A stretch of DNA of 41,025 nucleotides from Candidatus Parcubacteria bacterium (GCA_002869265.1 PKTH01000049.1:1-41025); one strand, 5' to 3'. Shown: positions 1 through 41,025, counted from the first letter of the stretch. Notes: generated by a model from the sequence alone, not told the origin. Numbers and translations are program-made.

Positions 1-71
1 AATCAAAGCCAAAATTAAAATTAACGGCAATCACTGATCAAAAAATAACAATGATTGTTAAATGATTTGTC

Positions 72-99
72 GAGGAGACTTCGGTCTCCTCTTTTTTTT
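72..99 (+). terminator. Intrinsic terminator (GAGGAGAC-TTCG-GTCTCCTC + T-run) of a gene upstream of the window
   Basis: Perfect 8-bp stem with TTCG tetraloop followed by T8. Confidence 0.85.
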
Positions 100-140
100 G
101 TTTGAAAATTGTGCAATAATGTATAATATAAGAAAATAAT

Positions 141-530
141 ATGAAAAAATTTAAAATCTACTTACTTGTTCTATTCTTATTTATCCTCCCATTTAGTCTT
201 CTCGCGGGTGAAACTGAATGCCCAACTGATAGCACCTGTATCGACAATCCTATAGACGCAACTAGTCCTGAACAATTCATTGGTAATGTTATTAATGCTG
301 TTTTGGGGATTAGCGGATCTCTGGCTCTCTTGATGTTTGTTTATGGTGGCTTTACTTGGATGCTCTCTGGTGGAAGCCCTGAAAAAGTAAGCAAAGGTAA
401 AAACACTCTTGTCTGGGCAACCATTGGTCTGGTTGTTATATTTTCATCCTACGCTCTTGTCAACTTTGTCTTCACCGGATTAAGTGGGGGAAGCACTACA
501 ACAACTGCCGCCACCACTCCTCCCTCCTAA
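141..530 (+). CDS. Secreted two-TM TrbC/VirB2-like pilin-family protein
   Basis: N-terminal signal peptide, two hydrophobic segments separated by the short W-M-x-x-G-G-x-x-x-K-V loop shared with the other paralogues in the window. Confidence 0.8.
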   Translation: MKKFKIYLLVLFLFILPFSLLAGETECPTDSTCIDNPIDATSPEQFIGNVINAVLGISGSLALLMFVYGGFTWMLSGGSPEKVSKGKNTLVWATIGLVVIFSSYALVNFVFTGLSGGSTTTTAATTPPS

Positions 531-556
531 ACTAGATATTCAAATTTAACCCTAGA

Positions 557-584
557 GGCCTTGAAATAGTCAAGGTCTTTTTTT
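557..584 (+). terminator. Intrinsic terminator after first pilin gene
   Basis: ggccttga-aatag-tcaaggtc stem plus T-run. Confidence 0.7.
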
Positions 585-669
585 ATATATTTACTAGCTC
601 TTGAAAAATTGCTAAAATTAAACTATACTAATAGCGGATTTAAGAACTACTAAATACAGCTTTTAAAAA

Positions 670-1068
670 ATGAAAGGAAAAATTGCGCTCAATTTAACTA
701 TATTTTTATTTATGCTTTTTAGCATGTCTTTTTTGGCTGGTTCAGTTAATGCTCAGGGAGTAGACGAGATGGTTTGGGGAGGGTATTATGAAGAATTTCA
801 ACTCTCAACAGGGCTTAGCCCCAAAGACCCTAGAGAAATGATAACCGGCCTCATTCGAATTGCTCTGGGCTTTCTAGGGATCTTAGCTGTGACGATCATA
901 ATGTTCGCTGGATTTAAGCTAATGGTTTCAGGTGGAAATGAAGACAATATGGCAAAAGCAAAAGCAATGATGGCCAATGGAGCTGTGGGAATTATAATAG
1001 TTCTAATCTCTTTTTCTCTAGCCAACTTTGTTATTAATTCTATCATTAACGCCACACAAACTATTTAG
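670..1068 (+). CDS. Secreted two-TM TrbC/VirB2-like pilin-family protein
   Basis: Signal peptide; DPREMITGLIRIALGFLGILAV...GGNEDNMAKAKAMMANGAVGIIIV matches the paralogue core. Confidence 0.85.
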   Translation: MKGKIALNLTIFLFMLFSMSFLAGSVNAQGVDEMVWGGYYEEFQLSTGLSPKDPREMITGLIRIALGFLGILAVTIIMFAGFKLMVSGGNEDNMAKAKAMMANGAVGIIIVLISFSLANFVINSIINATQTI

Positions 1069-1087
1069 ATATATTTTATATATTAGA

Positions 1088-1117
1088 AGAGCCTTGCATA
1101 CAGCAAGGCTCTTTTTT
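1088..1117. terminator. Intrinsic terminator, AGAGCCTTGC/GCAAGGCTCT
   Basis: 10-bp perfect stem with T-run. Confidence 0.85.
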
Positions 1118-1532
1118 ATTTTCCCAATAATTCTTCTATGATTTTTTGAGGATAGGCTCCATCAGATTCCATGTCCAGTAGTTCTTCAAAGGAATAAGCT
1201 TTAGCACTTATCAGACGAGGATAGTCAATATAATAAACTTTGTAAAACCCTTTGTGACGATAGAAAACTAATTGTTTTTTCCTACTGAATTTAAAGATTT
1301 CTTCGGGAATTCTTTTTTCAACCTTGAAAACGTCTGTATAGGTCTGACCATCATATCTTTCAAGCACATATATAGACCTTGTTCTTCTTTTCTTAATCTC
1401 TTTATCTTTTTGCTCACTCGCGGGCTGCTCAACTGCCTGGTCATCTAACTCTTGCTCAAGAGCCCTACTCCCAGCACATCCCGTGAAAAAAAATAAGCAG
1501 ACAATAGCCAAAAACAAAAAAATCACTCTCAT
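1116..1532 (-). CDS. Putative lipoprotein, unknown function
   Basis: Signal peptide with lipobox-like FFTGC; strong SD AGAGGAGG upstream. Confidence 0.7.
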   Translation of the reverse strand: MRVIFLFLAIVCLFFFTGCAGSRALEQELDDQAVEQPASEQKDKEIKKRRTRSIYVLERYDGQTYTDVFKVEKRIPEEIFKFSRKKQLVFYRHKGFYKVYYIDYPRLISAKAYSFEELLDMESDGAYPQKIIEELLGK

Positions 1533-1559
1533 AATTATCCTCCTCTTGTTTAGAATGTG

Positions 1560-2417
1560 CTATTCCACAAGCATGGCTGCTCCTATAGCGCCTGCCTTAT
1601 TTCCTAATTTTGCTAAAACTACTTTTGTCTTCCTGGCTCTTTCTTCCCAGATATACTCTTTCATCATCTTTTTTATATTTGGCATAAACAAATCAGCAGC
1701 ACCGGTCCCTCCTCCATATAAAACTATTATTCCTGGGTTTACTGTATTTACCAAATTAGCCAAAGCAATTCCTAGGAGCGAACCAAATTCTTCAAATGAC
1801 TTGATTGCCAAAACGTCACCCCTGTAGGCTTCCGTAGCCATGTTTAGAGGGTTCTTCTGGGTTAGTTTATGATAAGCCTCTTCGAGGGTGGTTTTGTTTT
1901 CATAATCGATGACATTGTGCCCTATCTCTCCAGCGCAACCATCAACACCCAGATGAACATCACCGTTGTTCCACCAAGAACTACCAATCCCCGTTCCTAT
2001 AACGATCAAACAGGCATTATCAAATTTTCTAGCTGATCCGATGTTTATCTCTGCCCTCAGAGAACAGTTCGCGTCATTATCTATAAATACTGGTAAACCT
2101 AATTTCTTTTCCAACTGGCTAACAAAATCTGTATTGTCTATTACTTTTATATTGGACGCTCTAGTAACTTTTCTTGTTTTAAAATCAACAACTCCGGCAA
2201 TCCCAAGACCAATACCATTTACTTGAGCCTTGTCTTTTTGGGCTTTTTCTAAAAGCGGCTCCAAAAGGGCAACTATCATAATAATAAAATGCTCAATACT
2301 GTCTTTGGGTGTGGCTAAAGTATACTCCTCTACTATTCTTTCTCCATCAAAAAGAACGGCAAACATTTTTGTCCCTCCAATGTCTATCCCTACTTTGTAT
2401 TCTCGTTTTTTAGCCAT
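1560..2417 (-). CDS. ROK-family sugar kinase / regulator-like protein
   Basis: VGIDIGGTK phosphate motif, DNDANC, GTGIGSS, GCAGEIGH. Start placed at MAKKREYK (2417) rather than ORF start 2525, which overlaps the neighbouring gene. Confidence 0.85.
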   Translation of the reverse strand: MAKKREYKVGIDIGGTKMFAVLFDGERIVEEYTLATPKDSIEHFIIMIVALLEPLLEKAQKDKAQVNGIGLGIAGVVDFKTRKVTRASNIKVIDNTDFVSQLEKKLGLPVFIDNDANCSLRAEINIGSARKFDNACLIVIGTGIGSSWWNNGDVHLGVDGCAGEIGHNVIDYENKTTLEEAYHKLTQKNPLNMATEAYRGDVLAIKSFEEFGSLLGIALANLVNTVNPGIIVLYGGGTGAADLFMPNIKKMMKEYIWEERARKTKVVLAKLGNKAGAIGAAMLVE

Positions 2418-2421
2418 ACAA

Positions 2422-3435
2422 TTATTTTGTAAATAATATTTTTGCTTCTTCCCAAATACTTGGATTATTTTGATAAATCTTCTCCCAATACCACCATTCA
2501 ACTCCCCAGAGATAAAACTCTTCAAAACCTGTTTGGCGAGAAAACTCCATCATTTCACGAAATTTATCATAGTCCATGGTTCGTGCTCTTTCTTCTGGAC
2601 TTAAGTTTTGAAAGGGAACTGGACCCCAAGGCTCAGCTTGGAGCTCTATTACTATCCATTTCTCTGGCTCAGCAAATAATTTTACTAAATTTCTTTTTAC
2701 TTTGAAAAACGAAGGTTCTATTGGATAGCTAACGTAAGCCCTAAGTAAATTGGAATAGGTTTTACGATACATGGTTGTTCCAAAAATATCTGCCCGCTTG
2801 GCTGCCGGCACCCAAACTGACAGCTCACCAGAATCTGTAACAACCACTGGTCTTTTATCTAAAGATTTTACTAAAGAAATTTCTTTGTCTAGAAAGTCTG
2901 GATCTAGATTTGGACACTCACCAAAATTTGATAAAAATGGTTCATTTTCGACTTGCCAGGCAACTATTGTTTCTTCGTTTTTATAGCGGTTTATTGTTTT
3001 TTCAATATACTCAAGAGTTTCTGGCTCACGAATTTCTTTTTCCAAACTTTCCGCCCAATCAGGAATATGACACTCAGGCCAGCGAGGGAGTCTTCCGCCA
3101 ACAGCTAGTATAACTTCAACTTCTCTTTTTTTAGCTTCAGCAATTTGCCAATCGAGATTTTCCCATTCATATCTATTGTTAGCAAATTCTACCTCGTCCC
3201 AATAAGCTGATAAACGCAAACGTTTCACTCCTAAGTCATCTAACATTAATACATAAAGCTCTTGCCAGTCAAGTCCTAGATCTATCGCCTGTTTTTGTGA
3301 AAAAGTTACGCCATATTTGACCTCATCGGGGGCATATACATGTCCAAAACTCAATAAAAAGAAAACAAAAGACGCTAAAATTATTATTATTGCCATTCTT
3401 TTGAACCAAGAAAATTGTTTTAGCATTTTTATCAT
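2422..3435 (-). CDS. Membrane-anchored TIM-barrel glycoside-hydrolase-like protein
   Basis: N-terminal TM; WQVENEP (N-E acid/base-like) and later IELQAEPWG (nucleophile-like) typical of clan GH-A. Confidence 0.6.
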   Translation of the reverse strand: MIKMLKQFSWFKRMAIIIILASFVFFLLSFGHVYAPDEVKYGVTFSQKQAIDLGLDWQELYVLMLDDLGVKRLRLSAYWDEVEFANNRYEWENLDWQIAEAKKREVEVILAVGGRLPRWPECHIPDWAESLEKEIREPETLEYIEKTINRYKNEETIVAWQVENEPFLSNFGECPNLDPDFLDKEISLVKSLDKRPVVVTDSGELSVWVPAAKRADIFGTTMYRKTYSNLLRAYVSYPIEPSFFKVKRNLVKLFAEPEKWIVIELQAEPWGPVPFQNLSPEERARTMDYDKFREMMEFSRQTGFEEFYLWGVEWWYWEKIYQNNPSIWEEAKILFTK

Positions 3436-3436
3436 A

Positions 3437-3868
3437 TTAGAACATGCAAGAGAATACAGTCTCTGAGGTTGCGTCTACTATTTTACAAATAACTAAACCA
3501 GAGATTGAATAAGAGGCCATTATAATAACTAGCCCGACTATGCTCCTTGATAATATCTTTTTAGCTTCATCGATTTTTGAATCATTGCCTGCGGCAGTCA
3601 TCCAGAGATACCCAGCGTAAATTATTAAAAATGTAAAGATTACTCCCAAGAAACCAAGGGCTGCTCTTATAAGTTTTGCCACCGTGGCTCTAAGGTCTTG
3701 TGGTTGTCCGCTATCAAATACGTCTGCCACTGCTTCAGAGCCGCCTGCTCCGAATCCTTCTTGGGTGCTAAGAAGACCACCTGCAAAAACAGAACTAGCA
3801 GAAAATAACAACATAATAAATGAGAAAACGAGCAAAAATGACATTATTTTTTGTTTAGCCTTGGTCAT
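3437..3868 (-). CDS. Secreted two-TM TrbC/VirB2-like pilin-family protein
   Basis: Signal peptide; LIRAALGFLGVIFTFLIIYAGYLWMTAAGNDSKIDEAKKIL core. Start MTKAKQK preferred over 3904. Confidence 0.8.
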   Translation of the reverse strand: MTKAKQKIMSFLLVFSFIMLLFSASSVFAGGLLSTQEGFGAGGSEAVADVFDSGQPQDLRATVAKLIRAALGFLGVIFTFLIIYAGYLWMTAAGNDSKIDEAKKILSRSIVGLVIIMASYSISGLVICKIVDATSETVFSCMF

Positions 3869-3878
3869 ATATTTATGA

Positions 3879-3884
3879 TATAAT
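3879..3884 (+). promoter_or_regulatory. Extended -10 (TGATATAAT) 7 nt upstream of ATG at 3892
   Basis: TGn-TATAAT motif in sequence. Confidence 0.5.
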
Positions 3885-3951
3885 TTAGTTAATGAGATTT
3901 TCATTGTTACTTATTATTATATCTAAAATTAGCAATTTCGGCAATTTAACT

Positions 3952-5376
3952 ATGACTCTTTCAACAAAAATAGCCCATAATACAATAATCCAAATTATCA
4001 GCAAAATTATTGCAACAGTTCTTGGCTTACTTACTATAGCCATAATGACTCGATATCTCGGTAAATCTGGTTTCGGTGACTATACCACTATTATCACTTA
4101 TTTAACTTTTTTTGCGACAATTGCTGATCTGGGGCTGACACTGGTTACAGTCCAATTGATTAGCAAAGCAAATGCCGATGAAGAAAAAATCATCGGCAAT
4201 CTTTTTGCTTTTCGACTAGTAACTGCCGTGTTATTTCTGGGATCATCAATCTTGATAACTATTTTCCTCCCCTATTCTAACGCTATCAAGATAGGCATAG
4301 CTGTAACTTCATTTTCATTTCTTTTTGGAGCTTTTAACCAAATACTTGTTGGTGTTTTCCAAAAAAACTTACAAATGGATCGAGTGGCTTTGGCCGAGGT
4401 GGTGAGTCGAACATTTCTCTTTGTAGCTGTCTTTTTGGTTTATTATCTTGACTATGGTCTTTTGGGTGTTTTAATTGTTTCTGTTTTGGCTAATCTAGTT
4501 TCGTTTTTGTTTCACTTTTTCTTTTCTCAGAGATTTGTCAAAACCACCCTGTTGTTTGAATTTGGCTACTGGAAACAGATAGTCAAACAATCCTGGCCGA
4601 TTGCTGTAACTATTTTCTTTAATCTTATTTATTTAAGAACTGACACCCTAATTCTTTCTTTAATCAAAAGCTCTGAAGAGGTTGGAATATATGGGGCCTC
4701 ATACAAAGTTATTGATGTTTTGGTGACTGTCCCTTTTATGTTTGCCGGGATAATCTTACCTGTAATCACCAGAGCCTGGTCTGAGAAAAATAATCAGTTT
4801 TTTTATAAAGTCCTCCAAAGATCTTTTGATGTAATGATTATTTTTTCTATTCCTATGCTAGCTGGAGCATTCTTTTTGGCTGATCCCATCATTAATTTGA
4901 TTGCTGGACCAGAATTTGCCGAGTCCGCTTCAGTCCTAAGGATCTTAATGATTGCTTCTTCGGTAATATTTGTCGGAACGATGTTCTCTCACGCTGTAAT
5001 TGCTATTGATAAACAAAAAAATATAATATGGTCATATATCTTTGTTGCTATCACAGCTTTATCTGCTTATTTAATATTTATACCTAAATTTTCCTACTTC
5101 GGGGCAGCCTGGGTAACGGTTTATAGTGAAGTGACCATAGCCCTAGCTTCTCTATATTTGGTTTATAAACACACAAAATTCTTTCCAAATTTCAAAGTCA
5201 CCTCCAGGGTTCTTCTCTCAACTGCTATTATGTCTGTTTCTCTTTATTATTTTGTTGCCAATGAATTCAACTTTTATTTTTCCTTGTTTACTGCAATGCT
5301 AATTTACTTTGGCTTTCTTTATCTATTTAAAGGCTTCACCAATAAAGAAATATTAGAGATTCTTAACAAAAATTAA
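3952..5376 (+). CDS. Polysaccharide flippase / oligosaccharide transporter (Wzx-like MATE/MOP superfamily)
   Basis: About 12 TM segments; N-terminal TMTRYLGKSGFGDY-type motif (ITRYLG..GFGDY). Start 3892 is also possible if leaderless. Confidence 0.85.
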   Translation: MTLSTKIAHNTIIQIISKIIATVLGLLTIAIMTRYLGKSGFGDYTTIITYLTFFATIADLGLTLVTVQLISKANADEEKIIGNLFAFRLVTAVLFLGSSILITIFLPYSNAIKIGIAVTSFSFLFGAFNQILVGVFQKNLQMDRVALAEVVSRTFLFVAVFLVYYLDYGLLGVLIVSVLANLVSFLFHFFFSQRFVKTTLLFEFGYWKQIVKQSWPIAVTIFFNLIYLRTDTLILSLIKSSEEVGIYGASYKVIDVLVTVPFMFAGIILPVITRAWSEKNNQFFYKVLQRSFDVMIIFSIPMLAGAFFLADPIINLIAGPEFAESASVLRILMIASSVIFVGTMFSHAVIAIDKQKNIIWSYIFVAITALSAYLIFIPKFSYFGAAWVTVYSEVTIALASLYLVYKHTKFFPNFKVTSRVLLSTAIMSVSLYYFVANEFNFYFSLFTAMLIYFGFLYLFKGFTNKEILEILNKN

Positions 5377-6528
5377 ATGCAAAAAAAAATACTAATTATA
5401 TCTTCTCTCGACGATTCTACGAGAGCAATTTACTCTATCTTAAACAACCTTTCAGATAAATTTGATTTTTATTTCCTTGGCTCACGTGGAAATCTATATA
5501 ACTTCTTTACAGAAAAAAACTGGCCAAGAGGAAAAATTTTCCTTTTTAAAAACATCCTTAGGTTTGGAGCCTTCAAAACAAGATTATTTTTTATTTTTAA
5601 ACCACTTATTCAAATATATCTTTTTTCTATTCTTCTTGTCTTGAAATACAAAAAAAAGTATCAAACCATAATTTTAGTAAATATCAATGAAAAAATATTA
5701 ATAAGCCCTTTGGCTAAATTCTTAAAAATAAAAGTTATATGGCTAGAATCAAGAGACCTAGAATATTCAAAACTAAATAAAAAAATAATAAAAACCTTTA
5801 GCAAGCTTGCTAGAAAAAATAAAATAATTTGCCTAAACTCATTTTTCCAGAAAAAAATCGAAAAACTAGGCATAGCAACTGATAATATAGAAGTTATTAG
5901 CCCAGGCATAAAAAAACAACATAAAAAATATCAAGAAACCCTATTCTCAAAGCTAGCAAAGAACGAAAATAACCAAGTAGGAAGAAAATTCTACACTATT
6001 GGGACTATTACAGACTTAAATGACAAAGAAAAAATAGAAACCCTGTTCTCTGCTCTTAAAAACTCTGTAGATTTAATCACTCGTGTCCAACTAATTATTG
6101 TTGGCACTGGTGCATATTCCCCAGACAACAATCCCTGGGCTAAGTGGTTAGCTAAAAAAATGGGCATAGAAACAATGGTTTGGTTTGTTACAGATACAAA
6201 AAACATCAAAAAATGGCTAGACAGCTTTGATATTTTTGTGATAAGCTCTAGATTCCTCAACCTAGATGATTTCAAAAATACCCTCTATGCGATGGAGTCT
6301 GAACTAGCACCAATTGTTCCATACGATCTTGGTTATGAAGACTTGGTGATTGATGGAGAAAATGGATTTTTCTATGATATTAATAAATCCGAAACTCTAA
6401 CTGAAAATATAATTAAATACTATAAAAACAAAAGGCTAAGTATCGATCTCGGCAAAAACGCCCGAGAACATGTTGAGAAGAATTTTCAAATAGAAAAAAG
6501 TCTTGAAAAAATTAAAGAATTATTATGA
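5377..6528 (+). CDS. Glycosyltransferase, GT4-like
   Basis: C-terminal DIFVISSRFLNLDDFKNTLYAMESELAPIVPYDLGYEDLVIDGENGFFYD, typical GT-B nucleotide-sugar domain. Confidence 0.75.
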   Translation: MQKKILIISSLDDSTRAIYSILNNLSDKFDFYFLGSRGNLYNFFTEKNWPRGKIFLFKNILRFGAFKTRLFFIFKPLIQIYLFSILLVLKYKKKYQTIILVNINEKILISPLAKFLKIKVIWLESRDLEYSKLNKKIIKTFSKLARKNKIICLNSFFQKKIEKLGIATDNIEVISPGIKKQHKKYQETLFSKLAKNENNQVGRKFYTIGTITDLNDKEKIETLFSALKNSVDLITRVQLIIVGTGAYSPDNNPWAKWLAKKMGIETMVWFVTDTKNIKKWLDSFDIFVISSRFLNLDDFKNTLYAMESELAPIVPYDLGYEDLVIDGENGFFYDINKSETLTENIIKYYKNKRLSIDLGKNAREHVEKNFQIEKSLEKIKELL

Positions 6529-7496
6529 TAGAAATAAAAATAAGCGATGAAAATTCTGGGCAAAGAATAGATAAGCTTTTAGCAGAAATACTGCCAAAAG
6601 AACACGACGTAAAAATCACCAGAAGCCAAATCCAGAAACTGATTACAGAAGAGTCAATAAAACTAAATGGCGAGATTTTCAACTCTAGCCATAAAACAAA
6701 AACCGGTGATCTGATAACAGTCGAAGAGACAAAAAGAAAAGAAAGGGAAATTACTCCTGTTGTAAAAAAATTAAAACTCAATATTGAAGAAATAATTGTT
6801 AAAGAAACAAAAGATTATATTGTCATCAACAAGCCGGCTGGAATTATTGTCCATGACTTTGAAAATGTTTCTGAAGAAACTCTGGTTGATGTTTTACTTA
6901 TGCGCTATCCAGAGATTAGACAAATTGGAGAAGATCCTTCCAGGCCAGGAATTGTCCATAGAATCGACAGAGAGGTTAGTGGTCTGATGGTTGTTGCTCG
7001 AAACCAAAAAACATTCGACAACCTCAAAGAACAATTTAAAAAAAGAACCGTTCAAAAATACTATAAAGCGCTTGTTTACGGTGTAGTTTCTAAAGAACAC
7101 GACGAAATTCGCTTTCCAATCGCTAGATCCAAGTCTAGATATAAAATGGCCGCTCTTCCTGAAACAAAAAAAGGAGAGAAACAAGACGAAGGTAAAATTG
7201 CTATTTCTGAATTTGATGTAGTTGAAAGAAAAATTAACTATACCCTTTTGAGAGTTAAGATTAAAACCGGAAGAACTCACCAAATTAGAGTCCACTTGTC
7301 TGCCTACGGCAATCCAATAGTTGGCGATAACGTTTACACTACTAATAAGTTAAGAGAGAAAAATATTAAAAAAAATCTAGGAAGAATATTCTTGGTCGCC
7401 TTTTTCCTGTCATTCAATGACCTAGACGGCAACAGACAAGAGTTTGAAGTGGATATACCTAATAATTTAAAAGAGTTTTTAAAAACTGCGAAATAA
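6525..7496 (+). CDS. RluA-family 23S rRNA pseudouridine synthase
   Basis: S4-like N-terminus; GIVHRIDREVSGLMVVAR and TGRTHQIRVHL. Confidence 0.92.
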   Translation: MIEIKISDENSGQRIDKLLAEILPKEHDVKITRSQIQKLITEESIKLNGEIFNSSHKTKTGDLITVEETKRKEREITPVVKKLKLNIEEIIVKETKDYIVINKPAGIIVHDFENVSEETLVDVLLMRYPEIRQIGEDPSRPGIVHRIDREVSGLMVVARNQKTFDNLKEQFKKRTVQKYYKALVYGVVSKEHDEIRFPIARSKSRYKMAALPETKKGEKQDEGKIAISEFDVVERKINYTLLRVKIKTGRTHQIRVHLSAYGNPIVGDNVYTTNKLREKNIKKNLGRIFLVAFFLSFNDLDGNRQEFEVDIPNNLKEFLKTAK

Positions 7497-7497
7497 T

Positions 7498-8052
7498 ATG
7501 AAAAGGAATTTGTTTATAATATCTGGTCCTTCTGGCGCAGGAGAAGACACTATAATGAAGGCTCTTCAGGAAAAGAAAGATTTTAAAAAAGTGGTTACCA
7601 CAACCACAAGAGCAATGAGAAAAAACGAAACTGAAGGAGACCCCTACTATTTTTTATCAAAAGAAGAATTTAAAGATGGAATTTCTGATGGTAGGTTCTT
7701 TGAATATGTAATTGAAGATAACGGTAATTACTATGGCAACACCTATGAAGAAATCGAGAGAGTTAGGAAAAGTGATGATCGTTTTTTGATGAAACTCGAA
7801 TATAAGGGCGTTATTACATATAAAGAAATATTTCCAGAAGCTGTTTCAATAATGATAGATGCCCCCTGGGAAGAACTAGAGGGGCGCATACGAAAACGTG
7901 ACAAGGTTTCTGAGGCTTTTGTCCAGGGGAGAGCAGACTACGCCAAGGGCTGGTATCAAAATAAAGATAAGTTTGACCATATAGTTGAAAACCGTAACGG
8001 CCAACTAGAAGAAGCAATTCAAAACACTCTAGATATTATAAATTCATATTAA
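7498..8052 (+). CDS. gmk: Guanylate-kinase homologue with atypical Walker A (GPSGAGEDT)
   Basis: FIISGPSGAGEDT, TTTTRAMRKNETEGDPYYFLSKEEF, GNYYG; C-terminal VENRNGQLEEAI. Confidence 0.75.
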   Translation: MKRNLFIISGPSGAGEDTIMKALQEKKDFKKVVTTTTRAMRKNETEGDPYYFLSKEEFKDGISDGRFFEYVIEDNGNYYGNTYEEIERVRKSDDRFLMKLEYKGVITYKEIFPEAVSIMIDAPWEELEGRIRKRDKVSEAFVQGRADYAKGWYQNKDKFDHIVENRNGQLEEAIQNTLDIINSY

Positions 8053-8077
8053 AAAAGAGCCCTGCTGGGCTCTTTTT
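8051..8077. terminator. Bidirectional terminator between gmk and clpP
   Basis: AAAAAGAGCCC-TGCT-GGGCTCTTTTT. Confidence 0.85.
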
Positions 8078-8091
8078 CCATGGAAATGTTT

Positions 8092-8667
8092 TTATGAAAT
8101 AATTTTATCTATCAAACCGTACTTTTTTGCTTCTTCTGCTCCCATAAATTTATCTCTATCTGAGTCCTTTTCTACTTTAGCTATTTTCTGCCCTGTGTGG
8201 GTTGATAAAATATTGTTTAATCTCTCTTTTATCTTCAAAATATGTTCCGCTCTTATTTTAATGTCTGATGCTTGGCCCTCTGCTCCTCCCATTACCTGAT
8301 GAATCATAACCTCTGAATTCGGAAGACAAAATCTTTTTCCTTTGGCTCCCGAGGCTAGTAGAACTGCTGCCATTGAAGCTGCCATCCCTATACAAATAGT
8401 TGAAACATCTGATTTGATATATTGCATAGTGTCATATATTGCTAGACCGGCTGTGACTGAACCTCCTGGAGAATTGATATAAAACTTAATGTCTTTGTTT
8501 TTTTGCTCAGCATCGAGAAATAATAGTTGGGCAATGACAATATTGGCGACATGGTCTGTTACTGGCTCTCCTAAAAAGATAATTCTGTCTTTTAATAGTC
8601 TTGAGTAGATATCATAGGCTCTCTCGCCATGCGTTGATTTTTCTATAACTGTTGGAATAAGTGGCAT
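8092..8667 (-). CDS. clpP: ATP-dependent Clp protease proteolytic subunit
   Basis: [33 protein letters not shown]; active-site contexts GMAASMAA and MIHQ. Confidence 0.97.
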
Positions 8668-8751
8668 ATATTAGTAATTTTTAATATTGAATTATAGAGT
8701 GATTATAGTTTATAAAAACATCGTTGTCAATCAAGCAAAAAACTAAACATT

Positions 8752-9714
8752 CTATTCAATCATCCAACGATTATTTTTATGAACTAACTTTCCATTTATC
8801 TTAAAGCCAGAAGCTTTGCTGTGACCCCCGCCACCCAGAGCATTGGCTATCTTTGATACATCCACATTATCATCTGAGGTTCTCAAGCTCCCCTTAATAG
8901 TTCCATCGTCTTCCTCCCGGAGCATCAACAGACCCTTAACTTCATTTAGATTGCTTAGAAATCCTGAAATTCCCTCAATATCTTCTTCGGTGGCTCCACT
9001 TTCTTCAATATCTTTTTTTGTGATGACCGTAACAGCAAAGTTATATTTTTTATTTATCTCCAAGTTATTTATTGCCAGTCCCCATAGTTTCATCCCGGAT
9101 AAACTCTTATTGCGCCATGTGCTTTCCAAGATGTTCGGAAGCCTGGCGCCGCGAATCATCATCTCTGAAGAAATTCTAATTGTTTTTTCACTAGTAGAGG
9201 GATAAAGAAAATTCCCAGTATCCGTCGAAATCCCAGTAAGGATACAAGTTGCTCTGGCTTTATTTATTTTTATTCTATTCTTTTTAAAAAAATCATAAAT
9301 CACCTGAGTAGTAGAAGCAGCTCTTACCTCCCTAATTTCGATATCACTATAAGAATCTACCTTGGGGTGATGATCAAATTCAATCACTTTTTGATGTTTT
9401 TTTCTGCCAAGAATTTCACTAATTAATGTAGTCCTAGAAAGACTACCACAATCGAGGGGGATGATAAGATCAAAAGAAGAAAAATCTTCTGGCATAGCAT
9501 TGTTTATCTTCTCGGTATGTGGGAGAAATAAAAAATTCTCAGGAATGTCGCTAACACAATATGCATAGTAATCTATTTTTTCTTGTTCTAAAAAATCGAT
9601 CATAGCGCAAATTGAAGAAACAGCATCCCCATCTGGTTTTTCATGAATGACTAAAAATATCTTTTTAGCTTTTTTAATTTTTCTATAGGCAATCCTATGG
9701 TTTCTATAATACAT
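8752..9714 (-). CDS. DHH/DHHA1 phosphoesterase (NrnA/RecJ-like)
   Basis: EKPDGDAVSS, PLDCGSL, EFDHHPK, C-terminal GGGGHSKASGF. Confidence 0.9.
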   Translation of the reverse strand: MYYRNHRIAYRKIKKAKKIFLVIHEKPDGDAVSSICAMIDFLEQEKIDYYAYCVSDIPENFLFLPHTEKINNAMPEDFSSFDLIIPLDCGSLSRTTLISEILGRKKHQKVIEFDHHPKVDSYSDIEIREVRAASTTQVIYDFFKKNRIKINKARATCILTGISTDTGNFLYPSTSEKTIRISSEMMIRGARLPNILESTWRNKSLSGMKLWGLAINNLEINKKYNFAVTVITKKDIEESGATEEDIEGISGFLSNLNEVKGLLMLREEDDGTIKGSLRTSDDNVDVSKIANALGGGGHSKASGFKINGKLVHKNNRWMIE

Positions 9715-9718
9715 ATAA

Positions 9719-9752
9719 AAAAATCCCTTGAAAATTTACAGGGGATTATTTT
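9719..9752 (-). terminator. Intrinsic terminator after rbfA
   Basis: Minus strand AATCCCctgtaaattttcaaGGGATT then T-run. Confidence 0.65.
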
Positions 9753-10081
9753 TCATTTTCTATTTCATTAAGCAACCTCTCAATAACTGAAGCTTCTCTT
9801 TCGGTAGAGTCTATCTCCCAGTGTATTTTTGGTATTTTCCTTATTTTTACGCTCTTCTTGAGATGAGAGTTGAGCATCGAAGTGTTTTTTTTCAAAAGTT
9901 TAAGTGTTGAACCATATTTGTTATCTGGTAAAACCGAAACATATACCTTTGCATTTCTCAACTCTGGAGAGCAATCAACTTCAACAACAGTGATCAGCCC
10001 TCCCTCTACCTTAATATTATTGGAAATAAACTTTGCTATCTCTTTTTGAAGATTCTCGTTAATCTGTTCAATCCGTGACAT
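9746..10081 (-). CDS. rbfA: Ribosome-binding factor A
   Basis: MSRIEQINENLQKEIAKFI, ITVVEVDCSPELRNAKVYVSVLP, adjacent to infB. Confidence 0.93.
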   Translation of the reverse strand: MSRIEQINENLQKEIAKFISNNIKVEGGLITVVEVDCSPELRNAKVYVSVLPDNKYGSTLKLLKKNTSMLNSHLKKSVKIRKIPKIHWEIDSTEREASVIERLLNEIENEK

Positions 10082-10082
10082 A

Positions 10083-12083
10083 TTACAGGCTGGACTTTAT
10101 AGTCTCTTGTTTCTTAATAATCAAAATATCTCCCTCTTCAATTACTGGCTCACCCTCATAAACTAGGCCGCATTCTTCACCCTCAGAGACATAATCAACC
10201 TCTTGTTTTCCTGACTGTAAGTTAACTAATACCCCCCTGTCGATAATCTTACCCTTTCTTTCTATATCTATAATTGTATCTTTCTCAATTTTACCTTCCA
10301 AAACTGAACCACCAACGATTTGTTTTTTTGCTTCAGTTCTAAAGATGGCTAACACTTTTAATTTTCCTAAATCAGTAACAATAACTTCTTCGTCTATCAT
10401 TGATTCTAGTTTTTCCTTTACATCATTAATCAAATCATAAATCACATTATACATTTTTACTTCCACTCCCTTCTCTCTTACAATTTCCTCTAAACCAGTT
10501 GGAATTTTTACATTAAATCCAGCAATCATCGCCCCTGCTGCTTCGGCCCGACTCACATCACCCTCAGTAATATTTCCTAATCCTTTGTGAATAATTTTAA
10601 CTTTAATTTTTGAGCCCTGGACCTTTAAAAGAGATTCCTCAATTGCCTCTGCTGAGCCTAAAACGTCGCTTTTGATTAAAATTGTAAACCGTTTTACTGA
10701 TTCATCTTCTTCTTGAGATGACTGAGATTGCAGAGAAGATCCTTGATCAAGTCCTTTTATCTTTTTAGTTTTTAGCTTTCTCCCTTCTCCAACCTCAAGC
10801 AAATCACCAACTTCCGGTGAAATTTTTAAACCGATTATTTTTGCTGGCATCGAAGGACCAGCTTCATCGATTTTTTCTCCGAGATAATTATATAGAGCTC
10901 TAACCTTTCCATAGTCTATTCCGTTATAAGAAAGAGAGTCACCTGTTTTAAAAACACCATTCTGCACCAACAGAGTTACAACTGGACCAGCCCCCTTATC
11001 AATATTGGACTCAATTACTGACCCAAGTGGTTGACCTCCAGGATTAGCTTGAATGTTCTCTGACTCAACATCAGCCAATAAAAGTAAGGTATCAATCAGT
11101 TCATCAATTCCTGTACCGGCCTTAGCTGAGATTGGTGCCATGATAGTTTTTCCTCCCCAGTCTTCTGGAATAAGTTTTAACTGACTAGATAACTCTTGTT
11201 TGGTTTTATCAATATTGGCTTCTGGTTTGTCTATTTTATTGATAGCCACAATAACTGGCAACTTAGCTTTCTCGAGTATTCTATAAGCTTCTACAGTCTG
11301 TGGTTTAACTCCATCATCAGCCGCTACAACCAAAATAGCAATGTCAGCAATCTTAGCTCCACGACTTCTCATGGCAGTAAAAGCCTCATGTCCCGGAGTA
11401 TCAATAAATGTAATCTTTTTATTATTTTTTTCAATCTGATAAGCGCCAATATGTTGAGTAATCCCACCAGCCTCACCTTCGATAACGTTTGTTTCTCTAA
11501 TAGCATCAAGTAATCTTGTTTTTCCATGATCTACGTGGCCCATCACAACTACAACCGGTGCTCTAGACTGCAGGCTATCTTTTTGGTCTTTAATGGCTTC
11601 TTTTAATTTATCCTGTTCCTTTTCTTCGGGTTCTTCTGTATCATCTCCCTCTGGCAAAATATCCAAGCCCAAATCTTCACTAATAAGCCAGGCTGTGTCA
11701 TAGTCAATCTTTTCATTCAAAGAAGCAAATATCCCATTTTTCATTAGCTCTGCCAGTATCCTATTAACAGGAATATTAGATATGTCTGACAACTCTCTGA
11801 CCGTGATAAGTTTAGGTAGTTTTACTGTCACTTTGTCGGCTTTTAGCTTTTCCTTCATTTCTGCTTCTTGCTGTTCTTTTTCTATCCTCTTTTGAGTTTC
11901 AATTTGTCTTCTCAGCCTTGGCCAATCTTTGATGATTTTGTTGGCAATTGGTTTTGGAATTTTTATCGCTTTTTGCCCAATATCAAAACCAAGCTTTGGC
12001 AGTTGTTCCCGAAGCTCTTGAGGAGAGATTTTTAAAAGTCTTGCAAGTGCAGTTATATTCATGTTTGTTATATTAAAACGCAT
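10083..12083 (-). CDS. infB: Translation initiation factor IF-2
   Basis: [41 protein letters not shown]. Confidence 0.97.
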
Positions 12084-12126
12084 CCTTTTAGAAGGATACT
12101 ATTTAGTTAATATTACATAAAACTAT

Positions 12127-13695
12127 TTAATAGTCAACTGCAGACAAGCTTTCTGTTACATCTACCACTCTCTTGGCTTTTGTGCCTATTTTATTTTCAT
12201 GTTCAATAAAATATGATCTATTTTCTAAAATATCAAAATTTTCAGAAAATATATTATTAAATAAAGTCCGAAAAATATTTACTGGGCTTATGTCTTGAGG
12301 AAAATCAATTTGTTGTTCACTGGGTGGTCTAATTGCAGTTAAAATAGAAAATCGCTCTTTTAAATCACTTCTATCAACTGACTCTGGATAAAAACCAGAA
12401 AGAGGCCCGTGGTCTGACTGTATGACAATAACAGAACCATCGTCTTTTGTTAGTATTTCATCAATTACTTCTAGGACTCTTTTATTTACAAACTGAAGTT
12501 GATCCAAATATACACTTTTATATGTTCCAACATTACTTCTCCTTAAATCAACATAGTCACTTCTGTATAATAACTTTTTACCGCTATTATTTACATAAAT
12601 ATTTTTTCTCAAATTACCATCCTTGTCTGCAAAATGTGGAAAATGGGGTGATAAAATATGAGCATAGGAAAAAGTAGATCCTTTAATGTTTGGGACTTCT
12701 CCAAGATGGTCGATAATATCATCGAATTTTTCTCTGCTCTGCTTGTGCAACAAGGTGGTTGCAAAAGAAAGATCAAAAAATGGTATTGGCGAGTTCATCA
12801 TAACCAGAGAAAGGAAATCATTGACCTTCTTCTTATTTTTCATTACTATATCAGTCTTTCTGGAGTTATTTCCAACCCACATCGGCGCAAATGAAATAGA
12901 TTTATAGCCCTTTTTGCCTAAATAATTATCTACTTTTGAATTTGCAACCATTCCCAAAAATAATTCTTTGTTTTTTAAATTATCTCTCAAAAAAGTATCA
13001 TCATGATATTCCATGTTAAGTGATGATGACATTGAATATATGGTTTCTGAATAATTACTTATTGCACTGTCGGATATCTTAAATCCTCTCTCTCTAAGAC
13101 CATTAAGAAAATATGAATTATTAAAAGAAAAAGTATTCTGCAAAACATCCTCTCTAGCATAACCATCTAGAATTATATAATAAATATCAGGACCAGCCAC
13201 TGTCCACTCTTCTGAGATGTTTTCAACTGTCTTTTCTGCATTTTGAGCATCTGAAAGAAAAGATCTATTTATTTCAAACGCAAATATCAAAAAAAGAGGT
13301 ATTAAAAGAATAAACAAAGAAACTGAATTTAATTTCTTTGAGAGTGAAGAAACTTTCTTGGTGCTAATTACCAAAAAGGCAACAGTGGCAATAAAAATCA
13401 ATAGATAGTTTGTAAAAACAAGAGGCAGTGCTCCTTCTGCTAAATATCTATATAAATATATTGCCAGATGCCTAAAGCTGAAAAATATAAATGACAACAA
13501 TGAAGTCAGCAGAGCCCCTCTGTGGAAACTTTTAAAAAATAGTGAAAAAATAATTTGGAAAAAAAACGTAAAGAAAACAACTATAATAATAGGGGTTAGT
13601 ATTTGGCCCAAACGAAGAAATTCTTTGTTTGCTTCATAAAGACTAATAATTGGGAAAAGAGAAAAAAGTAGTGGATGGATAGGAAATCTATTCAT
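12127..13695 (-). CDS. Membrane sulfatase/alkaline-phosphatase-superfamily protein
   Basis: N-terminal TM region followed by PDIYYIILDGYAREDVLQ, HILSPHFPH, VIVIQSDHGP. Confidence 0.75.
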   Translation of the reverse strand: MNRFPIHPLLFSLFPIISLYEANKEFLRLGQILTPIIIVVFFTFFFQIIFSLFFKSFHRGALLTSLLSFIFFSFRHLAIYLYRYLAEGALPLVFTNYLLIFIATVAFLVISTKKVSSLSKKLNSVSLFILLIPLFLIFAFEINRSFLSDAQNAEKTVENISEEWTVAGPDIYYIILDGYAREDVLQNTFSFNNSYFLNGLRERGFKISDSAISNYSETIYSMSSSLNMEYHDDTFLRDNLKNKELFLGMVANSKVDNYLGKKGYKSISFAPMWVGNNSRKTDIVMKNKKKVNDFLSLVMMNSPIPFFDLSFATTLLHKQSREKFDDIIDHLGEVPNIKGSTFSYAHILSPHFPHFADKDGNLRKNIYVNNSGKKLLYRSDYVDLRRSNVGTYKSVYLDQLQFVNKRVLEVIDEILTKDDGSVIVIQSDHGPLSGFYPESVDRSDLKERFSILTAIRPPSEQQIDFPQDISPVNIFRTLFNNIFSENFDILENRSYFIEHENKIGTKAKRVVDVTESLSAVDY

Positions 13696-15058
13696 TGCTT
13701 TTCATTAAATATAATGTTCTTTTAGTGTTATTAATCTTAGCTTTTTTAACAACTGTGTAATGTTTTGAAAATTCCTTTATAAAATTATCTTCATTGTACC
13801 AAGATAGATCATCCCCCCTGTTTTGCACTAATTTGTCTGCATTAGAATCACCAATTGGGACAAATTCGATTATTAAAAATCTAGATTTTCTTGAAAAGAG
13901 GTCTGCAATCTTACTGAAAGGAAGATGATTTGTTATCGAAAGGTGATGAATCAATGCGAGGGATATTATCAAATCAAAATTGGCTCTTTCGAGGAAAGAC
14001 TTTCTTTCTTCATTCCCCCAGCCAATTGATGGATTTGGATTGAAAAGATCTAAAAAGAGAGGTAAAATATTTTTTTCTTTTTTCTCTTTCAGGTTTAAGT
14101 AGTTTTTTTCAACCGCCACTAAATCAATGTCGCTTGAAACTGTAAAAATTCCTTTTTCGGAAGAAAGCCTTGAAAAAGTACCATCATTTGCTCCAAGATC
14201 AAGGACTCTTTTAGGAGATGTTTGATCTATAAACGAAGAAACCAAATCTTTTTTTTCTTTGAATGACTCTTCTTTATAGTTAGTGAAAGTATAATACTCT
14301 CCCCATTCTGTTTTGTCCTTTTTTAATTGAGTTTTCAGTATGAGAGTTTTTAAGCTATCTAGAATAGCTTTCTGTGAGGTTAAACTAAACTTTCTTTGGC
14401 TAGAAATTTTTTTCTGAGAAAATGCTTTTTGACTTTTGGCATGTAAATATATATGAATAAATACTGATGGTTTTATTTTTTTTGAAAAAGGCAAAATACT
14501 AGATGCCATGTCTAGTGGTATTCCATCAATGTAAGAACTCATTAAAGAAGACAATCTTATATCAACGCCACTAATTAAAAGAAGCGGTGCTAAAAAATGT
14601 TGGCAAAACTGGCGGTAGGCAACCCAGGGGGAATTTTCTTTTATTTTTTCAAATGAAAGGGTGTCAATAAAAATGGGGCGACCAGCTTGAAATTGTATGT
14701 TATATGCACTCGCATCTTTTAAGCTCATTCCATGTTCAAGGGCTATTTGCTGTATTTCTAGGGTTAAAAGGGCTGCATCTTTTATTTGGGAAAAAGACCA
14801 TTCATAAGGATATGATATAAAGTCTATTTTTTTTGGCTTAATTGTTTTGTACCCCCCGCCACCAAGCTCTATCTCTTCATGTTCAACAAGCATCTTATTT
14901 TCTTGAAGATACCTGCAAAGACCAGATGAAATCAAAAAATCAAAATCATCCTTGGCTGAATGATTTATTTGTCTGTATATATCATTTTTATACTTAAAAA
15001 CAAAGCCTCCCCTGTCTCTAAAAGAGCCTCCATCAACTTTAAATGAATCCCTATTCAT
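13688..15058 (-). CDS. Two-domain protein: N-terminal kinase-like/unknown region plus C-terminal class I SAM methyltransferase
   Basis: RVLDLGANDGTFSRLSSEKG...SSDIDLVAVEKN methyltransferase motif; N-terminal LKDASAYNIQFQAGRPIFIDTLSFE. Confidence 0.7.
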   Translation of the reverse strand: MNRDSFKVDGGSFRDRGGFVFKYKNDIYRQINHSAKDDFDFLISSGLCRYLQENKMLVEHEEIELGGGGYKTIKPKKIDFISYPYEWSFSQIKDAALLTLEIQQIALEHGMSLKDASAYNIQFQAGRPIFIDTLSFEKIKENSPWVAYRQFCQHFLAPLLLISGVDIRLSSLMSSYIDGIPLDMASSILPFSKKIKPSVFIHIYLHAKSQKAFSQKKISSQRKFSLTSQKAILDSLKTLILKTQLKKDKTEWGEYYTFTNYKEESFKEKKDLVSSFIDQTSPKRVLDLGANDGTFSRLSSEKGIFTVSSDIDLVAVEKNYLNLKEKKEKNILPLFLDLFNPNPSIGWGNEERKSFLERANFDLIISLALIHHLSITNHLPFSKIADLFSRKSRFLIIEFVPIGDSNADKLVQNRGDDLSWYNEDNFIKEFSKHYTVVKKAKINNTKRTLYLMKSNE

Positions 15059-15269
15059 TGCTTTTCTTTTCTTTTTTTGTAATAATCTTTCTAAACAAAA
15101 AAATAATTTTTCTAAAATAGCTTTTAAGGATAAATAGTCCCCCTAAAATACCGCCCAAGACCAGTTGCAAGACATAAGAACCTGTTCCTGCATCCAAATA
15201 GGCATTAGCTGTGTTGGCTGAGAGTAGAAAGAGAGAGAAAATTAAAAAAAGTTTATCTATTTTTTTCAT
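15051..15269 (-). CDS. Small membrane protein with YLDAGTGSYVLQ motif
   Basis: Signal-like N-terminus, one further TM, basic C-terminus; overlaps the next gene by 8 nt. Confidence 0.7.
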   Translation of the reverse strand: MKKIDKLFLIFSLFLLSANTANAYLDAGTGSYVLQLVLGGILGGLFILKSYFRKIIFLFRKIITKKEKKSNE

Positions 15270-15302
15270 AGTTTTATTATTTATTTATTTATTTTAACAC
15301 AA

Positions 15303-16010
15303 ATGGCCAACGATGAAAATAATAAAAATGTACAATCTGGATTTGTACTAATAGACAAAAACCCTGGGATTAGTTCACATGGTGTTGTCAATGCCCTGAG
15401 AAATATAACTGGAATAAAAAAAATTGGTCATGCTGGCACACTTGACCCTTTTGCCAGCGGTCTATTGATTTTAGCAATTGGAAGAGAGTCTACAAAACAA
15501 ATTGATTATTTTGTAAAAAAAGACAAAAAATACATCGCCACCCTAAAACTAGGCGCAAGCACAGACACCTACGACAGAGAGGGCATTATAAAAACTTCTC
15601 CACAAACAAAAGAACTTGAAACCAAACAAATTAAAAGCTGTTTAGCTGAATTTATTGGAGAGCAAGATCAAATACCGCCAATGTTTAGTGCAAAAAAAAT
15701 TAATGGGCAAAAACTTTATAACCTAGCCAGGAAAGGAATTGAAATAGAGAGACAGCCTTCAAGGATAAATATTTATGACATAGGTATTAAAAAATTTTCT
15801 TGGCCATATTTGGAAATTGAGGTCTCTTGCTCAACTGGGACCTATATCAGAAGCCTAGCTAACGACATTGGCATTAAATTAGGATGCGGAGCCTATTTAG
15901 AAGATCTTCGTAGAACAGCAATTGGAGATTATAATATAAAAAATGCCCAAAAGGTGGACATTTTAAACAACAGCAACTGGGGCGACTTTCTTTTTAAAAT
16001 TACTAACTAG
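15303..16010 (+). CDS. truB: tRNA pseudouridine(55) synthase
   Basis: GFVLIDKNPGISSHGVV, HAGTLDPFASGLL, IPPMFSAKKINGQKLYNLARKG. Confidence 0.96.
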   Translation: MANDENNKNVQSGFVLIDKNPGISSHGVVNALRNITGIKKIGHAGTLDPFASGLLILAIGRESTKQIDYFVKKDKKYIATLKLGASTDTYDREGIIKTSPQTKELETKQIKSCLAEFIGEQDQIPPMFSAKKINGQKLYNLARKGIEIERQPSRINIYDIGIKKFSWPYLEIEVSCSTGTYIRSLANDIGIKLGCGAYLEDLRRTAIGDYNIKNAQKVDILNNSNWGDFLFKITN

Positions 16011-16731
16011 CCTCCCCAATCTCCCTAATCTTTTTCTTCAGTTTTAGAAAATTCATAAAGTGATTAAAGCTATCCTTAAAGACCTTGACCTTACTGTTCC
16101 TCTTATCAAACCTTTTTTCGTTCCACTCCACTGGGATCTCTTTTAGTCTGTTTTTCTTATACTTCATATAAGTAATAAGTTCTGTATCAAAAAACCACTT
16201 ATCGTCAAAAAAGTATTGAGAAATATCATTAAAAGAACTTTTTTTAACAGCTTTAAATCCACACTGGGTGTCATTCACTCCATAGCCAAAGAAAAGTCTA
16301 TATAAAACATTACATGACCTGGAAATTGTTTCTCTAAAAATATTGCGCTCAATCACAGACTCTGGCAAAAGTCTTGAACCAATAACTATTTCGGCTTCCC
16401 CCTGTATGATGGGACCCACCAACTCTGGTACGTGTTTTAGGTTCACAGCTAAATCAGCGTCCATATAAGAAACAATGTCTGCATCTGAATTTGACCAATA
16501 CTTTCTTATTGCCCTCCCTCGCCCTGGTCTATTTACAACAAACAAGCTTATCTTTTCATTTGCTAGTTTATTAGCGATTTCTCTTGACTGGTCTTTTGAT
16601 CCATTATCAACAATTACTATCCTCCAGTCGTAGGGTAGATTTTTTGATAAAAGGAAGCTATATAGAGAGCTTATGCTCTCTTCGAGAATTAGCTCTTCGT
16701 TATAAATTGGAACACAGAAATCTATTTTCAT
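16003..16731 (-). CDS. GT2 glycosyltransferase (dolichyl-phosphate-sugar-synthase-like)
   Basis: IDFCVPIYNEELILEESI, IVDNGSKDQSR, YMDADLAVN, DTQCGFKA. Confidence 0.88.
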   Translation of the reverse strand: MKIDFCVPIYNEELILEESISSLYSFLLSKNLPYDWRIVIVDNGSKDQSREIANKLANEKISLFVVNRPGRGRAIRKYWSNSDADIVSYMDADLAVNLKHVPELVGPIIQGEAEIVIGSRLLPESVIERNIFRETISRSCNVLYRLFFGYGVNDTQCGFKAVKKSSFNDISQYFFDDKWFFDTELITYMKYKKNRLKEIPVEWNEKRFDKRNSKVKVFKDSFNHFMNFLKLKKKIREIGEAS

Positions 16732-17453
16732 TTTTTTCTTGCTATGCCATATATACTCAAACCTGGGGTAGTTTTTCTCCTAAATAGGTGAAGAGCCTCT
16801 GTCTTAAGAATGAAATATAAAAGCGAATTAATAAATTTATTTCTTTTCTTAGCGTCAGATTCAATTTTTGCTTTTTTAAAAAATAAATTCTTTGACTTTC
16901 TATATGCATATACAGCAGACAAAATAATAATGTTCCAATAATACAATTCTACTGACTTAAAGCCACTCTCTTGTAATTTATTTAATATCTCCTTTTTAGT
17001 ATATCGCCTTTCATGGCCAGTCGATTTGTCATGGTGGCCAAACAAACTTGGGTGAGCAGGGACAGTAAACAGAAATATTCCCTTGCTTTTCAGAGAAGAA
17101 AAAATTTCACTCATTACTTTTCTGTCGTTTTTCAGGTGCTCAAGGACATCAAAGGCGCAAACGATATCAAAATAATTGCTATCTAATTTTATATTTTCTA
17201 GGTCAGCCAAAATAGTTCGATGACCCTTTTCTTTAGCCAATTCAACTGCCTGCTTGTCTATATCCATTGCTGTGGTTCTCCCAAAGCTAGAAATAATATC
17301 CAACTCTCCTCCAATGCCGCAGCCAACATCTAAAATACTTTTTGTGTTTCCTTTTTCTGAAACATGTGAAAATAGCTTTCCTATTAATATTTTTCTGGCT
17401 TCATACCAAAAATGTTTTTCATCACCCAAAAGGCTGTGATCTTCATAATTCAT
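16728..17453 (-). CDS. Class I SAM-dependent methyltransferase
   Basis: SILDVGCGIGGELDIIS, FDIVCAFDVLEHLKNDRKVMSEIFSSLKSKGIFLFTVPAHPSLFGHHD. Confidence 0.88.
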   Translation of the reverse strand: MNYEDHSLLGDEKHFWYEARKILIGKLFSHVSEKGNTKSILDVGCGIGGELDIISSFGRTTAMDIDKQAVELAKEKGHRTILADLENIKLDSNYFDIVCAFDVLEHLKNDRKVMSEIFSSLKSKGIFLFTVPAHPSLFGHHDKSTGHERRYTKKEILNKLQESGFKSVELYYWNIIILSAVYAYRKSKNLFFKKAKIESDAKKRNKFINSLLYFILKTEALHLFRRKTTPGLSIYGIARKK

Positions 17454-17455
17454 AA

Positions 17456-19078
17456 CTATATCTTAGCATATATTGAAGCAACTTGGTCACTATATATTTC
17501 TTCCCAGTCTTCAGATTCCTGGACATGCTCTTTTAAGTGGTTTGTAATATTATTTTCCTTTTCCTCATTCATCATTAAAAAATACTTTTCAAACCAATTA
17601 AAATTTACTTTAGCTTCACTTGTTTTAAGAATAATTAAATTTATTTCATGCTTGGAAAGCATTTCATCAACCTTGGTCTCAATCAAAAAATCTCTATACT
17701 CTTCCAACAAAGAGCGCCCATCATAATTATATTGTGGTAGGCGACCATCTATAAATAATTTCATATCAGGGAGAGTCCAGATAAAATAACCTCCCCAGTT
17801 GTAGTTATTATATATTTTTTTATTTTGCAATTCAGGGTTGTCTGCTAAATATTCTTTAGCACCACAAGGATAACTATTACAATAATATCTAAATGGGTCT
17901 TCAATAAATCTGAATTTTATAGCCTGATTAACTACCAAAAGTGTCACTACAGCAATAACAAAAAACGCTGATATTTTTAGATTAACCTTTTGTCTAAAAA
18001 CGGCTAGGCCCTCCTTTAAAAATTTCAGATGTAAGAAAAAAATGAGGGGAAGGCTAAAGACAAAGAAAAGAGGAAAATGTCTTTTCGATTTTAACGATAA
18101 ATACAAAAACAAGACAAAGATAAAAATCTGCCATGCCTCAATTTTAATATTTGCTTTTTGTTTTTTCCTATAAGATGAAAATACGCTTAAAAAAAACAAA
18201 ACTACAACAGAGCTTGAAACAGCAGCATAAAAAAGCTGTTTATATTTTATGGGGTATCTGTAGAAAGGTAGCCATTCTTTTATGTTCTGCAAATAAAAAT
18301 CATTTGAATATGTTTTTAAAAAGTCATAAAGCCCTATCCCGTAGGGTCCTATAAGAGTGGCAAAAAATGAAAGAATTGAAAAAATTGAAAAAATAAATAT
18401 TTGCTGAGAAGACAAAAGATTTTTGTAATCAAGAAATGAAAGTTTATAGAACTTATAACTAATCATTTCTAAGGTCTTTACAAAAATGAAAAAGATTAAA
18501 AGGACAAGCCCTATCATGAAGCCAGCGTGGACATTGGCCCAAAAAACAAACAAGAAAGGTAAAAAGATTAGCGCCCCAAAAGACTTCTCTACACTATATC
18601 TATCTAAAATTATTAAAAGAATAATAGAGTTCAAAATTGTTATTTCCTGCATTCTAACGCCAAGGTGTGGCAAGCTCGCAAAAACTCCGAGCATTATTAG
18701 TGAAAGTAGCACAATCTTTAAAAGAAAATTACTTTCAAGCTCTGTTTTGAATTTATTCAAAACGAATCTATAGAGCAGATAAAATGCGAAAAGAGCCAAC
18801 AATGCAAATACATGATTTAGAGCAGAGTAGCCCCATTTATCATAAACCAAATAGCTCACTATATTTATCCCCCACTCATGATCAACCCAAGAAACTCCTT
18901 CAAGGGTGTGGTCATAGTGTTCGATTTTCGGAACATTCTTTGTCTCAACCATTTCTTCCCCTACTCTAAGGTGCCAGCCAAGATCAGGGTCAAGATAGCT
19001 TAATCCGTTGTTCAATAGGACAAAAAGAATGAACACCCAATAAACTACCAAAAAAGATTTTTTTATTTTTTTGTTCAT
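17456..19078 (-). CDS. Multi-TM membrane protein, probably a glycan-assembly enzyme (GT-C-like)
   Basis: DPDLGWHLRVGEEM N-terminus, about 11 TM segments, soluble C-terminus with NWGGYFIWTLPDMKLFIDGRLPQY. Confidence 0.6.
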   Translation of the reverse strand: MNKKIKKSFLVVYWVFILFVLLNNGLSYLDPDLGWHLRVGEEMVETKNVPKIEHYDHTLEGVSWVDHEWGINIVSYLVYDKWGYSALNHVFALLALFAFYLLYRFVLNKFKTELESNFLLKIVLLSLIMLGVFASLPHLGVRMQEITILNSIILLIILDRYSVEKSFGALIFLPFLFVFWANVHAGFMIGLVLLIFFIFVKTLEMISYKFYKLSFLDYKNLLSSQQIFIFSIFSILSFFATLIGPYGIGLYDFLKTYSNDFYLQNIKEWLPFYRYPIKYKQLFYAAVSSSVVVLFFLSVFSSYRKKQKANIKIEAWQIFIFVLFLYLSLKSKRHFPLFFVFSLPLIFFLHLKFLKEGLAVFRQKVNLKISAFFVIAVVTLLVVNQAIKFRFIEDPFRYYCNSYPCGAKEYLADNPELQNKKIYNNYNWGGYFIWTLPDMKLFIDGRLPQYNYDGRSLLEEYRDFLIETKVDEMLSKHEINLIILKTSEAKVNFNWFEKYFLMMNEEKENNITNHLKEHVQESEDWEEIYSDQVASIYAKI

Positions 19079-19187
19079 AAAGTTTTCTCTTCTAGTTATA
19101 ATATCTTAATTTTGGTTTTTTTCCAAAATTATGTTAAAATTAACGTATTGTTAATAATTATCTTAAACATAGAAAGGGGGTGAAATA

Positions 19188-19604
19188 ATGAGTAAGTTAA
19201 TTTTAAAAAAGATTGCTACATTAAGTTTTGTACTAATGTTTGTGTTCACAGCTTTTGCTGCTCTGCCAGTAAGCGCTGCAACCAACCTTTCAGACATCGT
19301 TTGGACGGGTGGTGACGGAAACATTGATACAGTTGGTAATGTTACGGGGCTTGGTGAAAGAGACCCTCGTGAAATTGCTGCTGCAGTAATCAAAGTTATG
19401 CTTGGATTCCTTGGAATCATTGCTGTCCTTATTATCCTTTACGCTGGATTCCTATGGATGACTGCTGCTGGGAATGAAGACAAGATCAGTCAAGCAAAAG
19501 GCATGATGTCAGCCGGTGTTATCGGTTTGATTATCATCTTAGCGGCCTTCGGAATTGCGACATTCGTCATGAATGCATTAGTGTCTGCAACAACTGGAGC
19601 CTAA
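19188..19604 (+). CDS. Pilin-family protein, array copy 1
   Basis: Signal peptide, two-TM core; strong SD AAAGGGGGTGA upstream. Confidence 0.88.
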   Translation: MSKLILKKIATLSFVLMFVFTAFAALPVSAATNLSDIVWTGGDGNIDTVGNVTGLGERDPREIAAAVIKVMLGFLGIIAVLIILYAGFLWMTAAGNEDKISQAKGMMSAGVIGLIIILAAFGIATFVMNALVSATTGA

Positions 19605-19629
19605 ATACATTAAAGCTAGTTTTAATATA

Positions 19630-19691
19630 GTGAAAACATTTATTGTTTTCACTACTCTGGGCACAAAGTCTTGTGCTCAGAGTAGTGAAAA
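19630..19691 (+). promoter_or_regulatory. Intergenic RNA element copy A: alternative hairpins GTGAAAAC/GTTTTCAC versus TTTTCACTACTCTG.GCACAA/TTGTGC.CAGAGTAGTGAAAA
   Basis: Direct reading; repeated at 20154-20215. Confidence 0.8.
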
Positions 19692-19718
19692 ATTATTAAA
19701 TAATTAATTTGTAATTCT

Positions 19719-20141
19719 ATGAACAAATTACTAAAAACCGTTTCAAGAAAAACTATTTCTTTGATGGTTTTATTCATGCTTTTGGTGCCAGCATTTTTAT
19801 TTGCTCCAAGCGCTTCAGCTGGAAATATCACAGCCGCTGACCTCTGGGGAGGAAATGATTTCTCACAAAACGCTTTTTATAACGAGACTGGACTAGGCAA
19901 CGCTGACCCTCGTGCTATCGCCGCCTCAGTTATCAAGGTTTTACTTGGATTCCTTGGAATCATTGCTGTCCTTATTATCCTTTACGCTGGATTCCTATGG
20001 ATGACTGCTGCTGGAAATGACGACAAAATATCAACAGCAAAAAGCATGATGTCAGCCGGTGTTATCGGTTTGATTATCATCTTAGCAGCCTTCGGAATCG
20101 CGACATTCGTCATGAATGCTCTAATCACTGCCACTACCTAA
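19719..20141 (+). CDS. Pilin-family protein, array copy 2
   Basis: Near identical to copy 3; signal peptide and two-TM core. Confidence 0.88.
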   Translation: MNKLLKTVSRKTISLMVLFMLLVPAFLFAPSASAGNITAADLWGGNDFSQNAFYNETGLGNADPRAIAASVIKVLLGFLGIIAVLIILYAGFLWMTAAGNDDKISTAKSMMSAGVIGLIIILAAFGIATFVMNALITATT

Positions 20142-20153
20142 ATATTTGAACAG

Positions 20154-20215
20154 GTGAAAACATTTATTGTTTTCACTACTCTGGGCACAAAATCTTGTAC
20201 TCATAGTAGTGAAAA
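20154..20215 (+). promoter_or_regulatory. Intergenic RNA element copy B (degenerate copy of 19630-19691)
   Basis: Same order of segments with a few substitutions in the long stem. Confidence 0.75.
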
Positions 20216-20242
20216 TTTATTTAATAATTAATTTGTAATTCT

Positions 20243-20665
20243 ATGAACAAATTACTACAAACCGTTTCAAAGAAAACTGTTTCTTTGATGGTTTTATTCA
20301 TGCTTTTTGTGCCAGCATTTTTATTTGCTCCAAGCGCTTCAGCAGCGGACATTAATGCTGCAGACCTCTGGGGAGGAAATGATTTCTCTCAAACTGCTTT
20401 TTATAACGAGACTGGACTTGGCAATGCTGACCCTCGTGCTATCGCTGCCTCAGTTATCAAGGTTTTACTTGGATTCCTTGGAATCATTGCTGTCCTTATT
20501 ATCCTCTTTGCTGGTTTCCTCTGGATGACAGCTGCCGGAAATGACGACAAGATCAGTCAAGCGAAAGGCATGATGTCAGCCGGTGTTATCGGTTTGATTA
20601 TCATCTTAGCAGCCTTCGGAATTGCGACATTCGTCATGAATGCTCTAATCACTGCTACTACCTAA
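20243..20665 (+). CDS. Pilin-family protein, array copy 3
   Basis: Near identical to copy 2. Confidence 0.88.
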   Translation: MNKLLQTVSKKTVSLMVLFMLFVPAFLFAPSASAADINAADLWGGNDFSQTAFYNETGLGNADPRAIAASVIKVLLGFLGIIAVLIILFAGFLWMTAAGNDDKISQAKGMMSAGVIGLIIILAAFGIATFVMNALITATT

Positions 20666-20682
20666 ATATTTGAACAAGCTTT

Positions 20683-21108
20683 ATGAAAATAATAACTTCA
20701 AAACTAGCAAGATTTATTTCAATAAGTGTTTTATTGTTTAGTTTACTTCTGCCTAGCCTTTTCTTCGTTCCTAGTGTTTCTGCTGGAGACATTACAGCTG
20801 GAGATCTTTGGGGAGGTGACGACTTTTCACAACAAGATTTTTACGATGAAACTGGACTTGGCAATGCTGACCCTCGTGCTATCGCAGCCTCAGTTATCAA
20901 GGTTCTGCTCGGATTCCTAGGAATCATTGCCGTTCTTATTGTTCTCTACGCTGGCTTCCTCTGGATGACAGCTGCTGGAAATGATGATAAAATATCAAAA
21001 GCAAAAAGCATGATGACAGCGGGCGTTATTGGAATGGTTATCGTCTTGGCAGCCTTTGGAATTGCTACATTCGTTATGAATGCGCTTGTTACAGCAACAA
21101 CCGCTTAA
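20683..21108 (+). CDS. Pilin-family protein, array copy 4
   Basis: DLWGGDDFSQQDFYDETGLGNADPRAIAASVIKVLLGFLGIIAV. Confidence 0.88.
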   Translation: MKIITSKLARFISISVLLFSLLLPSLFFVPSVSAGDITAGDLWGGDDFSQQDFYDETGLGNADPRAIAASVIKVLLGFLGIIAVLIVLYAGFLWMTAAGNDDKISKAKSMMTAGVIGMVIVLAAFGIATFVMNALVTATTA

Positions 21109-21137
21109 AGAATAATTTCTTCAAATAAAACAAAGCT

Positions 21138-21530
21138 ATGAAAAAAATATTTTCCAAAACATTCTTACCTATTTTCATAGCTTTGTTTTTATTTTCCCCT
21201 TTCCTTTCTTTACAAGTTAATGCCACAGCGCTACAAGAGGCGAAAAATAAAATGCAAACCTCAGCCGATACTGCAAAGCTGGCTACAGATGCAGCTAGTT
21301 CTAATATCTCAAGTAAGGTTGGTAGTATTATTGGTATAGTGCTTTCCTTTGTTGGTGTTATTTTCCTAATCCTTATTATTTATGCAGGATTCACTTGGAT
21401 GCTTGCCCGTGGGAACGAATCAGAGGTTCTCAAGGCCAAGAATCTAATGTATGACGCTGTCATAGGTCTAATAATAATAATGGCCGCTTATGCCATCACC
21501 GCCTTTGTTGGCTCTAAAATAGCTAAATAA
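21138..21530 (+). CDS. Pilin-family protein, array copy 5 (divergent)
   Basis: Signal peptide; IYAGFTWMLARGNESEVLKAKNLMYDAVIGLIIIMAAYAITAFV. Confidence 0.85.
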   Translation: MKKIFSKTFLPIFIALFLFSPFLSLQVNATALQEAKNKMQTSADTAKLATDAASSNISSKVGSIIGIVLSFVGVIFLILIIYAGFTWMLARGNESEVLKAKNLMYDAVIGLIIIMAAYAITAFVGSKIAK

Positions 21531-21919
21531 TGTTTTATTTTTCAAAAACGATAACAACTTTTGTTTTTCCTCTTTTTTTGCTTTTGTCATTTCATTCTAC
21601 TCCAACCCTAGCAAAAGAGGCTTTTAATACTAGCTTAAAATCTGCCGGAATTGAGTCTGGTCACATCACCTCAGTGGACACTGCAGACGACAAAGATATT
21701 TACTATTACATATCTGCATCGATAAAAGCTCTTTTAAGTCTTTTAGGCATAGTCTTCCTTGGCTTAATTATCTTTGGAGGTTATACTTGGTTTATGGCCA
21801 GAGGGAACGAAACAGAGGTGGGAAAAGCAAAAGAAACATTATATAGAGCAATTATTGGATTAATCATCCTTTTATCCGCCTATGCAATAACAGCCTTTGT
21901 AGGCACCAAATTGAAATAA
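21530..21919 (+). CDS. Pilin-family protein, array copy 6 (divergent)
   Basis: FGGYTWFMARGNETEVGKAKETLYRAIIGLIILLSAYAITAFV; start overlaps previous stop. Confidence 0.85.
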   Translation: MFYFSKTITTFVFPLFLLLSFHSTPTLAKEAFNTSLKSAGIESGHITSVDTADDKDIYYYISASIKALLSLLGIVFLGLIIFGGYTWFMARGNETEVGKAKETLYRAIIGLIILLSAYAITAFVGTKLK

Positions 21920-21920
21920 T

Positions 21921-22364
21921 ATGAAAATACTAAAAATTCTTATTCTTCTAATTTTCACATTCTCTTTTTTTAATGTACCAGCTGTTCAGGCTCAAAATCT
22001 TCAGGACGCATTCATAACGAGTGGAGGAAGTATTGATATGGAAACTGGAGCAGCAATACCATCACCCATTTATGCTGTTGGTCAAGAAACTGGCTATAAC
22101 ACATCACAAACCATTGAGTCTATATTAGGAAAGGTTATCCTTGCTCTTCTTTCAGTTTTGGGAATTATCTTTTTAATACTTTTAATTTACGCTGGTTTTC
22201 TCTGGATGACCGCAAGTGGCAATGAATCAAAAGTTGATAAGGCCAGATCTATAATGATCACTTCTGTGATCGGCTTAATTATTGTTCTGTCCGCGTATTC
22301 AATCAGCTATTTTGTACTAAGTTCAGTCCAACAAGAAACCCTTCAATCAACCACAGAAAGTTAA
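21921..22364 (+). CDS. Pilin-family protein, array copy 7 (divergent)
   Basis: IYAGFLWMTASGNESKVDKARSIMITSVIGLIIVLSAYSISYFV. Confidence 0.85.
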   Translation: MKILKILILLIFTFSFFNVPAVQAQNLQDAFITSGGSIDMETGAAIPSPIYAVGQETGYNTSQTIESILGKVILALLSVLGIIFLILLIYAGFLWMTASGNESKVDKARSIMITSVIGLIIVLSAYSISYFVLSSVQQETLQSTTES

Positions 22365-22381
22365 ATATTAATAACTTAAAA

Positions 22382-22789
22382 ATGAAAATCTTAAAAAACC
22401 TTTTATTTTCTATATTTTTAATAATCATCTTAACATTGCCCTTCTTAGTATTTGCAAGCCCTAACCCACTTGGTGAAATGAAACAACTAGCAAACGAAGG
22501 TGGATACACCGTCTCTGGAGTTAGCGAAACTACCATGTCTTCTACTATTGGCACTATTGTCCAAGCCTTCCTGGGATTACTCGGAATTATATTTATTATA
22601 TTAATGGTTTGGGCGGGATATAACTGGATGACAGCTGGGGGAAATGAAGACAAGGTTGCAAAAGCTAGAACAACCATCTATAGAGCAATTATTGGCTTAA
22701 TAATAACTACTTCTTCCTATGCCATTTGGAGATTTATTTTTATGAGACTTTTATACAACACGGCTGGAGTGGCAGAAGGCCCAATCTAA
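22382..22789 (+). CDS. Pilin-family protein, array copy 8 (divergent)
   Basis: VWAGYNWMTAGGNEDKVAKARTTIYRAIIGLIITTSSYAIWRFIF. Confidence 0.85.
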   Translation: MKILKNLLFSIFLIIILTLPFLVFASPNPLGEMKQLANEGGYTVSGVSETTMSSTIGTIVQAFLGLLGIIFIILMVWAGYNWMTAGGNEDKVAKARTTIYRAIIGLIITTSSYAIWRFIFMRLLYNTAGVAEGPI

Positions 22790-22793
22790 TTAT

Positions 22794-23177
22794 ATGAAAA
22801 AAATTTATTTACTTGCCATATTGTTGCTTTTGAAAACAGAGGAATCCTTGGCTAGCGGACCGCTAAATAACGCTCTATCTCCTATGATTTCCCAAACAAG
22901 ATCCTTCCAGGAAACTTCTGGTTTTTCAGAAGCTTCACGAACAACACTATCTGACACAATTGCTTCTGTTGTAAGAGTCTTTCTGGGGCTCCTTGGTATC
23001 ATCTTCGTTGTCCTTATTATTTGGTCAGGTTTTAATTGGATGACTGCCGGAGGAAATGAAGACCAGCTTGCAAAAGCTAAAAAAACAATCACCCGAGCCA
23101 TTATTGGGCTTATTATCACTCTTTCAGCTTACGCTATTACATATTTTGTCTTTAATGCCCTCGGTGATGCTACTTAA
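22794..23177 (+). CDS. Pilin-family protein, array copy 9 (divergent)
   Basis: IWSGFNWMTAGGNEDQLAKAKKTITRAIIGLIITLSAYAITYFVF. Confidence 0.85.
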   Translation: MKKIYLLAILLLLKTEESLASGPLNNALSPMISQTRSFQETSGFSEASRTTLSDTIASVVRVFLGLLGIIFVVLIIWSGFNWMTAGGNEDQLAKAKKTITRAIIGLIITLSAYAITYFVFNALGDAT

Positions 23178-23197
23178 TTACTTTATTTTTCAAATAT

Positions 23198-23226
23198 AAA
23201 ACAGACGCAATTGAGTCTGTTTTTTA
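23198..23226. terminator. Intrinsic terminator closing the pilin array
   Basis: AAAACAGAC...GTCTGTTTTTT. Confidence 0.85.
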
Positions 23227-23234
23227 ATATATTA

Positions 23235-23534
23235 TTACCCTTTAAACATTTTAAGAATCTCCTCCGTGTCCTTTAAATCCTCTTCTGTCATATCCAACTT
23301 AATTCTATTTCTTCTTAGTTTATTCATTTCTAGTCTAATTGTATTTGAATCAATTCGATGATATTTTTTTAACTTTTCAACATATTTTTCTATTACTCCA
23401 AATATTACATCCTGATTTCCTTTATCCAAATTTTTGTATTTAGATTTATAGCGAAGAAGGTCATCAAAGTTTCTTCGCAAAAATTTCTTAGGTGTATGAT
23501 CAATATTTTCAAAAAATTTTTCTAAATTCATCAT
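23235..23534 (-). CDS. Small basic protein of unknown function
   Basis: Intact 99-aa ORF, 1-nt gap from trpS on the same strand. Confidence 0.6.
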   Translation of the reverse strand: MMNLEKFFENIDHTPKKFLRRNFDDLLRYKSKYKNLDKGNQDVIFGVIEKYVEKLKKYHRIDSNTIRLEMNKLRRNRIKLDMTEEDLKDTEEILKMFKG

Positions 23535-23535
23535 A

Positions 23536-24516
23536 TTAATTTAGGCCCATTATTTTTTTAGTTCTTTTATATGTCTCTGTAGCAATCGGCTTTATCTTTT
23601 TGGCGCCGTTTGTCAAAATCCCCCTGACTTCTTCATCTGATATCGCGTTGTACTTTTCCTGAAAACTAATAAGAAATTGTTTTACAATCTCTGCCAAGTC
23701 TTTTTTGAAATCTCCATAGCCCTTACCTTCATATCTCTTAACTATATCAGCAATACTTTCTTCGTTTAAAAGAGAATAAACATTTAAAAGATTGGAAACA
23801 CCTGGCTTTTTCTCTTTTTCATACTTAATTATTCCATCATTGTCTGTAACTGCCTTCATTATCTTTTTGGCTGCCTTTTCAGGATCATCGGTTAGGGCTA
23901 TATAGTTTAGGGTAGAGCTGGCACTCTTGCTCATTTTTTTTGTCGGATCATCAAGCCCCATTATTCTAGCTCCTTCTTTGTTCACCCTTACGTCTGGCAC
24001 CTTAAAAGTTTCGCCAAATTGGTGATTAAATCTTTTTGCCAAATCACGAGCAAGTTCAACATGTTGTTTTTGATCTTCACCAACAGGAACCACATCAGTA
24101 TCATACAAAATAATGTCTGATGTCATAAGAACTGGATAATCAAAAAGACCAACTCCAATATTTTCATTCTCCCCTCCTTTGTCTTTAAATTGAGTCATTT
24201 TATATAAATCAGACATCCTGGTAACTGTGTTTAGAATCCAAGCTAGTTCTGCGTGTTCAGAAATATCTGATTGCTGGAAAATTACAGATTTTTTTGGATC
24301 AATCCCTGATGCAATATATATCTTTGCTATTTCAATTACTTTTTTCCTCAACTCTTCTGGATTTTGCTTTATAGTTATTGCATGCAAATCAACTACACAG
24401 AAAATACTTTCATATTTTTCCTGCATTTCTACCCACTGTTTAATGGCTCCTAAATAATTACCCAAATGAAGATCGCCGCTGGGCTGAACTCCTGAAAAAA
24501 CTCTTTTTTTATTCAT
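23536..24516 (-). CDS. trpS: Tryptophanyl-tRNA synthetase
   Basis: RVFSGVQPSGDLHLGNYLGAI; KMSKS motif (KKMSKSASS). Confidence 0.96.
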   Translation of the reverse strand: MNKKRVFSGVQPSGDLHLGNYLGAIKQWVEMQEKYESIFCVVDLHAITIKQNPEELRKKVIEIAKIYIASGIDPKKSVIFQQSDISEHAELAWILNTVTRMSDLYKMTQFKDKGGENENIGVGLFDYPVLMTSDIILYDTDVVPVGEDQKQHVELARDLAKRFNHQFGETFKVPDVRVNKEGARIMGLDDPTKKMSKSASSTLNYIALTDDPEKAAKKIMKAVTDNDGIIKYEKEKKPGVSNLLNVYSLLNEESIADIVKRYEGKGYGDFKKDLAEIVKQFLISFQEKYNAISDEEVRGILTNGAKKIKPIATETYKRTKKIMGLN

Positions 24517-24572
24517 ATTTATTGATTATTATCACTAATATTATTATAAATGCTAGAGAGCTAAAAGACAAG

Positions 24573-24599
24573 AAAAAGCGCCCCTTTTGCTGGGGCGCT
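24573..24599 (-). terminator. Intrinsic terminator after the GGDEF gene
   Basis: Minus strand AGCGCCCC-agcaaaa-GGGGCGCT then T-run. Confidence 0.85.
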
Positions 24600-24604
24600 G
24601 ATAT

Positions 24605-25270
24605 TTAGCGACGACGGTCTTTTGTGGATTTATCATCCCTCATCATTCCATCAACTCTCTTTAACATTGTTTCAAAATTCTCTTCATCTTTCTTAAAAAC
24701 CTGGCCAACGCTTACTCCAAATTGAAAATCTTTTGGAATGTTGTGTCTTTCACCTAGCCTATAAACTTCTCTTCTTAACCTTTCCAAAAATGAGTCAAGA
24801 TCCTTTTCTAACATCTCTGGCATCAATACTAGAAATTCATCCCCTCCAACCCTGTAAACCTGATCGCCGGGGCGATCAGCTTCACTACTTCTTGTAGTGT
24901 TTTTCAAAAGATCAACAAAATCAACCAAAATTTTATCTCCCTTTGTATGACCAATTTTATCATTCACTAATTTAAATGAATCTAGGTCAAAATATAGAGC
25001 GCAAAGTGGGTGGTTGACTGTGACTGAATGAAAAAACAGAGTCTCTGCATTTTCTTTGAGATATCTTCTATTCCTTGCACCAGTTAGAGGGTCAATGCCA
25101 AGCTCTTTTTCTACACAACATAACTCATTTCTAACTTCTGACATTTTTTCATTATAGTGCTCAGCCAGAGTTCTAATGGTTCTCTTTAGCTCCTTTACTC
25201 GAAAAGAATGGAAAACATACAATAAAACCAAGCACACTCCCAATAAGACGTTTAAATATACAGAAATCAT
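24605..25270 (-). CDS. Membrane-anchored diguanylate cyclase (GGDEF)
   Basis: N-terminal TM; RPGDQVYRVGGDEF with RxxD I-site 5 aa before GGDEF; DPLTGARNRRYL; SD AAAAGGAG. Confidence 0.9.
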   Translation of the reverse strand: MISVYLNVLLGVCLVLLYVFHSFRVKELKRTIRTLAEHYNEKMSEVRNELCCVEKELGIDPLTGARNRRYLKENAETLFFHSVTVNHPLCALYFDLDSFKLVNDKIGHTKGDKILVDFVDLLKNTTRSSEADRPGDQVYRVGGDEFLVLMPEMLEKDLDSFLERLRREVYRLGERHNIPKDFQFGVSVGQVFKKDEENFETMLKRVDGMMRDDKSTKDRRR

Positions 25271-25361
25271 ACATGGGTCTCCTTTTTATGTGGCAAAAAA
25301 TCTGATATAATTTCAAATAGCTACACAAACACTAACATATTTTACTAATTTTGTCAATATT

Positions 25362-26177
25362 ATGATCAATTTTCTTCACTCCTTTAACCCAAACCCCGTC
25401 TTATTTGATTTAGGTCCTTTTACAATATATTGGTACGGTTTTTTTATAGTGATTGGGATGATGCTCGGTATTGTCATAACCCTAAAATTAGCTAAAATGT
25501 TTAAAATTAGCGAAAATATAGTAATGGACCTTGCGTTTTGGTTAATAATTTTTTCAATCATTGGTGCAAGAATTTATCACATAATCCTTCAATTCTCTTA
25601 CTATCTTCAAAATCCACTTCAAGTATTTATGATTTGGAACGGTGGAATTGCTATACATGGCGCTATAATCGCTGGACTTTTAACAATTTATTATTTCTCT
25701 AGGAAATACAAACTTTCTTTCTTGAAAATTTCGGCTATTATCGCACCTAGTCTTGCTCTCGCCCAAGCGATCGGTAGGTGGGGAAATTATTTCAACCAAG
25801 AGCTCTTTGGAAAACCAACAAGCCTGCCCTGGGGGATACCCATAAGCTCCGTGAGTTTGCCAGCAGATTTTGTTGGTAACTTATACTTTCACCCAACTTT
25901 TCTTTACGAGAGCCTCGGAAATCTATTAATTTTTGCAATATTAATTCTAATAATTTTCTTCATCAAAAAGAAAGACAGACTTAAGCTAGAATACATACCT
26001 TTCATTTACCTTATGCTTTATTCCTCTCTTCGAATTGCTACTGAGTTTATCAGAATAGACCAAACACCTGTTATTTTTGGATTTCGCTTCCCTCAACTCA
26101 TTAGCACAATTATAATTATTCTCTCAGTTTATTTCCTTTACAGAGAAACAAAAAGGGCGCCTATTGAAAAAAACTAG
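25362..26177 (+). CDS. lgt: Prolipoprotein diacylglyceryl transferase
   Basis: IYWYGFFIVIG, IGARIYH, GGIAIHGAIIAG, GRWGNYFNQELFG. Confidence 0.96.
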   Translation: MINFLHSFNPNPVLFDLGPFTIYWYGFFIVIGMMLGIVITLKLAKMFKISENIVMDLAFWLIIFSIIGARIYHIILQFSYYLQNPLQVFMIWNGGIAIHGAIIAGLLTIYYFSRKYKLSFLKISAIIAPSLALAQAIGRWGNYFNQELFGKPTSLPWGIPISSVSLPADFVGNLYFHPTFLYESLGNLLIFAILILIIFFIKKKDRLKLEYIPFIYLMLYSSLRIATEFIRIDQTPVIFGFRFPQLISTIIIILSVYFLYRETKRAPIEKN

Positions 26178-26253
26178 TCTTTGTGTTACTATAGTCTCAT
26201 TGCTCTCACATTTACGTGAAATTTAGAAATTAATTTTGAATCACAAACCCAAT

Positions 26254-26517
26254 ATGGCTAATACAAAATCAGCTAAAAAGGAATTAAGAAAAAGCTCAAA
26301 GAAAGAGGCTTACAACAAAAAAATTAAAGACAATGTTAAAAGCTTAGTAAAAAGAAGCAAGAAAGCTATTGAAGCAAAAGATGAAAAAGCAAAAGACTTA
26401 GTAGCTTCAGCACTTAAAAGCCTAGATAAAGCAGCTCAGAAAGGAGTTATCAAAAAGAACACCAAAGACAGAAAGAAATCTAGACTTCATAAAGCCTTAA
26501 ACAAATCAACAAAATAA
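26254..26517 (+). CDS. rpsT: Small ribosomal subunit protein bS20
   Basis: MANTKSAKKELRKSSKK...KGVIKKNTKDRKKSRLHKALN. Confidence 0.93.
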   Translation: MANTKSAKKELRKSSKKEAYNKKIKDNVKSLVKRSKKAIEAKDEKAKDLVASALKSLDKAAQKGVIKKNTKDRKKSRLHKALNKSTK

Positions 26518-26543
26518 AAAAAGAGCCGCAAGGCTCTTTTTTA
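26517..26543. terminator. Intrinsic terminator after rpsT
   Basis: AAAAAAGAGCC-gcaa-GGCTCTTTTTT. Confidence 0.85.
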
Positions 26544-26555
26544 AATTTCAAAAGT

Positions 26556-27374
26556 TTATTCGCTTTTTTCTTTTTCAGGAAATTCACCTGACAAAGCTTT
26601 TCTGATTATTTCTTTTGTTTGCTCGGAAAAGTCTGCCCCCAGCATCCAGTTCAAGAAGCCAGGCTCTGTTTCTGCTACTTTTTTAAGAGGGTTGTCTTTA
26701 AACTTAGAGAAAGCAAAAAAGGCCTCACCATCTCTCCAATAAAACTTTCTATCACCATCTACAAATCGATCCATATTCGAGTTCCCATGAATTTTTTTGA
26801 TATATTCACTATCAAGAATGTCTTTATACATCTCTATTTGTTTTGTAAGAATTTCTGCTGTGACCTCTACATCTGCCAGGGCGTTGTGAGCATCAACATG
26901 CTCTTTTCCACAATAAAATTTATAAGCAGCGGATAGAGTTCTCTTTTCCATTTCATGATAAATGGTTTTTGAATCAATAATATCTTCTGAGCTGTATTCA
27001 AAATCCATTCCCACCCTCACAAATTCTCTTTTAAGAAGAGGGAGGTCAAAGCTAATAACATTAAAACCACTATAATAACAGTTAGCAAAAATGTCCCAAA
27101 ATTCTTGGGCCCTGTCCTTAAAGGTTGGTTGCCCAGCAACTTGTTCGTCTGTAATTCCGTGGACAGCCATAGATTCTTCTGAAATCTTCATTTCTGGGTT
27201 GAGGTAAATATCTTCTTTTACCACTTTCCCGTTTGGAAATATTTTAATATAAGCGAGCTCTACTATTCTATCCATAGTCATTATTAACCCGGTTGTTTCT
27301 AAATCAAAAATTATAACTGGCTTATCTAGGTCTAATTGATCAAAAATAACCTTGTATTTGTTCATGTTTTCCAT
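26556..27374 (-). CDS. DnaQ-like 3'-5' exonuclease
   Basis: VIIFDLETTGL, FNVISFDLPLL, DAHNALADVEVT. Confidence 0.88.
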   Translation of the reverse strand: MENMNKYKVIFDQLDLDKPVIIFDLETTGLIMTMDRIVELAYIKIFPNGKVVKEDIYLNPEMKISEESMAVHGITDEQVAGQPTFKDRAQEFWDIFANCYYSGFNVISFDLPLLKREFVRVGMDFEYSSEDIIDSKTIYHEMEKRTLSAAYKFYCGKEHVDAHNALADVEVTAEILTKQIEMYKDILDSEYIKKIHGNSNMDRFVDGDRKFYWRDGEAFFAFSKFKDNPLKKVAETEPGFLNWMLGADFSEQTKEIIRKALSGEFPEKEKSE

Positions 27375-27469
27375 ATTTTTTCTCTTATTTTTTCTACTAG
27401 TATGATATCATAGAGGTAGATATTAATAAACTCGTTTTTTAAAAACCCATCACTAAAAAAGGAGTCTTT

Positions 27470-27646
27470 ATGCAAGTATTCTTAGAGCGTTCTGATTTAA
27501 AAGGTGCAAGTAATGAAAAGCCCACCTCAACTCTAAATCTGAAAGATTTTAATCCTCACGCACAGAACGTGATCAAAGCGGCTGGCGAAGCAACCTATAA
27601 AGATGGTAATGACTCTATTAGAATCGCTCTTTTTTATTCTTCCTGA
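27470..27646 (+). CDS. 58-aa small protein MQVFLERSDLKGASNEKPTSTLNLKDFNPHAQNVIKAAGEATYKDGNDSIRIALFYSS, not in the supplied ORF track
   Basis: Strong SD AAAAAAGGAG 6 nt upstream of ATG and a dedicated terminator just after the stop. Confidence 0.6.
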   Translation: MQVFLERSDLKGASNEKPTSTLNLKDFNPHAQNVIKAAGEATYKDGNDSIRIALFYSS

Positions 27647-27651
27647 AAAAA

Positions 27652-27680
27652 AACCCCAGCACTCGCTGGGGTTCTTTTTT
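27652..27680 (+). terminator. Intrinsic terminator of the 58-aa ORF
   Basis: AACCCCAGC-actc-GCTGGGGTT then T-run. Confidence 0.85.
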
Positions 27681-27682
27681 TG

Positions 27683-27767
27683 CGGAGAAGGAGGGATTCG
27701 AACCCTCGGAACTTTGACATTCAACGCTTTTCGAGAGCGCCCCGTTCAACCACTCCGGCACCTCTCC
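27683..27767 (-). tRNA. tRNA-Ser (CGA)
   Basis: Class II cloverleaf with long variable arm; anticodon loop CTCGAAA; GGTTCGAATCC T-arm. Confidence 0.95.
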
Positions 27768-27769
27768 TT

Positions 27770-28615
27770 TTATTTTAATTCATCTAAAAGTTCAATAACA
27801 TAATCCATTTTCCCGTCATTTAAAATTACCACATCATATGCACCCTTATAATCATCCAGTCTTTCATCAACTTTTTCATTTAAAAAACCGATCTTTAATA
27901 TATCTTCATGAAAAAAACTATTAGCCATTTTTTCATCTTCATAACTATCGCCAAGTAACATTATATTTTTCTTCTTACCGTTTATGTTCTTAAGTTCAGA
28001 CATGTGCTCTTTGGCGGCCAAGTATTTATTGGTAGTTGTTATAACTGGCTCCCTTGATCCCACAGCCATGCCTTTTTCATCAAACTCAATATAGTTTGTA
28101 ATAATTTTTGTGTTTTTATAAAAAACCTTATTTTTTTCAAGATAATCGTCTATCACAAAACCAAGACCTGAAGCCGAAATAATGACTAGTGGAATATTGT
28201 TTTCATGTAAGTCTGTCATAAATTCGATAGCCCCATCACGAAATCCAGCTTTTCTTTTTTTGACCATCTCATCAACCACCCGTGTATTTAATCCGTAATC
28301 AATAAAATATTGATTATGTGTTCGCCACCATTCCTCCATTTTTGCATTTTTTTCTTCAAAAGAAATAGTCATGTCTATTTCATAGGGGTGATATTTTTCA
28401 AATAATCCTCTGGCCTTTTTGGTATATTCCTCCCCTAAATAACCCTCTTCTCTTAACATTTGCACTAAGCTAAGAACCTTGTGAGTCTCTGAAAAATGTT
28501 TTGTTAGAGTCCTGTCAAAGTCACTTACAACAAACAAACTATCTATTCCGTCTTCAAGTATTCTTTCTTTTTTTCTTTTTAATTTTTCCTTGTTAGATAT
28601 TACTATGTCGCTCAT
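27770..28615 (-). CDS. HAD-superfamily UMPH-1-like (cytosolic 5'-nucleotidase III-like) phosphatase
   Basis: VVSDFDRTLT, WWRTHNQYFIDYGL, IISASGLGFVIDDYL, MLLGDSYEDEKMA. Confidence 0.75.
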   Translation of the reverse strand: MSDIVISNKEKLKRKKERILEDGIDSLFVVSDFDRTLTKHFSETHKVLSLVQMLREEGYLGEEYTKKARGLFEKYHPYEIDMTISFEEKNAKMEEWWRTHNQYFIDYGLNTRVVDEMVKKRKAGFRDGAIEFMTDLHENNIPLVIISASGLGFVIDDYLEKNKVFYKNTKIITNYIEFDEKGMAVGSREPVITTTNKYLAAKEHMSELKNINGKKKNIMLLGDSYEDEKMANSFFHEDILKIGFLNEKVDERLDDYKGAYDVVILNDGKMDYVIELLDELK

Positions 28616-28617
28616 AC

Positions 28618-29304
28618 TTATATTTTACTTTTATTAATATATTCCCAAGACCCCTCCCTTAGGTTGCCTAATTTCAGTCTGCCGATAGAAATTCTTTTTA
28701 ATTTCAAAACTTTAATTCCCAGCGCTAAAAACATTCGTCTAATCTGCCTCTTTTTACCCTCTATAAGTACTATTTCAAAATTTGACCCCGCAATATGTCT
28801 TATTGCTTTCACCCAAACTATTCCATCACCATCTTTTATATCAACACCTTTTTTAAGTTTTTTAATAATGTCTTCCGGCCTCTCCTGCAATTTGTCAGTC
28901 TCTACAAAATATTTTTTTTCACTTTCATAGCTAGGATGGCTTATAGACTGGGCTAATTCCCCATCATTGGTTAAAAGCACAAGGCCTTGACTATCCCTGT
29001 CGAGCCTTCCAACGACGAATAATCTATTATCATTCTTTACTAGGTCAAAAATATTTTTTTCACCTCTAAATTTTCTATTAGAACAAGTATATCCCTTGGG
29101 TTTATTTAAGGCAATATATACATCTTCTTTGTTTCTTTCAACTTTTTTCCCTGCGATCTCCACTAGGTCCTCGTCAGAAACTTTCATCCCAAGTTCAGCT
29201 TTCTTTTTATTTACATTAACACGCTTAGCCCGAATTAAATCTTCAGCCTTCCTTCTCGAACAATAACCACTGTCTGCGATAAATTTTTGTAAAACCACTT
29301 TCAT
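28618..29304 (-). CDS. RsuA/RluB-family pseudouridine synthase
   Basis: S4 domain LQKFIADSGYCSRRKAEDLIRAKRV, VGRLDRDSQGLVLLTNDG, GKKRQIRRMF. Confidence 0.92.
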   Translation of the reverse strand: MKVVLQKFIADSGYCSRRKAEDLIRAKRVNVNKKKAELGMKVSDEDLVEIAGKKVERNKEDVYIALNKPKGYTCSNRKFRGEKNIFDLVKNDNRLFVVGRLDRDSQGLVLLTNDGELAQSISHPSYESEKKYFVETDKLQERPEDIIKKLKKGVDIKDGDGIVWVKAIRHIAGSNFEIVLIEGKKRQIRRMFLALGIKVLKLKRISIGRLKLGNLREGSWEYINKSKI

Positions 29305-29342
29305 TTATTTGACACTTGTTTTTAATTAATTTAAAGTATCTT

Positions 29343-29564
29343 TGCATGAAAACTGAGTAGATGAGTCCGGAATCTCATCTTGTTGGGGTAAATTGATCAC
29401 CTTGTGTGTCACAGTCCCCGTACTCAGGTCATTGTTGACTGTTTGAGCGAGCAGGAGTTTTGACCCCGTTGTCTGCCACCAGCGATGGTGAGTCCTCCAA
29501 AGTCTACGCCGCTGTCTCATTGATTTCATGCAGGGGAGGGGCGACTCCGTCGCCCTTCCCTACT
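29343..29564 (-). ncRNA. Candidate structured 5' leader or ncRNA upstream of the RluB-family gene
   Basis: 12-bp hairpin 29534-29560; 9-bp long-range stem TGCATGAAA(29343-51)/TTTCATGCA(29524-32); inside it CTGAGTA/TACTCAG, GATGAG/CTCATC, GGGG/CCCC and CACCA/TGGTG. Minus-strand extended -10 TGCTATGAT at 29571-29579. Confidence 0.5.
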
Positions 29565-29594
29565 AAAACAATCATAGCACATTTCAATTCAACT

Positions 29595-29618
29595 TTGCAT
29601 AATAAATTTATTATGCAA
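29595..29618. promoter_or_regulatory. Perfect 24-bp palindrome TTGCATAATAAATTTATTATGCAA, candidate operator between divergent RNA candidates
   Basis: Direct reading. Confidence 0.6.
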
Positions 29619-29881
29619 GCGGACTGGTAATCACCCAAATTACCGCTCCTCAACCAAAAGTGCACAGAACCTATTTTGTTCAGAGTTCCTTAGCTCTTGA
29701 GCAGGAAATCTGACCAAGAAGGGATGATCTTCAGCTCCTCCTAGGTTAAGAAAACTCCTTAACCACCCCCTAGCGAAATGCCTTGCCAGACAGTTCTGGC
29801 TCGAACGCATGCCGTGGGGCATCAAAAATGCTGAAGGCCTGTGCACCAAAGGGGCAGTTCATTTTCGAACTGCCCCTTTTT
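29619..29881 (+). ncRNA. Candidate stand-alone structured ncRNA, class not recognised
   Basis: Hairpin GGTAAT/ATTACC; closing stem GTGCACAG(29660-67)/CTGTGCAC(29839-46) enclosing TCAGA/TCTGA, GGTTAAG/CTTAACC, GCCAGA/TCTGGC, ATGCC/GGCAT hairpins; ends in terminator 29851-29881. Confidence 0.6.
29851..29881 (+). terminator. Intrinsic terminator GGGGCAGTTC-attttc-GAACTGCCCC + T-run
   Basis: Perfect 10-bp stem. Confidence 0.9.
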
Positions 29882-29916
29882 CTTTACTAATTCGTTATTT
29901 TAGTCTAATATACTTG

Positions 29917-29996
29917 TGACCCCACCCTCCCCAAAAGGAGGGAGACAACAACCTTGCTATTGGGCAATATCGCAACGATATTGCCCGTTTTTTTTA
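29917..29996 (+). ncRNA. Candidate small RNA of about 75 nt
   Basis: TATACT -10-like at 29909; hairpin CCCTCC/GGAGGG 29925-29942; terminator GGGCAATATCG-caa-CGATATTGCCC with T8 at 29962-29996. Confidence 0.4.
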
Positions 29997-31343
29997 TTTT
30001 GAGTCCTCTAGTCTTTGCTCCACCCAATACACCCCCATTAAAGCAAATAATAGCCACCACAAAAACGCAAGATCATTTTTAAAATATGGGACATCTACCA
30101 TCCCATGAATAAAAATTTCTAATAAAACTGCCAAAAAACCAATTATTATAATATGGTTTTTCTTCTTTAATAATTTTATTCCAAAATAAATATATTGAAT
30201 AACCAAAAAGAAAAAAGAAAAAAGACCGACAATACCCAACTCTGTCCAAAAGTTTAGAAAAATATTATGAGGGTACAGATATATCTCCACTGGTCTCCAA
30301 TGCTGAGCCTTATATTTATCATCAAAGATAACTATCTTCCTTCTAAAGTCAGGGTCACGCTCTGCATTGAAAAATATCCCTTCTTGGTGATATGAAGAAA
30401 TGCAGTCTTGATAGCCGGATAGACCACAACCAGAAATAAAATTTAGATCATTCTTAAGCATCTCACCTGTTTCTCTCCATTGCTGTTTTCTAACCTCACC
30501 AGAAAAGTCTTTAAGTTGAATTTTTTCAAAAGTGAATGTCTTTAAGTTCTGATTTGTTAATATGACGATAGAAGCTAAAACACCCAAGGAAATAAAGACC
30601 ACTGCAAAACGTTTCGAAAGAAAAATGGAACCAAAAAATATAGCTAATAAAACAGCCCCTAAGGCAGCCTCACTTCTAGCATAATAAATTGCGCTCACCG
30701 ACAAAAAGAAAGTGATCGCTATAAAAAGATTGTAAAATTTGTCCTTTATAAAAATTGGACAACCATCTTTTACAAGATTTATAAAATAGAAATATAAAAA
30801 TACTGATATTGGCCCCAAAAAAAGACCAAGAGCATTTGGGTAGGTGAAAGGCCCTGTAACTCTCAGTTCATTCTCTCCCCCAGACCAGTAGATGCCAAAT
30901 ATTTTTTGTACAAGAGCCCACAGAGAAACCCAAAGAGCAACAACGGCTAAGGACCGGTGCAATCTTTCTCTATTTTTTACTTTTTTATAAAAATTAAAAA
31001 CCAAAACGTAAAACAAGACTGCTTCTATAAAATATGCCTTATATATACCTAGGGCAGCATTGGAAAAACCATTGACTGCAAGACCGATAAAGCTAGATAG
31101 AACAAAAAAGACAATCGCTAAAGAAAATGGATACTTAAGGCGCTTGCTGAAATACTGCTTAGAAAACCCCTTGTTATTATACTTTTTTACTAACCAGAAA
31201 AGAAAAACTCCGAAGAAAGAAATTTCTAATAAAGTAAATGGGATCCCAAATATTTCAAATCTAACAAGGTATGTCGGCAATAAAATAATCAGTAATGGGA
31301 CTCCATAGTTTTCTAGGCTTAATTTAGAGATTGACATTTTCAT
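29994..31343 (-). CDS. O-antigen ligase / polymerase-like (Wzy/WaaL-type) membrane protein
   Basis: Many TM segments; ...GCGLSGYQDCISSYHQ... large loop and YPHNIFLNFWTELGIVGL motif. Confidence 0.8.
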   Translation of the reverse strand: MKMSISKLSLENYGVPLLIILLPTYLVRFEIFGIPFTLLEISFFGVFLFWLVKKYNNKGFSKQYFSKRLKYPFSLAIVFFVLSSFIGLAVNGFSNAALGIYKAYFIEAVLFYVLVFNFYKKVKNRERLHRSLAVVALWVSLWALVQKIFGIYWSGGENELRVTGPFTYPNALGLFLGPISVFLYFYFINLVKDGCPIFIKDKFYNLFIAITFFLSVSAIYYARSEAALGAVLLAIFFGSIFLSKRFAVVFISLGVLASIVILTNQNLKTFTFEKIQLKDFSGEVRKQQWRETGEMLKNDLNFISGCGLSGYQDCISSYHQEGIFFNAERDPDFRRKIVIFDDKYKAQHWRPVEIYLYPHNIFLNFWTELGIVGLFSFFFLVIQYIYFGIKLLKKKNHIIIIGFLAVLLEIFIHGMVDVPYFKNDLAFLWWLLFALMGVYWVEQRLEDSK

Positions 31344-31460
31344 ATTTCTGTATTATATTTTACTATTAACTATAGATCTTTTCATTAATTTAATTATATA
31401 CAAAGAGTTTCATCTTCCAAAAAAACTGCATTTATTCTTACAAACTAAAAGGAGAAAAAA

Positions 31461-31904
31461 ATGAAACCTAACCGACGAACTGTATCGCTGTATTCTATCT
31501 CTCTTCTGATCTTCATTCTGTACTCAACCAGCCTTCAGATCATCATCCCAAAACACATCTCTTTTTTATTTATTTACTCCTCCCTGCTACTTACCTCAGG
31601 TCTAATCGTTTTATTCGGTATACTCCCTGTATTAAGAAACAGGGCAAGAAGTTATTTTACTATAACAACTTTCTTTTCTGCTTGGTGTTCAATGTATTTC
31701 ACTACTAAGTGTTATGATCTGATTCTCGAACATCATTTAATAAATTTCTTTTTTGGCACAGATCTCACAGACAGCCTTTCAATATCAATGGCTATATCCA
31801 CTGCCGCTCTTTCCACCGCTTTCTGTGTTTTTGTTGTAGGGTGGATCATAGCCCTTCTCCTCCCAGAAGCCTGCCCCAACCCATGTGAAGAACAGTATAT
31901 GTAA
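31461..31904 (+). CDS. Small multi-TM membrane protein, unknown function
   Basis: Intact ORF with SD AAAAGGAG and own terminator. Confidence 0.65.
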   Translation: MKPNRRTVSLYSISLLIFILYSTSLQIIIPKHISFLFIYSSLLLTSGLIVLFGILPVLRNRARSYFTITTFFSAWCSMYFTTKCYDLILEHHLINFFFGTDLTDSLSISMAISTAALSTAFCVFVVGWIIALLLPEACPNPCEEQYM

Positions 31905-31909
31905 AAAAC

Positions 31910-31936
31910 AAAACCGTCACAAAAGTGACGGTTTTT
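31910..31936. terminator. Bidirectional terminator
   Basis: AAAACCGTCAC-aaaa-GTGACGGTTTTT. Confidence 0.88.
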
Positions 31937-31937
31937 A

Positions 31938-32903
31938 TTATGTAACTAAAACGTAAAGACCAAGAGAAACCAGAACAACACCAACCACTTTTTGAAACAT
32001 AACCCCCCTGCCAGTTTCTTCTTCTAGGATATCTGGGAACTTCCTAGACAAGAAGAACACCATTATTATTAAAAATGAAAACTGTATACCTTGTAGAGCG
32101 TTTACCATAGCAACATTGCCTAAGCTAATAGACCAATTTAGAAGTATAAATGCCAAAGCAGCAAAAAGACGAACACTCAAGAAAAACCCTAAATTTTTTG
32201 GGCTTTTTTGACCTTTTTGTTGTTCATGAATTTTTCTTCTCCAGTCAGCAACAAACAACATCAAAATCACTCCAACAAATGTGCCCAATCGAGACCATAC
32301 AAAACCACCAATAAAGGGTTGTTCAGAATATATATATTTCATCAAAACATAATAGCCTGCAAAAAGAAGGGCTGACGCAATCGAATTTACTATTAGCCTA
32401 CGAGTGGGTCTATATTGAGCATGAACATGTCCCAAAATGTCACCAAAAACAACTTTAAATTTATCAGACACCTCTTTTAAGAGGTATATTTTTGTTTGCT
32501 TAACTGATATAAGGACACCCCCAATAATCAAAATAATAAATGCTAAAAATTGTCTTTCCACTAAAATCTCTCCAAAGAATATATAGGACAATAAAAATGA
32601 AAAAATAGGAGTAAGCGCACTAACTATTGGAACGACTCTAGTGGCCTCACTCTGGTGCAGGGCTTTATACCAAACAACCAGGGTAACGAGGAATAGAAGA
32701 CCAGCAAATAAATCAAGAGAGAGTTCTTGCAAGTTAGGTGTCCAAAAATCAAGTGGCAATAAAACAAAATTAAAAATACTCCAAACTCCAACAAAAAATG
32801 CGTAAGAGATAGAAGAGTGAATTTTTTTAGAAAGCAAAAACTTATCGGCGACATAAACACCGGCGTTCATAAAATATGCTGAAATGGCTACTAATACCCA
32901 CAT
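31938..32903 (-). CDS. EamA/DMT-superfamily transporter
   Basis: Ten TM-like segments with the duplicated pattern; VVPIVSALTPIFSFLLSYIFFGE. Confidence 0.8.
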   Translation of the reverse strand: MWVLVAISAYFMNAGVYVADKFLLSKKIHSSISYAFFVGVWSIFNFVLLPLDFWTPNLQELSLDLFAGLLFLVTLVVWYKALHQSEATRVVPIVSALTPIFSFLLSYIFFGEILVERQFLAFIILIIGGVLISVKQTKIYLLKEVSDKFKVVFGDILGHVHAQYRPTRRLIVNSIASALLFAGYYVLMKYIYSEQPFIGGFVWSRLGTFVGVILMLFVADWRRKIHEQQKGQKSPKNLGFFLSVRLFAALAFILLNWSISLGNVAMVNALQGIQFSFLIIMVFFLSRKFPDILEEETGRGVMFQKVVGVVLVSLGLYVLVT

Positions 32904-32904
32904 A

Positions 32905-33984
32905 CTATTTAACTGGCTTAATAATTAATAAACTGAAAAATGAATTATATATTTTTTTGGTAAACAGGGAGGCAACAACAGACAAGGGGACTCCAAAAAT
33001 AACAAAAATTAAATATTGAAAATAAAATGCATTACCTATCTTCAAAATAATAGCAAAGAGTGCTTGGAGAACAAAATAATGAATTAGGTATATCCAAAGA
33101 CTATTCTTCCCTAATGATGAAAAAAGCTCAAAGGCAAAAAACTTTTCAATGTGCTCTTTAAAGATAAAAAAAACATTAAACAGTGCAATCGCGTAAAAAA
33201 GCCGAGTATTATAAAAATATCCACCAATCTCAACATTAGGAATTACAATTAATATAATAATTATAATATAGACAAAGACAGAACCTACCCAAAAATACTT
33301 TTCTGGTTTTGTATAAGACACTTCGCTATTAAGAAATCTATTTTTAAGAGAAATGCCGTAAGCAAAGAAAAATAAATACCTTATAAAAAGAGGAATGTCG
33401 TAAAAAGCCCATACTTCCTTTGTGATTAGGGCCAAGACAGTTAAAATAAAACTAAAATATAAAAAACCTCTTTTTTTCGATAACCTCTCAAGAAAAGGAT
33501 ATAAAATATAAAATTGCAAAAGAACAGATAAAAAATAATAAGGCACACTGGCTGAGCCAGAAAGAATTCCGTGAGCTATATCAAAAAAACTCAAAGAATA
33601 AAACATTCCAACTAAAATGGTTATTAGGGCGTAGGGAATAAAAATTCTAGTAATTTTTTTTGCATAAAACTCTTTTGGATTCTTAAAAACCAAAAGAACG
33701 CCAGAGCTTATAAGGAAAAAAGGAACAGCAAATCTCATAAGATCATTAACAAAATATATAATCTCTCTAGATCCAATAGAGTTCTTTAAAAAAAGATCTC
33801 CAATATGAATAATAATAACAGCTATAATTGCCAAGCCCCTCAAAAAATCAAAATACTCAATTCTCTTGCTTCCTTTTTCTGTGTTTCCGCCTTTTACTAA
33901 ACTCGCAAAATACATTCTTCTAAGAAAAGGCACTCCTAAAAGTAGGGCTGCTATTATTGTGGTAAATGCAAATTCAATTATCAT
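32905..33984 (-). CDS. Acyltransferase 3 family membrane protein
   Basis: RIEYFDFLRGLAIIAVIIIHIGDLF, VPFFLISSGVLL, SLWIYLIHYFVLQ. Confidence 0.9.
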   Translation of the reverse strand: MIIEFAFTTIIAALLLGVPFLRRMYFASLVKGGNTEKGSKRIEYFDFLRGLAIIAVIIIHIGDLFLKNSIGSREIIYFVNDLMRFAVPFFLISSGVLLVFKNPKEFYAKKITRIFIPYALITILVGMFYSLSFFDIAHGILSGSASVPYYFLSVLLQFYILYPFLERLSKKRGFLYFSFILTVLALITKEVWAFYDIPLFIRYLFFFAYGISLKNRFLNSEVSYTKPEKYFWVGSVFVYIIIIILIVIPNVEIGGYFYNTRLFYAIALFNVFFIFKEHIEKFFAFELFSSLGKNSLWIYLIHYFVLQALFAIILKIGNAFYFQYLIFVIFGVPLSVVASLFTKKIYNSFFSLLIIKPVK

Positions 33985-35210
33985 TAAATTTCTATCTGAT
34001 TATTTTTACAAATTTTTGAATACATTCGAGCGCTGGGCCTAGCCTTTCTTTCAAATGTTTTTCTATCAACTTCGTATAAACCAAACTTTGGGTCAAACCC
34101 GGCAGCCCACTCAAAATTATCTAGAAGGGACCAATAAAAATATCCTTTTACATTAACTCCCTTCTCTATTGCCTTGTGAACGTATTTTAAATGTGCTGGG
34201 ATAAACCATTGTCTTTTTTTATCTCTTCTGTCTGGTATACCATTCTCCATTACTATTATGGGCAGAGAATATTTATTTAGTTTCAATAAAACATGATAAA
34301 TTCCCCTAGGATATATTTCCCAACCCATATCGTTTGTTTCTATATTTAAATTTTTCCTAAACGGGGGATAGCAAACAATACGGTCGTGAAAATAATAATC
34401 AACGCCAATAAAATCAAGGTAGTTTTTTATTTTTTTCAAAAATCTATCGTTAGCTAAATAATGCATTGCCTTTGCCATGAAAAATTCAATTGGGTTCCAT
34501 TTTCTTGCTGGTTCATAATAATTAACCAAATGAGTTATGCTGACATTTGTGTAAGGAAATATTTTATGGATAATCTTATAAGCCTCATTATGTGCTTTAT
34601 ACAGATTATTAAAAACCTTTATCGCCTCCCTGGGACATTTTTTCTGTGGAGGAAATTTATTAATCAAATAACCATTTAAAACATGCACCAAGGGCTCGTT
34701 TAGTGTTATCCAGTAGTCTATATATTGACCGAGTTCTTCTACTATTTTTAAAGTGTATCTGGAAAAATGTTTTATTGCCTCTGGATTTGTCCAGCCACCC
34801 TTATCCCGTAACCACAATGGATTTGTCCAATGCCAAAGTGTCACAACCGTTTGAATGCCTTTTTCTCTCGCCTCAATTAATACTTTCTTATAATGCTCAA
34901 TTTCTTTTTGATCATACTCATCCTCGCGTGGTTCAATCCGTGCCCACTCTATTCCTAAGCGAAAAGCGCCACATCCCAATTCTTTTACTAAGGCCAGGTC
35001 TTCAGAATATCTATTATAAGAATCACAAGCCTTCCCACAAAGAAAATCATCAGCAATTTTTCCGCTACTTAAAAACTTCTTCGATTCAACTCTTTTCTTT
35101 TCCCATTCACTCCAGTCATTAGTTATTCCACCTTCTATTTGATAGGCACTAGTAGAAGTTCCCCATAAAAAGTTTTTTGGGAACTTTAAAATTTCTTTTT
35201 TATTGTTCAT
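33984..35210 (-). CDS. Glycoside hydrolase family 1 (beta-glucosidase/galactosidase-like)
   Basis: FPKNFLWGTSTSAYQIEGG, FRLGIEWARIEP, TLNEPLVH, PIIVMENGIPD. Confidence 0.93.
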   Translation of the reverse strand: MNNKKEILKFPKNFLWGTSTSAYQIEGGITNDWSEWEKKRVESKKFLSSGKIADDFLCGKACDSYNRYSEDLALVKELGCGAFRLGIEWARIEPREDEYDQKEIEHYKKVLIEAREKGIQTVVTLWHWTNPLWLRDKGGWTNPEAIKHFSRYTLKIVEELGQYIDYWITLNEPLVHVLNGYLINKFPPQKKCPREAIKVFNNLYKAHNEAYKIIHKIFPYTNVSITHLVNYYEPARKWNPIEFFMAKAMHYLANDRFLKKIKNYLDFIGVDYYFHDRIVCYPPFRKNLNIETNDMGWEIYPRGIYHVLLKLNKYSLPIIVMENGIPDRRDKKRQWFIPAHLKYVHKAIEKGVNVKGYFYWSLLDNFEWAAGFDPKFGLYEVDRKTFERKARPSARMYSKICKNNQIEI

Positions 35211-35427
35211 TTTTAAATATTTTATTTAAATTAATTATACCATTTTTTTTAAGTTTCTCTTAATCTGTCGTTTAATACATTAACTATCTTATTTTTTTAG
35301 TTTTTTTAGCAAAAAATTTAGTAATCAACATCATCTGTTAACAATTTGTTAATAGCCAATGTCCCACATTACTCATTTTATCTAATGTTAGTAATATTAT
35401 TTAATATATTTTTATCAACAAAAATCC

Positions 35428-35456
35428 TTGACATAATACTTAAAATCCTCTAATAT
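35428..35456 (+). promoter_or_regulatory. Consensus sigma70-type promoter for 16S rRNA
   Basis: TTGACA - 17 nt - TAATAT. Confidence 0.85.
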
Positions 35457-35574
35457 ACAACTACGTTTAAAAAACGTATTTAAAATTTATCTCGATCAAT
35501 ACTAACAGTGATCAAATCAGCTGTTTTTATTTCGTTTTAAATGGTCATTTACAACCGAAGACAACAATTTTGAT

Positions 35575-35590
35575 GCTAATTGGCATCAAT
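35575..35590 (+). promoter_or_regulatory. 5' half of 16S precursor processing stem
   Basis: GCTAATTGGCATCAAT is exactly complementary to 37266-37281 ATTGATGCCAATTAGC. Confidence 0.8.
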
Positions 35591-35685
35591 TACTCAACAA
35601 ATCTAAGTACAAGTATTTAATATACTACTTCACTTTATCTGGCCCCGCCGGATACTGTGACTTGGTAAGTAAACCAAGTAAAAAA

Positions 35686-37170
<1,485 letters not shown>

Positions 37171-37265
37171 CTAGGGAGATCGGTGAAACCATTGATAAAA
37201 TGGTAAACACAAGGTCGTACATTTTCGAAATTTTGGATTTGCTCCAATGTCGAAAATGTCTGAGT

Positions 37266-37281
37266 ATTGATGCCAATTAGC
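37266..37281 (+). promoter_or_regulatory. 3' half of 16S precursor processing stem
   Basis: Exact 16-nt complement of 35575-35590. Confidence 0.8.
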
Positions 37282-37373
37282 CTCGAAATTTAACGGTTTT
37301 ATGGGACCGTATTCGACGAAAAAAGATTGGTCCTAATATGTTAGTGTCAGTCTTTTTTTGTTATAATGAAAAA

Positions 37374-37577
37374 ATGTTAAACAAAAATTTTAATTTGTAT
37401 AAATTTTTTGATAATTTCGGATTACTTGTCTTTGCGTTTCTAACCTGGGATGCACTCATGGACATCGATGACGGAATTGACGGTTGGAGAGTGTATTTTA
37501 GATTGATAATCGGAATTTTAGGGCTTTTAGTTGATGGATACCTTGTATTCTTCTACAAAGAAAACAAGGGCGTATAG
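37374..37577 (+). CDS. Small two-TM protein between 16S and tRNA-Ile; stop codon lies inside the tRNA gene
   Basis: Extended -10 TGTTATAAT ends 6 nt before ATG 37374; ORF MLNKNFNLYKFFDNFGLL...FYKENKGV ends at the TAG of GGGCGTATAG. Confidence 0.5.
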   Translation: MLNKNFNLYKFFDNFGLLVFAFLTWDALMDIDDGIDGWRVYFRLIIGILGLLVDGYLVFFYKENKGV

Positions 37578-37641
37578 CTCAGTTGGTTAGAGCGCGTCGC
37601 TGATAACGACGAGGTCCATAGTTCAAATCTATGTACGCCCA
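37568..37641 (+). tRNA. tRNA-Ile (GAT)
   Basis: Cloverleaf GGGCGTATAGCTCAG...CTGATAAC...GTTCAAATC...TACGCCC. Confidence 0.96.
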
Positions 37642-37748
37642 CATTTAAATCATTCACTTGATTTAAACACATTTTGGCAAAATATAGATAGTTTTGAGCA
37701 CGTGTGAGTGCGAAATACTTTTCCGTGTCGAAGGCACGCAGAAAAGTG

Positions 37749-37772
37749 CAAATCTATGTACGCCCACATTTA
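37749..37772 (+). repeat. 24-nt exact copy of tRNA-Ile 3' end
   Basis: CAAATCTATGTACGCCCACATTTA also at 37624-37647. Confidence 0.95.
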
Positions 37773-37795
37773 CACTGTGTAAATTGACAATACGA

Positions 37796-37868
37796 CGCGG
37801 GATAGAGCAGTTGGCAGCTCGCCAGGCCCATAACCTGGAGGTCACCGGTTCGAATCCGGTTCCCGCAA
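37796..37868 (+). tRNA. Initiator tRNA-Met (CAT)
   Basis: CGCGGGATAGAGCAG...CCCATAA...TTCCCGCAA; C1-A72 mismatch typical of initiator. Confidence 0.93.
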
Positions 37869-37901
37869 CAAAAATGAGCATACTTTATTGTATGCTCTTA
37901 T

Positions 37902-37973
37902 GCCGTGGTAGCTCAGGGGTAGAGCAAAGGACTGAAAATCCTTGTGTCGACAGTTCAAATCTGTCCCGCGGCA
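37902..37973 (+). tRNA. tRNA-Phe (GAA)
   Basis: GCCGTGGTAGCTCAG...CTGAAAATC...CCGCGGCA. Confidence 0.96.
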
Positions 37974-38049
37974 CAGGTTTAATCACAATTTATTAGCGAA
38001 AACTATTTCATTGCTCTTTTTATCTTCGTTTATAGGTTTGATTAACCAT

Positions 38050-38123
38050 CGGGGCGTGGCCTAGTTGGCTAAGGCGCATGGTTTGGGACCATGAGATCCT
38101 GGGTTCGAGTCCCAGCGCCCCGA
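38050..38123 (+). tRNA. tRNA-Pro (TGG)
   Basis: CGGGGCGTGGCCTAG...TTTGGGA...CGCCCCGA. Confidence 0.96.
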
Positions 38124-38288
38124 CAATAAGATTTTAGGTAGCTTCTGCTACATAAAATGTTATTTTCTAAGTGCTGTGTGAGAACTCAGGTGGCAGGAAT
38201 CTTTTACTTAATTAATCCTCTGCTTGGCAGTAGGAATGAAAAAACATTTCACATACATGTTCGATTAGAGTGTTGGGTCTTCCGACCC

Positions 38289-38310
38289 TTCGAGTCCCAG
38301 CGCCCCGACA
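38289..38310 (+). repeat. 22-nt exact copy of tRNA-Pro 3' end
   Basis: TTCGAGTCCCAGCGCCCCGACA also at 38104-38125. Confidence 0.95.
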
Positions 38311-38367
38311 CTGTTGAAAATTTTATACATTTATTATAGAATTTAAACATTGTTCGCAGAAAAATCT

Positions 38368-38440
38368 GCGGGTATAGTATAATGGCTTATTATGTCGGCC
38401 TTCCAAGCCGAAGATGCGGGTTCGATTCCCGCTACCCGCT
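38368..38440 (+). tRNA. tRNA-Gly (TCC)
   Basis: GCGGGTATAGTATAATGG...CTTCCAA...CTACCCGCT. Confidence 0.95.
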
Positions 38441-38569
38441 CAGAAGAAAAACGCCCCTTTGGGGTTGTTTTTTGTTTTACTTGACAATTAGAATGAATAT
38501 TGCTAAATTTATAAAGCAAATCCGCATTAATAGTGGATTTTTAATTAATTTTTAAAGAAGATTGCAGTT

Positions 38570-38962
38570 ATGCTTACAATCAGATTATCGAGAATCGGAA
38601 AAAAGAAAAAGCCAATGTACAGGCTAATTATTTCCGAGAAAGCTAGAGATCCGTATGGACGGGCTTTAGAAATTTTGGGTTCATATAACCCATACACAAA
38701 AGACCTACAGGTCAAGGAAGATAGAATTAAATATTGGATCTCACAAGGATCTGGTGTTTCTGCTACAGTAAATAATCTTTTAATTGAAAAGAAGATTATT
38801 GAAGGAGAAAAAGTTGTTGCATCAAAGCCAGGTAAAAAGAAAGCAGGTGATGCTAAAGCAACTGAGGAGAAAAAAGAAGCTTCAACTGAAGAAGTGAAAG
38901 AAAAAGAGAGCGCCGAAGGCGGAGAAGGTGAAGAAAAACCCACAGAAGAGCCTAAGGCTTAA
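38570..38962 (+). CDS. rpsP: Small ribosomal subunit protein bS16 with charged C-terminal extension
   Basis: MLTIRLSRIGKKKKPMYRLIISEKARDPYGRALEILGSYNP. Confidence 0.96.
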   Translation: MLTIRLSRIGKKKKPMYRLIISEKARDPYGRALEILGSYNPYTKDLQVKEDRIKYWISQGSGVSATVNNLLIEKKIIEGEKVVASKPGKKKAGDAKATEEKKEASTEEVKEKESAEGGEGEEKPTEEPKA

Positions 38963-39073
38963 TCTCTTGACAAATCTCAGTATTGTGTTATACTATACAT
39001 AATAATTAATTTAGTAAGTGTTCTTTCAGATTTAAAATTTAAACATTAATTTGAAAGATTACCAAAAAACCAA

Positions 39074-39397
39074 ATGGAAGATGACAAACAGTTTCTAGAA
39101 TTCGTTGTTAAATCAATTGTTGCACATCCAAACGATGTAGCAGTTGAAAGAGAAATCGATGAAAGAGGAGTACTTTTAACCCTTAACATTAACCCAGAAG
39201 ACATGGGATTCGTTATCGGAAGAAAAGGACAAACAGCTCAAGCAATCAGAACACTATTAAAGATTGTAGGTGCAAAGAATAACTCAAGAGTTAATCTAAA
39301 AATCGCTGAGCCAGAAGGTTCAGAAAGAGCTCAAAGACAAGCTGCACCAGCTACAGAAGAAGTTGATACTTCATCAGTAGATGACCTAAAAATCTAA
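39074..39397 (+). CDS. khpA: KH-domain RNA-binding protein (KhpA-like)
   Basis: LEFVVKSIVAHPNDVAVE..., GFVIGRKGQTAQAIRTLLKIVGAK, adjacent to rpsP. Confidence 0.88.
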   Translation: MEDDKQFLEFVVKSIVAHPNDVAVEREIDERGVLLTLNINPEDMGFVIGRKGQTAQAIRTLLKIVGAKNNSRVNLKIAEPEGSERAQRQAAPATEEVDTSSVDDLKI

Positions 39398-39414
39398 TCA
39401 AAAAAAGATTATAT

Positions 39415-39458
39415 AAACAAAAAACCACAACTTCCTAGTTCGTGGTTTTTTGTTTATA
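39415..39458. terminator. Intrinsic terminator after khpA
   Basis: AAACAAAAAACCAC...GTGGTTTTTTGTTT. Confidence 0.8.
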
Positions 39459-39484
39459 ATTAATATATTCACAATTTTAAATAT

Positions 39485-40009
39485 ATGAAAAAATTTATAT
39501 TAAATTTAATTATTCAGCCACTAATTCAGTCATTATTTTTTTATTATTTTATTTTCGTTTACTCGGGAAGAACTCGAGAATTCAGAGAGTTTTTTATAAT
39601 TTTACCTCTTGTTGCGACCTATATTCTTATAAGAGTGATTATAAATATTTTTGTAAATGGCAAAAAATCTCCACTACTCCCGCATAAAAGTTTTTATTTT
39701 CTTTTTTTGCCCATTGCAATAATCTCAAGCTTCATTTTAATGGCTAGCATACTCACAAACCTCACGGGGACTCTATTAAATCTCAATGTATCAACAAAGG
39801 TTATATATTTCTCATGTTTTTCATTAATTATTTTAAACAGTCTGATTGAATATATTTATAAACTATATTTTTTTAACCCAAATTTTTACAACAAGACAAT
39901 CCCCGAGAGATATGTTTCAACAATATCAAATATTTTCTTCGCGATTCTGCCAGAAGCAAATAAAGATAGAATCTTAACACTGGAACACAAGGAAAATAAT
40001 AAAAAGTGA
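39485..40009 (+). CDS. Multi-TM membrane protein, unknown function
   Basis: Intact ORF with four or more TM segments, immediately upstream of trmD. Confidence 0.6.
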   Translation: MKKFILNLIIQPLIQSLFFYYFIFVYSGRTREFREFFIILPLVATYILIRVIINIFVNGKKSPLLPHKSFYFLFLPIAIISSFILMASILTNLTGTLLNLNVSTKVIYFSCFSLIILNSLIEYIYKLYFFNPNFYNKTIPERYVSTISNIFFAILPEANKDRILTLEHKENNKK

Positions 40010-40012
40010 GCT

Positions 40013-40681
40013 ATGAATTTTCATATAATTACAATTTTCCCACACATCTTTGATTCATATATTAACGAATCAATTATTAAACTTGCTAGAGAGAAGAGCT
40101 TAGTCAACATCAAAACTTACTACCTTCGAGAATGGACAGAAGATAGACACAAAAAAGTTGATGACACTCCCTACGGTGGTGGCGCCGGCATGCTTATAAA
40201 AATAGAGCCTCTCTACAAAGCAATAACTGAAATAAAAAAAAATATTATAGGGAAAAAAACTTATACAATACTTCTCTCTGCTAAAGGAAAAACTTGGACA
40301 CAACAAGAAGCAAAAAAATACTCAGAACAATTTTCCGATGTTATTTTAATCTGTGGTAGGTACGAAGGAGTGGATGAAAGAATAAAATACTTAATTGACG
40401 AAGAAGTTTCTATTGGGGACTATGTTCTTACTGGAGGAGAAATTGGAGCCCTTACAGTTATTGATTCCGTATCTAGACTTCTCCCCGATGTCCTCGGGAA
40501 TAACAATAGCTCTGTTTCTGAGTCCCACAGCGAAGAAGGTATCTTAGAATACCCTCAATACACCAGACCAGAAGTTTTTGAAATAAATGGAGAAAAACAC
40601 GCTGTCCCAGAAGTGCTATTATCAGGTAACCACAAAAAAATAGAAGAATGGAGAGAAAACAATAAAAAGGCCAAGAAATAG
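40013..40681 (+). CDS. trmD: tRNA (guanine37-N1)-methyltransferase
   Basis: MNFHIITIFPHIFDSYINESIIKLA, DDTPYGGGAGM, ICGRYEGVDERI, EVSIGDYVLTGGE. Confidence 0.97.
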   Translation: MNFHIITIFPHIFDSYINESIIKLAREKSLVNIKTYYLREWTEDRHKKVDDTPYGGGAGMLIKIEPLYKAITEIKKNIIGKKTYTILLSAKGKTWTQQEAKKYSEQFSDVILICGRYEGVDERIKYLIDEEVSIGDYVLTGGEIGALTVIDSVSRLLPDVLGNNNSSVSESHSEEGILEYPQYTRPEVFEINGEKHAVPEVLLSGNHKKIEEWRENNKKAKK

Positions 40682-40765
40682 TGTATATTGACTAATTAAC
40701 ACTCTTTTGATAGAATATTCTTGATAGTCAATGACGGCTATTTTTGTTTTGTACAAATATATATT

Positions 40766-40839
40766 GGAGCGGTAGTTCAGTTGGTTAGAATGCCTGCCTG
40801 TCACGCAGGAGGTCGCGGGTTCGAGTCCCGTCCGTTCCG
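40766..40839 (+). tRNA. tRNA-Asp (GTC)
   Basis: GGAGCGGTAGTTCAG...CTGTCAC...GTTCGAGTC...CCGTTCCG. Confidence 0.96.
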
Positions 40840-40914
40840 CAAAATTAAATACCTAATATTAGGTATTTTTTTGTTGTTTTTGTTTTTGCTCTTGTGCTTT
40901 TGTGTTATTTTGTT

Positions 40915-41025
40915 TTAGGAACACAAATCTTGCACTCTAGTCAGGGCCTCATTCGGGGTGAGTCCGTCTAGGGCGCAATGTTCTAAATTATTATATATAT
41001 TATTCCATTTCTTAATTTCTCTCCT
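40915..41025 (-). mobile_element. C-terminus of an integrase-core (rve-type; IS3/IS481-like) transposase, running off the window
   Basis: Minus strand reads RREIKKWNNIYNNLEHCALDGLTPNEALTRVQDLCS*, typical YNN..H.ALDGLTPxEAL ending; not in ORF track. Confidence 0.75.

What the first reader, a model, noticed from the sequence alone, without database searches (positions are those of the whole stretch)
19188..23177. Tandem array of nine secreted two-TM pilin paralogues, plus three more copies elsewhere in the window
Nine consecutive genes encode signal peptide + variable N-terminus + a core of form G-L-x-G-[IV]-[IL]...[AG]-G-[FY]-x-W-M-x-x-x-G-[ND]-[ED]-x-[KV]-x-x-A-K. Three more copies lie at 141-530, 670-1068 and 3437-3868. 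TrbC/VirB2-like T4SS pilins in CPR genomes are known as a family, but twelve in 41 kb with no VirB4/VirB6/coupling ATPase in view suggests either interchangeable subunits or a distinct membrane assembly. Copies 1-4 (ADPR/ETGLG type) and 5-9 (divergent, closely packed) look like two sub-arrays that might build a heteromeric structure.
Basis: partly seen in the sequence, partly recalled or inferred. Interest (0 to 1): 0.8.

Follow-up and report, generated by a model that had tools for sequence, protein, structure and literature searches.

The report
Ordered array of secretion-pilus subunit genes
A tiny, probably host-dependent bacterium carries nine side-by-side genes for related type IV secretion pilus subunits; such arrays are already published, but across related genomes the genes keep a fixed order, and one abundant "main" subunit seems to be followed by rarer fixed ones, which points to a pilus built from several different parts.

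Summary
The array is real: nine tandem genes at 19188-23177, plus three more copies in the window. All are secreted two-helix proteins of Pfam family PF18895 (T4SS_pilin); one scores 0.4 bits under the cut-off. The window is a whole contig (C34) of a fragmented patescibacterial genome with 19 hits, probably 18 genes.

Such arrays are published: 441 arrays of 2-11 genes in Patescibacteria (PMC12102498). The Saccharibacteria array is essential (PMC10633639). So this is a new member of a known kind.

Beyond those papers as read here:
1. Gene order is conserved. A variable block of "head" genes (c1-c4) precedes fixed slots c5-c9 (319 concordant vs 59 discordant pairs in 26 arrays; 0 of 20,000 permutations).
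2. Copies c1-c3 have codon usage like ribosomal proteins; c5-c9 do not. This recurs in the congener and, by a simpler measure, in 25 other genomes.
3. Long spacers after head genes carry strong stem-loops (25/35 vs 4/39 after tail genes and 14/56 controls).
4. 96 of 101 genomes of the order encode relatives of a large protein starting with a pilin domain.

Best reading: a heteromeric VirB2-like pilus with major and minor subunits. No filament has been seen.

The parts
19188..19604 (+). c1: head-type pilin, orthologue in congener; codon usage like ribosomal genes; strong Shine-Dalgarno-like AAGGGGGTGA upstream
19628..19693 (+). intercistronic stem-loop element between c1 and c2 (two hairpins sharing the arm TTTTCAC)
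   Evidence: fold z -6.96 for the spacer; congener element keeps pairing with 3 two-sided changes; not repeated elsewhere in the genome
19719..20141 (+). c2: head-type pilin, highest codon-bias score of the set
20153..20216 (+). second copy of the stem-loop element, between c2 and c3
   Evidence: spacer fold z -4.72; 94% identical to the first copy
20243..20665 (+). c3: head-type pilin, 92% identical to c2 (dN/dS about 0.2)
20683..21108 (+). c4: head-type pilin, 75% identical to c2
21138..21530 (+). c5: tail slot 5 pilin
21530..21919 (+). c6: tail slot 6 pilin, start overlaps the c5 stop
21921..22364 (+). c7: tail slot 7 pilin
22382..22789 (+). c8: tail slot 8 pilin
22794..23177 (+). c9: tail slot 9 pilin; also just above NF045849 cut-off
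141..530 (+). S1: stand-alone pilin, the only copy also above the TrbC (PF04956) cut-off; orthologue in congener
670..1068 (+). S2: stand-alone pilin, nearest to head type; orthologue in congener
3437..3868 (-). S3: stand-alone pilin; orthologue in congener in the same neighbourhood

Best explanation
The twelve genes encode VirB2/TrbC-type pilins of the chromosomal type IV secretion system that most Patescibacteria carry. Each protein has a signal peptide, a short variable mature N-terminus predicted to face outward, and two membrane helices joined by a short loop. In the array, c1-c4 are one lineage-expanded major subunit made in large amounts, and c5-c9 are five differentiated minor subunits made in smaller amounts. 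All would be inserted in the membrane and, driven by the VirB4 ATPase, assembled into one heteromeric pilus or channel that contacts the host cell. Hairpins in the spacers behind head genes would raise the head:tail ratio, by protecting the upstream message or by partial termination. Two conserved giant proteins that begin with the same pilin domain (fusA, fusB on contig C37) would be incorporated at the tip or base as adhesins. Shown by sequence: family, array, T4SS genes elsewhere, slot order, codon bias, spacer structure, conservation of the giants. Inferred: topology, assembly, stoichiometry, tip role, host contact.
For: Family: PF18895 in all copies, TrbC for S1. Signal helix plus a helical hairpin predicted for c2, pLDDT 81, residues 64-96 and 101-139. 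VirB4 and PrgI in the genome. Pilin-VirB4 link in a small, hand-picked set: of 4 pilin-less genomes 2 lack VirB4 and 1 has only a sub-cut-off hit, while all 10 pilin-bearing ones have it. Slot orthology with the congener for every locus. Collinear order in 26 other arrays, 319 vs 59 pairs, 0/20,000 permutations; tail slots alone 128 vs 37, 0/20,000. Codon scores: c1-c3 0.08-0.12, above all 26 background genes, tail -0.06 to -0.15; congener c1, c2 0.11, 0.10 and tail -0.05 to -0.16; C-ending codons higher in head than tail in 19/25 other arrays, p = 7e-4. Strong spacer structure: head 25/35, tail 4/39, control 14/56. Congener spacer keeps the stem with three two-sided changes. Giants: 96/101 genomes of the order have a relative of fusB. 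The pilin array in a cultured relative is essential (PMC10633639).
Against: No filament of this kind has been reported for Patescibacteria in the papers read. The fold search against PDB found no significant match, including no VirB2 or TraA pilin, and the sequence profile found none, so membership of the pilin fold rests on Pfam profiles. Slot assignment is by best BLAST hit to two reference genomes; the 26 arrays were found with a head-type query and are related to each other. Outside the class the slots are not resolved. Codon bias can reflect composition as well as expression. VirB6 was not identified by any profile.
Confidence: 0.6

Rival explanations
1. Interchangeable or antigenically varying pilins: the paralogues are alternatives, expressed or recombined to suit different hosts, as proposed for multi-copy VirB2 in Bartonella and Anaplasma and suggested for Patescibacteria in PMC12102498.
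For: Variable mature N-termini; recent duplication c2/c3 (92% identity); number of head copies differs between genomes, 1 to about 8.
Against: Each locus keeps an orthologue in the congener and slot order is conserved between genera, which free exchange would scramble. dN/dS between c2, c3, c4 is about 0.13-0.22 and between c1 and c2 or c3 0.3-0.5, all below 1. No invertible promoters or silent cassettes were seen, though none were specifically searched for.
Confidence: 0.15
2. Not a pilus: the two-helix domain is a membrane scaffold or channel ring belonging to the T4SS or to a separate envelope structure, and never extends as a filament.
For: Gram-positive conjugation systems generally lack pili (PMC12102498, PMC10633639); no fold match to solved pilins; the same domain anchors 650- and 1880-aa surface proteins; many single dispersed copies.
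Against: Codon bias of c1-c3 at the level of ribosomal proteins fits a bulk polymer better than a ring; S1 scores above the TrbC pilin cut-off.
Confidence: 0.2
3. The array is only redundant dosage: copies are kept to make more of the same subunit, with drift producing the differences.
For: c2-c4 are close copies and c2, c3 have high-expression codons.
Against: c5-c9 are 33-48% identical to each other, conserved in order and at background codon bias.
Confidence: 0.05

Closest known systems
Patescibacteria VirB2-like pilin arrays (PMC12102498)
   Same: PF18895 pilins in tandem arrays of 2-11, beside a chromosomal MPF-FATA-like T4SS with VirB4 and PrgI
   Different: Here 9 in the array and about 18 in the genome; c2/c3 are 92% identical although the paper gives 54% as the maximum within an array; array is not beside virB4. 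Slot order, codon bias, spacer stem-loops and giant pilin-headed proteins did not come up in the parts of the paper I read
Ca. Southlakia epibionticum T4SS pilin cluster (PMC10633639; six pilins according to PMC12857230)
   Same: Series of divergent pilins with a Gram-positive-type T4SS; there shown essential by transposon sequencing
Bartonella Trw and Anaplasma VirB2 paralogue arrays (described in PMC12102498 and PMC12857230)
   Same: Tandem VirB2 copies with sequence variation
   Different: Those are read as antigenic variation in diderm systems; here order and identity of slots are conserved between genera
Mbov_0395 family pilin-like conjugal transfer protein (NF045849, Mycoplasma ICE)
   Same: All ten copies scanned match the profile at E 1e-5 to 1e-10
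   Different: Only c9 passes the curated cut-off, by 0.5 bits

Membership tests
PF18895 T4SS_pilin | score above the curated family cut-off | tested here: met
   Above 26.6 bits for eleven of twelve as proteins, 26.2 for c2; every window copy above it in the six-frame search
VirB2/TrbC pilin (PF04956) | score above the curated cut-off | tested here: inconclusive
   Met by S1 only, 35.5 vs 27.9 bits; c9, c8, S3 and c6 match below the cut-off
VirB2/TrbC pilin (PF04956) | signal peptide followed by two membrane helices joined by a short loop | tested here: met
   Sequence and AlphaFold model of c2, helices 2-27, 64-96, 101-139; topology itself not tested
VirB2/TrbC pilin (PF04956) | fold match to solved VirB2-type pilin structures | tested here: inconclusive
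   No PDB match at E <= 0.001. A single two-helix hairpin carries little fold signal, so the absence is weak evidence
VirB2/TrbC pilin (PF04956) | assembly into an extracellular filament | not testable with these tools
   Needs microscopy or proteomics
Patescibacteria T4SS (MPF-FATA-like) | VirB4 and PrgI/VirB3 in the genome | tested here: met
   C41 VirB4 P-loop_TraG 95.6 bits; PrgI 29.9 vs 27
Patescibacteria T4SS (MPF-FATA-like) | VirB6 homologue | tested here: inconclusive
   An 829-aa hydrophobic protein precedes PrgI-VirB4 but matches no Pfam family
Patescibacteria T4SS (MPF-FATA-like) | coupling protein | tested here: inconclusive
   Weak PF02534 hit on C19, 25 vs 20.1 bits, partial
Published Patescibacteria pilin arrays | 2 or more PF18895/VirB2 genes in tandem | tested here: met
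   Nine in tandem

The most novel reading that the evidence does not exclude
Patescibacteria of this order build a multi-part T4SS pilus: one abundant major pilin plus five ancient, order-conserved minor pilins and giant pilin-headed proteins at its tip or base. Structured spacers in the mRNA, conserved in architecture rather than sequence, set the subunit ratio. VirB2-type pili are otherwise treated as single-pilin polymers, so this would be a new architecture for conjugation-type pili.
Probability: 0.35. Interest if true: 0.8.

Novelty: new member of a known kind. Interest (0 to 1): 0.5.

Why it matters
The T4SS of Patescibacteria is essential for epibiotic growth in the one tested species, and why it has several pilins is open. 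A fixed slot order with a codon-marked major subunit turns "multiple copies" into a testable parts list. It gives named genes to delete, subunit ratios to measure, and candidate tip proteins (fusA, fusB) for host recognition. It also speaks against host-driven antigenic variation as the default explanation.

Tried and rejected
Missing VirB4 as a clue to a different machine: rejected, it is on contig C41. Stem-loop as a genome-wide repeat: rejected, only the array copies match well in either congener genome; a weak double match on C37 proved to lie inside another gene. Stem-loop as an Rfam family: no Rfam match in the array. Stem-loop as a simple terminator: not clear-cut; by a loose criterion 10 of 25 strong head spacers have a T-rich tail, no less often than controls, and the scan found no terminator-like site in the c1-c2 or c2-c3 spacer. 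A strict search for the shared-arm double hairpin found 7 of 38 head spacers, 0 of 45 tail and 4 of 61 control, so the general claim rests on overall fold strength. The cut-off z < -3.5 was chosen after looking; my first comparison, 26/55 vs 3/134, was inflated because tail spacers are short, so I redid it on spacers of 35 bases or more. Phylum-wide slot assignment failed, identities are too low. AlphaFold of fusB failed, pLDDT 34 with four sequences. PDB fold and sequence searches gave nothing significant.

Full report
WHAT WAS CLAIMED AND WHAT IS THERE. All twelve ORFs exist as stated. All match Pfam PF18895 T4SS_pilin; eleven are above the cut-off as proteins and c2 is 0.4 bits under it. 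S1 (141-530) also passes PF04956 TrbC/VirB2, and c9 passes NF045849. The window is an entire contig, C34, of a 1.27 Mb genome in 49 contigs. The best protein relatives of the array are Falkowbacteria, Uhrbacteria and Magasanikbacteria, so the source is a patescibacterium, probably of class ABY1; its own name is not shown.

THE REST OF THE GENOME. It holds 19 PF18895 hits. Two, at the ends of C41 and C32, look like one gene broken between contigs (the congener has an intact pair there), so I count 18 genes: nine in the array, S1-S3, one each on C12 and C16, a pair on C32, and two giants on C37 of 650 and 1880 aa that begin with a pilin domain and continue with Ig-like or fibronectin III domains. 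Contig C41 encodes VirB4 (P-loop_TraG, 8e-28), an N-terminal VirB4-like piece, PrgI and an 829-aa hydrophobic protein in the place where VirB6 would be expected. A weak coupling-protein hit lies on C19.

HOW COMMON. All 103 genomes searched in the order have PF18895, 3 to 20 hits each; this genome's 19 is near the top. In the phylum 139 of 143 do. Of four genomes without it, two lack VirB4 and one has only a sub-cut-off VirB4 hit, whereas ten pilin-bearing genomes all have VirB4; this is a small, hand-picked set.

WHAT IS PUBLISHED. Quinonero-Coronel et al. 2025 (PMC12102498) report 441 VirB2 arrays of 2-11 genes in 383 Patescibacteria assemblies, mean identity 25% and maximum 54%, and suggest host adaptation. 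Wang et al. 2023 (PMC10633639) found the T4SS with its series of pilins essential in a saccharibacterium; a review gives six pilins (PMC12857230). The array is therefore a new member of a known kind.

FIXED SLOTS. Every pilin locus of this genome has a best-matching, mostly syntenic counterpart in the only other genome of the genus. There the array has seven genes: c1, c2, c5-c9, so c2-c4 reflect expansion of one slot here; the congener contig begins just before its array, so an upstream gene could be missing. In 26 arrays from other genomes, genes assigned by best hit to slots run head, c5, (c6), c7, c8, c9: 319 concordant and 59 discordant pairs, more extreme than any of 20,000 within-array shuffles; without the head genes 128 and 37, again 0 of 20,000. 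Caveats: slots were assigned by BLAST to two genomes, c6 is rarely called, the arrays were retrieved with a head-type query, and they are related by descent, so the permutation count is not a calibrated probability. In other classes arrays exist but slots cannot be told apart.

MAJOR VERSUS MINOR. A codon score trained on eight ribosomal and related genes puts c2, c1 and c3 (0.124, 0.085, 0.080) above all 26 ordinary genes of the window; c4 is intermediate (-0.028), c5-c9 are -0.055 to -0.151. In the congener c1 and c2 score 0.113 and 0.099, c5-c9 -0.05 to -0.16. By a simpler measure, the share of C-ending codons, head genes exceed tail genes in 19 of 25 other arrays (Wilcoxon p = 7e-4). This fits an abundant major subunit and scarcer minor ones; it is inference from codons, not a measurement.

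STRUCTURED SPACERS. Spacers after head genes are long (median 74 bases) and after tail genes short (median 9). Among spacers of 35 bases or more, strong folding (z < -3.5) is found in 25 of 35 after head genes, 4 of 39 after tail genes and 14 of 56 control spacers (Fisher p = 1.5e-5 against controls). Here the c1-c2 and c2-c3 spacers fold at z -7.0 and -4.7. The congener keeps the 21-pair stem with three two-sided changes; with only three sequences, 26 of 500 shuffles reach this. In this genus two hairpins share one arm. The element is confined to the array and matches no Rfam family. Message stabilisation or partial termination favouring the upstream gene is the likeliest role, as in other operons with unequal subunit needs (from general knowledge, for example puf and pap).

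GIANTS. 96 of 101 genomes of the order encode a relative of the 650-aa protein, in many followed by a second pilin-domain protein with an open frame of roughly 1,700-3,000 aa. I found no description of them in the papers searched. They are plausible tip or base subunits; their function is untested.

MECHANISM. Best reading: T4SS-linked heteromeric VirB2-like pilus, c1-c4 major, c5-c9 minor, ratio set partly by the spacers, giants as adhesins (0.6). Rivals: non-filamentous membrane scaffold (0.2), interchangeable host-variation pilins (0.15), mere dosage (0.05). dN/dS of about 0.13-0.5 among head copies shows purifying selection overall, and conserved slots speak against free variation. The AlphaFold model of c2 (pLDDT 81) shows a signal helix and a two-helix hairpin, but no solved pilin was matched, so the fold comparison neither proves nor excludes the pilus.

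Noticed in passing
G000 contig C37:115987-118341 (L023:2747-10342, - strand): Two adjacent giant proteins (650 and 1880 aa) begin with a signal peptide and T4SS_pilin domain and continue with Ig-like or fibronectin III domains; a relative of the smaller one is in 96 of 101 genomes of the order.
   Followed up: partly
window 35686-37170 and following: A 16S rRNA gene is followed by tRNA-Ile and several further tRNAs, but no 23S rRNA was found in the remaining 3.9 kb of the contig: the rRNA genes may be unlinked.
   Followed up: no
window 17456-19078 (- strand): A 540-aa membrane protein without any Pfam match lies divergently next to the array, and a relative sits in the same place upstream of the array in at least six other genomes (L037, L042, L044, L045, L046, L052).
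   Followed up: partly
L060 (Magasanikbacteria SP4150) and L034: 16 and 13 pilin-domain ORFs found in about 12 kb and 7 kb, more than the 11 per array given as maximum in PMC12102498.
   Followed up: no
G167:C1:86515-86718: A pilin domain inside a 3312-aa open frame in another genome of the class.
   Followed up: no
window 24605-25270: A GGDEF-type protein by sequence look, next to trpS in both congeners, notable in a 1.27 Mb genome.
   Followed up: no
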